A DNA stretch of 64,000 nucleotides from Chlamydoabsidia padenii (Eukaryota; Mucoromycota; Mucoromycetes; Mucorales; Cunninghamellaceae), in contig JAIWND010000001.1 of NCBI GenBank assembly GCA_025330725.1, positions 1,866,501 through 1,930,500 of the forward strand, in the 5' to 3' direction. Numbering within the stretch: position 1 is the stretch's first letter; each line of letters starts with the position of its first letter. Below are positions 1 through 64,000 of this stretch, piece by piece. Both the position numbers and the translations under genes were made by a program. The notes beneath the pieces were generated by a model, which did not search any database, had not been told where the DNA came from, and was given only the letters and a program-made list of their open reading frames with translations.

Positions 1-76
1 TCATCACCATCGTCACATTGCACATAAGCCAAATACAGCAAAACAACTACGGTAGTAACTTCAACATATCGACATA

Positions 77-701
77 ATGCCCAAGATTCGAACAACAAGG
101 ACAAAGAAAGCACCAGAGGGATTTGACGAAATCGAACCGACTCTAGACGAATTTGCTAGAAAGATGAAAGACGGTAAGGAAATCGACGGGGGAAAAAAAA
201 GTAATTGGATCAACTAATCTTATCTTCCTCCCCCCCCCTCTCTCTCTCACACACGTATCTCTAGTCGAAAATGAACCACACGAAGGTAAACGGGTAGTGG
301 AAAGCACTTGGCCTGTATTCCGAATCCATCATCAACGAACAAGATATATCTACGATCTGTATTATAAACGCAAAGCAATCTCCCGTGAACTTTACGATTA
401 CCTATTGAAGAACAAGTATGCCGATGCCAACCTGATTGCAAAGTGGAAAAAGGTAATCGAAGAGTATGATGGATGTGGTGGTGGTGGGGATCACGATCGC
501 AATTGATTGACCCTTCCTTTTTTTTCTTTTTCTTACTTATAGTCTGGATTCGAAAAACTATGTTGCTTACGATGCATTCAACCCCGTGATACCAATTTTG
601 GAACCACCTGTGTCTGTCGAGTTCCCAAGGAAAAACTAACAGAAGGCAAAAAGGTGGAATGCGTACATTGTGGATGCCGTGGATGTGCTAGTGGGGATTA
701 G
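77..701 (+). CDS. BUD31: BUD31/G10 pre-mRNA splicing factor
   Basis: Three exons (77-173, 265-452, 543-701) encode a small protein of the BUD31/G10 family, a nuclear component of the activated spliceosome (NineTeen-associated complex). The start [16 protein letters not shown] is typical, followed by the family block [12 protein letters not shown] and the [17 protein letters not shown] segment. The C-terminus holds the zinc-binding cysteine clusters CCLRCIQ, CVCRVPK and CVHCGCRGC expected of the family. Both introns have GT...AG ends and keep frame. The gene is complete and of usual length (about 147 residues). Nothing is odd. The assignment is very secure because nearly every conserved block is present. 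Confidence 0.96.
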
Positions 702-1454
702 GACCTTTTTTATTTTATTTTGAATGCAATCATCTTCTTTTGGTCTATAGTGGATTATATATAGGTATAGTGGGATTGTATCATTGGATTGGATTGTTTA
801 ACAATAATAAAAATAAAAAAATGTGTTTATAAAACTTGTATTAGATTGACAATCTGGAAAATGATTGTATACTGATTTGTTTGGGTGAGGTAGAATGTAG
901 ATGGCTAGACTTGTCTTGGAGAGGATGTCATACTTGAAATGGAAAGATGAAAATGACAATTCTTATGGGGGGAAAGGGGTTAGACATGGTATAAATGCAA
1001 AGTTGCATTATGTGTATGTAATAATATGATGTGAAAGGAGACTTCAATAGGAGAGGGGAAAGGAGAAGACGTGAATGTTCTTAAAATCTATAATTATCAC
1101 TGAATGCAATGCACAGTTCAGTACTTTACTATATGTTGTAAGCAGTTTAGTGCGTACATACATACATACATACATACCACTATCTATCTAGAATGATGCA
1201 GAATGATATATTAAGCATACATATTTATATTTAGGACGTGAATATGATACTGATAGACATTTGACAAAACATAAACAAATCATCATTAATAAATTGGTTT
1301 TTATTGACAAAACAAAGTAGATTATGAATAGTAAGTAATACATCTATAGATGGTAATAAAATAAGAAGGGAGAAGGGGTGGGATAGATACTAACAATGAT
1401 AATGATAATAATAATAATAATACAATAAAATGTTTGTTTTTTTAGGGGGGGGAG
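702..1454. other. Intergenic region with CATA microsatellite
   Basis: This is the shared 3' region between convergent BUD31 and the methyltransferase gene. It is AT-rich, with AATAATAAAAATAAAA near 801 as a likely polyadenylation region for BUD31, a (CATA)n tract near 1156-1178 and a TAA/ATA-rich tract near 1402-1428. I see no coding potential or RNA gene. Confidence 0.6.
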
Positions 1455-2412
1455 TCAAGTGGAATAAGTGGCGGAAAAAGATAACCAGAAGAGTTGATTG
1501 GAGGATACCGGAAGACATTGTTCTTGGTCAAAGAAGGGTATACGCGGTTCGGTTTCCATTTGAATATCAACAAAACCATATCGAGTCAGTATGGATTCGA
1601 ATTCATGCTGTCCAAGATAGAATTTCCTTGTCCATTGGCGATCATCTTCTTGTTGTCTATCAACAGTTCCAGAGTTCAACATGGCTACATGGGCACCAAC
1701 AAAGAGTCCACCTGGTCGTAGTAAGCGAGTCATTCTTGTTACAAATTGTATCACTTGATCTTGTTCTTGGAATAAATGAATCACACTACCTGTCATCACA
1801 ATTGCCGCACGTCCTTCATATGCCTGGATTCCATCATTGTTGTCATCCGTAAACACATCACCCACTAGGAATGTCAGCGGGCATCGTGATCGATCCTTGA
1901 ATAAGTCGTATCCACAATCGATATAATGAGAAGAGGTATCAAGTCCAATTAAATAATCTTTGGGGTATCCATCCAGATACAATTGTCGTAAATCTGTACC
2001 TGTTCAAATAGAGTTAAAAGAGAGTGTGAGAGATTATGTGAGTCATTGTGGTGGTGTTCAATATCATCTTGTTCTCCAATATTACCTGTGCAGCACCCAA
2101 TATCAATAAGGAAGGGATCCTGCCACCTTTTTCCGAATTCAAGAATGTTGGAGTAAAAGAAGCGACGGTTCATACGGGAAGTTGCAAACTTGTAATGATC
2201 TATACATCGATAAGAAGTATCTGTCTAGTTGCATTAAAAAAGGTTGAGTGTTTTCAAAAGTTCACTTCTTTTGATTACTTACTTACCTTTTTCAATTTTT
2301 GTTGAATGTTTTGTAAATGGGTTAAAAGTTCCTCCAACGTCAGAATGCCAGCATAACTTGAGTATAATTGTAAAGTGGATTGATCATGGAAAGACGGGTG
2401 GTTAAGGTCCAT
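1455..2412 (-). CDS. AusD-like SAM-dependent methyltransferase
   Basis: Three exons on the minus strand (2412-2287, 2224-2086, 1999-1455) join in frame to give 269 residues. The core is a class I SAM-dependent methyltransferase: motif I reads DIGCCTGTDLRQL across the second splice, followed by DYLIGLDTS, the acidic VGDVFTDD segment and LLRPGGLFVGAHV. The spacing, the DIGCC signature and the upstream YRCIDHYKFATSRM block resemble the fungal AusD/Trt5-type family known from meroterpenoid pathways; substrate is not inferable here. I chose ATG at 2412 because it opens the first exon after a pyrimidine-rich leader. The frame also stays open further upstream, through a poly-Lys/Phe run, to a non-ATG position. 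No biosynthetic cluster is visible around it. Confidence 0.8.
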
Positions 2413-3362
2413 CAATGAGAGGGGAGAAGAAGAAGCGGAAATAAGACAAAAGAGGTAAAGTCGGGGAATTTCTTTTGCCGGGCAAAAAAAAAAAAAAAAA
2501 AAAAAAAGAATGGGTGGCCTGGTTCCTTCACTTTTCAAAATCCGCTTAATATCGGCATTTGAATAAGCATGAATGAGGGATTGATCACTTGTTACAATCA
2601 AATGTAATCATGGTTGGTTTGCGAATCCATTCCCATTGTATTAATTCTACCATCAGAAAGAAAGAGAGAAAGACATATTGTTATTACGAAAGAAAAAGAG
2701 AGGAAACAAAGAAAGAAATGCACAACAGCAGAGCGACCCTTGTTACACAATCTCATCATTACATCCCGCCAGGAGTCCCCAAACACTCATGATCGTCTAT
2801 GGATCGTCAAAAAGGAATTCTTAAAAAGAAGCGTCTTAGCAGAGAGAGAGAGAAATCCCTCTTCTACTTTCCTGATCACATGATGGCCTCTTTTTATCTA
2901 TTTTATCAAGCGTACGTGGAAATGAAAATTATGGGGGGAGTGGACGGGTTCGAGAGAGAGAGAAAAAAAATACGATAGTCTCGAGAATGTATAGAACATT
3001 CGACTAGTGAGTTATTTTGGATGGAACAACAACAACAACAACAACAACAATCAAAACAACATCGCTATTACTACCATCATCCGCTTGCACTCGGAAAAGG
3101 ATGGTTCTTTGGACGAACTTTCCCCTGGAAACAAGAAAAAAAGGCTAATCTCTTCCATTGCGGGATATTTTTAGTGTGTGTGGAATACATCGGCTTGTTT
3201 TTAATTATGATGATGATGATTTTATTGTTGGAAGGGTCAATTTTTATTGGTTCTGAACCCCCTCCCTTATGTACCTTTCTTCTTCCTGTCTCCCCTTTTT
3301 TTCTATGGCTTCTTCATATTCTATATGCTAGGTCTGACTGTTGTTGTTGTTTTTTGCCACAT

Positions 3363-3374
3363 CGGGATTTCAAA
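3363..3374 (+). promoter_or_regulatory. CGGGATTTCAAA element
   Basis: Copy of the recurrent CGGGATTT[G/C/A]AA element, about 220 bp upstream of the calcineurin-tail gene start. Role is inferred only from recurrence. Confidence 0.4.
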
Positions 3375-3411
3375 CTCCTATCCCTCTTGCGTTCCGTTTC
3401 TAGTCTTTCTA

Positions 3412-3447
<36 letters not shown>

Positions 3448-3509
3448 CTGAATATATAATGCATCATCATAACAACACACACCACCAGCCTCAACTCAAA
3501 AAAATATCT

Positions 3510-3518
3510 TATATAAAA
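3510..3518 (+). promoter_or_regulatory. TATA box for the calcineurin-tail gene
   Basis: TATATAAAA lies about 75 bp upstream of the ATG at 3592, in a good position for a core promoter TATA element. It supports the small downstream gene being transcribed rather than a relic. Confidence 0.55.
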
Positions 3519-3591
3519 ACCCTGTTCCATTTTCATATTCCTTTTTTTTCTTCTTTATCTCATCTACTTTATAATACTTTATTTCCCAATC

Positions 3592-4061
3592 ATGTCACTT
3601 GCCGTTTTGAACCCTCAAGAAGAATTAAACCATGACGGTCTTGTTCTTTCCAATAACCAACATCGTCGACAAGTCATCAAGAAAAAGGTGATGGCTATTG
3701 GCAAAATGTCAAAACATTTCACGGTCTTACGAGAACATCCTCTTTTAGTTTCCGAACTAAAACAATTGAATGGTGGAAAGTTACCTTTGGGAATCTTGGC
3801 TCAAGGTGAACAGGGCCTTTTGAATGGTAGGTCGGAAATTGAAATCGAGAAAGACGGGATTTGAAATGCATGAATTACTCATTTTTCCTTTTTTTTTTTT
3901 TTTTCTTTTATCAAACAGCTATTGCCAAGTTTAAAACCGAAGCCAAAACATTGAAACAGCATCAACATATTCTCGATGATACTGTGGAACAAAAGGATCG
4001 ATCGTTACAACACATTCTTGCCACACCAAACACCAAAGTAGCCAGGGAAGGACAAGTTTGA
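3592..4061 (+). CDS. Stand-alone calcineurin A regulatory-tail-like protein
   Basis: Two exons (3592-3826, 3919-4061) encode 125 residues. Residues about 24-49 (RRQVIKKKVMAIGKMSKHF then TVLRE) closely match the calmodulin-binding helix of calcineurin A catalytic subunits (typical form [24 protein letters not shown]). Residues about 50-78 (ELK...GGKLPLGILAQGEQGLLN) match the stretch that follows it, and AIAKFKTEAK at 79-88 matches the start of the autoinhibitory segment. The phosphatase domain and calcineurin B helix are absent, and no phosphatase-like exon lies upstream. The ERMPP-like inhibitory core is not recognisable. A TATA box, an in-frame GT-AG intron and a downstream AATAAAG near 4301 argue for an expressed gene. 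It may be a calmodulin-binding paralogue fragment that became a gene of its own. The homology is read by eye. Confidence 0.72.
3855..3867 (+). promoter_or_regulatory. CGGGATTTGAAAT element in intron
   Basis: Perfect copy of the recurrent element, inside the single intron of the calcineurin-tail gene. Confidence 0.4.
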
Positions 4062-4835
4062 ATGTTTCTTACCCAGCCATCCTCTATTGAATACCCGCTT
4101 ACCCTCACCTTTTTTTTTTTAACCCAAACATGTGTATATACCAATAAAGATGATTCAATCTCTCTCCCCTTCCCCTACTTCACTCCTATCACCCCTTCTT
4201 CTCCTATCTATAGTGTTCAGTTTATAATTCACTTTTTTCTTTTTCTTTTGTTTTACATCTTCCTATGATCTATTTACGTATCACCGTTTTTTTACAACAT
4301 AATAAAGAAAAAAATTGATATACCAAACCTTCTATATATGTTTTTACCTATACTTGTTTGTTTATCAATTTATTTTTTGTTTGTTTGATTGATATTCTTC
4401 CTGTTTCATTGAGCATAAGTATTAAATAATCATCACTAACCCTTCCTTCTCCTTGTCCCCCCCCCCACCCCTTCAAACATTACGTTTCATTCAATCCCCC
4501 CCCAGCGCCTCCCTCTTTTTTTCTTTTCCCAATCGGCATTCCTATTGTCACCTATAATCAATCAATACTGGATACATTTTTTATTAATAGAAGATGAGGG
4601 GGTTTGCTTTATTCCTGCAGATATACAAAAATAACACTACTAAACTACGAATAAAGTAAAAAGGGTAATAAGAAGAAGAATATACACATATAAAAAAAAA
4701 AAGACTATACTAATAACACTATTCCTAACCTATACTAATAAGGGTGAAGAACGTGGTGGGTAGAGTGGACACACTTAACACACGCACGTACATTAAAATA
4801 AAATTGGAGGAAGGATATGGACAAAGTTTTACATA
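4062..4835. other. Convergent intergenic region
   Basis: 3' flanks of the calcineurin-tail gene and the EAF1-like gene. It is pyrimidine-rich on the left (many C and T runs) and AT-rich on the right, with AATAAAG near 4301 as a likely polyadenylation signal. No gene seen. Confidence 0.5.
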
Positions 4836-7800
4836 CTAAGTAGGTGGTTGATAAGAGGGATGTTGTATCATTGGTGAAGATGACTGTGGAGGTTGTGGTT
4901 GATGCTGATGTGGATGTTGAAGTTGCATTTGATGTTGCTGTTGGCGTTGCAATTGCTGTTGAAGAAGTAAAGCTTGTTGGAATCGTTGTAATTGCTGCTG
5001 TTGCTGTGCCGCCAAATAACTAGGATTAGTGGCATTAGCAGTAACATTATTATTGTGTTGATTCATTAGAGGACTTGACATCATTTGAGCCGGTGGTTGT
5101 GGTTGTGGTACCTGTTGCGGTATTTGTTGATGTTGAGACTGCGGTGACATACCCATAAGTGATCCATTTCCTAACCCTTGTTGTTGTTGGTGAATATGGT
5201 GTTGCTGCTGCTGCTGCTGTTGGCGTATTTGTTGCTGTTGGGCTGCAGCATTCCTCATTTGTAATTGAGCCAAGTATCTTTGTAATTGAGCCTGTTGATT
5301 CGATGGTAGTTGTTGAATAGGATATCCCATTTGAGCCAATTGGGCCGCAAACGCAAGGCTTGTCGCTGCATTAACTGAGTTTTGCGGCTGTTGCTGCTGC
5401 TGTTGTTGCTGTGATGGTACTGATTGTTGCTGTTGAATTACCGGCGAAGCATGCTGCTGCTGTTGTTGTTGTTGAACCTGTTGTTGCTGCTGCATAACTG
5501 ACGCCAACGTGGACGCCTGATTCGCTGTGAATAACAAAAAAGGAATAATAGGAGGTTAAATGACAAATTTAAAAAAAGCTATGTGCATGCACATCCCCTT
5601 GTCTTTTTTAATTTCAAACTACATCGAGCCCGGATCTATATTACCTTGTGGTTGTTGATTCATTGGCATCATGGTATTGCTTCCAAACCGTTGCATTGGT
5701 ATTGGCACAGGCGGTCGAATCATTGGTGATGTTTGCTGCTGCTGCTGCGGAAGGGCTTGTGTTTGAGGAGAATGCTGTTGATGCAGATGCTGTTGAGCTG
5801 ACTGCTGCTGTTGGTTTTGTTGCTGCAATTGCTGCTGTACTTGTTGATGATGCTGCTGCTGTACCTGTTGTTGTTGCTGTTGCTGTTGCGCTTGTGCTGC
5901 TGCCATCAGAGCCATCTGTTGTTGTCGTAATAGTTGAAGCTGCGCCGATGGGTATCTGTTGAGGGCAGGATGCTGGTTTTGATTAGAGGGTATTGGTTGA
6001 GGTGCGCGAATAACATTGTTGTTTCCCACTGGATTGGTTGGCATACTTGAAGATCCCAATGCATTGGTACGGTTCGTTATGATCGGCGTTGCTGAAGATG
6101 TGCTTTGGATCCCCAAAACACCTGTTGTTGCTGTAGGAGGTCTTACTTGACTGGCAACTGCTGAGTGCATTCTTGGTCCAACCTAATCATTATCCAATCA
6201 AAAGTGTCATCATTAGCAAGTTGGTTTTTTCTTGACAATGCCATGTTCCTTACATTCGAGTTTGTTGTCTGGGCCCCGTTTAATCCATATAGTTGACGCT
6301 GTTCTATGAGCGCTTGTTGCCGTTCACGTTGGACCTTGTGTAAGCTAAGTTCCATGGCGGTTGGTAATCGTTTCCCACTACTATTCATACCATGAGATTC
6401 GATTGTACTTCTTAATGTGGATGCATTATCTACAAAAAAAAAAAAAAAAAAGTTGTCAATATGGCAAAACACAGACGCCCTCCCCCTTCTTCTCTTTGCA
6501 TATACTTACTAGTTGGTTTTTGTATTTCTTCCCGTTTCCTTTGTGTTTTCTTGATAGCTTCAAATATACTGTATTGTCGTTGCTTTTTCCTAGCAATGTC
6601 GAATTTCACAATCGATTGGAGTCTTGTTGGTTCATTTTCGAGTTTGGTGGCGTATGCTATAGTAGGAGGGGACATAAAAAAGTTAATGCGAGTAAGTATA
6701 CATACATATGTTCCGTTTAACCTTGATTTGTACTTACCAGGATTGATTTGACCAGATAGGGTTGTCAAATTCTTTTGCCGCCAGCGTTCATGCAGTTCCC
6801 ATGGAGTTCTTTTTTCCACAGCGACCGGTGCTCGGATAGAATTGAATGCATCGCATATGAGTTCCCAGTTGAAGGAGAACTGTGCAATTAGAGATATCAA
6901 GCATAATTCATCTTCTTCTGTCCATATACTAGGAGGTCGAGCGCCAGAGGGAGGAGCTTGAGGTGTAGGGGGTACTGTTGGCGTATCCTTGACTTTTTTA
7001 GGAGCAAATAATGCTATAATGACAGAAGAAATAGAATACAGATTAGAATCTATATGTGCGTATCACCTCTCCCCTATTTTTCTTTTTTTTAGTTTTTTTT
7101 TGCAACTTACGAGATATTAGTGTTGTATCATAACGGTCATGATCAGGTAGAGTTTCCACAGCATCTTCCACCTTGACAAAGTCCATAAGCTGACCATCAA
7201 TTGTTCTCTTCCTTGGATTGTATTTACCCCGTATCCCAGGCCGGAGTTTGAGTGTAGATAACTTGGTGACTGGGACAATACGGCCATATTCTGCTTCGTT
7301 GAAGTACGGGTCGTTCATGTTGGGGTCAGGCGGTGCATAGATCAGACGATCAGAGATCAGTGAAGTGATATCCAGGTGTTCAAAGTTTTCCATAGGTAGA
7401 GTTACTACGGTGTGATAGGGGTCGCAATCCTTGATCAGTTGTTGATAGAGTAGTTCCCATGCTGCTGTCGTTACTTGTTGCTGAGGATCACCAGTTTCTT
7501 CATCATCAGGAGTCGTTGAAGGTGAGTGGTCTGTTGTTGATGGCGGTATGTTGTTGAGCATATCCTTGTCTTCATGTTGTTCCAATTTAATATTGATCTT
7601 GTCATCCGTACCGTTGCAGTGATCATTGTTGATATCACTACTGATTTGGGTAGTGAGTCGTTGCAATTCCATTGTTTCATCCGTAGTCGAATCCTCCGTT
7701 GCTACAATATCCGTAGGCATGATATCCATTGTTGTTGTTTCCATTGCTGCTTTATCTACCTCTGTTGCATGATCAAACAAAGTGCTAGTAGAAGGTGTGT

Positions 7801-9386
7801 CCGTTTGTATATTATCCGCCTGTATTGTATCCGATGGTGCTGAGTCCAATTGTGTGCTGTCCCCTTGTGTTGTATCCATTGGTGCAATATCTACCGGCGT
7901 ATTGGATTGTGGTATTGTATCTGCCGTATTATCAATATCCATCGATGTTGAATTCATCGGTAAAGGAGATGGTAGTCGAGTTGCCACACAGACAGTTGAC
8001 TTATCTGGAGCTTGGTGCCATTCCATGACTGCCTGTCCCATCATATATGCGCTGGCGATTTTCCATTTTCGTTCCTCCTTGAAGTCGGTTCGCATCCATT
8101 TCATTTCGTCCAAAACAGAGTCCCAATGTGTCTTTGTCCTTGGTATTGATGTATGCCTTCGTATTTGTTTCAAGCTCCACATGTGTTTTGACTTGAGATA
8201 TTCGATTTGTTGTACAGTTTTGATAGATTTCAATTCTTCTCTAGCAAGCTATATAGTCAAAATAGTAGAATTAGTCAACTTTTGCATCGTCATCATCATC
8301 TACTTTATTTTCATTATGAGCTTACATTCCAATCCTGAGTGGTGAGGACTTTCCGAGCAGTTTGTAACGTCTTCAATAAAGGTTGCGCCTTGGCTTTGAG
8401 TGTCCAAGCATATAAATCAAGTTGGCCTGATTTATCACCCCGAGTATCTTCCATGCGAAGGTTGTTGTAAGACTGCACAGGCGTCAGTCGTGAATCATCA
8501 GGAGGTGGAGTGTATAACAATGTCCGTTTGGCGATATTAGAGGTAGGTGCAAGGGCTGGTAATTTGGTGGGTGTTGAGTCTGTCTGTTGATCTTGTTGTT
8601 CATCAGGCTGCTGATCCTACAAATATATTAACTGTTTAGTTAAATCAGGCCACAAAAAAGCATACTTCCTCTTTCCAATCCTTTAATTCACACTTTATAT
8701 TTACCTTTGTTGAGTCCAAGTCATTGATCTGATCCGCCGGTGTTTCTATTTCTTGATATGGTGTAGAATGCGAGTCCAGCGCGTCTACGGTAATGGATGG
8801 TGAAGGATCATTCCGATCAGGCAAGTCAATGTTCCTAGATAACAATAGTTGTCTAATGAGAAGAAAAAAGTAAGTATCAATCAGTATGTCCCAACCTGTT
8901 ATTATAAAATAAAGTGACTTACCTGAGACTATCATTTTCCCCATGAGCATTCCACTCTGCTGTATCCAGTACCGCCATATCACCATTATTGAGAAATTCC
9001 ATAAAGCTTGATTCCAGATCATCAGAAGATTGAATCATAAAGAGTTCCTTGATTAATGATTCACGATGTCGAAAGAGAGATCTAATCATAAAAGAAGAAG
9101 CATAGAACGGTAAGTATTGTTTTGAGTTTACTTCATATGGAGTGATCATCTAGTCCTTACCCCAGTTCGTTCATCAGCTGTATCTTGGTCTGAAGCCGCA
9201 AATTTAGTGATTCTTGGTTCTGAATGAAGAGTAATAAAAAAAAAATGTTAGTTCAAGTCTATTCCATGTTGTTACTTTGACACATATGGTGTCTCCAGCA
9301 TTCTACTTGTGTTTATTTCCACTTACCATATCATCAGATTCCATTCTTTCTTCGATGAGTTTGGACTCTAGAATGTCGGATGCCAT
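4836..9386 (-). CDS. EAF1: EAF1/VID21-like NuA4 complex scaffold subunit
   Basis: A large minus-strand gene with about ten exons, starting MASDILESKLIEERMESDDM at 9386. The N-terminal region is acidic. It is followed by an HSA domain (region about 7990-8230, including SKHMWSLKQIRRH, HWDSVLDEMKWM and DFKEERKWKIASAYMM), which in this family binds actin-related proteins. A SANT/Myb domain (about 6770-6945: WTEEDELCLISLIAQFSFNW...KRTPWELHERW) then targets chromatin. The C-terminal third (4836-6170) is extremely Gln-rich with long CAG/CAA tracts. HSA plus SANT plus a Gln-rich tail is the architecture of fungal Eaf1/Vid21, the platform of the NuA4 histone acetyltransferase; metazoan p400 also carries a Snf2 ATPase, absent here. 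Exon borders in the 8.2-9.3 kb part are less certain than the domain calls. Confidence 0.88.
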
Positions 9387-10456
9387 GGGCTAAATAAGAC
9401 TAGTGAAGCAGGAGACCGATTGTTGATGCTTTAATTGGTAATCGCTGTTGTCGGTATGTCGAATATAACCACCAATGACGGAAATATAAACAAGTTGAGA
9501 GTGTGTGAGCGTGCTGCCAAATTCCGTTTTGTTGGTCCCTTACCGTAATGACTTTCTAAAGAGTATAGAGAGATAGGTTCGACCGTAAAGAAGAATAAAA
9601 AGATTCATGAGTACCCCTGGTCAGATATAGCAAACCAATTACCTACCTTGAGGAAGCAAAAAGACAAGATTTGTTGTAAAAGTAGTGGTGAATTGTTGTA
9701 GTCCAAGAGCAGCGCCGTATATTGATTTGCTAGAGTTATCTTTTTCGTCTTGGATGCTGGATAAGAATTGGAAGATGGTTAAAAAGTAAATAAAAAGAAA
9801 AAAGTTGGTCAAACTGTCATGCTCTCACGTCCTTTTGACGACGGCAAGATGATTATTATACCAAAACTTACCTTTGGTCAGACCAATTAAGAGTAAGATA
9901 GGAGATAACCAACACACAGAGAAGAAAGCAGGTTTTAACAAACATATAAAACAAAGGTTAGCATTGGTCATCATCCATCATTTTCGTCATCAGTTTATTG
10001 ATTTTTTAAACCATTTACCTTTTACTAGTTCGTTTTCCCACCTTTTTCACCAATTTACACGACACAACACACACAGATACGTATGACAATGAGTAAATGT
10101 ATATAGTATTATATAGTATAAAAGTATAAACGCCAGTAAGTTGTGGAGGCAACAAGTATGGATACAAGATACCTTGGTAGATGTTGGGATCGATTAATGA
10201 GTGAAGAAGAAGAAAAAAAGGGGTGAGGAGAGGAAAGAAAAGTAAAACAAAGGCAACTGCCCGCCTGAGATTTCAAGTGCAATTTGCTAAAAACTCCGAC
10301 CCTACTAAGATTTCCAAAAATAGTCGAAAGGTGTATGTTTTTATTTATTCGTTTAAGAGAGGAAACTAATATATCATAACAAGAGGGGATAACTATACAT
10401 AACATTGGTACAATAAAAGAAAGACAGAGAGAAAAGAGATAATCACCATATACATG
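9387..10456. other. Upstream region of EAF1-like gene, possible spliced leader exons
   Basis: No coding frame is convincing. On the minus strand several donor-like sites (for example CAAAG/GTAAGTTTTGG near 9870, CTCAAG/GTAGGT near 9650, AAAAG/GTAAATGG near 10015) are spaced like non-coding leader exons of the EAF1-like gene. An unrecognised non-coding transcript is the alternative. Low certainty. Confidence 0.3.
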
Positions 10457-10636
10457 CTAATGGCGGCCACCTGTGCAGAATGGAGAGGGTGCTCCGCTCG
10501 ATCCATTTATGCAACCTGCTCTTTTGTCCAAATCAGTAATGGGAGCAGAGTTCACACCAGCAATCATGGAAATCAGCAATAAAAAAGATCCGACAAAGAA
10601 GAGAGTATTGGCTTTAGTGTTATAGTTGGTCTTCAT
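10457..10636 (-). CDS. Kex2-type secreted two-cysteine peptide precursor
   Basis: A single-exon frame of 59 residues starting at 10636. Residues about 10-30 are a strong signal peptide core (NTLFFVGSFLLLISMIAGVNS). A short propeptide APITDLDKR ends in Lys-Arg, a classical Kex2/kexin processing site. The remaining 20 residues (40-59) start AGCINGSS and end FCTGGRH, with two cysteines 12 positions apart that could form one disulphide loop. On the minus strand a TATAAATA box lies about 100 bp upstream, and an AATAAATAAAA tract follows about 100 bp downstream. I recognise no family. The layout is that of a peptide pheromone, signalling peptide or small secreted effector precursor. The ORF is short, but the ordered signal, KR site and Cys pair make chance unlikely. 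Confidence 0.68.
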   Translation of the reverse strand: MKTNYNTKANTLFFVGSFLLLISMIAGVNSAPITDLDKRAGCINGSSGAPSPFCTGGRH

Positions 10637-10735
10637 AGTGTATATGTATTGTTGAGAAAGAGAGAACGAGAGAAAAGGGGTACTGAATAAGATAGAGTGA
10701 AAAAAAAAGGAAAACAATAAGGAATGAAATGTTTG

Positions 10736-10743
10736 TATTTATA
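10736..10743 (-). promoter_or_regulatory. TATA box for the peptide precursor
   Basis: TATAAATA on the minus strand, about 100 bp before the ATG at 10636. Confidence 0.45.
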
Positions 10744-11188
10744 ATGGAGAGAGATCAAGCATCAAAGGATACCAAAACCTCCTTGAATTGCTTAATTATA
10801 AGGAGGTTCGTGACCAGTCGATATGGGCCTAGATCCACATACCATCGTCATCACCAACTCACTCTATTCATCTTATCGTGTCTCCTTGGTTTCATCAACA
10901 TGGAAATCCATGATCACACTGTAAACTACCTGATTTATCTATTTCGCTTGGCAAAAACCACAATTGCGTGGAAAAAATCAGATTAGGAAGCGATCTGCTC
11001 TTTGTTGTGTATTACATCCATCAATTGGTTTACCCCTGTTTTCTAACTAGTTCATTTGTATTCATCGTTCTGTAACATACCGCCTTTTTTTTCGCACTAT
11101 GTATCTTTTATTTATAGGTTTGTCGCAAAAGAAACTTCACATTTGCTAATTAAAGCGGTAAAGCAAAAAAGTCCATTTTGCATGATTT

Positions 11189-11201
11189 CGGGATTTGAAA
11201 T
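11189..11201 (+). promoter_or_regulatory. CGGGATTTGAAAT element
   Basis: Perfect copy of the recurrent element between two divergent genes, about 600 bp from the LtrA-like start and 550 bp from the peptide-precursor start. Confidence 0.4.
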
Positions 11202-11787
11202 TTTTGGGAAGGGGAGGATGGAAATGCAAAGTGCGAAAGAAGCACTTGGTGCTTCCTAATTGGGAATCCTTTTAGTTGACAAAAGAGAAAGAAAATGTAT
11301 TATCGTAAACCTTGGAAAGAGATACGAAGATCCAAAACTGGCCAGGGGACCGAAGAAGAACGAAAAAAAAAAAGTGATACATCTGAGCGGGGGTTTAATC
11401 TACCAGTTAGCGTAATACTGTTGATCGACAACATCCGTTTGTGCCATGTGAGTGAGATTTGCTACACCGAGTCAATTCGGCTTAGCTCCTCAATCCTGAC
11501 TTATTGGGTGTATAGTTTGCGGGATATGAAAATAGTCTCGATACTTAACGGCACCAGTAAAGAGATCAAAAGCACGCCGTGTCACATTTGCTTGTACCAT
11601 TCACTTCTCTCTGGTTCAAAATTTTTCTTTTTTTTTTGTTCTCCGCTCATTTATGATATGGATAGGACGGATGATTCCCGGGTTTCTTTTTCTCTTTTCC
11701 TTCCTTTCGTTTTTCTTCTTCCTTTGGACTTTTTATCCTTCCTTCACTCTTTACTAACATATCCAAAAAAAAACATTGGTAAGCAAA

Positions 11788-14700
11788 ATGCCTGGTACTA
11801 GCACAAGAATATCAGGGCCCAGTATTCGACAACCACTCCGTCATCCTCGCCCTCAACATCAGGAGCATGATATCACCGAACAAGCCGAAGGTGCTGAAGA
11901 TGATGGTGTTGCCTTTCGACAGGAACCAACTGAAGATGGTGAAGGTGTGATCCTTAATGATGAACAAGTCATTCATCATCATTTGGCTATTGGAAGTGCT
12001 CTCAGTAAACTGCCTTCCTCGACCGGGGGCTCGTCCAACTTTACTCCACAACATGACAAAGAAGGTAAACCAATCAAATCGCACGGCCCTGAAACTTTTG
12101 GTGATATTATGTTGCATCCGATCAAACAACTCGAATTTCATCGACGTCGTATGAGTGTTTTTGAACATGAAAAACACGAATGGGAGGAGAAACATCCTCA
12201 TGGGGGTGATCATCCTACTTCTGCTGGTGGAGAAAATGCTGATCATACCGAAATCGATGCATCTGCTCCTGCTAGTACTGCCGTTGATGAGGAATCACCA
12301 GCTACGCCCATGTAAGTTGGAATCGGACATTCTTTATATTTATGCATGAACTCTCATCCACTTTTTCTTTTGTATGGATAGTAAGCCCACAGTGAAAACG
12401 GGTAAATAGAAGATCTCACCAGTTGGGAAGAAAGGATCATCGAGTAAACGGGAACTATCCATACTAACACATGTGGCTTTCTTTCGGCTAGTCATCCATT
12501 TTAAGCATCTTATGGGCGAACAAGCTATCCGTGTAACCAAACCTGTCATTGACCAATTAATGGACCCGGTAAAGTGCCACGGTGCTAATTTAAAATCCCG
12601 ATGATGCGGGTATTTCAAATCCCTCTCCTTTTTTTTTTTTTTAACTAATTCTCTTTCCCTTTTTTAGCTCTCACTCACTGGCGATGAAGTCCTTCAATTA
12701 TACAAGGTCAAGGACACTGATGATCTAGTTGAATTCTTCCACCACACCAAACGCGATTACTCTCTCAAGATCCACAAGACTGTCAACCTCCATCAAAAAA
12801 GAGAAGAACTTCGTGCTGATATTGACGAAAAGAAACAAGAATTTGAAGAACGCACTCGTAAGTAGTAATCGAATTACAGACCACTCTTTATTAATTAATG
12901 CCATCTTGTTTTTATTTTAAACCATAGACTTTAAATTCAAGGGCAGTGGAGAAGAACAAGAAAAAAGCAACGATAGTTTGGTGGCCATGTCCTTGCCTAA
13001 AGGTGCTATTGAACTCAACTCGAATGTCTTTTTGGAGTTCCGTTTGATCGAAATTCAACCTGAAGCAGAACATGAAAGTACTAGACGACCTATTTTTGCG
13101 TAAGTCATGAATATTAAAAATAAGGGGGGGGGCATTATGGAATCAAGAATGCACTTGCTAACTACTACTTCTTTCATATAGACTACCTGATCCTGATTTA
13201 TCTGATGAAATTGGTGAAGAAACCTCTGCTACTTGGGTTGAACTATTCAGCGATGTGTTTTACGTTGGTTGGTTAAGGTAAAATATATTATATAGGGTTT
13301 TGTGGCAATGACCATTTATTAACTTGACCCCCTCTCTTTTTTCAAATAGCTCTTTTACTCACAGTCATCACATGGTCGACTCTTCCTCTTTGGCTGCTTA
13401 TGTTGGTTGGTTTGTAGTGATGTGGTGGACTTGGTGCTCAAGCGCTTTGTAAGTGAAAAACATGGAAATTGATACAAATGACATGTGCTAACATGGTATG
13501 ATGTTGATGTTTTTTGATTAGGTATTCTGCTCGTTATGATAATGGTGGTAAGTAAAAGAAGATCAGCTATGAAATGAAGCTTTTTGAAAAAAGGTTACTC
13601 ACATCTCATTTTTTGTTAATCTTACATTAGACGTTATGCATCATATCTACAAAATCATTGATCTTTGTGGTTTGATTGGAATGGCCGGTGCCTCCGAAGG
13701 CTACAGCACTTTTAATTCCAAAGGATTTATCATTGGTTATATGGGTAAGGAAACAAAAGAAAAAGAAAAAGAACATTGTCATGTATACTAATATTGACTT
13801 TTGTTATCAAGTGATGAAGGCAGTATTGTTGATTCAATACAGTGTTGTGTTATGGGCTGCTTCGTTATCTGGCTCTTTTGCTCGTCGACCTCTCTCCATC
13901 TATGTCAGTGTCAATATCTTGGCCATCATTCTCTGGGGTATCTCTCTTCTCTACTCTGGTGCTGAAACTGGTTCCACTAACGAAAAGATTTGTTTCGCTC
14001 TATGGTATATCAGTATTGGTGTGGAAGTTGTTGTCAATATGTCATTGCAACGCTTCAAGCAAGTCTCTTTGGCGGCAAGTCATTTGGCTGAACGATTTGG
14101 CCTCTTTACTATCATCATCTTGGGTAAGGAAAAAAAAAAAAAGATATGAAAAACACCTTGGTGATGACTATTGATACTAAAACTTTTAATACTCTGGTTA
14201 TAGGTGAAAACTGTATTGGTTTTGTCAAAATGGTATCAGAATCACATGCCGAAGTTAGAGTTGTGTAAGTAAAAGGTACAGACACAAAGGGAAACGATGT
14301 ACTAACTTTCCAATCCAATTTTGTATTTTTTATATTTTTTATGATAAATAGGGTGGCAAACATGTTTGGCTTGGTGATCATCTTCCTATTTTTCTTTATG
14401 TACTTTGATGACTTCTCTAAAGAGGTATATAATAACCTAATCGGATTTGTTTTTAATGCAGATCTAACCATTTTTTGTTATAATAGATTCTCAACTCTGT
14501 CCAAGTCAGCCAAATTTGGATGTACCTGCATTTCCCTCTGCATCTCTGTCAAGTCGCTTTTGGTATTGCGATGACAGATATCATTACTGCCTATCGACTT
14601 AATTTCGATATTCCCAACGATGCTGCTGGTACTCTTTACAGGGAATGTATGAGTTTGGAAAGTGGTAGTGCTCATGGTGGCACTCACTCTGCGTCGAACG

Positions 14701-15150
14701 AAACTGACCCTGTGGTTGCTGGTGGTCATGCCGCTTACACCATGGTCCAATCATTTACAAAGGCGATAATGATGGCATCTGCTACTGCTGCTGAAGGCGA
14801 ATCTGCTGGTGATACTGATTTACTTGGTGCATGTGAAGAAATTGGTCGTACCTCTGACAGTCTAAACTATGTCTTCCAGGCATTCTGGATATCTGGTGGG
14901 CTAATTCTCTCTCTCAATGCTTTGATCAAGTTGGTGAATACCCCTGTAAGGGAAAAATGGTCCCGAGTTATCTGTGGCTCCCGATTATTGAATGCTGCCG
15001 TTTTCTTTGGTTTGTCAGCTGCTACTTTTGCTAATTTTAATGGCTTGGGTATGTTGGGTATCATGATGGCTTGTTTATTGTTACAATGTAAGTGAAAAAA
15101 AATGAATGATGATTTGATAATCATTATACCCCGAACTCACTCGTCCCCTT

Positions 15151-15201
<51 letters not shown>

Positions 15202-15229
15202 GATAGCTTCCATCGATCTCCTTGATTAG
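11788..15229 (+). CDS. LtrA-family (low temperature requirement) membrane protein
   Basis: About a dozen exons encode a polytopic membrane protein of roughly 780-800 residues. A hydrophilic N-terminal part, about 360 residues, precedes the LtrA domain, which opens with the diagnostic TWVELFSDVFYVGWL. It continues through MVDSSSLAAYVGWFVVMWWTW, HHIYKIIDLCGLIGMAGASEG and HLAERFGLFTIIILGENCIGF, all typical LtrA blocks. Further membrane segments follow to the C-terminus SSIDLLD. Exon 2 (12382-12401) is only 20 nt long but keeps the frame from phase 2 to phase 1. The last intron contains a run of 47 T. Bacterial LtrA was named for growth at low temperature; the transported substrate or role in fungi is not established from this sequence. 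Confidence 0.85.
12589..12623. promoter_or_regulatory. Two clustered CGGGATTT-type elements in an LtrA intron
   Basis: AAAATCCCG (12592-12600) and ATTTCAAATCCC (12612-12623) lie in the intron starting at 12569. Both are minus-orientation versions of the recurrent element. Confidence 0.35.
15153..15199 (+). repeat. 47-nt poly-T tract
   Basis: Unbroken T run in the polypyrimidine region of the last LtrA-gene intron. Length in the true genome may differ because such runs are hard to sequence. Confidence 0.9.
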
Positions 15230-15970
15230 ACCTAGTTTTTACCCTTTTAAACCACTTTATACTCATACTTTTGTTATACCATGATTATTATATCATTGTG
15301 TTTAGTTATTTATTTATCATATCTTCCTTTTGTATTCTTTTATTATGTTATCATTTACTCTCCCAACCATCTTAAAAACTAATAAAATACGGATGTCGGT
15401 GTATTAGGGCATTCACTACACTAAATTTAATGGCATTTGTAAGTCCACCTCCACAGTGGTCCACGAACTCGGTCACTGAAGTTAGCACGGCACCAAGTAT
15501 ATACCAAATGACCATTATCTCCTTCATCACAAATAGTTACAACCTACATTCATGTATATACCATCGTCCACTCTTCGCTTCGCTCGCCTCCTACCCACAC
15601 ACCAGCCACCACCCCACCAATACGCATAAAACTTTGAATAAAATAACAGTTTATGTATTAAACGTTGGGTTACAGTTAATTGGAAAGCTGTTAATATGGT
15701 GTAGCTGAAAGAAACAGGAAAAAAAAAGTGTTGGCATAGACGTTAATGATTAGGCTATGACGGCGTGATTGGGCTATGGCGGGCGTTGTTACAGTGTAGG
15801 CATTGGTTTTGGCATGAATAGCGAAATCTCTCTCTACCCAGCTTCTCCCCCTGCCTCCCTTTTTGCGGGGGCACTCACTCTATCATAGAAAAAAAAAAAG
15901 AAAAAAAAAATTCGGCGGCCGCTCGTAGGATTTCTCTCCATCCAGGGAAAGGCTAGGCGAACGCAATTTA

Positions 15971-16140
15971 GGAAAAGCTCTACTCGCTTCATTATCAACA
16001 GATGCTAATGACTAAAGTTGTGATGTGGACACTATGGCATATTTCCAACATAAGTCACCGCAAAAGCCAAGCTCCAAGACCCTTGTGTCGGTCAGTCCAG
16101 ATTTGCGATGACTTTTACCTGTCATTGCAAGAAATAAAAG
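15971..16140 (+). repeat. Dispersed repeat, copy A
   Basis: Begins GGAAAAGCTCTACTCGC and includes AACAGATGCTAATGA, GTGATGTGGACACTATGGC and AAGTCACCGCAAAAGCCAA. It matches copy B, 229 nt downstream, at a high level over about 150 nt. No terminal inverted repeats or coding signature are seen. Confidence 0.75.
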
Positions 16141-16198
16141 AAAAGTACGAAGAGGAACCAGACTTCATTTCAGATCCCGCCTGCCTCTACTAAGATTT

Positions 16199-16360
16199 GG
16201 AAAGGACTCTACTCGCTCCATTGTCAACAGATGCTAATGATTAAAGTGGTGATGTGGACACTATGGCATATTTCCAATATAAGTCACCGCAAAAGCCAAG
16301 GTCCAAGACCATTATGTCAGTCTGTCCAAGTTTGCGAAGACTTTTTACCTGCCCTTTGCG
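16199..16360 (+). repeat. Dispersed repeat, copy B
   Basis: Near-identical to copy A from GGAAAGGACTCTACTCGC through TGCGAAGACTTTTTACCTG, with scattered substitutions (for example ATTAAAGTGG for ACTAAAGTTG). The tandem spacing suggests local duplication of an old element. Confidence 0.75.
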
Positions 16361-17040
16361 GCAATGATTATTTTCTAGACTTCATTTCCAACCGCCGAAT
16401 ATCAAAATTCCGTGCGCCTAGCTATTCCCACTTTAAAGGAAACTCGGGATGTGGACAAACCAGGTTCACCTGTTATTGATGTGCTGAAGTAAACGAATGA
16501 CAGGTTTCATTTTTTAAATCCCGAAAATGTCTCCCTCGCATTGATGACAGGGGGGAAACAGGGCCACAGTCATCTGTTTGACTTGGTTAAATGTCTACAG
16601 ATACGTAAAGAGTAATCGCTAATTGTGTACTTATTTTCCTGCCAAAAAAGTATCCACATGCTTGAAAGGGTGATGTAGTACAATATGCATAATAGCTTTG
16701 TGAGAGAGAGGGGAAACCTTCTAAATTATTCCAACTTACTTGGCCTTATTGTTTTTGCTTTTTTGAATGGACAGTAAAGTGAAAATGGTGCATTGATAAA
16801 ATAACCCAACCCAGTTTTAGGTCTTACCATGAACTTCTTCAGATTCAGGAATTCTTTTCCTCGAATTTGATTGGCTGAAGAAAGTCTGAGAAAAAATCAT
16901 GGCCTATGAAATTCCCCAATCGTTTCAAATTCTCGACAAAACAGTCCGATCGCATATTTATTCTCTTGGGCATCCTGCCTCTCTTTCTTTCATTTTTTTT
17001 TTTCCCACTTCCTTCTTCTTTACTCACAACATTATACCTC

Positions 17041-19224
17041 ATGAAGATTACTCACTTTTTACTTCTCTTTTGCTTTTTAACTTTATTTGATTCTGGCGTT
17101 ATCACTTCTGCTAATATTGACCTTACACGATCACCAACACAAGATGCTGATACGCATCCTTCCATGTCCTCTCGCCTACCTGGTATTCCAGTTCCTGAAT
17201 TTGTGACCAACCTCTTCTCAGATAACAGCAACAGTAATCGATTAACGACAAAGGATTCTCATCTTACAATAATGCTCGGCAAACCAAGTTATGGATGGCG
17301 GCCACGATTGGAAAAGCTGATTCGTACTCTTATGGTTATCACAAATCATTATTCGACGGTATTGAACAATTGGTTGGTTAAAAATGTAGTGCACAAATTT
17401 CTTGACTGTTTGACGACTATACAATGGAAAATAATCGACTGGCGCGAATCACCTTCTCTGGAATGGTATCTTCTAAAAGCGAACTGGTCTACTTTCTTAT
17501 ATCGGTTTTACGACAACTATCTCGACTCGACTATCAAGGCATTCAAATTCGACGACAGGTTTCTGACAAAGACGATCACCAACATTGACTTTTATCACAA
17601 ATACCTGGGCAAGACAACCAAGGTTATCAACTCTTATGACAATTACCTGGAAAAGATCATCGACAATATCAACTTTAATCGTATCATCCATTGGCGCGAC
17701 ATTAACGACAAGGATACCATATTCAATAGAATTACAGGAAACATCACTAACATTCCACCGGCTCATCTCACCAATCACATCAATCTCAATCACCATGATC
17801 TCGTACCTGACCATGAAGGATGCTATCATGATATTTTCGGTACTATTCTGTGTGTGGATCAAGACAGCTTACTGAATGACGATGAACTCAAGGATCGAAT
17901 GGACACTTTATTCGAAGCAATGACATATGAAGATCGGTCTCATACACTGCGGTATAAACAACATTTTATCCAATGGGCCACTACTGCATCAAGAAGGACA
18001 ACTCGCACTCTACATCAAGCATTATCTCTCTGGTACCAACAAACACAGGTGGCATATCGATTCTTGGACGATGCGCTTGGCCTTGTTCCGTCATGCAACA
18101 ATCATCATCACACCAACAAAGACCGGTCATCATCATCTTCCTCAACTTGTCCCATCGTCTTATTCCCATTCTCCGTATCGCCTTTTGATACCTCGTTTGA
18201 TGCATCCTCATACTCTTTTAGCCACCCACTGTCTATGCGATCAACATCATCACCCTCACCCTCATGCACAACGCTTGATCGGTCATTCTTCTCACTTGCA
18301 CCTCTTCAACAACCAGGCTGGACATCATGCACACAAGACACCAACAACAACAACAACCCGAAAAAGTACGATATTCCTGATGCCTATAATCGTGATCAAT
18401 ACAACTACATGCTATCTCGACTGGAAAAGGAACTTATGGACAAGCTGAAACGATTGGAAAAGGAACTTTTACAAGAATATCATCGGGCCATGGTATCGGC
18501 GCCACATCTCTGGAAAATCAACCATCGACCTTACCAGAAACAACAATATCATGAACAGGATCATCTTCAACGACCAGGCCATGCAACACAACGAATGTAC
18601 CAACAACTTCGGCTATACATCACCATCTCCTTCCGCCAGTTATATACAAATTCAATTCAACAATTGATGGATGCGACTCGACAATACGATGTGAAGGCTA
18701 TGGAACAAGTCAAGCAAGCACGTGAAGAATGGAAATGGGTGGAACAACAACAGCAGCAACAACATTCTGGCCATCATCATCACCCACGAAAACAAGAACA
18801 AGACACCGATTATGAAGCACAATGTCAACAATGGTGGCGGAAAAAAAGACCATGGAGTCTGACTCGATCATTAGGTGAATTTTTAAACGACGACTACAAC
18901 TTTAATCTTCTCTCGGTCATTGCTTTCTTCAAACCCACAACACAACAAACAACTTTGGCACCGTCCACTACTCATGATACGAGGGCAACATTATATATCA
19001 GTCAAAGGGCGGACATGGCAATTCAACTACACCGGGAATCATTACTACAACAATGGACAACATCATTCCAAAACATCAACCGAAGGTCTCAATCGATGTG
19101 GGTTTCCGCAATGGATCAAGTACAAGGAAGGCAGCGACTAATGCCGGACTGTAAAGAGGGCTGTCAATTAGTCCTTCTTTTGGTCAAAATCTTCCTGCTG
19201 ATTCGATTCCTTTTATTCTTCTAG
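17041..19224 (+). CDS. Large single-exon secreted orphan protein
   Basis: An uninterrupted 727-codon frame. The frame is open further 5' (to 16906), but the ATG at 17041 is preferred: it gives a clean signal peptide (MKITHFLLLFCFLTLF, then SGVITSA) where the longer start would give a second, poorer hydrophobic stretch. The body has no domain I recognise. It is rich in Asn, Asp, Tyr and Trp. A loosely repetitive part at about residues 155-235 carries recurring FYDNYL/FYHKYL/YDNYLEK units, followed by a Ser/His-rich stretch and a Gln-rich helical region (about 450-620). The last 17 residues are strongly hydrophobic (LVLLLVKIFLLIRFLLFF), suggesting a membrane anchor. Absence of introns contrasts with almost every neighbour. 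Confidence 0.78.
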   Translation: MKITHFLLLFCFLTLFDSGVITSANIDLTRSPTQDADTHPSMSSRLPGIPVPEFVTNLFSDNSNSNRLTTKDSHLTIMLGKPSYGWRPRLEKLIRTLMVITNHYSTVLNNWLVKNVVHKFLDCLTTIQWKIIDWRESPSLEWYLLKANWSTFLYRFYDNYLDSTIKAFKFDDRFLTKTITNIDFYHKYLGKTTKVINSYDNYLEKIIDNINFNRIIHWRDINDKDTIFNRITGNITNIPPAHLTNHINLNHHDLVPDHEGCYHDIFGTILCVDQDSLLNDDELKDRMDTLFEAMTYEDRSHTLRYKQHFIQWATTASRRTTRTLHQALSLWYQQTQVAYRFLDDALGLVPSCNNHHHTNKDRSSSSSSTCPIVLFPFSVSPFDTSFDASSYSFSHPLSMRSTSSPSPSCTTLDRSFFSLAPLQQPGWTSCTQDTNNNNNPKKYDIPDAYNRDQYNYMLSRLEKELMDKLKRLEKELLQEYHRAMVSAPHLWKINHRPYQKQQYHEQDHLQRPGHATQRMYQQLRLYITISFRQLYTNSIQQLMDATRQYDVKAMEQVKQAREEWKWVEQQQQQQHSGHHHHPRKQEQDTDYEAQCQQWWRKKRPWSLTRSLGEFLNDDYNFNLLSVIAFFKPTTQQTTLAPSTTHDTRATLYISQRADMAIQLHRESLLQQWTTSFQNINRRSQSMWVSAMDQVQGRQRLMPDCKEGCQLVLLLVKIFLLIRFLLFF

Positions 19225-19921
19225 TCTAGTTTATACATACATATATATCACAACAACTATATCATCATCATTATATCCATTCAATTCATTCTGTTAAATA
19301 AAACTCAAATCATTATCATATTCCTTGTCTTGTCTTGTCTTTTTATCATATAGGTGTCTTTTGCAACCGTATCCGATATGGGATTCAAATCCCGCCTATG
19401 ATCGTCAATCACTCGAAAAGATATGTGATGATGGAAATAAACAAGGGCATAATAGTTGGGTATATCATAAAAATAGTCCTTCATGTATGCATGTACTGTA
19501 TTGACTTCTACGTACCAAGGATTCATAGGTATGCTTTTTTGTGTTGATACGAACAAGGGATGCATTCTCAAAGCCAAACACCTTTTGAACTCACCCAAAA
19601 AGCCGTATCTTAATCATTACTTGGATAAGAATGATAGCCAATCCGATATGTACCATAGACATGGAGACTTTTTTCTATCTTGGATACAAAGTCCCCCACC
19701 TTTTTATTTTAAAATTCCGCCATTCATGCAATTCAACACCCGCATTTTTTTTACCCTCCATTATGAAGATGACCACTGATTTACCAAGACCTCGATCTAT
19801 ATCAATGTAATATCTACACCCTTTTCCAATCCAATTCCCCCACCCCCAACAAACAAACATATACAAAGTGTAGACACATTTTCCTTTATTAGATTATAAA
19901 AAAAAAGATAAGACAAATAAC
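19225..19921. other. Convergent intergenic region
   Basis: 3' flanks of the secreted orphan and eS6. AATAAAAC at about 19296 is a likely polyadenylation signal. GGGATTCAAATCCCGC at 19380-19395 is a near-palindromic version of the recurrent element; it resembles a tRNA T-arm, but no tRNA surrounds it. Confidence 0.5.
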
Positions 19922-21000
19922 CTAAGCAGAGGCAGACTTTTGCATGGAAGAAGTACGACGACGTTCCATCTTCTTGTCCTTGGTTTCCTTGACACGCTTG
20001 GCCAACAATTGCTTGTATTCGGCTTCGGCTTCCTTGGAAGCTTCGGCACGTCTGCGCTTGATGGCGACCCGGTGACGCTTGCGTTGGAGAGTGGCAGGAG
20101 TAACCAAACGTTGAATCTTGGGAGCCTTGGTGTAAGGCTTCTTTTCAGGGTTCTTGGGTTGGACTTCACGACGGATCACATACTTGCGGACATCATCAGC
20201 ATAAGACAAGTTGAAGAACTTGCGGATCTTGGAGGCACGCTTGGGACCGAGACGCTTGGGCACGGCAATGTCAGTCAAACCGGGAATGTCTTGTTCACCT
20301 TGCTTGACCACCACCAAAGAGAGCACGGCGAGATCGGAAGAGACGATACAACCACGGACGGATTTTCTCTTGCGTTCACCGGTACGACGAGGACGGTAGC
20401 AGCTGTGGCCCTTGGAGAGCAACAAACGCACACGGTGAGGTAAAAGCACACCTTGCTTCATGGGGAAACCTTGCTTGTCGTTACCACCAGAGATACGGAA
20501 GACGTAGCCCTTGAATTCATCACCGAGAGCATCACCAGGGACTTCTTGAGACATGCGCTTGTCATAGAATCCACGACTATTATCGTGAGTTGAGGGCAAA
20601 TATTAAAGGAAGTCAAGGAATGATTAAGTCATACATATAAAAAATAAAAAAAAAAGTGGAGTAGTTAGTTATCGTTGGGTAATGCATAATATCTCTCCAA
20701 TGCCTCCACCAAACATGCCCTGTGTTTTCAATGACCCATTCCAAATGTTAAATAATGTTATAAGATACTTACAGACGACGTTCATCATCGATTTCGATCA
20801 ACTTTTGGCAGCCAGTGGCTGGATTAGCAATGTTCAACTATAATTATAAAAAGTTACATTAAAAAAAGGTCCATTAGTCTATATCCTGTCAATCCATCCA
20901 TCCATTCATCCATCCATCCATTCATTGTCGTAAAGTATATCAATCAAATAATGATAACCGATGTATTTTGTTCTTTCTTTTTTATGATACGCACCTTCAT
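19922..21000 (-). CDS. RPS6: 40S ribosomal protein eS6
   Basis: Three exons (21000-20995, 20837-20773, 20576-19922) give 241 residues. The first exon encodes only Met-Lys before a long first intron, a common pattern in eS6 genes. The protein begins [31 protein letters not shown] and contains the family blocks [41 protein letters not shown] and [13 protein letters not shown]. The basic tail ends [13 protein letters not shown], whose serines correspond to the S6-kinase-phosphorylated cluster. It is a small-subunit protein contacting rRNA. The first intron holds a (CCAT)n tract. Coding is codon-biased, as expected for a highly expressed gene. Very secure. Confidence 0.98.
20886..20930 (+). repeat. 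CCAT tetranucleotide tract in eS6 intron 1
   Basis: Imperfect (CCAT)n/(ATTC)n array. A matching (GGAT)n array occurs upstream of eS7 at about 22727-22745. Confidence 0.7.
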
Positions 21001-21524
21001 GGTGTTAACCGCTGCTAGGAAGAAAGGAAAGAATCCAGTCGGGCCAAAAATTGAACGAGTTAACTTACACCATTAAAATTCAATTCCCGCCGAAATAGCG
21101 GGATTTCAATTTTGCCACGTTTTTGACACTTTTCTTTAACAATGTGCCATGCATGATCCCCTTCACCTGCCATTTAGCTAGATTATTATATCGAGTGGTG
21201 GAAAGAAGTTCACTTTTAGTTTTCACAAAGAGGGTCTTCATTTTATGAGGCATGAGTCTAAAGATTGCCTTCGATAGACAGAGTAGGTACCACCAGTCCC
21301 AGGTTCTTCGTGTCATCGTTTCAACCTCAAACTTGGTAGGAAACTTGAGATGGGTACAAGGAAAACACACTCTTGATACGATCCTGAATGACAATGAGCA
21401 GTATGAAGAACCATCATTCGGGACTGCGTTTCCATTTTGGTGTAAATCGTTAAAAAGTCAGATCCCGCTTTTTTTTTCCTTTTCTTCTTCTTCTTCTTCC
21501 TCCTTCTCTTTTATTAATTCCATC
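21001..21524. other. Divergent promoter of eS6 and eIF4E
   Basis: A 524-bp bidirectional promoter between two translation genes. It contains the inverted CGGGATTT pair at 21076-21114 and an AGATCCCGC partial copy at about 21470, close to the eIF4E start. The T/C-rich tract just before 21525 is a typical leader. No gene seen. Confidence 0.6.
21076..21114. promoter_or_regulatory. Inverted pair of CGGGATTT-type elements
   Basis: Left arm AAAATTCAATTCCCGC (21076-21091) and right arm GCGGGATTTCAATTTT (21099-21114) are inverted copies matching at 14 of 16 positions, separated by 7 nt. The pair lies about 76 nt upstream of the eS6 ATG. Confidence 0.5.
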
Positions 21525-22602
21525 ATGGCACAACTCGACAACGAATGGCATAACATTAGTCAAGACAATCACAAAAGCACTGTACCTATACCCGAAGGTC
21601 TTGACCTCACTGTCACTCATCCTTTACAAAATGCCTGGACTTTTTGGTACGATAATCCTTTATTAAACACCAATACACAATCATGGGCCGAAAACTTGAA
21701 GCAACTTGTCACTGTGGATACTGTGGAAAGCTTTTGGGGGTAAAGTAAAAACGTGGGAATAAAAAAAGCGCTATCATTAATCTATACTGTCTTTGTTTTA
21801 TGTTTTAGTGCCTTTAACAATCTGACCAAGGTGGATCAACTCGAACCCAACTCCAACTATCACCTTTTCAAGAATGGCATTCGACCTGAATGGGAAGATC
21901 CCGCTAATGGTAATGGTGGCAAGTTTGTCATTCAGTTTCCTCGCGCACGCAGTGGCAACACCATCAATCTTTTCTGGCTGAATATGGTAAAAAAAAAGGG
22001 GGGGAGGTTAAATATTGAATACAGTCTGGAAACATGGGCTAATCTCTTCTCTCTCTCTCTCTTCTTCTTTGTAGGTATTTATCTGTGATTGGTGAACAGT
22101 ATGTGAATGATGAAGTCTGTGGCACTGTTATTGCTATTCGTCGCAACTATTTCCGTATCGCCTTGTGGACCAAGACATGTCAACGTAACGAAACTCTGGA
22201 ATCGATTGGGTAAGTAGCAGGACTAGCATCTATGACAATGATTGGTTGACCGTTTTAATTTGGATAGACACACTATTAAGGAATTGTTGAATTTGCCAAT
22301 GCATCTCACAATGGAATTCACACCCCACGAATCTGCCCAGGTACAAGAAAAATTCACCCTCTAGATATTGATCCACCCCCCCTTTTTTTTTAATACTTGC
22401 CCATTTTTCATTCTCTCTCTTTTTTAACACATTACTCTTTTATAATAAAATAATCACTTGATGCATATAATAGGAGTCGATGGTAGGTTTGGGCGGCAGT
22501 CACCATGTTAAACAAGTCGAAAAAAAAGGGTCCACCATGGAAGATCACTATCGGGATTTGAATTCTTCTGACCTTTTTGAAAGGCGGAATCTGTCAAATT
22601 GA
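21525..22602 (+). CDS. Translation initiation factor eIF4E, cap-binding
   Basis: Multi-exon gene starting MAQLDNEWHNIS. The eIF4E fold is marked by HPLQNAWTFWYDNP near the N-terminus, VDTVESFWGAFNNL (dorsal face for eIF4G/4E-BP binding), FKNGIRPEWEDPANGNGGKF, IGEQYVNDEVCGTVIAIR and FRIALWTKT. The cap-stacking tryptophans (in TFW and PEWED) and the phosphate-contacting basic residues are present. The tail LLNLPMHLTMEFTPHES is partly reminiscent of the 4EHP class, so class assignment is open. The last exon encodes HYRDLNSSDLFERRNLSN, and part of it overlaps a CGGGATTTGAATT match at 22552. The gene acts in the cytoplasm in mRNA 5'-cap recognition. eS7 begins only about 200 bp downstream on the same strand. 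Confidence 0.93.
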
Positions 22603-22808
22603 TTTGCTCCTTCTTTTTACTGTGCTTCACCTTGTAGGTATTCAACTCGACAAAATGTAAAAAGAAGAAACGAATGGATGGATATATAGATGGATACAAT
22701 CGACAATGGATGACGAATTGAAAATGGATGGATGGATGGATGGATGAACTGGGTTACTCATCCTTTCTTTCTTTCTTTTTTTTTATTTATATAAATGTAG
22801 ATTCGACA
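22603..22808. promoter_or_regulatory. eS7 upstream region with GGAT array
   Basis: A very short (206 bp) gap between the eIF4E stop and the eS7 start, with several ATGGATGG repeats (perfect (GGAT)n at about 22727-22745). The eS7 promoter must lie here and partly inside the end of eIF4E. Confidence 0.5.
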
Positions 22809-23536
22809 ATGTCCTCAAAGATCGTGAAAATTGCTGGCGCCAAGCCCGTCGATGAATTCGAAGTGACTATCGGTCAAGCTCTTATTGACCTCGAAAACTC
22901 TGTGCCTGAATTGAAGAAGGAATTGCGTCCTCTCAACATTACTGGTGCTAAGGAAGTAAGTGGTGGCAGTATGATATTGGTAACACAAATGGAACTGACC
23001 TCTTTTTTATTTTATTTTATGCAATCATAGGTCGAACTCGGTGCTGGCAAGAAGGCTATTGTCATCTTTGTGCCCGTCCCTCAACAAAAGGCTTTCCACA
23101 AGATCCAACAACGGTAAGAAAACGACCCTCCTTTATACACCCCATTTTTTTTTTTTTTACTGACCTTCCTCCTCCTCCCTATAGTTTGACCCGTGAATTG
23201 GAAAAGAAGTTCTCTGACCGTCATGTTGTCTTTGTTGCTCAACGCCGTATCCTCAAGAAGCCCAGCCGTCACGAAAACCCCAAGCAACCTCGTCCTCGCT
23301 CTCGTACTTTGACTGCTGTCCACGATGCTGTCCTCGAAGACTTGGTCTACCCTACCGAAATCGTCGGCAAGCGTACCCGTGTCAAGGTCGATGGCTCCAA
23401 GACTATCAAGTGCTTCTTGGATACCAAGGATGCTACCTCTTTGGAATACAAGCTCGACACCTTCTCCTCTGTCTACCGCAAGTTGACTGGCAAGGATGTT
23501 GTCTTTGAATTCCCTGCCAATGCTGAATTGTTTTAA
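22809..23536 (+). CDS. RPS7: 40S ribosomal protein eS7
   Basis: Three exons (22809-22955, 23031-23113, 23185-23536) join in frame to 193 residues, the usual length of the family. Blocks include the N-terminal [19 protein letters not shown], the central [40 protein letters not shown] (split by an intron), and [37 protein letters not shown]. The end is [11 protein letters not shown]. It is part of the small ribosomal subunit platform. Codon use is strongly biased toward C-ending codons, as expected of a highly expressed gene and unlike the looser usage of neighbours such as PEX11. Very secure. Confidence 0.98.
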
Positions 23537-23829
23537 ATAGTCTCTCTCTCACACACACACACCAGTCAATATAGTTTATTTTAGGTTATGTGATATTTGG
23601 AATAAAGGAAAATGACCACTTTTTTATCATCATCTATTTGGGTTGTTTGGGTTCATGCAACCAGGTATCATTTTGTTTGGTATTGCATGATCAATGGGGA
23701 TTCATCATGTTGGAACTACACTGGTCTTTTTTTTTGATACAGTAGATGGACAAATGGTTTTTATTTTATTTGATAAAAGTAAAAAATCTAATAATTACAT
23801 ATACAATAAAAGAGGGGGGTCTATTCTAA

Positions 23830-24778
23830 TTAAGCAGTATCGCGCCAGGCAGCATAAATTTGGAAGATTGCGGCAAAACCACCACAGACACCAACCAAAG
23901 AATCGGGGAAGGTTGAATTTTCCAGGGACCAATGAACAGTCAGAGGCAAATAACTAAAAAGAATATAAAAGATGAGTAAGACAGAATATAGTATTTCCCC
24001 CCCCCTCCCGTGTTCCTTACCCCGAGTTGATACAGGTATTCACCACCATGGCAGTACGTTCCTTTTTGATCAAAGCCATTTCCAATTCAGGATCTTCTTC
24101 CTCCTGAATATCCCCTGCCTTGATACGTTTGACCAAGGTAGTTTCCCGTAAACGCAATAAACGGTATTGTTCATACAGTCTAAAGTATTCGAGTACGACA
24201 TAGGTAGCCCAGAATCGACAGGACCAAATCCCGATACGGTCCGTCTTGGCTTGAGAGAGAGGAATGACTTGATGAGCGCCTAACCAGTAAACATGTTCCA
24301 AAGGGTAGTAGATCACATTGGCCCAGTTTTGTAAGCGTTCAATCGTTTGATGCCAGGCACTAGGAGGGGCATGATGTTCAATGTAGTTCATGTATTGCAC
24401 CATGGGAAGAAGTCCATAATATCGCAATAGGATCCGGAAATCACTAACTGGACCAGCAAAGTTTTGAATACGTTGGATCACACTGCCTCGTCCACCTCGT
24501 CGTTGTAAAAAGAAGATGATGATCTTGGACCAGTATTGGATAAACTAGTAATAAAAAATAATATCATACCTTGTTAATACCTCCCCCCCCTTTGTTTGAA
24601 TACCTTTATACTTTACCATCAACACCTTGTCAGTACCCCGGACAGAATTCAAAAACCGTAAGAGATGATCCAGTTTAGGTGTAGAAGAGCCCAAGTACTT
24701 TGCAATAGCCAAAGGATTGAAGGATTCCTTTTTTAGTTGCTGTTGTTGCTTTTCTGCTGCTGTTGTAGAGGTCGACAT
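23830..24778 (-). CDS. PEX11: Peroxisomal membrane protein PEX11
   Basis: Three exons (24778-24617, 24544-24021, 23953-23830) join in phase to give 269 residues. The joined sequence KLDHLLRFLNSVRGTDKVLMFIQYWSKIIIFFL is the PEX11 N-terminal amphipathic region that bends peroxisomal membranes. The central part (ETTLVKRIKAG preceded by SCRFWATYVVLEYFRLYEQ) and the final hydrophobic segment near VCGGFAAIFQIYAAW also fit the family. The protein controls peroxisome elongation and proliferation. The first donor is GTAAAG directly after DKVLM; a later donor would break the frame. A CACGTG followed by CGGGATTTAAAT lies about 100 bp upstream. The Gln-rich start (QQQQLKK) is unremarkable here. Confidence 0.93.
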
Positions 24779-24875
24779 GGTATATCTATTTGTAAAATAA
24801 TGTAACAAAGAAGAAGAAGAAGACAAATAAAAAAAAAAGATGGAGAAAATCTTAAAGTCATCCTTTTTCATTTTC

Positions 24876-24893
24876 ACGTGCCGGGATTTAAAT
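24876..24893 (+). promoter_or_regulatory. E-box plus CGGGATTTAAAT element upstream of PEX11
   Basis: CACGTG (24876-24881) directly abuts CGGGATTTAAAT (24882-24893), about 100 bp before the PEX11 start. CACGTG is the core of bHLH-factor sites; binding here is inferred. Confidence 0.4.
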
Positions 24894-25064
24894 TATCGGG
24901 AATTATATTATCATATAAACAATTTTTTTATTTTTATTACTGGTGACAAAGTGCATATGGAGAGGGGAAGGGGAATGGATATGATACACTAAGGTGTTAA
25001 TAAGGGGATAAGTTATATACAAGAGAGCAAAAAAAAAAAAGGGAAGGGGGGTAAAATAATACTA

Positions 25065-26909
25065 TCATCTACATGGACTCCAGAATGGACCTTCATCAAA
25101 AGAGTATTCGGATAAATAGGTTGAGCAAATAGTAGAAGGTGGATCTGCTTTTGAAGGCAGAATGTTGTTATTAGTCAAGACTAGTGATAAAGGAGTCATA
25201 TAATTATAATCTTGTTCATTAGATTGTTGTTGTTGCTGCTTGGATTTTATTGCACCATCATCACATAAAAAGACATCGGATGCATGAGAGGTGAAGCAAT
25301 GACGTCGAGTGGAGGATTGTAGTGATTCCAAATAGGAAAGGTGAGATAACCAAAAGAGAGATTCTTGATCCAAACAAGGCATGGTGGCAGTACTATTCAA
25401 AAGTGCTTCATTCATAAAGTTGGTATTGTCAGACGGTCCACCGGGTGTATCCACTTCACAACCACTGTCTGTATCACCTACTGCTGGTGAGGTGACCAAA
25501 GGAGGAGTGGTAGCAATAGATAATCCAGGTGAAGAAGACACTTGTGGTTCATATCCATGTTCCCAATCCGATTCCACCGTTTCTGAATCGAGAATATCCC
25601 CATCATCCATATCATTAGTATCAGAAGAGTATGCTTGAACAATTACATTTGGTGTTGTCATTGTCGTCCTGATGGAAGTATCAATCGCCATTTTAGGAAT
25701 ATTCAAATCATAGCAGTCGGAAGGTTCATCGTAGTCGTAGTCGTAGTCGTCGTCAGTAGTAGTGATAGTTGATAGTCGATGGTGTTGATGATAATGATGT
25801 CGATCCCCACGTTTTCGTTGATGAGAAGCCAGTTGTTTCGATTGCCATTGGGAAGAATACCGCCAACTGTTACTCACACCATTAGAGCAACAAGAAGGAC
25901 ATTGAAAAGTATCACCCAAAGCGTCTTCATCTAAATCCAAACAATCCAAATGTAACCAATAAAAGCAATCATCACATTGTACCATTGAGCCGAATTCATC
26001 ATGAGGATTAGCGCATATACATCGAGTCATCAAGGAGCGGGCTCTACTTGATTTCTTGTTGATCGTCGTGGACAGTCGTCGAGCTTGATAGGGCTGTTTC
26101 CTTTTTGATCGTTTCGCCCTTTTCATGATACGAGGTTGATCGATACCAGCGGAGACAATAGTGGTGATGGGCCGGTCCGATGGTACAAGCATAACCTCTA
26201 AAATAAAGAAAGTTTAAACTCAGTTAGCATACCGTTTTGTGTGTTGTGTGTTTGTTTTGACATTACCTGTTTGATTGTACGACTTGTTATTTAACATTGG
26301 ATCATGGACTAGTGATTCAATCAAGGCTGTACCAGAGGATGCCAGAGAATGAGGCTGATGATCTTGAGGTGGTTCCAGTATCATGGAAGTGGGTGTTGAT
26401 TCAAGTTCCAAGGTAGCACCTGTTTCTTCTTGTACAAAGTGAAGATATGCTTTCAATAGAGACACCGCATGAGGTCGACGAGGGATCACTTGTGAAGGCA
26501 CTCTTGTTGCTGTTGTTGTTTTTATTGCTGTTAGATCAGTGTTCTTGTTGGGGGGTGATGATGATGAGGCAAGTGCCAATAGACTATCGTGGCCGCCTTT
26601 CCAGATCATAGTATTGATAGCAGCTTTCATGCGCATTTTCATGGTGTGGGCAACTGCTTGTATATGAGAGGTGGATGGTGAAGATGGTGGACGAATGGAA
26701 GATGGATGGCAACTTGTTGTTGTTGATCTACCTTTTTGTAAGCAGGGAGATATCTTGAAGGTGAGTTTACTGTTCGCTGTTATCGATAGTGGGCTTTGTT
26801 CATCTTGAAAAGGTTGATGATGTGCAATTCTAGAATCCAATCAAGTGTTATCGTCATTAGTACCCTTAGCCCCCGGATGACAAAGTATGACTTACCTTGG
26901 TACCTTCAT
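25065..26909 (-). CDS. PHD-finger protein, putative chromatin reader
   Basis: Three exons (26909-26896, 26829-26267, 26197-25065) join in frame to 569 residues. The first exon is only 14 nt (MKVPR start). The N-terminal half is Ser/Thr/Pro-rich. A PHD finger lies at about residues 245-295: CICANPHDEFGSMVQCDDCFYWLHLDCLDLDEDALGDTFQCPSC has the full Cys4-His-Cys3 zinc-ligand set plus the aromatic residue before His. Basic tracts (KRAKRSKRKQ) just before it may serve nuclear import. The C-terminal region is low complexity (DYDYDYDE, QQQQQ). PHD fingers of this compact type usually read histone H3K4 methylation; the complex is not identifiable from sequence. No catalytic domain is present. Confidence 0.85.
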
Positions 26910-27929
26910 TTAGATTCAAAAAGTGTAATTCCAACAAATAATGCCTTTAGATAAACGAGCAAAGTAAAAAGGAAAAGAAAGGGAAAAAAGGGAATCAAGG
27001 GCGCTAGTTTAATTTAAGCAAAAAAAAAAAAAAAAAAAAAAAAAGAAAGGATTTTTTTTTTTTCAGTCAGTCTGGCTGTCATTTTTTTTTTTTTTTTTTT
27101 TTACCCACACAAGAGCACTTGGCCCGTTAGGGCAAACAAACAATAAGGGGGCAACTTTCTTTAAATGTGATAGGTTATTCCATTTGCAGCTTATTACACA
27201 AATAGACCTCATTAATCATAGACAGATAGACAGGAACACGCAGCTAAAAAACTTTGTTCTTTAGCAGCAGGAGGCAATATTCAAATGCCGACATACCGCC
27301 CAATTGCTTTTATTTGTTTACCCTTTCTCATTTCCCACATCATCATACGTTGCGAGATTTAATGACAAACCCTGACGTCAAATCAAACCACTTTTATGAA
27401 AGGACTATCGTTCATAACCACACAAAAAGCAAAAACAACAATAACCAGTACAACATAACAAAAAGGTAATAGTAGGAAAAAACAAAAAAGTCGGACGAGA
27501 AAACCAAGTCGAGAATGAGCAGGTATGTGAGAATCATACAAAAAAGTAACAAATGCGCCCCTTCCCCCTGCTTTTTCATTATCTCCCTTGCTGTTTTTTA
27601 CACACACATCTTCTTTTTTTTTTTTTTTTTCTTACCATCACGAATACCAACTCCGAATCCCTCCCTTTTCATTCCTCATTGTGGTACCCTGAAACACATA
27701 CACAGGAAAAAATGAGGGGCGGGTGGCTGCCGAGGATTACACACACTCACACACTTTAGACACATTGCTCTAACCTCACCCTAAATTGCATGAATCACAC
27801 ATTCCATTCCATATTAAAACCCCGACTTTCATTCTCAAGAATTTTTTTTTTTCTCTTTCTGACATACAAACCCAGATTTTTCATTTCCCACCTTTTTTTC
27901 TTCTCCTTCTTCCTCTTTCTCTCAGGAAA
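26910..27929. other. Divergent intergenic region with homopolymer tracts
   Basis: Between the PHD-finger gene (-) and the peroxidase gene (+). It holds an A run near 27020-27044, T runs near 27051-27063, 27082-27102 and 27616-27630, and a pyrimidine-rich leader before 27930. Frames near 27254 and 27515 lack any recognisable feature. No RNA gene seen. Confidence 0.5.
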
Positions 27930-28899
27930 ATGCAACTCAATTATCGTCCAAGTATCCGACCACCAATATGTACTTGCAAACACAGTCATAACAAGACCCA
28001 TTGTCAACATGGCCAACAACGAAAATGGATCAAGAAAACACTTGTCACCATCCTTTTAATGTATGTGGTATACCTACTCACCAAACGACCTCCACCACGA
28101 CTGACGGTCACTCACAAAGAATGGGACGACTATATGAAGAACCATCCCTATGAAGCACCAGACGCAACAGCGGTTCGGTCACCTTGTCCCTTTCTCAACA
28201 CGTGTGCCAATCATGGCATCTTGCCACGGTCGGGGTACAACATTACTTATGATCAATACTACAAGGCCATCACAGTGGTAGGCACGACACATGAAGCAGC
28301 TATTGGATTCCTCAGTATTGTCTATCGTTTATATAAAGAAATCGATCCAGCACAATCGGTATGGTCGGACCTTCACCCTGCGGATCATCTCAGTCTCAAT
28401 CAACTAGGGTTACATAATATGGTAGAACACGACGTCTCTTTGACTCGGAGGGATATCTCGGAACAACCTGATTATAGTCGACCTGACCCTGATCGAGTAC
28501 AGTCCCTTATCGATCGTGTGGGTTCATCGAAAAAGGTGAATGTCAAACATGTTGGTGATTTTAGGCGGACCATTTGGAAGGAATCGATGCAGAAACAGCT
28601 GGGTGGATATCATTTTGGTGGGTTTTATCAGGTAATACATACATGGAACAAGAGGAAAAAGTCGATCTTTTTTTTTTTACTAATTATTGTATTTGTAGTT
28701 TGCTGCTGCCATTGAATGTGTCTTACTATTGGATTATATTGGACGCGATCATTCTATCTCTGTGGCTCATTTGGAATCCTTTGTATTGGAGGAAAGGATC
28801 CCAAAGGATTGGTACCCTATGGAAAAACCATTAACAAATTGGCAACTTTTTACTCGAACTCGAAGCTGTTTGATGTCTGTCCGGAAAAGCAAGGCCTAA
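27930..28899 (+). CDS. Membrane-anchored heme-thiolate peroxidase (chloroperoxidase/UPO family)
   Basis: Two exons (27930-28631, 28699-28899) give 300 residues. The catalytic signature is RSPCPFLNTCANHGILPRSG, whose PCP cysteine is the proximal heme thiolate ligand of the chloroperoxidase/unspecific peroxygenase family, followed by NITYDQ. The EHD motif (in VEHDVSLTRRD) supplies the metal-binding and acid-base region. Known members are usually secreted with a cleavable signal. Here the N-terminus is a basic cytosolic stretch followed by one hydrophobic helix (about residues 34-53, KKTLVTILLMYVVYLL), so a type II membrane protein is more likely. The reaction class is H2O2-dependent oxygenation or halogenation; substrate unknown. 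The EHD region and length place it with the shorter family members. Confidence 0.85.
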
Positions 28900-29250
28900 T
28901 AATTTAGAGCTTGATTAGAAATCGATTCCCCACACATAGATACTATACCCCCCCTTTATATTGCTACAATAAAACAACCGATTTGAACCATGACGTCTAA
29001 ACCGTCTTCCTTCCTTCCCCCCTTTAATAGGGATATCCCTCCCCTTGTTGTCTTTCAATCCTGTTATGTATCCTTCTCGTTACTATTCTTTCCCTACGCC
29101 ACGTCTCCTATTTTTTTTTTTTTTTTATATATATCCTCGATTTACTTTTGCCTCTCCTTGAACCTCAATAATAAAAACCTATTCCATCATTTTACTTCTT
29201 TGTCTTCTTTTTTTTTTTTTTTCTCCACTTAAATTGTACTCCATCTTTAT
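28900..29250. promoter_or_regulatory. Upstream region of the GDSL lipase gene
   Basis: Gap between two same-strand genes. AATAAAAC at about 28970 is a likely polyadenylation signal for the peroxidase. TATATATAT at about 29127 and several T runs precede the lipase start. Confidence 0.4.
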
Positions 29251-30826
29251 ATGTCTTCTTTTATAATATCAACTATTGCTATCCTGTGGATCTTACAGAT
29301 CTTGTCATTAGGAACACATGCTAATATCATTGATACTTGCCCTCAAGCTACTTCCCCACCCCCTAAAAATGTCCATGATCTTCACCCAAGTCAAATAGAA
29401 GTGATAGCCAGTATTGGGGATAGGTAAAGGAAAAAAAAAACACCTTGTTCGAGGAGGATCATGCACTAATTAGGAAATCGGGATTTGAAAATTAGCATTA
29501 CTGCAGGAGTAGCGGCCATCAACGCTGACACTCCTAATGTCGACGAAAAATCCTTTAAACAATATCGAGGTCTAAGTTGGTTAAGTGGAGCGGTAATAAG
29601 AAAAGAAAAGGGATCAAGAAAAGGAGTACTGATGTCTCTCTATAATAGGACCCAGAAGCAACATCTATTTTCAACTATGTCAAACATTACTCCCCTGATG
29701 TAACCGGGGGTTCTCATGGTGTACGAGCTTTGCCGATCTGTGACAGTAAGGACATGATCGATTTATTAATCTGTTACTTATTGGTTTTATTATACAGAAA
29801 CATTCTTTTGTCTTGACGGCCAATCGGTGTAAGTAGGAATATCGAGATTCCACATTGCACGCGGCGATTAAAAATTCTTTTTCCTTTCCCTCCCTTTTTT
29901 TTTTTATAAAGATATGAACAAGATGCTTTAAATGCAGCTATACCAGCATCAATTAGTAATCATATGAAGAACCAAATCGAATACCTCAACGGACACATGG
30001 GTGTAGATTCACCTTATGCCAAAAAATGGAAAATGATCAACGTCTTTTTGGGTACAAATGATCTTTCCGTGGCATGTACTCTCAAATATGGACTTTTCAA
30101 CTATGAACGCAACATGCGTAAAGGTCTCGAGGCGCTCAGAAAAAACTTTGATAATGTCATTGTTAATATAGGTAAGAAATTTCATCCCACAGATTGACAT
30201 GATGACTAATGTCACTTTATATATATTTATAAAGTTGGGTTGTCCCATACTGAGCGGATCGTAGGCTTGACAGATCGAAAACAACCAGGTTATCGAAAAG
30301 TCTATCTTGATGGCAAATTAGACCCTCAAGATTATGAATGTTTTTGCTGTCGAGAACCTAAACTTTTCCCGACCCTTGGTAAAATCGATATTTCACTTCA
30401 TGTTGGTTTGTTTAATGGTGTGTTACAAAGATTGGCTCGAGATTATGGACGTGGTGGACATTTAGGTTCAGATACTTTCACTGTGGTCTATCAGCCTTTC
30501 ATGGTAGACATTGATTCTCTTCCTGTTGAAGCATTAAGGTAAAGAAAGAAAAAAGGGGGAGGGGATCAAGTGGTACAAAGTGGTATTGACTCTTTGTATA
30601 GTAATATAGATGGGTATCATCCAAATGTTATTAGTTATAAATTCTTCTCAAAGGTAACAGTAAAAAAAAAAAAAAAAAGGTGTTGAATGGCTCTAATTGA
30701 TTTTTGTTTTAGTTCCTTTGGAAGCAAATGTTTTTACCCAAGGATGAAAAAGCACAAGCAGCTCAATATACAGAGAACTTTGATATGTATTGTCCTACTA
30801 ACGAGGATAGAATCAGAACGGATTAA
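29251..30826 (+). CDS. GDSL-type lipase / phospholipase B-like secreted enzyme
   Basis: A multi-exon gene starting MSSFIISTIAILWILQILSLGTHA, a signal peptide. Block I is assembled across the first intron as IGDSITAG and carries the nucleophile Ser. Block III is LGTNDLS, and block V is DGYHPN with the catalytic Asp and His. The overall order and the region around FNYERNMRKGLEALR resemble the phospholipase B1 branch of the SGNH/GDSL superfamily, which deacylates glycerophospholipids. Introns are 50-80 nt and keep frame at every junction I checked. The first intron contains a perfect CGGGATTTGAAA element at 29479. The protein is secreted or in the secretory pathway. Confident for the superfamily, moderate for phospholipid substrate. 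Confidence 0.9.
29479..29490 (+). promoter_or_regulatory. CGGGATTTGAAA element in lipase intron 1
   Basis: Perfect copy of the recurrent element within the first intron. Confidence 0.4.
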
Positions 30827-31362
30827 GTTCCCCTTCATACCCCCTATTGATGCTACATCTCTCCTTACACCCCACTTGTTTACTCTATTATACTATATTA
30901 ATAAATGCATACAAATGATACCATTCATCCGATTTCCCCACTTCTATCGGCGGAATTTGAACAATTATTGCTGCATGAAAATTATTTTTAAATTCCCGCT
31001 TTTGCGATTTCTGTCCATTACACTAAAGGTATCGAGAAGAAAGTGGAAACATCAATCTACTTTAGCAATCATATGTATATATCAAGGTTTGAGTTAATCA
31101 TGTTTTTACTTTGCTTTCTTATGATCAGCTTTTGGTTTACATTTTGACTTTATCGAGCGAGGGCGGGACCTGATCATCAAACTCCGCTTTTCAACACCTG
31201 CCCATGCTCTTCCATGTTGTATGCATTCTTTATGATGGTTTTGAAATAGCTCGATCCATGTGATTCAAAGAATGAGGATGAGTAATAAACGTGGGCACGA
31301 TTCAAATGATATGTAATCTGGCCCATAGTAATAAAAAAAAGGAATGCGTTTATTTGTAAATG
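30827..31362. other. Convergent intergenic region
   Basis: 3' flanks of the lipase and sulfiredoxin genes. Two imperfect relatives of the recurrent element occur (CGGCGGAATTTGAA at 30948, TTTAAATTCCCGC near 30987). AATAAATGC at about 30899 may be the lipase polyadenylation signal. No gene seen. Confidence 0.45.
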
Positions 31363-31825
31363 CTACTTTTTGAAGGGAGAAGAGGCGCCCAAGTAAGTAT
31401 TGATGACAGACGGCGGGGTTTCGATTAATTTAGCACGGATTGTGGGTCGTTTTAGTTCTTGGTGTGCAGCCCATCGATGACAACCGCCAAAAGCAAAGTA
31501 GTAATCTTCATCATTATATCGTACATGATGAACATCCTAAAAAAAAGGGGAGTGGTATCAGTCTTACTAATCAATGTCTTTCTTCTTCTTACAATGGGTG
31601 TTAGATCCAAATCGTGGCTAGGATCATTCAACTTTTCTTTCATTTCTTCTACTTTGGGTCTTTCTAATGCAGATGGCAACGGCCGATTGATAGCCGACAG
31701 TGGGATGTCATAAATCTAAAAATAGATCCCCTTTTCAGTATATCTCACGTGGGGTAGAAGGAATGATGGTTTACCTCTTTGCTTGAATTGCCATGGATAG
31801 AGAAATTATCAACAGGTTCGGTCAT
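31363..31825 (-). CDS. SRX1: Sulfiredoxin
   Basis: Three exons (31825-31775, 31715-31593, 31536-31363) give 115 residues, the normal size. Sulfiredoxin repairs hyperoxidised (sulfinic) peroxiredoxin using ATP and a thiol. The signature FGGCHRWAAHQEL holds the catalytic Cys that attacks the phosphorylated sulfinate and the conserved His/Arg of the ATP site. IYDIPLSAINRPLP, the DLTPIDVHHV segment and the C-terminal INTYLGASSPF also match the family. Both introns are phase 0. The gene is easily missed because each exon is short and a misleading longer frame runs through the second intron. A bidirectional promoter with the reticulon gene is likely. Confidence 0.95.
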
Positions 31826-32276
31826 TGTATTCAAAGGTAAAGGTATCGAAAGAAGGATAAGAAAAGAAAAGAAAAACCTACTTTTATAGGGTGATTCAAA
31901 TGAGGATGGGCTTAATAAGCTTCGAATAGACCAATCAAAGGGTCTTTGACTAAGTCTATTTTCACATCCCGCTTTTCCTCAATTCCATGTGGCTGACATT
32001 GAAATCGAAGGGCGCTTCGTTTCAAAAGTAGCCTTTTTGGTTGACCTCCTTTAAATTTAAGGAGTGAATGATGATCTTACTTGAATGACCATTGTGGATT
32101 AACAATAACAAGAGTACAATAGTAGTAAACATATAAACAAAGTGGCATGCATTTCATTTGAAGAAAATACTCAAAAGTTCAAATCCCGATCTCATTGACT
32201 ATTTAATGTTTCTTTTTCTCCTTTTTCTCTTCTCACCCTCTCTTTCGCTTACTTTTTCAAAAAATAATCAAAAACA
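31826..32276. other. Divergent promoter of sulfiredoxin and reticulon-like genes
   Basis: A 450-bp shared upstream region. TTCAAATCCCG at 32179 lies about 90 bp before the reticulon start, and a partial CATCCCGC is near 31965. No gene seen. Confidence 0.45.
32179..32189 (-). promoter_or_regulatory. CGGGATTTGAA element upstream of reticulon-like gene
   Basis: Minus-orientation copy of the recurrent element, about 90 bp from the ATG at 32277. Confidence 0.42.
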
Positions 32277-32717
32277 ATGATGGATATACTGTCTCCTTCT
32301 TTTACCAGTGGACACAAATACACGGGAAAATCAAATGTGACCACAGCCACCACACCTGCTGAGGGTATCGCACGTAAGTTGTTGATGAAACAAAAATGGG
32401 GATCTGATCTGCCAAATCTAAAAAAGTGTTTTATTCTTTGTTAGCTCCTTCGCCTAGATTATCTATGGATGAAACTACTTTGACCATGTTGATGGAAGAC
32501 AAACTGCAACATCAAGAAATCAACACTACCAGCGTGGGCAAGCCTGAAGAACATGAACAAGTGGATAAACCGGCAGAACAAAAAAAGCAAGTGGATGAAC
32601 CTGAAGAACAAGTGATGCCCAAGCCTATCATTGATACAAGCATAATAATCAAGAACTTTCCCTATCAATCACCTACTGATGTTGTGTTTGCCAATGGTAA
32701 GTGAATACTCTCTCTCT

Positions 32718-32758
<41 letters not shown>

Positions 32759-33651
32759 GTGATAAACCTACTGATACCTTTTTACTTCTTCCTATTTTTA
32801 GATCCTTCTGCTTACTTGATCAATCAAACTAAATCATTGATATATTGGGAATATCCATTGAATAGCGCCGGTGTTCTTTTTCTTACTCTTGGTAGCATTT
32901 GGTTGACTCGCTCTTACTCATTACTATATCTGGCTTCTGGTTTATTCACGGTGGTTACTTTCTTCAACTGGATGTATGTCAATCTCCATTTCCATAGTCA
33001 TCGTATTCTCAGTGGTAAACCGGCTGATATGATCCAACATCCTCATGGGTAAGCCCTCATCTATTATATATATATATATCCAATCCTACTCACTCACGCA
33101 CCTAACCCTCTTTCTTTCCACATAGTGATCGTCTGTGCACTCAAAAAAGAAGAACATGGTTTACTGAAGACCAAGTGGATCATGCGTGCCAAGTCATGAT
33201 GGATATGGTGGAAGGAGTGGTGAAACAAGCGATAGATTTGATCCTGATCAAAGACAATAAACGCTCAGGGTGTGCAGTGTTGATCTCCTTCATGGTCTGG
33301 ACACTGGCCACTCTCTTCTCTGTGAAAACCATGGTGATGTTATTTACTGTCGTGGCATTTGTGGCACCCCGGCTTTATTTGGAACATGAAGAATTGGTGG
33401 ATAGGTGGTGTCAAAGGCAAACAATCAAGGCACGGAGATGGGCGCAACAACATCAGGCACAGATCCAAACTTGGTTAAGGCAGTATCATATCTTGGGCCA
33501 ACATCTCGTCAAGGTGCTCACCGTGGTTTATCAACATGTACATCGATTGGCACTCTTGGCTCGTGACAAACAACAACAATGGGTCAAGAACAGACAACAG
33601 AACGCCAAGAAACAAAAAACTAGTCAGGAAGAACCCGTAGAAACCAATTGA
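32277..33651 (+). CDS. Reticulon-like ER-shaping protein
   Basis: Four exons (32277-32373, 32445-32696, 32802-33048, 33126-33651) encode about 373 residues. The N-terminal part is acidic and Lys/Glu/Gln-rich. The reticulon homology domain follows: LIYWEYPLNSAGVLFLTLGSIWL starts the first hydrophobic hairpin, then LLYLASGLFTVVTFFNWMYV. After a linker, GCAVLISFMVWTLATLF and MVMLFTVVAFVAPRLYLEHEELV form the second hairpin. Reticulons insert as wedges and stabilise tubular ER. The C-terminal tail is Gln/Arg-rich and amphipathic, which in this family helps bend membranes. The second intron contains a 37-nt T run. Both ATG codons at the start are in frame; the first is used here. Confidence 0.88.
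32721..32757 (+). repeat. 37-nt poly-T tract
   Basis: Unbroken T run in the second reticulon-gene intron, directly after a (CT)n stretch. Confidence 0.9.
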
Positions 33652-34132
33652 ATCAGGAGGCCAATTGGTCTGGAACCCTTTTCAGGTTGATATTCCCCAC
33701 ACACCTTTTCCCCTTTACACCGATTTACCCCCCATGTAACCATTGATATGTATATTTTACCCCTGTTGTTATCTTTTTTTTTTTTATTCCACCTTTGTTG
33801 TATGTATTTGACATGAATAAAAAAACTCTTTTTACTCAAATGGACTTGTTTTACTAGGTATGAATGTTGTTTTCAGGGGAAGGAATGATAGGGTGCGCCA
33901 AAAATGCTTTCGGTGTGACAAGCGGGATTTGAATATTATTCATGCAAAATGGAATAAGAGTTAGACAGACGAAAAAGATCTACCATACTATTGTTTTTGT
34001 TTCATTCACGATAGGAGACTTGAATTATGCAAGTTGATATTTAAATTATCGGACATATATATATAAACATAAAGAATGATTGCCACAAAAGAAAGCGCCC
34101 CCTCTCTTTCTTCATCCTCTTCTTTCTCAATC
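33652..34132. other. Intergenic region with promoter of acidic secreted protein
   Basis: AATAAAAA at about 33817 is a likely polyadenylation signal for the reticulon gene. GCGGGATTTGAAT at 33922 and TATATATATAAAC near 34058 precede the next gene. Confidence 0.5.
33922..33934 (+). promoter_or_regulatory. GCGGGATTTGAAT element
   Basis: Perfect extended copy of the recurrent element, about 200 bp upstream of the ATG at 34133 and in the same orientation as the gene. Confidence 0.45.
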
Positions 34133-34908
34133 ATGCATTACAAATCAGTGTGTACTTCATTACTTGTGGCTTTAGCTGTACTCGGTGGTAAGTAGTTTAG
34201 AAAAAAAAAAAAAAAGCCTGACCGATCATAACTGACATATTCTTCAGTCAATGCAATCAGACCCCAGGATTCTCAGGACATTGTGGCCATTCAAGGCAAA
34301 AAACCCCACTCCGCTCAAGATCTGGCATTCAATCAATTTCTGGCCACACCTGACGAAGAATCAGATTACAACCAAGTCAAATTGGCAGAAAAGGATGAAA
34401 ATGAAAATGAGCCTGATGAAAATGAAGTGGATGAAAATGAAGTGGATGAAAATGAAGTGGATGAAAATGAAGGTAAAGAGACTGCTGCTGCTGTTCCCGC
34501 CAAATCATCATCAGTTGAAGAGAATGGGAAATCTGTCAAGGGATCTTCTACTTTGGCTGCCCCTTTATCCACTACTGCCGCCGCCGCCACTATGATCAGT
34601 TCCCCTGTTAATGCTAAACCCACTCCTTCATCGGCTGCCGCTCCCGCTGTTTCCATTGCCCCTATTTCCCTCGAAAGTCTAAGTTTCCCTTCCCCACCTA
34701 AAGCCTCCGTCAGTGGCAAACCTAATGCTGCTGCTGCCACAGGTGCCGCCAGTCGAGGATTGGCCCATCGCCGAAAATCTTCCACCGGTAACACTCTTTA
34801 CCCTACCTTTTCTCTAACTGTGATGATGATGATGATGATGATCGCTAGATTCTAAAAAAAAAAAAAAAAAAGTACACATACATAACCCCTCCTTTTTACC
34901 CCACATGA
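34133..34908 (+). CDS. Acidic repeat-bearing secreted protein
   Basis: Exon 1 (34133-34187) and exon 2 (from 34248) join as MHYKSVCTSLLVALAVLGVNAIRPQDSQD, a good signal peptide. The mature protein has an acidic array at about residues 60-90 made of a 15-nt unit encoding DENEV, present three to four times. This is followed by an Ala/Ser/Thr/Pro-rich low-complexity half that would be heavily O-glycosylated. The 3' end is uncertain. Without further splicing the frame ends ...MMMMMMIARF at 34855. A GT...CTAG intron with a TCTAACTG branch site (about 34788-34849) would instead give a short Lys-run tail ending near 34908. No catalytic domain is present; a cell-wall or matrix protein is one possibility. 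Confidence 0.65.
34383..34453 (+). repeat. 15-nt coding tandem repeat (DENEV units)
   Basis: GATGAAAATGAAGTG occurs in tandem three times, with degenerate units at each end. The unit length is a multiple of three, so copy number can change without breaking frame. Confidence 0.8.
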
Positions 34909-35008
34909 CAATAATAACAATAACAATAAAAATGATGTCTTTTATTTAAACAAAAGAATGGTATATCTACATCTATAATCTATAATACAAATCCAAACTA
35001 GAGTAATC

Positions 35009-35998
35009 CTAAGTAAAGAATCGCCGATAATCCTTGACAATTTCAAAGACCGTCATGGAGATAGCAGTGGTAGGAATCGCCCAGATGACCCGTGCCGCCA
35101 ATCCCTTTGTCAACCCTTTCCATTGTCCTTCCTTTACCCAAAGATGTTTCGCGATCTGCCAAGGACCTTGTCGATATAATTTCCCTTGTTCCGAAGCACT
35201 CACCTGCCACCTTGTCTTGATGATATCCAACGGAGCCGATACCGCGCTACTGATCAAACTGGCGGTGCTAGAAGCCACCACATAAGAGGTCCATGGCAAT
35301 TGGGACCCATACCCTTCATGATGATGGTGACTTCCTAACCATGTCTTGAATCGTTCATAGGTAGCAAAATAAATCATAGTATGAGGTAAAAAGACCACAA
35401 GACCCATCCAATAACCACGATAAAACCCCGTCAGTCCTTCTTGTCGATAAATCGTACGTGCCAAACCAAACGTTGCTGAGCGTGTGGGTGGTGAGGAGGA
35501 GGTTTGAAGTTGGTTCTTGAGTACTTCCATGGGTGTGAATAAAGTACCAGCAAGGATTTCTGCTGTACCTCCTGATACCATGTGATTGGCAAGTCGATCA
35601 CGAGCAATTATATCATGTTGATCCAGGTAATGTTTGGTTGCTTCGTAGCTGGTGAGGTAGACTGATAACGCAGGGACGGAGAAGAGTAATGTCACTGATA
35701 GGCCGCTGTAAAGTTGTCGAAAAACAGGTCGCCATGGTGTATCATGTTGGCTGCCTTGATGAATTATAAACGTCAACCATTGTGAATAGGTTTGTCCAGG
35801 TGATCTTGACAGACTGTTCGCTTGTAATCGTGTTTTAATGGTGTCAACTAAAGATTATTATTATTATTATTATTATTTTTTAAAAAAAAGGTGTTAGACA
35901 TTTACAATCAAAGTTCAAAGGGACTTACTTGGGTGTGTACATAGTCTGGCAGTGATAGCTGCTACACTGGATGCAACTATCGTATATCCATCAGCCAT
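35009..35998 (-). CDS. Mitochondrial carrier (SLC25) family protein
   Basis: Two exons (35998-35929, 35847-35009) give 302 residues, the standard carrier length. The three tandem repeats each carry the signature: THPIDTIKTRLQ (assembled across the intron), FTPMEVLKNQLQ and SAPLDIIKTRW. The second signature is degenerate (M-E in place of x-D). The protein has six predicted membrane helices and would sit in the mitochondrial inner membrane. The transported substrate cannot be told from these motifs. The N-terminus MADGYTIVASSVAAITARLC leads straight into helix 1 without a presequence, as usual. CGGGATTCGAAT lies about 95 bp upstream. Confidence 0.92.
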
Positions 35999-36652
35999 GG
36001 TTGGATCCTAAAGAGGGAAATTAAAAAGTTTGAAAAAAAAAAGAAGAAAGAAAGAAAAAGAAGGCGGCCTCGTCTTTTTTCTCTTTTTTTATCGGGATTC
36101 GAATTATCCTGACCTATCATTTTAGTCTGATGCCATCACATAGATTTGGGGAGATCCTTTGCATAATGGTTTGTAGACATTATTCATTGATCCTCTACGG
36201 CTTTACACCTTCTTAACATTTTCAATAAAATTCAAAAAGAATAATTTTATGTATTGATACCAGGTACTATCACGTCGATCTGGAAAAGTAATGTATCTTA
36301 GAAAGCCATCACTCATTATAATGTGATGCTAAAAAAGACGAATCGTTTATTTTGTCGTACAGAATTTCATAGTTAAGAGAAGTATTATACCTATCTATCC
36401 ATTTCATATCCCGATTTATCATTTTGCCATTATAATACCCCTTCCAAAACAACCTATACAAATGTAATAATAACTAAACCAATACTTTATTTTTATTGAT
36501 CAATCCATCTAAAAAGGTAATAAAAAGGTAATGAATTAAAAAAAAAAAAAAAGTAGCTAGACTAATGAGATAGGGGATGATGAACTATATGAATGAAGAA
36601 GTGTGTATAGAGGGAAGTGTGTGTGTGTGTGTGTATAATAAAGGGGACTAGT
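35999..36652. other. Intergenic region between carrier and PDA1
   Basis: Promoter of the carrier on the left (CGGGATTCGAAT at 36093; ATTTCATATCCCGATTTATC near 36401) and the 3' flank of PDA1 on the right, with a (GT)n tract near 36617-36634. No gene seen. Confidence 0.45.
36093..36104 (+). promoter_or_regulatory. CGGGATTCGAAT element upstream of carrier gene
   Basis: One-mismatch copy of the recurrent element, about 95 bp before the carrier start (gene on the minus strand). Confidence 0.38.
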
Positions 36653-38144
36653 TTAGTAGTAGTAGAGTTCGTTAGGTTCACGACCACGGACAACAGAGGG
36701 TTCAGTACCAGGTTGATAGATGTCAGAGAAGAATTCCTTGAGAGGAGGTTCAGGGGAGGCTTCGGCTTCCTTCAAAGCTTGATCCACTTCACGACGAGCT
36801 TCCTTATCGATGGCCTTGAGATCAGCTTCGGAAGCGACGTTGTGTTCGATCAAAAGTTGTTTCAAACCGGTGATAGGATCAGAGGTGGATCGCATATGTT
36901 GGATTTCTTCACGAGTACGGTAAGTGGTACCAGGATCAGACATGGAGTGACCACCATAACGATAAGTAGCCAATTCCATCACAAGAGGACCCTTCCCAGA
37001 GGAAGTCCATTCCTTTGCCCATTCGCACGCACGTTTGACCGCCAATGAGTCCATACCGTTCACCTTGATACCAGGGATGTAACCAGCACGTTTGTAGTAT
37101 TCGGTCGAGGCAGAAGAGCGCTTGTCAGAAGTACCCATACCATACTTGTTGTTTTCACACACAAACACACAGGGGAGATCCCAAAGCTTGGCCATGTTGA
37201 AAGCTTCAAACACTTGGCCTTGGTTGGAGGCACCATCACCATAGAGTGCAAATGTCACAGAGGGGATTTCCTTGTACTTTTGAGCAAAGGCAATACCAGC
37301 ACCGAGAGGGACTTGAGCACCGACAATACCGTTACCACCATAAAAGTTGGGAGAGAACATGTGCATGGATCCACCCTTACCCTTGGAGATACCTGCTTCA
37401 CGACCCATCAATTCCGCCAAGATGCTCTTGACAGTACCACCACGGACATAGGTGAAACCGTGGCAACGGTAGGCAGTGATAACATGATCATCTTGGTTGA
37501 TAGCAGCTTCCATACCCACAGAGACAGCTTCCTATAAGGTAAAAGTAAAAAAAAAAAAAACAAAGAGTCAGTCGGTGGTTAAAAAATCCCAATCAGACCG
37601 TCTTCACCCGCGTTTACCCGCAAAAAAAGGTATTTTTGCCAACGATATACACAAAATCCCAATACCCTAAAAAAACTCTATACACAAACCCCCTCCCACC
37701 TTTTCTTTTAAATATACTTACTTGACCATTACACAAGTGACAGAAACCACGAATCTTCTTGGCCTTGTAAAGACCATCAGCAGCCATTTCCATACGACGC
37801 ATAGTAGTCATCTTGGTGTACATATCCATCAAGTCAGCCTTGGAGATTTCCATATCCAAACTGGGAGCATCAGCATTATACATTTCAAAAGAGCTGGAAG
37901 GTAAAGTGATGCTAATCTTTTCAGAGTCTTCAGCAGCAGAAGCCATCATGGTAGGAGCAGTAGTGGACAAGGAGCGCTATGTTAGTGAAGAAGATAAAGA
38001 AAAAAAAAAAAAGGTTGGGGATGGGTCAGTGACGAATTACAATAAATAGGCAAGCATTCGTAGATGGATACTTACAGTAGCCTTGAAAGCCACAGCAGGC
38101 TTGTTTACATTCGCCAACAAACGAGAGGAGACGGATCGAAGCAT
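36653..38144 (-). CDS. PDA1: Pyruvate dehydrogenase E1 component alpha subunit
   Basis: Three exons (38144-38076, 37976-37722, 37531-36653) give 400 residues, the usual length. The first exon and the start of the second ([16 protein letters not shown]...RSLSTT) form a mitochondrial presequence. The thiamine-diphosphate motif is complete: [31 protein letters not shown]. The regulatory phosphorylation loop [20 protein letters not shown] is intact, with the site Ser in both HSMS and adjacent positions. The enzyme feeds pyruvate into the TCA cycle as acetyl-CoA together with E1-beta, E2 and E3. Introns are phase 0. Codon use is biased toward well-expressed genes. Very secure. Confidence 0.98.
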
Positions 38145-38534
38145 AATGGAGTAAAAAAAAAAAAGGGAGTAAAGAAAAAAGAAAGAAAGAAGAAGAAAAA
38201 AATTGAATCTAAACTCTGTAAATGAAAAATTTTTTAAGGCGACGAGAGCGCCCAACAAAATCCGACAAGTAAAGAGCCCCATTTTTTTTTTCAAAGAGAG
38301 CGCACACACCACGGGAAAACACCAATGCCTGATTCTGATTGGCTGTCCCCCACTTTTTTATTTTTCTGTTTTGACATACAGTGTTTACAGTTTTGCTTTA
38401 TTAGTGAAGAAGATAAGACAGTAAGGAGTAGTATAAAACAGGAGGAGGGGTTGATATATAACAGGGATAATATAGTATATGTCACAAAGTAAAAGTGGAG
38501 GGAGTGGAGTTTCTAATCTAAAAAGTCTTAAATT
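38145..38534. other. PDA1 upstream region
   Basis: 5' flank of PDA1 and 3' flank of the glycosyltransferase-like gene, with a purine-rich tract at 38150-38205 that would be a CT-rich leader on the minus strand. No gene seen. Confidence 0.45.
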
Positions 38535-41500
38535 TTAACTTTTTGTATTAATGCTTTTTGATAAAGGCCAATCCAAACGTAAATCTTGTTCTTGATCATC
38601 CATTTCCATCATGGTTTCATTCAACAGAGGTGAAAAGAGAGCCACGTCAATAGATACCGGCCATTCATCATCATGACTATTATCGTTATCGTCCTTGGGA
38701 AGGGTTGCTGTCACATAGGTCAGAGGTTCCACCACTTCAGTCATGGTATAAATCTTGATTTTCCTTGTCGTCGCCACTGTATCCGGTCGTTCCCAAGCTG
38801 GTATATGAGTAAAAGGACAAAGAAGATCATCCGGTGTAAAAGTGCCCGTGCGTCTATGACAAGCCGAGATCCGTGGATGCCATTCCCGAGCCCTCTTATC
38901 CAATTCTTCATGACTTGTCAACTGTCCCCAGAGATCCAATACAGGCAGTTGATCGACATCAGGAAGAAGTTGTCGAGGTAGTTGATAAATCAAGGTGTCG
39001 CGTTGCATAAGAGGTACCAAGAATGTGTCGATGATGCTGACCCGCTTTTCCGATTGAACATGTGTACCTGTTTCCAGATGATTGGTGGCGAAGGATTCAA
39101 AGGATTGAAAGTTGGGATAGATCATGACATAGCCACGCAAGTACACCAGTTGGATAAAGTACTTTTTCCATGATTTCTTCCATCGATCGGATCGGCTCAT
39201 TGGCAAACTAATGTTGAGGTATTGTTCGTGAGAGAGATCGTCTAGTTGGGCCGATAAAAACGAGTGGAATTCGCGCCAATGCTCGGGGAAATAGACAGCA
39301 CCCCAGCTACAAGGAATTTGACTTGCATAAGGTGTGCGTGGGTGATACACAGTGCCTGCCAATACTTGATTTGGATCAAACGGTCTTCTTCCCACTAGAT
39401 GTAGTTCCACATTACGAGGTGAATAGAGACTAATGCCAAAGATTTGTCGAGTCAACTTTTGATCGCCATTACCATATCTGTACTTGAGAATGTTGTATTT
39501 GGCCCACGTGTAAAAAAGAGGAGACACCGAGATATCGTCTTCCAAGATAACACCATAATCATCATCATTCCGAGGATACCAGGATTCCACAATGGCAGGC
39601 ATCAATCCACCTTTTTTTATACGATGTCGAATAATTTTCCTTCCATTGGTCCATGTAAAGCTATTCACCAAATTCCGAGTCACCCTGTCAGCCGATTGTT
39701 CCATATTGATTGTCAAATCCACCCGATCACCCAAAAAGTAACTTTTGCCACATGTTTGTAAGAGTCTCGAGAAGGAGTGAGGTCGTCGATCTGTGATTGC
39801 CACTAATTGAATAGATATCCTATTCCAGTCTTTATTAAATAAGAAGATCAGTTGTTTGTTTGTTTATTTATATATGCTGTAATCATACAGAGATGCTTTC
39901 TTACGTTTCAAGGCCTTCAGGGGTAAATCAGCAATCCAAAGAGCATGACGTACTTGATTCATAGGCAAGTATATCAAAGTCAAATCGTTGTTAAATGACG
40001 ACATTGTCAAAGATAATGCCCTGTGCATAGATGAGGTAGGAGGAGAGACGTGCAGCAGGATACCAGGACGCAAGACATCAGCCAATAGTAGAATTCCATC
40101 CATCATCCTTGAGACCACATAAGCTTCATTGCTGTTGATGTAACCAGGCAGATCAAGATCATGTATCATGACAGTGCGTATTCCTAAACAGTCGCCCCGA
40201 GATGCCATTGCACGATGTAGTGTCATCCCTGATAATCCATGTTGTTTGCCAGTCACGACAATATGAAGAGGTTGTTGATGAGATCGACATAGTAATGGGT
40301 AAAGTGAATGAGCTTGATCAGATCCATGAATCAGGTACATGATTGGTACCATTTGTTGATCGTGATGTTGCGTTTTTTGGCGAGCAATACTGATTTGACG
40401 GTAATCCAAGGCAGTAGGAGTGATGTGTAATGCCTGTTGTTGAATCCACGTTTTGCTATTGATATAAGTTTGTCGAATTGTGTTACAGAGTGATGATGAA
40501 GGTGGTGACGGTGGTGATGGTGGTGGTAAGGAGATGGTGGGTATCTGTTGATGATATCGTAAAGAGCGGCTGATAAAGTAAGGTAGTGGAAGTAAAGACT
40601 GTTGAGTATGATGAATCGAGTCAAAGATCAAAGAAGCAAGCCACGATTTCTTCATCATCCAAGCACCAAGGAGCAGATCAGCAGGTTGAGAGACAGCAGG
40701 CAAATCTATCGATGGCAGACAGACAAAGTGAGGTTGTTTTACATTATCCTTGTTGACATTGGCTGGTAAGAGCATAGCATTCATTCCCACCAAGGTATCA
40801 TGATAAGCGGGTAATTGTGTTGTACGATAAAGGTAATCCAGTGTGTTATCAGGTATAGATTTGATATGAGCCAGATCCATGTCCGCCACCAACCAGAGCC
40901 AAGATGTTGATATCCATTCCAAGCGTTTGACCCACCCATAATTGTCCTTGTTTCTGTCGCTGATATCCACTATTTTTGCTGGAATCGTAGGGAGGATCAG
41001 TTCGAGTCGATCGGCGATTGTTTTTCGTGAAAGAATGGTGTTAAAAGAAGATGACACCCAGAGAATCCACAGTGCCTTGGGTTGAACCGTTTGTCGTTTA
41101 ATCATGTTCAAATAAGCATCCGTCTGTTGGAGATCAACACCATCAAGGTATATAGCCACCGTCAAGTCAAGTGTTGTCTGAGCCCAGTCCTTCTTGATTA
41201 GTGCATTCAGTTCAGAGTATGTGTGACCCTTGATGGTGTAATCTTGTAACCCTCGTAAGAATGGTGTCATAGATGAAGTGGTGGTTTTAGAGTCACGTGT
41301 GTTGATAAGTGTCCAGCCATCTAAAGATACACACGTAAAATAAAAAAGGAAGTTATTACCTTGTTTCGTTCACGAGTCCATACTCGTTCTTACCTTGTTT
41401 CCACGCCCGAAACTGTGTTCGTTCAAAAGCCAATTCTGCTTGTATTGGTAAGCTGACAAAAGTTTGATTCAAGGAGTAGTGTTGTGTGGGTGGAATATAA

Positions 41501-41637
41501 CTGTAACTTTTGCTGTCTAGAGTGGTGCTGGTGGTGGATCGTTTATCATTGGTGTAGGCCCAAAACACAAGAGTTGTAAAAAACGCAAGTGCTGCATAAA
41601 GCTGTATTGATCGTTTCGTCCAACGTGAGCATTTCAT
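38535..41637 (-). CDS. Two-part glycosyltransferase-like type II membrane protein
   Basis: Three exons (41637-41394, 41320-39905, 39829-38535) give 984 residues. Two long open frames (to 39864, and from about 39829) are really one gene, joined by a GTAAGA...AAAG intron of about 75 nt: ...DLPLKALK|HWNRISIQLVAITDRRP. The N-terminus is short and basic, then one membrane helix (about 12-27, YAALAFFTTLVFWAY), typical of Golgi type II enzymes. The first half has a GT-A-like beginning (LTVAIYLDGVDL). The second half carries VAITDRRPHSFSRLLQTC, GLMPAIVESWYPRNDDDYGVILEDDISVSP and FYTWAKYNI, the donor-binding Asp-rich site of a GT2-like fungal family. Acceptor and product are unknown; cell-wall or protein glycosylation is likely. 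Confidence 0.82.
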
Positions 41638-41945
41638 GTATAAAAGGAAGAAGCTATGGTTATTTGTGCTAGTTTATGGTGTGGGGGATTAAAAAGAGAG
41701 AAGAGTAAAAGAAAAAAAAAAAAAAAAAAAAGAAAAATAGAATCCTAAAAGTCGGATCTTTAAATTTATTTAAGCATTTTAAAAAAAAAGAGAGTATCGG
41801 CTATTAACTAAAATGAGGAAGGGGAAGGGAATCATCTACATACAGTGTAAAGTATATTGATAAATGGTATTAATATATAGATATGTATAGTCTATGTACA
41901 GAGTAAAAAATAAAAAAAGTAAAAAGGTATAAAGTAAAGATAAAA
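41638..41945. other. Intergenic region
   Basis: A short gap between two same-strand genes with an A run at 41710-41732 and AT-rich DNA; no gene seen. Confidence 0.45.
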
Positions 41946-43358
41946 TTAAGCCAAGGAAGAAGTCAACCCCGACAAGGTTTTCTTTTGGAGTCTTTGTCGT
42001 CTTCTAGTGTAATAAAGGAATTGGACAAAGATAGTAAAGTCAAATGTCAAAGTGCCAGCACTACCAATTAAATAAGGGAGAGCTTCTAATAAGGATTCAC
42101 GGGTTTGGCCAGGGTGGAGTAGGATACTGGAAGCATAGGTCAGGTTACCACACACAGCAAAGACGAATAAAGAAGGAGATAGACCTTCCACAGATCGTCT
42201 TTTCAAGTTTTTTCGGATTTGAGGAATACGTGACATCAGATAAAGAGTAGTGCATGACCAAGCAAAGATAGTGCCGATGATCATCGGATCAGTAAGGTCA
42301 AAAGTGGTGAGTAATGATGATGATCCTGTGCTGGTGGTGGTGGCGGTGACTAATTCTGAATTGGTATTAGAGTACAGATTTAAACCCAAAAGCATCACTG
42401 TCATCAATCCAGTTGTCTTTGTCTTGGTTGATGAGATACATGTCGAGGAAGAAGAAGTCGATGCTGAGGATGCCAAAGAGTCAGTCTTGTAAAGAGTATC
42501 ATGTTGTGGTGTCAAAGTATACCATTTGTTAGGAGAAGAAGATACTGAATAAGGAGCGATTTCGTCGTCAATAGAAGATTGGGCTTGAATCAACAATGGT
42601 GTTTGAGCAGATGGATGTTGGAATGCAGCTGAGAATAAATTCGATGAATCATATTGAATCTTCTTGTTGTAATAGTCGCGGTTTATATTAGAAGGTCGTC
42701 CTCGTCGTTGCCATTTAGCATAATAAAAGTATTGAACCAATAAACAAATATCCACTGATACAAAATATATACTGAGATACCGTTGGAAGGCCAGTTGATT
42801 GGTGAGAATACATCCAACTAAATTAGCCGTGTCACCTTTTTTTGAATAAAAGAGGAAAGAAAGAAAAAAAAGGTAGTTAGTATAAGAGAGATAGAGTTCA
42901 GTCCATCAGTCAGTCAGTTAGTCATCTTACCTGCAAGCCATATGCTTAAAAAGTTGATAGACAGTCCTTCAACCGAACCACGTCTATAATTTTCGATCAC
43001 TTGTCTACAGAAGAAGAAGAAAAAGAAGAAAAAGTGTTAGTTCATATGCATTCCCCCTCCCCTTTTTGCCACTTCATTACTATAATGATCATCATCATTC
43101 TACATGTTTTGGTCTTTTGTTTGTTATGCGACTTACGGAAATTGTGCATTTAACCAGAATAGGATCGATAAATAACCTAATAGGACACTTGCGCCATCCA
43201 AATAACCATAGGTACAATCACCGAATACAAACTATGTTGTTAAAGGAAGGTTGGTCAATCTTCTTTTTTTTTTTTTTTTGGTGTCTTGTCTATTTCGGAA
43301 TGTCAGACTTACATTGATCCAATGTATAAGTGGTACACCATCTTTTACTGGTAGGCAT
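41946..43358 (-). CDS. PQ-loop repeat vacuolar amino acid transporter
   Basis: A multi-exon gene starting MPTSKRWCTTYTLDQ at 43358. Two PQ-loop repeats are visible: the first is split by an intron (LGYLSILFWLNAQFP|QVIENYRRGSVEGLSINF), the second reads MSRIPQIRKNLKRRSVEGLSPSLF. Both have the Pro-Gln turn followed by the basic and SVEGLS stretch. Seven membrane helices are expected. The family (yeast Ypq1-3, mammalian PQLC2) exports basic amino acids across the vacuole or lysosome membrane. The loop between helices 4 and 5 (about 42370-42700) is long, Ser/Thr-rich and low complexity, probably cytosolic and regulated. The PQ spacing is normal, so the family call is firm; the substrate is by analogy. 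Confidence 0.9.
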
Positions 43359-43889
43359 TGTGTCATGTTTATATAGAGAGATAAAGAAGAGTGTGGGGTA
43401 ATGAGATAAAAAAAAATAGAATATATAAAAAAGAAGAAGAGAAGAAAGAAAGAAAGAAAGTCGATTTATATAAAATATGCGGTTCCCCTTTTTTTTATCT
43501 AGTTCCGCTTCCCCCTAAGCATTTCAAATCCAGCAATGTGATTGGCTTACCGTTGTCTTTTTCTATCGACAGAGGATCCCCCCTTCCCCCCCATTGTAAG
43601 CGCTGATAGCTTTGTACAATATCAAAGATAATGAAAATTTCCTAAATCAGCTGAACCATTTTTTTTTTATCTTCTTCATTTCAGGCACGACAACACCCGT
43701 GGAAAAAAGGGTCATTGGATTAGGAATTTAGCGAACACCAGTGAGGTCTCATGTTCCCCTTTTTTGGAACCTTCTTATTTTTAGTCCACCCGTCTTTTTT
43801 TTTAAAACCCTTTCAATGACGTACAGATTAAATACATCACAACACACCATATATCGAATGTTATCGTTTTTTTCCACGGTGTCCATGCG

Positions 43890-43902
43890 GCGGGATTTGA
43901 AT
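43890..43902 (+). promoter_or_regulatory. GCGGGATTTGAAT element upstream of threonine aldolase
   Basis: Perfect extended copy, same orientation as the gene, about 210 bp before the ATG and 118 bp before a TATA box. Confidence 0.45.
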
Positions 43903-44019
43903 ATTTTGGGGGGAATGCCACCCGATCGAATGAATGGGAACTATCAGGGCGGCCATCGTAATTAAGTAAAGAAGGTCACAGATGACACATTATGAAAAAG
44001 TTTTTTCAATTCTTTTGGG

Positions 44020-44026
44020 TATAAAA
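44020..44026 (+). promoter_or_regulatory. TATA box for threonine aldolase
   Basis: TATAAAA, 85 bp upstream of the ATG at 44110. Confidence 0.5.
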
Positions 44027-44109
44027 TCCCCCTTTTTTTCAGAATTACCAAATAAAAAACACTTTTTACTCGGTGGAACCTCTTTTAGTAATTTTTACCT
44101 TTCAATATC

Positions 44110-45515
44110 ATGTTCATTGTAAGCAAATCCAACTCTATTCTTGTCAAGCAAACGGCGACGGCGGTCAGCCGAAGATATCTCTCGGTCACTCCTGTCCAAC
44201 GGTTATATATCCAGAATAATTTGCATAATGATCAAACCCATGCCTCTCAAAATCCCCTGGATCCTGATGCCAAGCTTTATGACTTTAGAAGTGATACTGT
44301 CACTGCTCCTACTGATGAAATGTTTGAAGTCATGAAGAAAGCTACCAGAAATGATAGTGTTTTTGAGGTAAGTCTTTTGTTGATCACACCTGTCAATTTC
44401 GTGGCAGCCACCAAACTCAATTTATTTAACCAACTTTTTTTTTTTTCTTTCTTTTCTTTTGCTCTTCTTCCCGCTCTTCCCCTCTTCTTCTTTTTTTTTT
44501 TTTTATGTCTCTCTCTCTCTTTGGTGTCCTTCTACTCCGATAGGAAGATAATAGTGTACATGAATTGGAACGCCATGTTGCTGATCTCACTGGTCATGAA
44601 GCTGGTCTCTTTTGTGCAAGTGGTACCATGACTAATCAGCTTGGGCTCCGTGTCCATTTGACTCAACCACCTCATTCTGTTGTCTGTGATGCTCGGTCTC
44701 ATGTTCATCTCTGGGAAGCTGGTGGTATTGCCTTTCATTCTCGTGCTTCTGTTAGTCCTGTGATTGCACGCAACGGGATCCATGTCACTGCTACTGAAAT
44801 TGAAGGAAACCTGATTGAAGCTGATCTCCATACTGCTCCTACTCGTGTAGTCTCTTTGGAAAATACTCTTAGTGGAATGGTAATGCCTTTACAAGACATG
44901 CAAGAGATTGCGGCGTTGGCTCGTGACCGTGACCTGGCTATGCATTTGGACGGTGCTCGTTTATGGAATGCTCATATTGCTAGTGGGGTGCCTCTCCACG
45001 AATACGGCAAATGCTTTGACTCAATGTCCCTCTGTCTTTCCAAAGGTGTGGGTGCGCCTATTGGGTCCATGTTGGTGGGTAACAAGAAATTCATTGATCG
45101 GGCCCGTCACTTTCGCAAGTTGTTTGGTGGTGGTTGGAGACAAGCTGGGTCTATTGCGGCTGCTGCAAAGTTTTGTATCGATACGGTGGTGCCGACTATG
45201 GAAGCAACTCATTCCCTGACTCGTTACTTGGCGGATCAGCTGGTCAATATGGAGATTGATCTACAAAACCCCGTGCATACCAACATGGTGCTGATTGATA
45301 CTGCTCGGGTCGGTTTGGATATTCAAAAGGAACTGGCTCCTGCTTTGTTGCGTAAGAACATCAAGATAGGTGGAATGGGTACCAAGTCTCGTCTCGTCCT
45401 GCATCATCAAATTGATAGAGAAGGTGTGGATACTCTGTTGAACGTCTTTCGTCAAGTCTTGGCTGAACACAACACTCGTAAATTCCAACAAGATCCTCTG
45501 GTCGCCGAGGCATAA
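44110..45515 (+). CDS. GLY1: L-threonine aldolase (low specificity), PLP enzyme
   Basis: Two exons (44110-44367, 44544-45515) give 409 residues. The protein cleaves threonine to glycine and acetaldehyde. It starts with a likely mitochondrial presequence (SILVKQTATAVSRRYLSVTP). The core begins DFRSDTVTAPTDEMFEVMKKA and continues FCASGTMTNQLGLRVHL and HLDGARLWNAHIASG, which bind the cofactor. The PLP-binding Lys is in SLCLSKGVGAPIGSMLVGN, followed by RHFRKLFGGGWRQAG. All family blocks are intact. The fungal low-specificity enzyme is often cytosolic, so the N-terminal extension is a mild difference. TATAAAA lies 85 bp upstream. Secure. Confidence 0.96.
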
Positions 45516-45817
45516 AAGGCTGGTAACAAATCCCGTGGTAAATATTAGACTTTAGTATTACACTTGTAGATATTCATTCATTTAAAAAAAAAAGATGGCA
45601 TTGATCACAACTAATCATATATATCATACACCCCTTTTAACAAACATATTATAATAAAAAATGGGGTGCTTTTTTATTTTATTTTATCACTATGCATACA
45701 TATGTATCACTTTTTATCATCGTTTATCTATCATACACATCCCCTTTTATTATTATTATCATTCCTTTTTTAAATAAACTATAATTATAACAACTAAATA
45801 TACATAATGTAGGTAAA
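45516..45817. other. Convergent intergenic region
   Basis: AT-rich 3' flanks with AATAAAAA near 45653 and AATAAACT near 45773. No gene seen. Confidence 0.45.
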
Positions 45818-46399
45818 CTAATCCAATAATAAAGCCTTTTCCGTTACGTATGTCGCTAGAGAATCACTTGCATGAATAGCATTTTCTTGTATGTTGGTTC
45901 CAAACAAGGCACGGATCGACCGAGGTAAGCGTTGACGAGCCAGTTGAGGATCAGTGGGACCAATCACCTGACGAAGTCCATCGATTGCACCTACACGTTC
46001 AAGCACCAGTACCTGGACGGGTCCTCGAGTAAGGTAACGTTGTAAGGATGGATAGTAGGATTCATTCCGCTTGGTGTGATACCAATCCGCCACTGTCGAT
46101 TCAGTCAATGTCATAGTTTTGCTGGTAACGAGATCAAAGTGGCTGGCCTTTAGTATCGCCATAATGTCAGACGCCTGGTTGAATCCATCTGGTTTGATCA
46201 CCGCCAATGTTTGTTCCTTTTGACACAAGCTACGTTCAACCATCGGCCATAGAGAGGGAATCAAGGGTTCCAAGGTTTGGCAAGCATCGAATCGTTTTTG
46301 TTTACTATGTAAAAATGTATGTGATGGAATAAAAACAATGAATAAAAAGGGACTGTAAAAGAGAATTAGAATAAAAAGAGTTTGAAGTAAAGGGGGCAT
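45818..46399 (-). CDS. Nucleoside diphosphate kinase-like protein with N-terminal hydrophobic leader
   Basis: A single-exon frame of 193 residues. The first 25 residues (PPLLQTLFILILFYSPFLFIVFI) are a strong hydrophobic leader or anchor, unusual for this family. The NDPK domain spans about residues 60-190: TLAVIKPDG (phosphate-contacting Lys), YHTKRNESYYPSLQRY, RGPVQVLVLERVGAIDGLR, IGPTDP, LPRSIRALFGTNIQENAIHASDS. The catalytic His that becomes phosphorylated (NAIHASDS; canonical NxxHGSDS) and the surrounding Arg/Thr residues are kept, so activity is plausible, although the Gly after His is Ala. The sequence is nearer the divergent NME5/6-type group than the standard cytosolic enzyme. The leader suggests ER or membrane targeting; an alternative start downstream cannot be excluded. 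Confidence 0.85.
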   Translation of the reverse strand: MPPLLQTLFILILFYSPFLFIVFIPSHTFLHSKQKRFDACQTLEPLIPSLWPMVERSLCQKEQTLAVIKPDGFNQASDIMAILKASHFDLVTSKTMTLTESTVADWYHTKRNESYYPSLQRYLTRGPVQVLVLERVGAIDGLRQVIGPTDPQLARQRLPRSIRALFGTNIQENAIHASDSLATYVTEKALLLD

Positions 46400-46775
46400 T
46401 GTTGGATGAAGAAAGAAAGAAAGAAAAATAGAAAGGAATGCCGCTGGGTCAAGTCCTTTTTCGGGGTTTTAAAAAATAATTGGGTACAAAATAGAAAGTG
46501 GTGCCATTCAGCTCCTTTCTCTCACTCTCTCACTCTCTCTCTTACCCACCTTTCTCCTTTTATAGCTTTGAAAAAAGCATCCCTTCGCATTACAGACCTA
46601 TTATTTTGGTTTTATACAGTTTTTATTGATTGACTATTGGGTATCCCATCTTGGTGTTTCTCTTGGTTTAGACACTTTTACCCCCTCTCATTTATTCAAT
46701 CAGTCACTCATTATATAACTATCTCATACCTGTCCTTCTTCTTCTTTTTCTTCTTGCTCTTCTTCCCCTAATTCC
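46400..46775. other. Divergent promoter region
   Basis: Between the NDPK-like gene (-) and the DCN1-like gene (+). It holds CT-rich tracts and TTATATAAC near 46711. The element CGGGGTTTTAAAA at 46459 is an imperfect relative of the recurrent motif. No gene seen. Confidence 0.45.
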
Positions 46776-47949
46776 ATGTCTTTTAAACGGACCTATTACT
46801 ACTGCGACATTGACTATAATCTCATGGGAACCAAACAAAGCACATTAACTCCTACTCAACGACAACAACAGAAACGGGTAAAAAGATCTACTACCAGCAC
46901 AATGGCCCCGACTAAAAACATACCGACAAACAGGACACCACGATCTCACAAATTACCCTCAATCATATCAGAAACAAAACTATTTAATGACCAACAACCA
47001 CAGGTAAAAAACGAAGAAGAAGAAGAAGAGAATCCTCTTTCAATTGACTGACTCTTTTTCGTTGTTGTTGCTCTCTTACCAGTTTAACGAACAAGCTTGT
47101 TTAGAATGGTTTCAGCACTATGCCGACCCAGACACACCAACGACCATCTCTCCCGAAGGCACACAACAGTTTTTGGAGGATATGGGTATCTCTGTAGAAG
47201 ACGTAAATGAAAAACAAGGAAACGATAGAGAAGGGTAGAACACTGATTGTTATCTGTATATATATATAAATATAGAAAATGGCACTTGTAATAGCGTGGA
47301 AATTGAATGTGGCAACAATGGGTAAAAAGAATAAAGACATCATCACTGAATCTCATCAGTCTTGTTTACTATTTTTTGATAGGCTATATCACACAACAAG
47401 AATGGATGACTGGTATGCAGCAATTAAGGTAAAAAGGAAAACACATCTCTCCCATCATCGACGCCCTTGACTCAACTCTCTCCTTTCTTTCTTTTATTAG
47501 GGTGGACAATAGAAAAGATCTCTGTAAACGAAGAGGGGAATTTGAATTATCCCTGGAACAAGATCCAAATCAATTCAAGGCACTCTACCGTTACACCTTC
47601 AACTATGGCAAAAACAAGGATCAAAAATGTATGGATGTGGATGTGGCCTGTGCGTTATGGTCGGTGCTTTGGGGTGATGCTTATACACTGGTACATCAAT
47701 TCATTCAATTCTTGCAACAAGCTCATCCAGTGCGGGTCATCAACCGGGATCAATGGAATAACTTTTATGAATTCATCACCACCGTATCTCAAGACTTGTC
47801 TGATTATGATGAAACTGCCGCATGTAAGTTCATACGTATTATTGATCATTCTTTTGAACTCATCTTTTTTTTTTCTTTCTTTCTTTTTCTCTCTAGGGCC
47901 TGTCTTACTTGATGAATTCGTCGAATGGAAACGTGGATCCTCCTTGTAG
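46776..47949 (+). CDS. DCN1-like NEDD8 ligase co-factor
   Basis: Six exons (46776-47003, 47083-47202, 47276-47321, 47383-47428, 47501-47823, 47897-47949) give 271 residues. The PONY/DCN1 domain is complete: ACLEWFQHYADPDTPTTISPEGTQQFLEDMGI, then MALVIAWKLNVATMGYITQQEWMTGMQQL, CALWSVLWGDAYTLVHQFIQFLQ, RVINRDQWNNFYEFITTVSQDLSDYDE and WPVLLDEFVEW. It would bind cullins and the NEDD8 E2 and promote cullin neddylation. Two starts are possible. The downstream ATG at 46824 would begin MGTKQS, a plausible N-myristoylation signal (Gly2, Ser6), giving 255 residues. Yeast-type Dcn1 has no such signal, whereas animal DCUN1D3 does. The N-terminal basic stretch (QRQQQKRVKRS) would favour membrane binding. 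Confidence 0.93.
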
Positions 47950-48245
47950 GTTATATTAGTGATAGTAGATTTATTCCCCTCCCCCCCCCCTCCTTTCTTC
48001 ACCCACACTACTTTTGTTAGTAAACCAAATCTAATAAAATGTTGAATGAATCAAATATGATCCAATTGATTGTAGAGAATGTTATCCTTGTGAAAGTAGA
48101 TGAACTCTCACCAAGGTTATACTTTGATACACAGTGTCACTATTCATGTCATATATGTATGTCTGTTTTGTCGAATGTATTCATCGCCATTCTTGATGTG
48201 GCCAAAGCGGAGTTTGTACAATGACCAAGCAAACGGCACAGATCT

Positions 48246-48325
48246 GTAAAGATCGCTCTACTTATTCATTAGTCACCAGGTGCTAACGATTACAATAATA
48301 TATTTCCAAAGACTAAGCACTCGAA
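48246..48325 (+). repeat. Dispersed repeat, degenerate copy C
   Basis: GATCGCTCTACTTATTCATTAG...GGTGCTAACGATTA...ATATTTCCAA resembles the start of copies A and B at 16 kb (CTCTACTCGCTTCATTATC...GATGCTAATGACTA...ATATTTCCAA). Confidence 0.55.
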
Positions 48326-48435
48326 CATTTATTGTTATGTACAACTAATTCCGTTCTCAATGGCAACCCCCACACACATTTTTAAATCCAGCTCACCCTT
48401 TTGAGTAAGCTCGTCCCAAGTCAGAATGAGAAACA

Positions 48436-48515
48436 CCATTACTGACTCAATTACCAACCGATGCTAATGATTAAAATGACCACGTGTAATCTATTGTGTA
48501 TTTACAAACAAATTT
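48436..48515 (+). repeat. Dispersed repeat, degenerate copy D
   Basis: TTACTGACTCAATTACCAA...CCGATGCTAATGATTAAAATG...GTATTTACAAACAA matches the same core as copies A-C. Confidence 0.55.
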
Positions 48516-48983
48516 GATTAGAGGATTAAATGCTCAGACGCTTGTGAATGGATGGAATTGAAGACCGGCATGATGACCAGTAAGAAAGGAAAAGAGGTTT
48601 TCCAGCTGAATTCATCTTGATGCCCTATAATACACTCAGGTTTACACTGACTCAAGTCTCTATCTAATACTAGGTGATCAATTAAAAAAAAAAAAAAAAA
48701 AAAAAAAGGCGAGCTTACTATTGTAACCTCGACATATGGTCTGCATGAATTCTCTGTAGATCAGTCATTCTATCATTCCGATTCAATCGATCTTATGTAT
48801 ACGAAGACTTGTTCAACGTGGTATGTATTTACATGATTAAACCTACCCGATTTGGATAAAGACAACAAGGTGTGCGATAGTTTTACAAGATCAGTTACAC
48901 TTTGTACACAAGAGTTCCAAGATAAATTTATGATAAAACAAACGATTGTACTTTTTATTTATGGTAATTTTGGGGTGTTGAGG

Positions 48984-48985
<2 letters not shown>

Positions 48986-49014
<29 letters not shown>
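48986..49014 (+). repeat. AT dinucleotide array
   Basis: (TA)n tract of about 28 nt in the 3' flank of glycogen synthase. Confidence 0.85.
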
Positions 49015-49017
<3 letters not shown>

Positions 49018-49076
49018 CACTATTGCTATAAAAAAAAAAAAAGGAGGGAGAAGTATAAACTAAACTAAATGGTAGA

Positions 49077-51719
49077 TCATGGATGGTTGAGTTTATGTTG
49101 TTCCTTTGTCTCGTTGATCGAGTCCAAAGTCAGTTTGTTCAAAGTTTGTAGATCACCTTCGCTTAACAATTGAGCTTGAAAAGCAGCTTGAGAATCATCG
49201 TTAGTATTTTCCGAGGGACGTCGTAAGGCAGGGATTTTCTTGGTGGTGGTGGTGGTGGTGGTCGAAGGTTGACGGCGTTTGACAAAAGGTGCCATTCCTT
49301 GATCTTCCTCTTCATCATCGTCATCAAAGTAAGAGTGTTGACCAGCAATACGAGGACTTCCAGGTGCAGAGAGAGGCTTGGGGATCTTGACTGGGAGCAC
49401 ATCAAAATCATCTTCATCATCTTCATCAAATGAGTCAGGATAAGCTCGGCGCAGAGCCAATTGTCGAGCCTTCATGTATTCCAATCCCATACGTTTCCAA
49501 TCCAGCAAGTCAGATAACCGTTCCGTTCGATTACGTTGGTTGATACGTTGACGTCGAGTCTTTTGGGCGAAACGGAACATCTGGTCACTAAGTTGTTGTA
49601 AAGATTCTTCCACCGATTTCATACGTCGATCCATGATATAAATCCCATAGTCTTCACAATTTTCAATGTTTTCGTCCATAAAGCACCCAAAACCGGATAA
49701 ACTATTTGAAAGAAGAGAAGAAGAAGGTTGAGTTTCAAAATCACAAAGAAGAGAGAGTGAGTCATTAATGGGATAAAATACTTACTTGGTAGAGATGGAA
49801 GGTACGCCCATGACAGTACATTCAGCAGGTGTGTAGCCCCAAGGTTCATAGTAAGAAGGGAATACACCAAGATGGCACCCACGTACGAATTCTTCATAGT
49901 CCATACCAAAAAGAGGATTGTTGGCGTTCAAGAATTCAGGATGGAAGATCACCTTGACTCGATCATCAGCATTGTTAAAGAGTTTAAGACGACGCAGTTG
50001 GTTCAGTACAGGATCTTCACTATCATTCACCACGTTATGAGTGACAATAGGAGGAAGTGTGGTTCGTTTCAAAGCAAACACCCTACGTTTCAGTAACACC
50101 TTGTCTTCTTCAGATAAAAAGTCCATTGGATCCAAATCATTTTCCCTAAAAAAAAAACCCATGAAAAAAGAAAAATCGATGAGTCGTCAAAGAAGATTAA
50201 AGAGGAGATGTTTACCTTAATGCATTTTCGTAAATACGTTTGCCAATACGATCCCTGATTTCATTGACTGTGGTGTGTAATTGCTTTGTGACGGCTTGAC
50301 CCTTGAGTGCCTCCACGTTAAAAGAGTGAGTAGCAGCAGGCATGATGATGAAGGCCACTACGGTAGTTTTTGATTTGGCTGCTTTTAGGCGATCGTTTAG
50401 GCCTAGGATAAAAGTAAAAATGAAAAAGTTGGTCATGAACCCATTTCGTTCCTTCCCTTTTTTTATGTCACTTACGTCCAAGAGATTCGACAAACATATC
50501 CACCCCTTTATTTCGATATTCATACCGACCGGCAGTGAAGAGATAGATGGTATCATTCAAATCAAAGTCATAATGACCATAAAAGTGACCCCGGACAAAG
50601 TCATTGATCTTGTCTTTACTGATAGCATGCAAGTTTTGGAATTCATGCATGGCAGAGAATTTCACCACATTTAACCCATTAGGAAGGACACCATCTAAAA
50701 CCATACAAATAAAACCATCAATACCAGTCCCATTGTTTTCTCTTTCCCCTCCCCCTTTTTTTTTTGGTTAGTACATACCTGGTTTTCGTTTCAACAAATG
50801 TTCACTTTCATAAGCAGTGATATGACTGACAGTAGTGAAGACATCAGAGCAATGAGCCGCACTACGTTCAATACAGTATCGGTGGTAGATCCCTCGTTTT
50901 CCAGCTTCAGCATCGACATCAAAATGTTGCAAGTTGTTATAAAAGTCCACAGAGCCAGCACAGAGGTATCGACCCAACAAGGTAGCGTGAGTGGTGAAGA
51001 CTGTTGTGATATCCAAACGCCGTCTCTTGATTAAAGGAATGGCTACACCTGCTTGCCATTCATGGAAATGAGCAATAATAGCTGGATCAGTTGGTTTTGT
51101 GTACTAGTTTTTTTTTTTTTAGAAGGTAAACTTTAGTGTTTAGTTCATTCCCCACTCTATTCCTTTTTAATAAATGTTTTTTTTTTTCCTTACCTTTGGA
51201 GCAAGAGCACCTAAAAACCAAGTTGTTAGATACCCCAATAAGATAGCATCATTTGTTTCAGTATCATTAGGAGGACTGGGGATACCCGCCACAGACCAAA
51301 GATCACCCTTCCATTCATCCATACGATTTACCGCCGAGCCCAAGTCAAATAAGAGGACATAAGGAGCACCTTCAATCAACCAACGTCCAAACAAATACTT
51401 GACACCCATCTTGCTCATTTCATCCAATACTTCACGCATTTGAGCATTAGGTGGTTCGGCTAATGCTTCCACTTCCATTGGGGCCTTGGCATGGGATAAA
51501 GGTCCAATCAGACAATATCGGTCTCCAAATTCTTGGACAGTTACTGGCACCTTGGTCTTGATTACAGTATAGATTCCACCCACTATATTTTAAAGAGATG
51601 AAAAAAGTACATGTGAGTTTTATGTATTGTCAATAGGGAAGAGTTAGTTTACCTTTATTAGCTACTTCCCAAGCACATTCGAATAAAAGTGGGTTGTATA
51701 CATCTCGTTGAGGAGCCAT
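49077..51719 (-). CDS. GSY1: Glycogen synthase (GT3 family)
   Basis: A seven-exon minus-strand gene of about 720 residues, starting [22 protein letters not shown] at 51719. It transfers glucose from UDP-glucose to glycogen in the cytosol. The first splice gives [12 protein letters not shown], the donor-site region. [28 protein letters not shown] blocks, the [14 protein letters not shown] region and the catalytic [13 protein letters not shown] (two glutamates) are all present. The glucose-6-phosphate-sensing Arg cluster is in [27 protein letters not shown]. The C-terminal tail (PLSAPGSPR, acidic DDDDEEED, then a Thr-run and RRPSEN) carries likely phosphorylation sites for inhibition, as in yeast Gsy2. 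GGCGTGATTTGAATTA lies about 105 bp upstream. Secure. Confidence 0.97.
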
Positions 51720-52513
51720 GATTATGATGGGAATAAGACAAAAATAATGTTGTTAAAGAAGAAGAAGAAGAGAAAAGGGAAAAGAAGAAACTTTAATGAG
51801 ATTTTTTTTTTTTTTTTTTTATGCTGGCGTGATTTGAATTATTTCTGGAAAGAAAAGAGTAGCATGGGTATGTTGATGATATCTTTTCTTTAAGGAAATG
51901 GTAAAAGAGACCCCTTCTCGCCATTTATATGTATATAATGGATGATGATTATATCATCGAACTGATACTAAACCATCCTATTTCATTCTACGCTACGATC
52001 GATTCCCAGGCGCTTGTTGGAAAGTAAACTTAAAAGGAGGCGGAGTTTAATCAAAGCAACAACGGTTGGGTCAACAAGGTACCACAGAAGGCGGTCTTTT
52101 CCCTACCAGTGAATCCCTATTTTTGTTCCTTTTCCATTCTTTCCCGATAACCCCAAATATCCCTTTTACATATCACCATAAAGACATTTCTATATTGTGT
52201 TATTATTATTATTATTATTAATATTATTATTATTACTATCAATTGGACCATGAAGGATGCATAATGTGCACATACTAATATAAATAAAGGGAAGAGGAGG
52301 GTGATGGGAAACTGGTCTAAAAAGTATAATACATACATGATCATACAAAGCATTAAAGTGTTTCTATAGGTGTGTGAGGTATCATAAATAAATAAAAAAG
52401 TGGATTTTGGTGTATCATAAAATATAAGAAAAAATAGATGTTGGGGTAAGCTACAAAAGATTAAAATAAAAAAAAAAAAAAGTTCTAAAAATCTATCAAG
52501 ATCCATTTGCCGT
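51720..52513. other. Intergenic region upstream of glycogen synthase
   Basis: The left end is the GSY1 promoter (with an imperfect copy of the recurrent element at 51825). The right end is the 3' flank of the kinase gene, with (TTA)n repeats near 52200-52236. No gene seen. Confidence 0.45.
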
Positions 52514-55500
52514 TTAGTTGCCATATATGTGATTTGAGGCATTACTTCCAGAATCAAGTCCGCCGAGAATGCCATCTGATAATCTTGAAGACGCTGATGT
52601 GACACCGCTATCTTTATAAACCAGGAAATGTCTATTTTCTTCGTCCATTGTCATGGGTATCTGCCTTTGCTGTGGTTGTCGATCACTACTGTTTCCCGTC
52701 AAGTTGTGATTGATGTTGCTATTACTACTGCTGCCGTCATCATCGTCGTCATCATTGTCGTTATAGTAATAGATCGAAGAGTGTTGTAAATCGCTGGTTG
52801 TGGCTGATGGTGAAGGGAATGAATCCTCCATATAATTGCTATCAGTATTGGTGTAAGAGTATCCTTGGAAAGCCAAATCCAAAAGGCTAGGATCCATATT
52901 AGGGTGATTGTTATTGTTATTCTGATTTTGGTTGGGTTGCATGGTGGAAGGTGAGAGTCGAGGTGTCATGGCCAAAAAGTCTTTATCAAAATGACTAAAA
53001 TCCGTTTCCGATTTCAAATTGGGTACATAACTAGGCTTGATCCGGCGATAGTATACATCTGTCCATTGTAGACAATCAAAGTAAGGGTGAGATCGAATCG
53101 TGATAGGACCATCCACACCTGTGCCGAGCCGTTCCGAGGGATCACGACACAAAAGACCAGCAATAAAATCAGAGGTGACAGGATCCATATCTTCGGGGAA
53201 TTCCAAAGGTGCCTCCAGGACACGGCCATACATTTCGGAATGGGTTTCCGCCCAAAACGGAGGAAGTCCCATCAGCATTTCATACAGAATCGTTCCCAGG
53301 CTCCAAAAATCCACAGCATAAGTATATTCGTCGCCTTGTAATAGTTCCGGTGCCAAATATTCAGGTGTCCCACAAAACGTGTTTGTTCTTTGATCGTCCA
53401 AGTCGGTTCCTGCCACAAACTGCTTGGATAGTCCGAAATCTGTCAAGATAATGTGTCCATCTGCCGCCAGAAGAATGTTTTCAGGTTTCAAGTCCCTATA
53501 ATAAAAATAAGCATTTCATCAAGTTTCTACATCTTATTCAACCCAACCCCCCAATCTTACCTATACAAGATCCCTAACCGATGGAGTTCTTGTAACCCCA
53601 GCAAGATTTCCGCCGTATACAGCCTGCTGCGTTCGGGACTAAACCGTTGGAACTTTGCGAGTTGGTTAGCCATGTCTCCACCTACATAGTAATCCAGCAC
53701 CAAGAAGAGTTGATTGGCGTCCTGAAAAGCATGATGTAGTTTGATCAAGAAGGGGTGTTGTATCTTGGCAATTGTTGTTAGAATATCTCGCTCCATTCGA
53801 GCGTGCACCACTTCCCTTTGGGCGATCACCACCTCTTTTCGTATAGCCTTCAATGCAAGCAGTTGATTCGTCCGTTGTTGTCGCACCAAAAGTACCTATC
53901 ATAATTAAACCATCATGTCAGTAATCTATCTTTTCTTTAATATATATATATATATACATTACCTTTCCCATACATCCTTTTCCTAGCACCTTGATGAATT
54001 GGAAATCTTGAATAGTAACACGATTGGGTGGGTTGGCAATATAGTCAGTCGGATGAGAAGAAGATTGTCGTCCAATACCATTTCGATTCCTTCCACTACT
54101 ACTACTACTACTATTATTACCGGTGGTTCCAAGATCATCATCACCATAGTCGCCATGTAATCCACTACTATTATATTCCTGGTGCTGTTGTTGTTGTTGT
54201 TGTTGCTGTTGGTGATAATAAACATGTGATTCAGATCGTGCTACCGAATGTAATGATGAGATGGATGAGACTGAGGACAGACTGGTGACCGAGTTCCGTC
54301 TTCGAATTGCATGTTGATCTTCTTCGTCACCACCAGCAATTGTCCCTGTGCCTGCAAATCGACGGCGTTGTTGTCGATCCATATTAATCCAAGAGGACAT
54401 CCGGCGTAAAGAGAAGAGTGATGAGTTGGATGAAGAAGGTGAGGCATGTGGGTTTTCCATGGGCAAGATACCAAAAGAAGGATTGGTCGTTCTATTGTCT
54501 TGTTTAATGTTGCTATTGTTCTTGAGACTATCCTGACGGCCACTGCTGATCCCACTTTCTTCTTCGATGATGGCGGTATTCAAAGGTTGTGCGTCGGGTA
54601 AGATACTATCATGTAATTGCCTTGAATGCCGTTCATCCTGTTGTTGCTGTTGTTGTTGTTGTTGTTGCTGATGTTGATGGACCAAGTTGCGTACCACAAT
54701 CAAAGGTGTGACCCGATCTTCATCTCGTTGAGCAGATAAAAAGTCCCGGAATAAAGATGATTTACTGATAAAAGGATCAACCGCACACCGTCGCAAGTAA
54801 GTTTCAACCTTTTCAGAGTTTGACCGTTGTTGATGATAGTATTTAAGACTGCTGAGACCCAGTAAGAATCCACGTACACCCCGTGGTTTGATGCCATTGT
54901 CGTAATAATAATGCTGATGATGATAATGCTGATTGTATTTGGATGATGAATGCTTATTGTGATGAGGTGTATATAGCTGTAGTTGAGGTTCTGTTAAGAC
55001 AGGTAAGGCCAATTTACATTTCTTGTAACACTTTTTTACCTAAGAGGATCATTTTAAATTAAAAAAGTAAACAATGAGATCAGACTTGTCATCTTGTACC
55101 CCACTTCCTCTTTTATCCACTTTTTTATTTTCTTTTATTTTCTTACCCTTTGATCAAATTCCACAAAGTCTTTGATATATCGCACCAAGGATCGATTTCG
55201 TTGCTTGTCTTCAATGATTACATTAAATACCTAGATTGCAAATATAATAAGAGGAAATAAATGGTTAGTTAAATTTAGAGAGGAGATTAAAGTGGATGGA
55301 GTGTATCTGATTGATGATGGGATAGGTTTCATTATGTTTTAAACTGAGGGAAGAGGGGGGTGGGGAGAAGGATCACATTTATGCCGCTCCTACCGCCTTG
55401 TCCTTTTTTTTTTATTTTATTTTTAATATGTATTATTACTTACACTGATAGCCAACGCCGATCCATTTGATTTACTTGATGATTTCCTCTTGTCGGCATG

Positions 55501-55626
55501 GCGCGACACCAACATGGTTGATTCAATCACGGCTATTTCCAAACGGCCACGGTCATCGGGACTAAGAATACTTGATGGTGGCGATGAGTGCGATCTTGGT
55601 GTTCCTGGCAGAGTGTTATTGCCCAT
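52514..55626 (-). CDS. PX-domain AGC protein kinase (SGK3-like architecture)
   Basis: A five- or six-exon gene of roughly 870 residues starting [15 protein letters not shown]. The N-terminal part is a PX (phosphoinositide-binding) domain: [12 protein letters not shown], then [20 protein letters not shown] and [28 protein letters not shown] long low-complexity linker (Gln, Ser and Asn runs) follows. The kinase domain has [12 protein letters not shown] (Gly loop), ALKAIRKE (Lys), [11 protein letters not shown] (catalytic loop), DFGLSKQF and GTPEYLAPE (activation-loop Thr in NTFCGTPEY). The AGC tail has [18 protein letters not shown] and ends with FQGYSYT, a match to the hydrophobic motif FxxFSY. 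The order PX, kinase, AGC tail is that of SGK3/CISK. Endosomal PI3P-linked signalling downstream of PDK1/TORC2 is the natural inference. Confidence 0.85.
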
Positions 55627-57180
55627 CCGATGATTTGTTGATGCTTCTGTGGTTGGTGATGAATCTTTTCTGTTGTTTGTGGATGATGATCAATAGAGTA
55701 GAGTGGTGTCAGGAGAAGAAGAGGATAGATGGTTAAATCAACAGTAAAAGAGTCCAATATAATATAAAACACAAAAAAACACACACAAAAAAAAAAAAAC
55801 GTGTTTTGGATTATAAAAGAGAAAGAAGGGGGGGAAGAGAAACAAGTTGGAAAAAAAAAATATTGGTCCTATGGTGCTTAAGAACCAAAACAGGAATCGG
55901 GATTTCAATGTTTTGATAGGTATATAATTCAACGAAAAAGTAAATACCATGCTTCTCTTTTTCTCTTTTGGATAGACAATACTTGACATCCATGTCATGA
56001 CCTACTTAACCTCTGGCGGCTTTAACAACCAACAGTTGATTGTTGGTATCAAGTGGGTACCTTGCTTTGGCGGAACCTGTTGGATTCTATTTTTGCCCAC
56101 ACAACATCCATGAACCAAAAGTAACTCCCAAGATAAAGTGTGAACAAGAGTGGAATACAAGAAACCAACATCCCATTTTTATTATTACCTTCTTTCTAGG
56201 ACTTGGATTAAAACTTATCATGTGGGGTGCTGTGACACCTTTTAGGATGGTGATGATTATCTGGTGGTTTTCGCATTGATAAACTACCTCCTGGCATCAT
56301 TTAAACAGGTCTATTTATTTGGGTTTAGATTGCATAGTTTTTAACTTGTTTGTATAAATCATATATAATAAAAATCAATACTTCTTATTAGTAACGATTG
56401 ATTGTATGTAATCATTATGGACAAAGCTCTCTCTACTTCAGGATGTGTTCTTGATAGAAAAAAAAAAAAAAAAACTCACACTAGGACTTTATCGGTGTCG
56501 GCGCTTGAATTATATATGCAAATGTTGTCTCTTGTCGATCATGCCGGCTACTTTTTCACACACACACACACACACACAGTTTAGATAATCCTTCTTTTCA
56601 TGTATTGGGGGAGAGTTTGTTTTATAGAATGCAGTATGATGAAGTGATTGATTGACTGATTTTCTCGGATCGAGTCTATAGAGACAATTGAGGGGGGAAG
56701 GACTCGTTTCACCGATTTACAATACACTCAACTGACCTATATTAAAGTGAAAAACGTAATTCTGGATACAAATAAGCAAATGATGTCCTCCTTAAATAGA
56801 ATCAACCAAATCATCACTTTTATAATGATGATGGTGAGGAACAATGACATGAAATGATTCATTAAACTTGAAACTTTTAAAAAAAGAGTGGTCATGGAAT
56901 GAAGACAGTAGAAAAAAAAAACCTCCGTTTTATGTATGATGCATATGGGGATGAAAAAAGTGGCCCTGATCCAATCATTGCCGTAGTAGATCACGGTACC
57001 ATTTTTGCTATCAACTCAAACGACCAGTCTTTTCAAACCCCGACGGCGCCGAGGAGATAAAAGGACCAACGGCATTACGTCTTCTCTCTTTTACTTTTTT
57101 CACACTCTTATCTTTCTTTTTTTTTTTTTTTTTTTTTTTTTTTCTTTTTTTATTATTATTATTTTTACTCTTTTACATCA
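55627..57180. other. Divergent intergenic region with microsatellites
   Basis: Kinase promoter on the left (CGGGATTTCAAT at 55898, about 270 bp from its start) and protease promoter on the right, with a T run of about 26 nt at 57118-57143 directly upstream of the protease. (CA)n at 56559-56579. Open frames at 56040 and 56737 have no recognisable features. No gene seen. Confidence 0.45.
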
Positions 57181-58694
57181 ATGAAATTATCCATTATCAC
57201 CAGTGCTTTGCTACTTGCTGGCTATGCAGTGGCAGCACCTGCCATGGCTCCTTGCGATGAAGAAAAGATGGCTCCTTTGTATATTCCCGCTGAAACCGAA
57301 TCTGTCCAAGATTCTTACATTGTTGTCCTAAAGAATCATTTAAACGAACGAAACATGGAAGAACATGCTGCTTGGATTACTGCTCTTGTGGACCAAAATC
57401 AACCCTTTTATTCAAGCTGGCTCGACCCTTCTCATTCTAAACATGGTATCAAGCATATTTACGATTCGGCTGGTTTGAAGGGATACTCCGGCAAGTTTGA
57501 ACGTCAAGTCATTGACCTTATCCGCTCTTCTGATGATGTAAGTAAATCAAACAATTTGGTTTATTTATTTATTAAACCACCCATATTTAACCCTTTATCC
57601 CTCTCTCTCTCTTTTTTATCATCTAGGTCCTTTATGTTGAACAAGATTCTCTTGTCTATGCCAATGAATTACAAAGAAGCGCTCCCTGGGGTCTTGCTCG
57701 AGTATCTCATCGAGATAGATTATCCTTCAGCACATTCAACAAGTACGAATTTGATGGATCCACAGCTGGTGAAGGGGTCAAGGTCTATGTGATTGATACT
57801 GGTGTGAACATTGACCATGTAGATTTGGAAGGCCGTGCTACTTGGGGTGCTACTATTCCCTCTGGTGATCCCGATGAAGATGGAAATGGTCATGGCTCTC
57901 ACTGTGCAGGTACAATTGCTGGCAAGAAATATGGTGTGGCCAAGAAGGCTGAACCAGTGGCTGTCAAGGTCTTGCGCTCAAATGGCTCGGGTACCATGAG
58001 TGATGTGGTCGAAGGTGTTGAATGGGCTTCCATTGCTCATTCCAAGGCTGCTGAAGCTGCCAAAAAGTCTGGTAAACCTTTCAAGGGATCTGTAGCCAAC
58101 ATGTCTTTGGGTGGTGGCAAGTCTCGATCTTTGGATATTGCTGTTAATGGTGCTGTCGATGCTGGTATTGTCTTTGCTGTTGCCGCAGGTAAAGTATTGA
58201 TTAATTAATTGATAAATAGAATAACATCATATTAATTCTTCCTTTTTTTCTATGTGTGTATAGGTAATGATAATGCGGATGCATGCAACTACTCTCCTGC
58301 GTCTGCTGAAAATGCCATTACTGTGGGTGCTTCTACTCTCTCCGATGAACGTGCGTACTTCTCTAACTATGGTAAATGTGTGGATGTCTTTGCTCCTGGT
58401 TTGAACATCTTATCTATCTGGCGTGGAAGCAAGTATGCCACCAACACTATCTCTGGTACTTCCATGGCTTCTCCTCATGTCGCTGGTCTCGCTGCTTACT
58501 TGCTCAGTCAAGAAGAAGAAGGTGCAAGTCCCAAGCAAATCAAGGACAAACTCTTGAATTTGGCCACTAAGGGTGCATTGACGGATGTGGGCTCACAATC
58601 ACCCAATTTGTTGATTTACAATGGCTTTGATAAGAAGGACAAGAAAAGCTTCAAGTCCATCTTCCATGATACCTTTGCTGCCTCGGATTATTGA
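57181..58694 (+). CDS. Subtilisin-like serine protease (S8A, proteinase K/cerevisin type)
   Basis: Three exons (57181-57537, 57627-58188, 58264-58694) give 449 residues. A signal peptide (MKLSIITSALLLAGYAVAAPA) is followed by an I9 inhibitor-type prodomain (SYIVVLKNHLNERNMEEHAAWI...VLYVEQDSLVY). The catalytic triad is complete: Asp in VYVIDTGVNIDHVDLEGRA, His in GNGHGSHCAGTIAG, Ser in SGTSMASPHVAGLAAY. The oxyanion Asn is in GNDNADACNYSPAS. The 57600-57780 part, containing APWGLARVSHRD, marks the mature N-terminus. The enzyme would be secreted or vacuolar and is a general endopeptidase. Codons are biased to well-expressed use. The last residues (KSFKSIFHDTFAASDY) extend slightly past the core. 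Very secure. Confidence 0.97.
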
Positions 58695-58875
58695 TCATTC
58701 TTATCTAGATGATATTTTGATCTCTATTCCCTATAGTATATAGTCCCCACTTTTTTTTTATATATATTCATTACCCTCCACTATTTTTTTTTTAGTTAGT
58801 TAGTTTGTTTTGGTGGGTACTTTATGTGTGTATTGATGTTTTATTCTTCTTCTCTTTGTGTATCTTCTCCCTACT

Positions 58876-58906
<31 letters not shown>

Positions 58907-59049
58907 CTTGTATCTTTGATTGTTATTGACTTTTTTATCTGCCTTGCAACAATAAAAATGTTTATACAAACTGATTGATGATGATGGGTCATGGTGGGGT
59001 TAAATTGCATGATCATATGCATGATCCATGCGAAATTCCGGCCAAGCAT

Positions 59050-59062
59050 CGGGATTTGAAAT
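59050..59062 (+). promoter_or_regulatory. CGGGATTTGAAAT element
   Basis: Perfect copy of the recurrent element about 350 bp downstream of the protease. Confidence 0.38.
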
Positions 59063-59392
59063 ATTCATTAACCCAAAGGAATTCAATGTTTGGGTCAGTT
59101 TCACCTACTAGCACATCCTATCGTGACCAAGTGACCTGTAAAAGGGGTGGGGAACCTATGACATGAAAGATACCTGATCGAGCGTTATACATGGGAAATA
59201 AAAAGATGCTACGGAGGTATATATATATCACTTGAGGATACACAATGACGTTTACAGGTGATCCTATGGATGCCTATTTTGAGATCAATGCAAATTCAAA
59301 CAGTAGATCGATTTACACAGTATTCTTTATTAGATGATAACATTCACATATACTATTGCTAATGAATGGTCTATGTTACTATATCTATGTAA

Positions 59393-59577
59393 CTAGTGGA
59401 GGGGAATTCCATTTGCCAAAAGTCCTCGATACGTAATGTTCCAGAGTAGCTTGTGATTGTCAATAGGCATCATGTCCACTTGACCCATATACACAGATTT
59501 GTCTATCATAACCACAAGGGCAACATGCATAAAGATCCATAAAGCGATAGTTCCCATACAGAGAGAGTATCCTACAT
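59393..59577 (-). pseudogene. Coding-like terminal exon with membrane helix
   Basis: After a ...ATATGTAG acceptor the frame reads GYSLCMGTIALWIFMHVALVVMID, a strong membrane helix, then a hydrophilic tail ending NGIPLH and a TAG stop. An upstream minus-strand piece (SHGAHWPYLYKSK followed by GTAATA, near 59660-59715) could splice to it. No family recognised and no start found, so this is either a real short gene or a remnant. Confidence 0.3.
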
Positions 59578-59719
59578 ATATATATTAAAAAAAAAACAGA
59601 TTTCCACCTGTTAATAACCTGTTATCCCCTTTCCCACCCTTATCATTCATTATTACCTTTGATTTATAAAGATAAGGCCAGTGGGCCCCGTGGGAGATGA
59701 TACCACCATCAGTTGACCA

Positions 59720-59752
<33 letters not shown>

Positions 59753-60054
59753 CCTTGGAAGAGCTTTACATGTCATTGTTTCTTTCTTGTTGTCATCAGT
59801 CTACTCGTAGGATGCACCAGGTTGGTTATAAAGTGCATGTCGTTCAAGATGGATGTCGTCGTGGGAATCAAGTCTTGGTGATTACATTACAGAAGAATGG
59901 CCGATGCTTGATACTTGCCAAGGTTGTAAACTTTAGTGCCAAGTGAATTAAACACTATCTTGAGTGGTTTGCCGGAATATGTGTTTTTGAGATGGAAAAA
60001 AAAAAAGAAAAGAGAAGGAAATCGATTGAGGTGGAAGGGGGGAAAAAAAAAACA

Positions 60055-60066
60055 ATTGAAATCCCG
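60055..60066 (-). promoter_or_regulatory. CGGGATTTCAAT element
   Basis: Minus-orientation copy (reads ATTGAAATCCCG on plus). Confidence 0.35.
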
Positions 60067-60483
60067 ACATTAGCGGCCTTTACTTTATTCTTTCTTGCAT
60101 AATGTCCATAACAGTGATGCACTCTGATCAAAAGTTGGTATCCTCGGCTAATCTCATTAGAACTTGAATGCCTTTGATAGAACTGTTAATAAATTTTTTT
60201 TTCTACTTTATCTCGACCGAACAAGCTAATGTAAAGATACTCAATGTCAACATGGTTCTTACTTCCTGAATAGCAGCAAAAGAAAAACCAATATAATAAA
60301 CACTCCCTTCAGTCATCTTGATTGCTCCTCGGAAGTACGTATCATTCCTGGCGTTTCAAATAATAACGTCGACTTGAGATTGTCAATGTATAATGGGAGA
60401 TCCAGATCGATATGTATAGTCGAGCTGTAAGATTTGTTTACTTGCATACGAGAGCATGGCATAAAAGTCGTTTTGTCCGCAGA

Positions 60484-60496
60484 CGGGATTTGAAAT
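60484..60496 (+). promoter_or_regulatory. CGGGATTTGAAAT element
   Basis: Perfect copy, about 500 bp beyond the 3' end of the His/Gln-rich gene. Confidence 0.38.
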
Positions 60497-60977
60497 GCGG
60501 CATTATGTGTATGCCATCCAATGTAGTATGACACCTATCTCGACAAGTGATCTGTTCATGTACGCAGCATTAGTGAGATGGCTTTATTTGTTTTAACTAG
60601 TAATATGCATTAATGATCGGCAAACTTGATCTTGTCCCTCCTAAACCGGTCGCCCAATCAAAATACACCCACACCCACCATTCATACTTGTCAAATTATA
60701 TTTATTAAAAATATTATGTTCTTTATTAGTGTAATAAGAGGTTTATAACTATAAGGATACTATCTAATTTATAGGGATATATGGCAATTCAAGAATGAAG
60801 AAGTGGGATAAAAATGGAGGGCAAAATAGTAAATATTTATGTAGTATTCATGTATATGGCAAACCTGGCTAGCTAAAATAAGAGTAATAAGAATAGTAAA
60901 TGATAAAAAAGTGTGTATAAGGTTAAGGATAAAAGAAGCAAGAGAGACAGAAAGATAGGTACGCCTAGATTCTAATT

Positions 60978-62488
60978 CTATTTTGTAGTATTGGATGACC
61001 GGCCAAGCATTCTCTTAATAGATCGTTTCTTCCAGGTATTATTGTTATTATTGTGAGGTGGATGATGTTGATGAGTTGATGATATTGGTGAAGTAGGTAA
61101 AGAGTTGTTGGGTTGATAATCAGAATGAATTGAGAAGCGATCATCATCGTGAGGGAAGTTCAAGTCACCAAGAGCCAACTCTAGTTGTTGAGATGGTGTT
61201 GACCCTACAATGGATCGTCTTTTCGTGGGTTTCGTCGGTATTGATGGTACAGCAGGTACAGCTGCTGTTGAAGTAGTATTGGGTGAGGATGAGGATGCAA
61301 TTATTGATGCGTCATGCTGTTGTTGTTTTAGTGAATCTGGTATGTGCTGCTGCTCTTGTTTTTGTGGAGAAGCAGTGGTGACAGGTTGTACAGAAGCAGC
61401 TGTTGTTGTTGTTTGAGATAAAGATGGAGGATGATTAACATTGTTATCACCTTGTTGACTATCTGGTGTAATGACCAATGGTGGATTTATATAAGAAGAA
61501 GCATCAGATGGTGTTGGTGATTGTGGTGGAGAGTAAGCCTGTGGTAAACTTGAGATTGAAGTGAGTCGTTCGGATCGTGAGGGGGCTGCTGAAAATGTTC
61601 CATGATCGCTATAATCTTCATCTAAATTGTTGGATTGTTGTTGATGATGATGCATTGTAGGAGGAGGGAATCCACCACTGGTCCCACCCATCATCATCCC
61701 TGTCGTTAATCCAGTTGTTGCTGTAGGCGAAGTTGTCATTGGCATAACATTATGAATAGGCGCATGATGATGGTGATGATGATGGTGATATTGCTGCTGT
61801 TGTTGTCCAAGTACATGCGTCGCCCATTCCCTTTGTTTTCGTCGGGCTTCTTCAAAGATGGCAAACCAATTGATCGGCACTTCAACGCGTAGATATCGAG
61901 TCCATAAATGCACAGGAGGATTACCAGCTTCATCGAATGCATCATAAGCATCATAATCACCAGGAAGATATCGTGCCTGTGACCATCGCATTGGAGTATT
62001 TTCTGATCCTGTAATAGTAATAATAATAATAAAAAAAAGGGTATCATTAAACGAAGATCTGTTTACCTTTTACATTATCATTGACATCGTATGGGGTAAA
62101 CCAACACGTGCTTGATTTTCTTATAATGTAAAAGAGTGTACACAAAATCATGATAAAAAGTAACAAGTTTTACTTACGGAGTACGGCAAAGCAACACATA
62201 TCGTCGTTCCAACCTAAGAACAAGATCCCAGCCCCATAATATATTGTCTCCAAGTTATTACAGTCAATCAATAGTGTCACATTTTGTTATCTTACCTTGA
62301 AATAGTCCAACGGAGACATGGTGAATCTTGATAATATAAAGAGCACCTTGTTTCAAGTCTTCGTGTTCAAGAGGTTGTAGTGTTCCTTCCCATAGAGCCG
62401 CTGATACTTTTCGATCGTTTACCGTATTGGATTGAGAGGGATGCCACCGTGCAAGCTTCTGTAGGGTCATTCGACTTTTGTCCACCAT
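60978..62488 (-). CDS. Uncharacterised His/Gln-rich protein
   Basis: Start at 62488 (MVDKSRMTLQKLARWHP). The first exon (62488-62296) continues to GALYIIKIHHVSVGLFQG, then WNDDMCCFAVL. The largest exon (about 62008-60978) begins SENTPMRWSQARYLPGDYDAYDAFDEAGNPPVHLWTRYLRVEVPINWFAIFEEARRKQREW, a block that looks conserved and folded. The rest is low complexity: His and Gln runs (about residues 150-175), Ser/Thr/Pro-rich, ending in a basic KKRSIKRMLGR tail. The exon in between reads CWFTPYDVNDNVKG in one frame, and I could not join it to the second exon without a 1-nt frame mismatch near 62110-62178. An unseen extra exon or a base error is likely. No function is recognised. Confidence 0.65.
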
Positions 62489-62893
62489 TTTGCGTTACAG
62501 AGACCAAAGTGGCGTAAAAAAAAAAAGTGGTAATGTGTGAAGGAAGGCTGGGGAAGAATTAAAAAATATGTAGATGGATATATAAGGAACGGTGTGGAGG
62601 TAGGAGTTGTGTATCAGGGTTAAATACGAGAGAATGAGAGAAGTAAAGGTAATGGAGAAGAAGTAGAAGAAAGAAGAAGATAAAAAAAAAAGAGTATAAG
62701 GGAAAGAAAGAGTCCGAAAGGGCCGAATGGATTTTAAAAACAGACTTTTATTCCAAAATCCTGGTTAGAGTTCCACAAGAGCAATCCAGTTCCCATATAA
62801 GGAAGACCGCAAAAAAAGAGTGTTCAAACCCCGATTATGTTAGCACTTTTTAAAGAATCAATCTATCGTATTCATTACCTTTATTTTTTAAAG
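62489..62893. other. Intergenic region
   Basis: Purine-rich tracts at 62630-62715 (CT-rich leader of the minus-strand gene) and TTCAAACCCCGA near 62823, an imperfect relative of the recurrent element. No gene seen. Confidence 0.4.
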
Positions 62894-63840
62894 TTACCAA
62901 CATCCTTCACTATCGATTATAGTTGTACATGGCGTATGTATATTAAGTGGTATGTTGCTTTCCATTTGATGATCCAAATAGCGTGATACAATTTCATTTT
63001 GGCGTTTCAGGAGTCCATTTGCGCCATCATCATCCTTGATTACTATGTATTGTCCAAATAAGCACCCTAGCTATAGAGAATAAAACATCATCAAAGTGAC
63101 ATAAGCAGCCAACAAGGTCCACATCAGATCGAGTCGCTGTCAATTGAAAAGTGTCGGTCAAGTCATCCACATCAGAAGCAAGTTCCTAAAGTTCAGAGCA
63201 ATCAATCAAGAATTATATTAGTAACACGAATAGGGTCATTTTTGATATCTTTTTTACCAGATCGATAGTACTCCCAGTTGACACCAAATAACAGATTACC
63301 GTAAATGGACCTTCATGTTCACCATTGCCACCATAAAAAGAGAGGCATTGGTCACAAGTTGCCCAATATTACCTGTTACCGCCAGCGCATTATAGTAAAA
63401 TGATAAAGGTTAATATATATATATATATATATCATGTCAAAAGGTCCCTTCTAAATATACTACCTTTTAGCCCTTTATCAGTATAGTTCTTCATACAAAG
63501 TGGCTGCTTGATCTATGTGTGTCCCCTGGTGGAAGAGGTAAAATATAAAGACTGTGAGTAAAAGCTGAAAAAAGAGCGATCAAGAATGTTCATTACCTTA
63601 TTCCAGTATTATTATCAAAAGGCCATATATTTGAAGTGAGAGGGATGACGTGATTAACAAGCATAGAGATGTACAGTACTAAAGGTTGTTGTTAAAAAGA
63701 GTAAAGATGAGTCATAAAAACATTAGTACAATAAGAGATGCATCAGTTCAGTTACCTAGTATTATATAACGTATCCAAGAAGAATAGCCATTGTTGAGAG
63801 CTGATAAATAGGTAATGCAGTTGATTGGATTTGATGTGGA
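62894..63840 (-). CDS. Possible membrane-protein gene, structure unresolved
   Basis: The minus strand has exon-like stretches. One starts near 63790: SSWIRYIILVLYISMLVNHVIPLTSNIW, a membrane helix split by GTAACT...TTTAG. Another near 63560 reads LLLTVFIFYLFHQGTHIDQAATLYEELY. A downstream chain reads PFTVICYLVSTGSTIDL, then ELASDVDDLTDTFQLTATRSD, then LGCLFGQYIVIKDDDG...HTPCTTIIDSEGCW and a TAA stop at 62894. The last three pieces join in frame with GT-AG ends. The first two do not join the rest in phase. No family recognised; the gene may be real but misread, or decayed. No start codon was settled, and the gene might extend beyond the given coordinates. Confidence 0.38.
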
Positions 63841-64000
63841 CAAAAGAGTAGAAGAAAAAGAGGTGATTCTTTTTTTCTACATTTTTTTTTTTTTTTTTTT
63901 TTCAAAATCCCCAGGGCCAATCGGCGTTTTAAAATTCCTTGTTTGTTACACCATTGATTTTTTTACATGATGGGATCATCATTATGCTAAACTGAGAGTA
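63841..64000. other. Window end, A/T-rich
   Basis: T run at 63883-63902 followed by TTCAAAATCCCC at 63901, an imperfect relative of the recurrent element. No gene assigned. Confidence 0.4.

Follow-up and report, generated by a model that had tools for sequence, protein, structure and literature searches.

The window analyzed here is a 64,000-nucleotide stretch from Chlamydoabsidia padenii (Mucorales, Cunninghamellaceae), and the zygomycete origin assumed by the initial annotation is thus correct. An ORF of 59 codons is present at 10457-10636, as had been stated there without a strand; it lies on the minus strand and reads from 10636 to 10457. The order of its parts, a leader, a propeptide ending in Lys-Arg and a 20-residue tail with two cysteines, can be read directly from the ORF and agrees with the first description. 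The TATA box and the polyadenylation-like feature mentioned in that description were located as TATAAATA and AATAAA. The features of the locus are as follows:

10736..10743, minus strand: TATA box, TATAAATA, 100 nt 5' of the ATG, located by eye
10637..10716, minus strand: pyrimidine-rich 5' leader, 87% C+T at -80 to -21 (10716-10657)
10457..10636, minus strand: proposed secreted-peptide precursor, 59 codons, ATG at 10636-10634 and TAG at 10459-10457
10547..10636, minus strand: signal-peptide-like leader, residues 1-30 (or 31), assigned by hydrophobicity and the -3/-1 rule
10520..10546, minus strand: pro-stretch of 9 residues (31-39) ending in Leu-Asp-Lys-Arg, a putative Kex2 site, read from the ORF translation
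10460..10519, minus strand: 20-residue tail, residues 40-59, read from the ORF translation
10344..10349, minus strand: AATAAA, 108 nt 3' of the stop codon, located by eye

The leader has a hydrophobic core at about residues 12-27 and conforms to a crude hydrophobicity/-3,-1 rule for an ER signal peptide. Signal peptide and cleavage positions were assigned with such simple rules of thumb and are predicted only. The predicted signal peptidase cut follows Ser30; a cut after Ala31 is less likely because it would leave Pro at +1. The Lys-Arg pair corresponds to Lys38-Arg39, and the two cysteines of the tail, Cys42 and Cys54 (tail positions 3 and 15), are separated by 11 residues. The loop between them contains the only N-X-S sequon of the tail, Asn44-Gly-Ser, which the initial annotation did not mention. 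For the tail, we computed a charge of +0.86 at pH 7, a GRAVY value of -0.18 and, with one disulphide, a monoisotopic mass of 1872.80. The last residue, His, would be expected to protect the peptide against a Kex1-type carboxypeptidase. Two other ORFs, at 10454-10582 on the plus strand and at 10109-10405 on the minus strand, were taken as spurious.

The TATA box and AATAAA both lie at suitable positions for a gene. The exact TATA octamer occurs eight times in the window, both strands together, and the looser TATAWAW form 1.53 times per kb per strand. AATAAA has a background of 1.32 per kb per strand, which makes the polyadenylation-like site weak on its own. The pyrimidine-rich 5' leader gives way to a stretch in which the last 20 nt before the ATG contain 45% A, with A at -3. 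Among 183 small ORFs of the window, only the precursor ORF itself reaches the 87% pyrimidine level; 9 of the 2770 ATGs in the window reach it, and three combine it with the A-rich feature. When the comparison was extended to 264 kb, both features were found together at 3 of 10,585 ATGs, all three of them inside the window. One of these, at 44560, lies within the long coding ORF 44544-45512 (beta-eliminating lyase), showing that the leader feature is not specific and no proof of a gene. A gene for a Peroxidase_2 protein (27930-28712, plus strand) has 80% pyrimidine in the 5' context of its ATG, which would fit with pyrimidine-rich leaders marking some gene starts in this region.

Many secreted proteins of fungi have a short pro-stretch that closes with Lys-Arg. 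The ORF could be an incomplete piece, such as the first exon, of a longer secreted protein with an ordinary propeptide and with further exons missed. An upstream exon is conceivable too, since no stop codon interrupts the frame for 34 codons before the ATG. However, the best of the five GT sites inside the ORF matches common donors at only 4 of 6 positions, and a single exon is therefore likely. The TAG stop codon is moreover followed by AATAAA within 110 nt. Protein searches with the 59-residue precursor and with the 93-residue open frame (lengths up to about 163 residues) yielded no homologue, and thus no longer relative of which the ORF might be a part. Taken together, we consider a missed larger protein improbable.

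The negative homology results are weak, because the search method requires three shared 5-residue words and the C. padenii genome is the only Mucorales genome covered. Pfam gave no match to the ORF, and searches of the window with Rfam (gathering scores) and ARAGORN returned nothing. Three matches to solved structures, the best to an SLT domain-containing protein with E 0.28, were taken as chance. The same applies to a match in Bartonella taylorii, the only one of 246 pattern-matching prokaryote stretches to pass tblastn, which covers residues 5-23 of the hydrophobic leader; in the viral collection, none of 53 pattern-matching stretches passed. Within the C. padenii genome (34.2 Mb, 95 contigs), the precursor was found at a single place, with no second copy detected by protein or DNA search. 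The protein library, in which one annotated C. padenii protein was seen and whose coverage of the proteome may be incomplete, holds no record for the 59 residues, and the ORF is therefore probably unannotated.

Codon usage neither supports nor excludes coding and is uninformative here. The synonymous codon choice of the ORF scores 0.010 bits per codon, a value equalled or exceeded by 42 of the 146 small ORFs that do not lie in long ORFs; 16 of 80 coding chunks are at or below it. As coding set, we used 16 stop-to-stop frames of the window with 230 codons or more instead of curated genes.

To see how often such a layout arises by chance, we applied a crude rule (leader, dibasic site and short tail with at least two Cys) to ATG ORFs of 45-120 codons. 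Of 184 such ORFs in the window, 12 are leader-like and one, the precursor ORF, has the full layout. The same ORF is the only one with the full layout in 264 kb, which comprise the window and twenty 10-kb pieces of its contig and contain 748 small ORFs, 34 of them leader-like; of the 229,450 bases in all fetched loci, 2,500 are N. In 150 random 64-kb sequences built with the first-order base transitions of the window, the full layout appeared four times in total. The random model yields 2.5 leader-like ORFs per 64 kb versus 12 in the window and thus understates chance somewhat; since, in addition, the ORF was chosen after being seen, these rarity figures are guides rather than P-values.

If the four cases in 9.6 Mb of random sequence are scaled up, about 14 chance layouts would be expected in 34 Mb. 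Together with the lack of any detected homologue or second copy, the neutral codon usage and the selection of the ORF after viewing, this number fits an open frame that arose by chance and yields nothing, or a de novo ORF of recent origin in a transcribed region. On the other hand, the leader, the TATA box and the ATG context coincide with the layout. A leader-like start combined with a 5' context of at least 75% pyrimidine is unique to the precursor ORF among the 748 small ORFs, a comparison in which ORFs less than 100 nt from the end of a stretch could not score. This coincidence makes a chance or de novo ORF rather unlikely in our view, albeit an explanation to be taken seriously.

We lean towards a real, short gene, probably without introns, that encodes a secreted peptide and seems to have escaped annotation, and would call this reading fairly probable. 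Release of such a product would call for a kexin, and one is encoded in the same genome. The kexin P domain was matched four times, at three loci. At one of these, S8 and P domain stretches lie in adjoining frames, and the frame spanning both matches solved kexin chains with E 1.6e-45. The leader of the S. cerevisiae alpha-factor ends in LDKR, the residues that close the pro-stretch of the precursor. In a position matrix for S. cerevisiae Kex2, P4 Leu (0.09) and P3 Asp (0.27) both have low values (PMC2515848), yet LDKR works as a Kex2 site in yeast, where secretion vectors carry it as an inserted cleavage site (PMC4508530).

Processed peptides of Mucoromycota have already been predicted in print, with Kex2-processed repeat proteins (KEPs) described for 38 of 39 strains (PMC7329392). 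The suggestion of the initial annotation that a processed peptide would be new in itself in a zygomycete was therefore too strong. The roles of the predicted processed peptides in Mucoromycota are given as to be determined (PMC6339444). As predicted here, the precursor shares with KEPs, including those of Mucoromycota, an ER leader, a Kex2-type dibasic site and a short released peptide. However, the definition of a KEP calls for three or more similar repeats between dibasic sites (PMC6339444; PMC7329392), whereas the precursor has one Lys-Arg, one tail and no repeats. We thus did not class it as a KEP, even though a kexin is encoded in the genome, as the class demands. As far as their stated definitions go, two published KEP screens would miss such a precursor because both require at least three repeats.

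The secretory precursor with its Lys-Arg site also resembles that of a peptide pheromone, and a Mucorales peptide pheromone or hormone working like the Ascomycota alpha-factor would be a more specific explanation. Two-cysteine alpha-pheromones are described for several Ascomycota classes (PMC6339444) and are, like the product proposed here, secreted and Kex2-released. As characterized in that source, alpha-type pheromones are usually repeated and carry a STE13 signature; the precursor, with one copy found, has neither repeats nor the XA/XP that defines this signature after the Kex2 site, having Ala-Gly there instead. By eye, we saw no motif shared with alpha-type pheromones, and the published example of an alpha-pheromone motif, RFCHLPGQGCSK, has a 6-residue loop as opposed to 11 residues in the tail. 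Searches of the genome for STE2/STE3-type receptors, which introns break and in which no control gave a signal, returned no match. The contig carrying the precursor has none of the 27 HMG-box matches in our list, which may miss spliced genes, and we therefore saw no link to a sex locus. Furthermore, Mucoromycotina are described as using apocarotenoids (PMC6339444), and a non-exhaustive literature search found no report of a peptide pheromone in Mucorales. A pheromone or hormone of this type is accordingly very unlikely. Of the original proposal of a processed hormone, pheromone or effector, the processed-peptide part is backed by the layout of the precursor and the kexin in the genome, whereas we found no support for a role as hormone or pheromone.

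Precursors of ustiloxin-type ribosomal natural products likewise combine a signal peptide with Kex2 sites (PMC7329392), and the product might be side-chain cyclised instead of disulphide-bonded. The precursor contains no repeats, and a search of the genome for UstYa (DUF3328), a protein usually encoded near such precursors, gave no match, a weak result since its control was silent as well. We regard a ustiloxin-type product as highly improbable. Species-specific small secreted proteins (SSSPs) of fungi are secreted, have at most 300 residues and lack homologues in other species; the precursor resembles them in its signal-like leader, its length and the lack of a homologue in the protein searches above. 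With 2 Cys in 59 residues (3.4%), the precursor lies above the 3% line that some authors use for SSSPs (PMC4759460), and it differs from them in being extremely small and apparently without annotation. Qsp1 of Cryptococcus neoformans is also a short secreted peptide derived from a pro-peptide. It has 11 residues, is matured outside the cell by Pqp1 and is re-imported (PMC7537855), and the likeness is one of description only.

The gene for a secreted peptide thus remains our preferred reading, and the precursor is most likely an orphan, with one copy found, ordinary in kind and unconfirmed. From these features, we infer a pathway in which the transcript would start below the TATA box and the 59-residue precursor would enter the ER, where signal peptidase would cut at about Ser30/Ala31. 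The two tail cysteines would then form one disulphide, closing a C-x11-C ring that is possibly N-glycosylated at Asn44. In the late Golgi, the resident kexin would cut after Lys38-Arg39 and release the 20-residue, nearly neutral peptide. Once released, this product would probably be active extracellularly, as a small secreted peptide specific to its lineage. Our guess is a self-signalling or surface role rather than membrane lysis, given that the tail is close to neutral and lacks hydrophobic character. The layout by itself makes a signalling role possible. We give only a slim chance to the stronger version, a single-copy, disulphide-ringed, Kex2-released peptide signal that passes between hyphae beside the trisporoid system and belongs to a class invisible to repeat-based surveys.

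If it is made, the peptide would be an overlooked secreted peptide of an early-diverging fungus. With a single repeat, it is not covered by the KEP definitions as published, so that similar genes may be absent from those surveys. As an orphan, the precursor is a lead, not a discovery.

Several other genes were noted in the window. Downstream of the proposed peptide gene, exons encoding an HSA domain and a Myb-like domain lie at 6433-8182 on the minus strand; they probably belong to an Eaf1/Vid21-type chromatin protein. On the other side of the proposed gene, a divergent ORF is present at 11788. A 772-codon ORF at 16906-19221 (plus strand) encodes a hydrophobic stretch near its start and has no Pfam match over residues 29-772. 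At 57061-58205 on the plus strand, the window encodes a subtilase that looks secreted and has an I9 inhibitor pro-domain. The annotated protein BC941DRAFT_342141 (576 residues) aligns over its whole length to the window at 95.7%, from 40340 to 38538 on the minus strand, and the ATG frame at this locus extends up to 41270 (38538-41270, minus strand). A 481-residue protein matches 97% of the 468-residue frame at 39867-41270 with 63% identity, and the annotated BC941DRAFT_342141 model may lack part of the N-terminal half.
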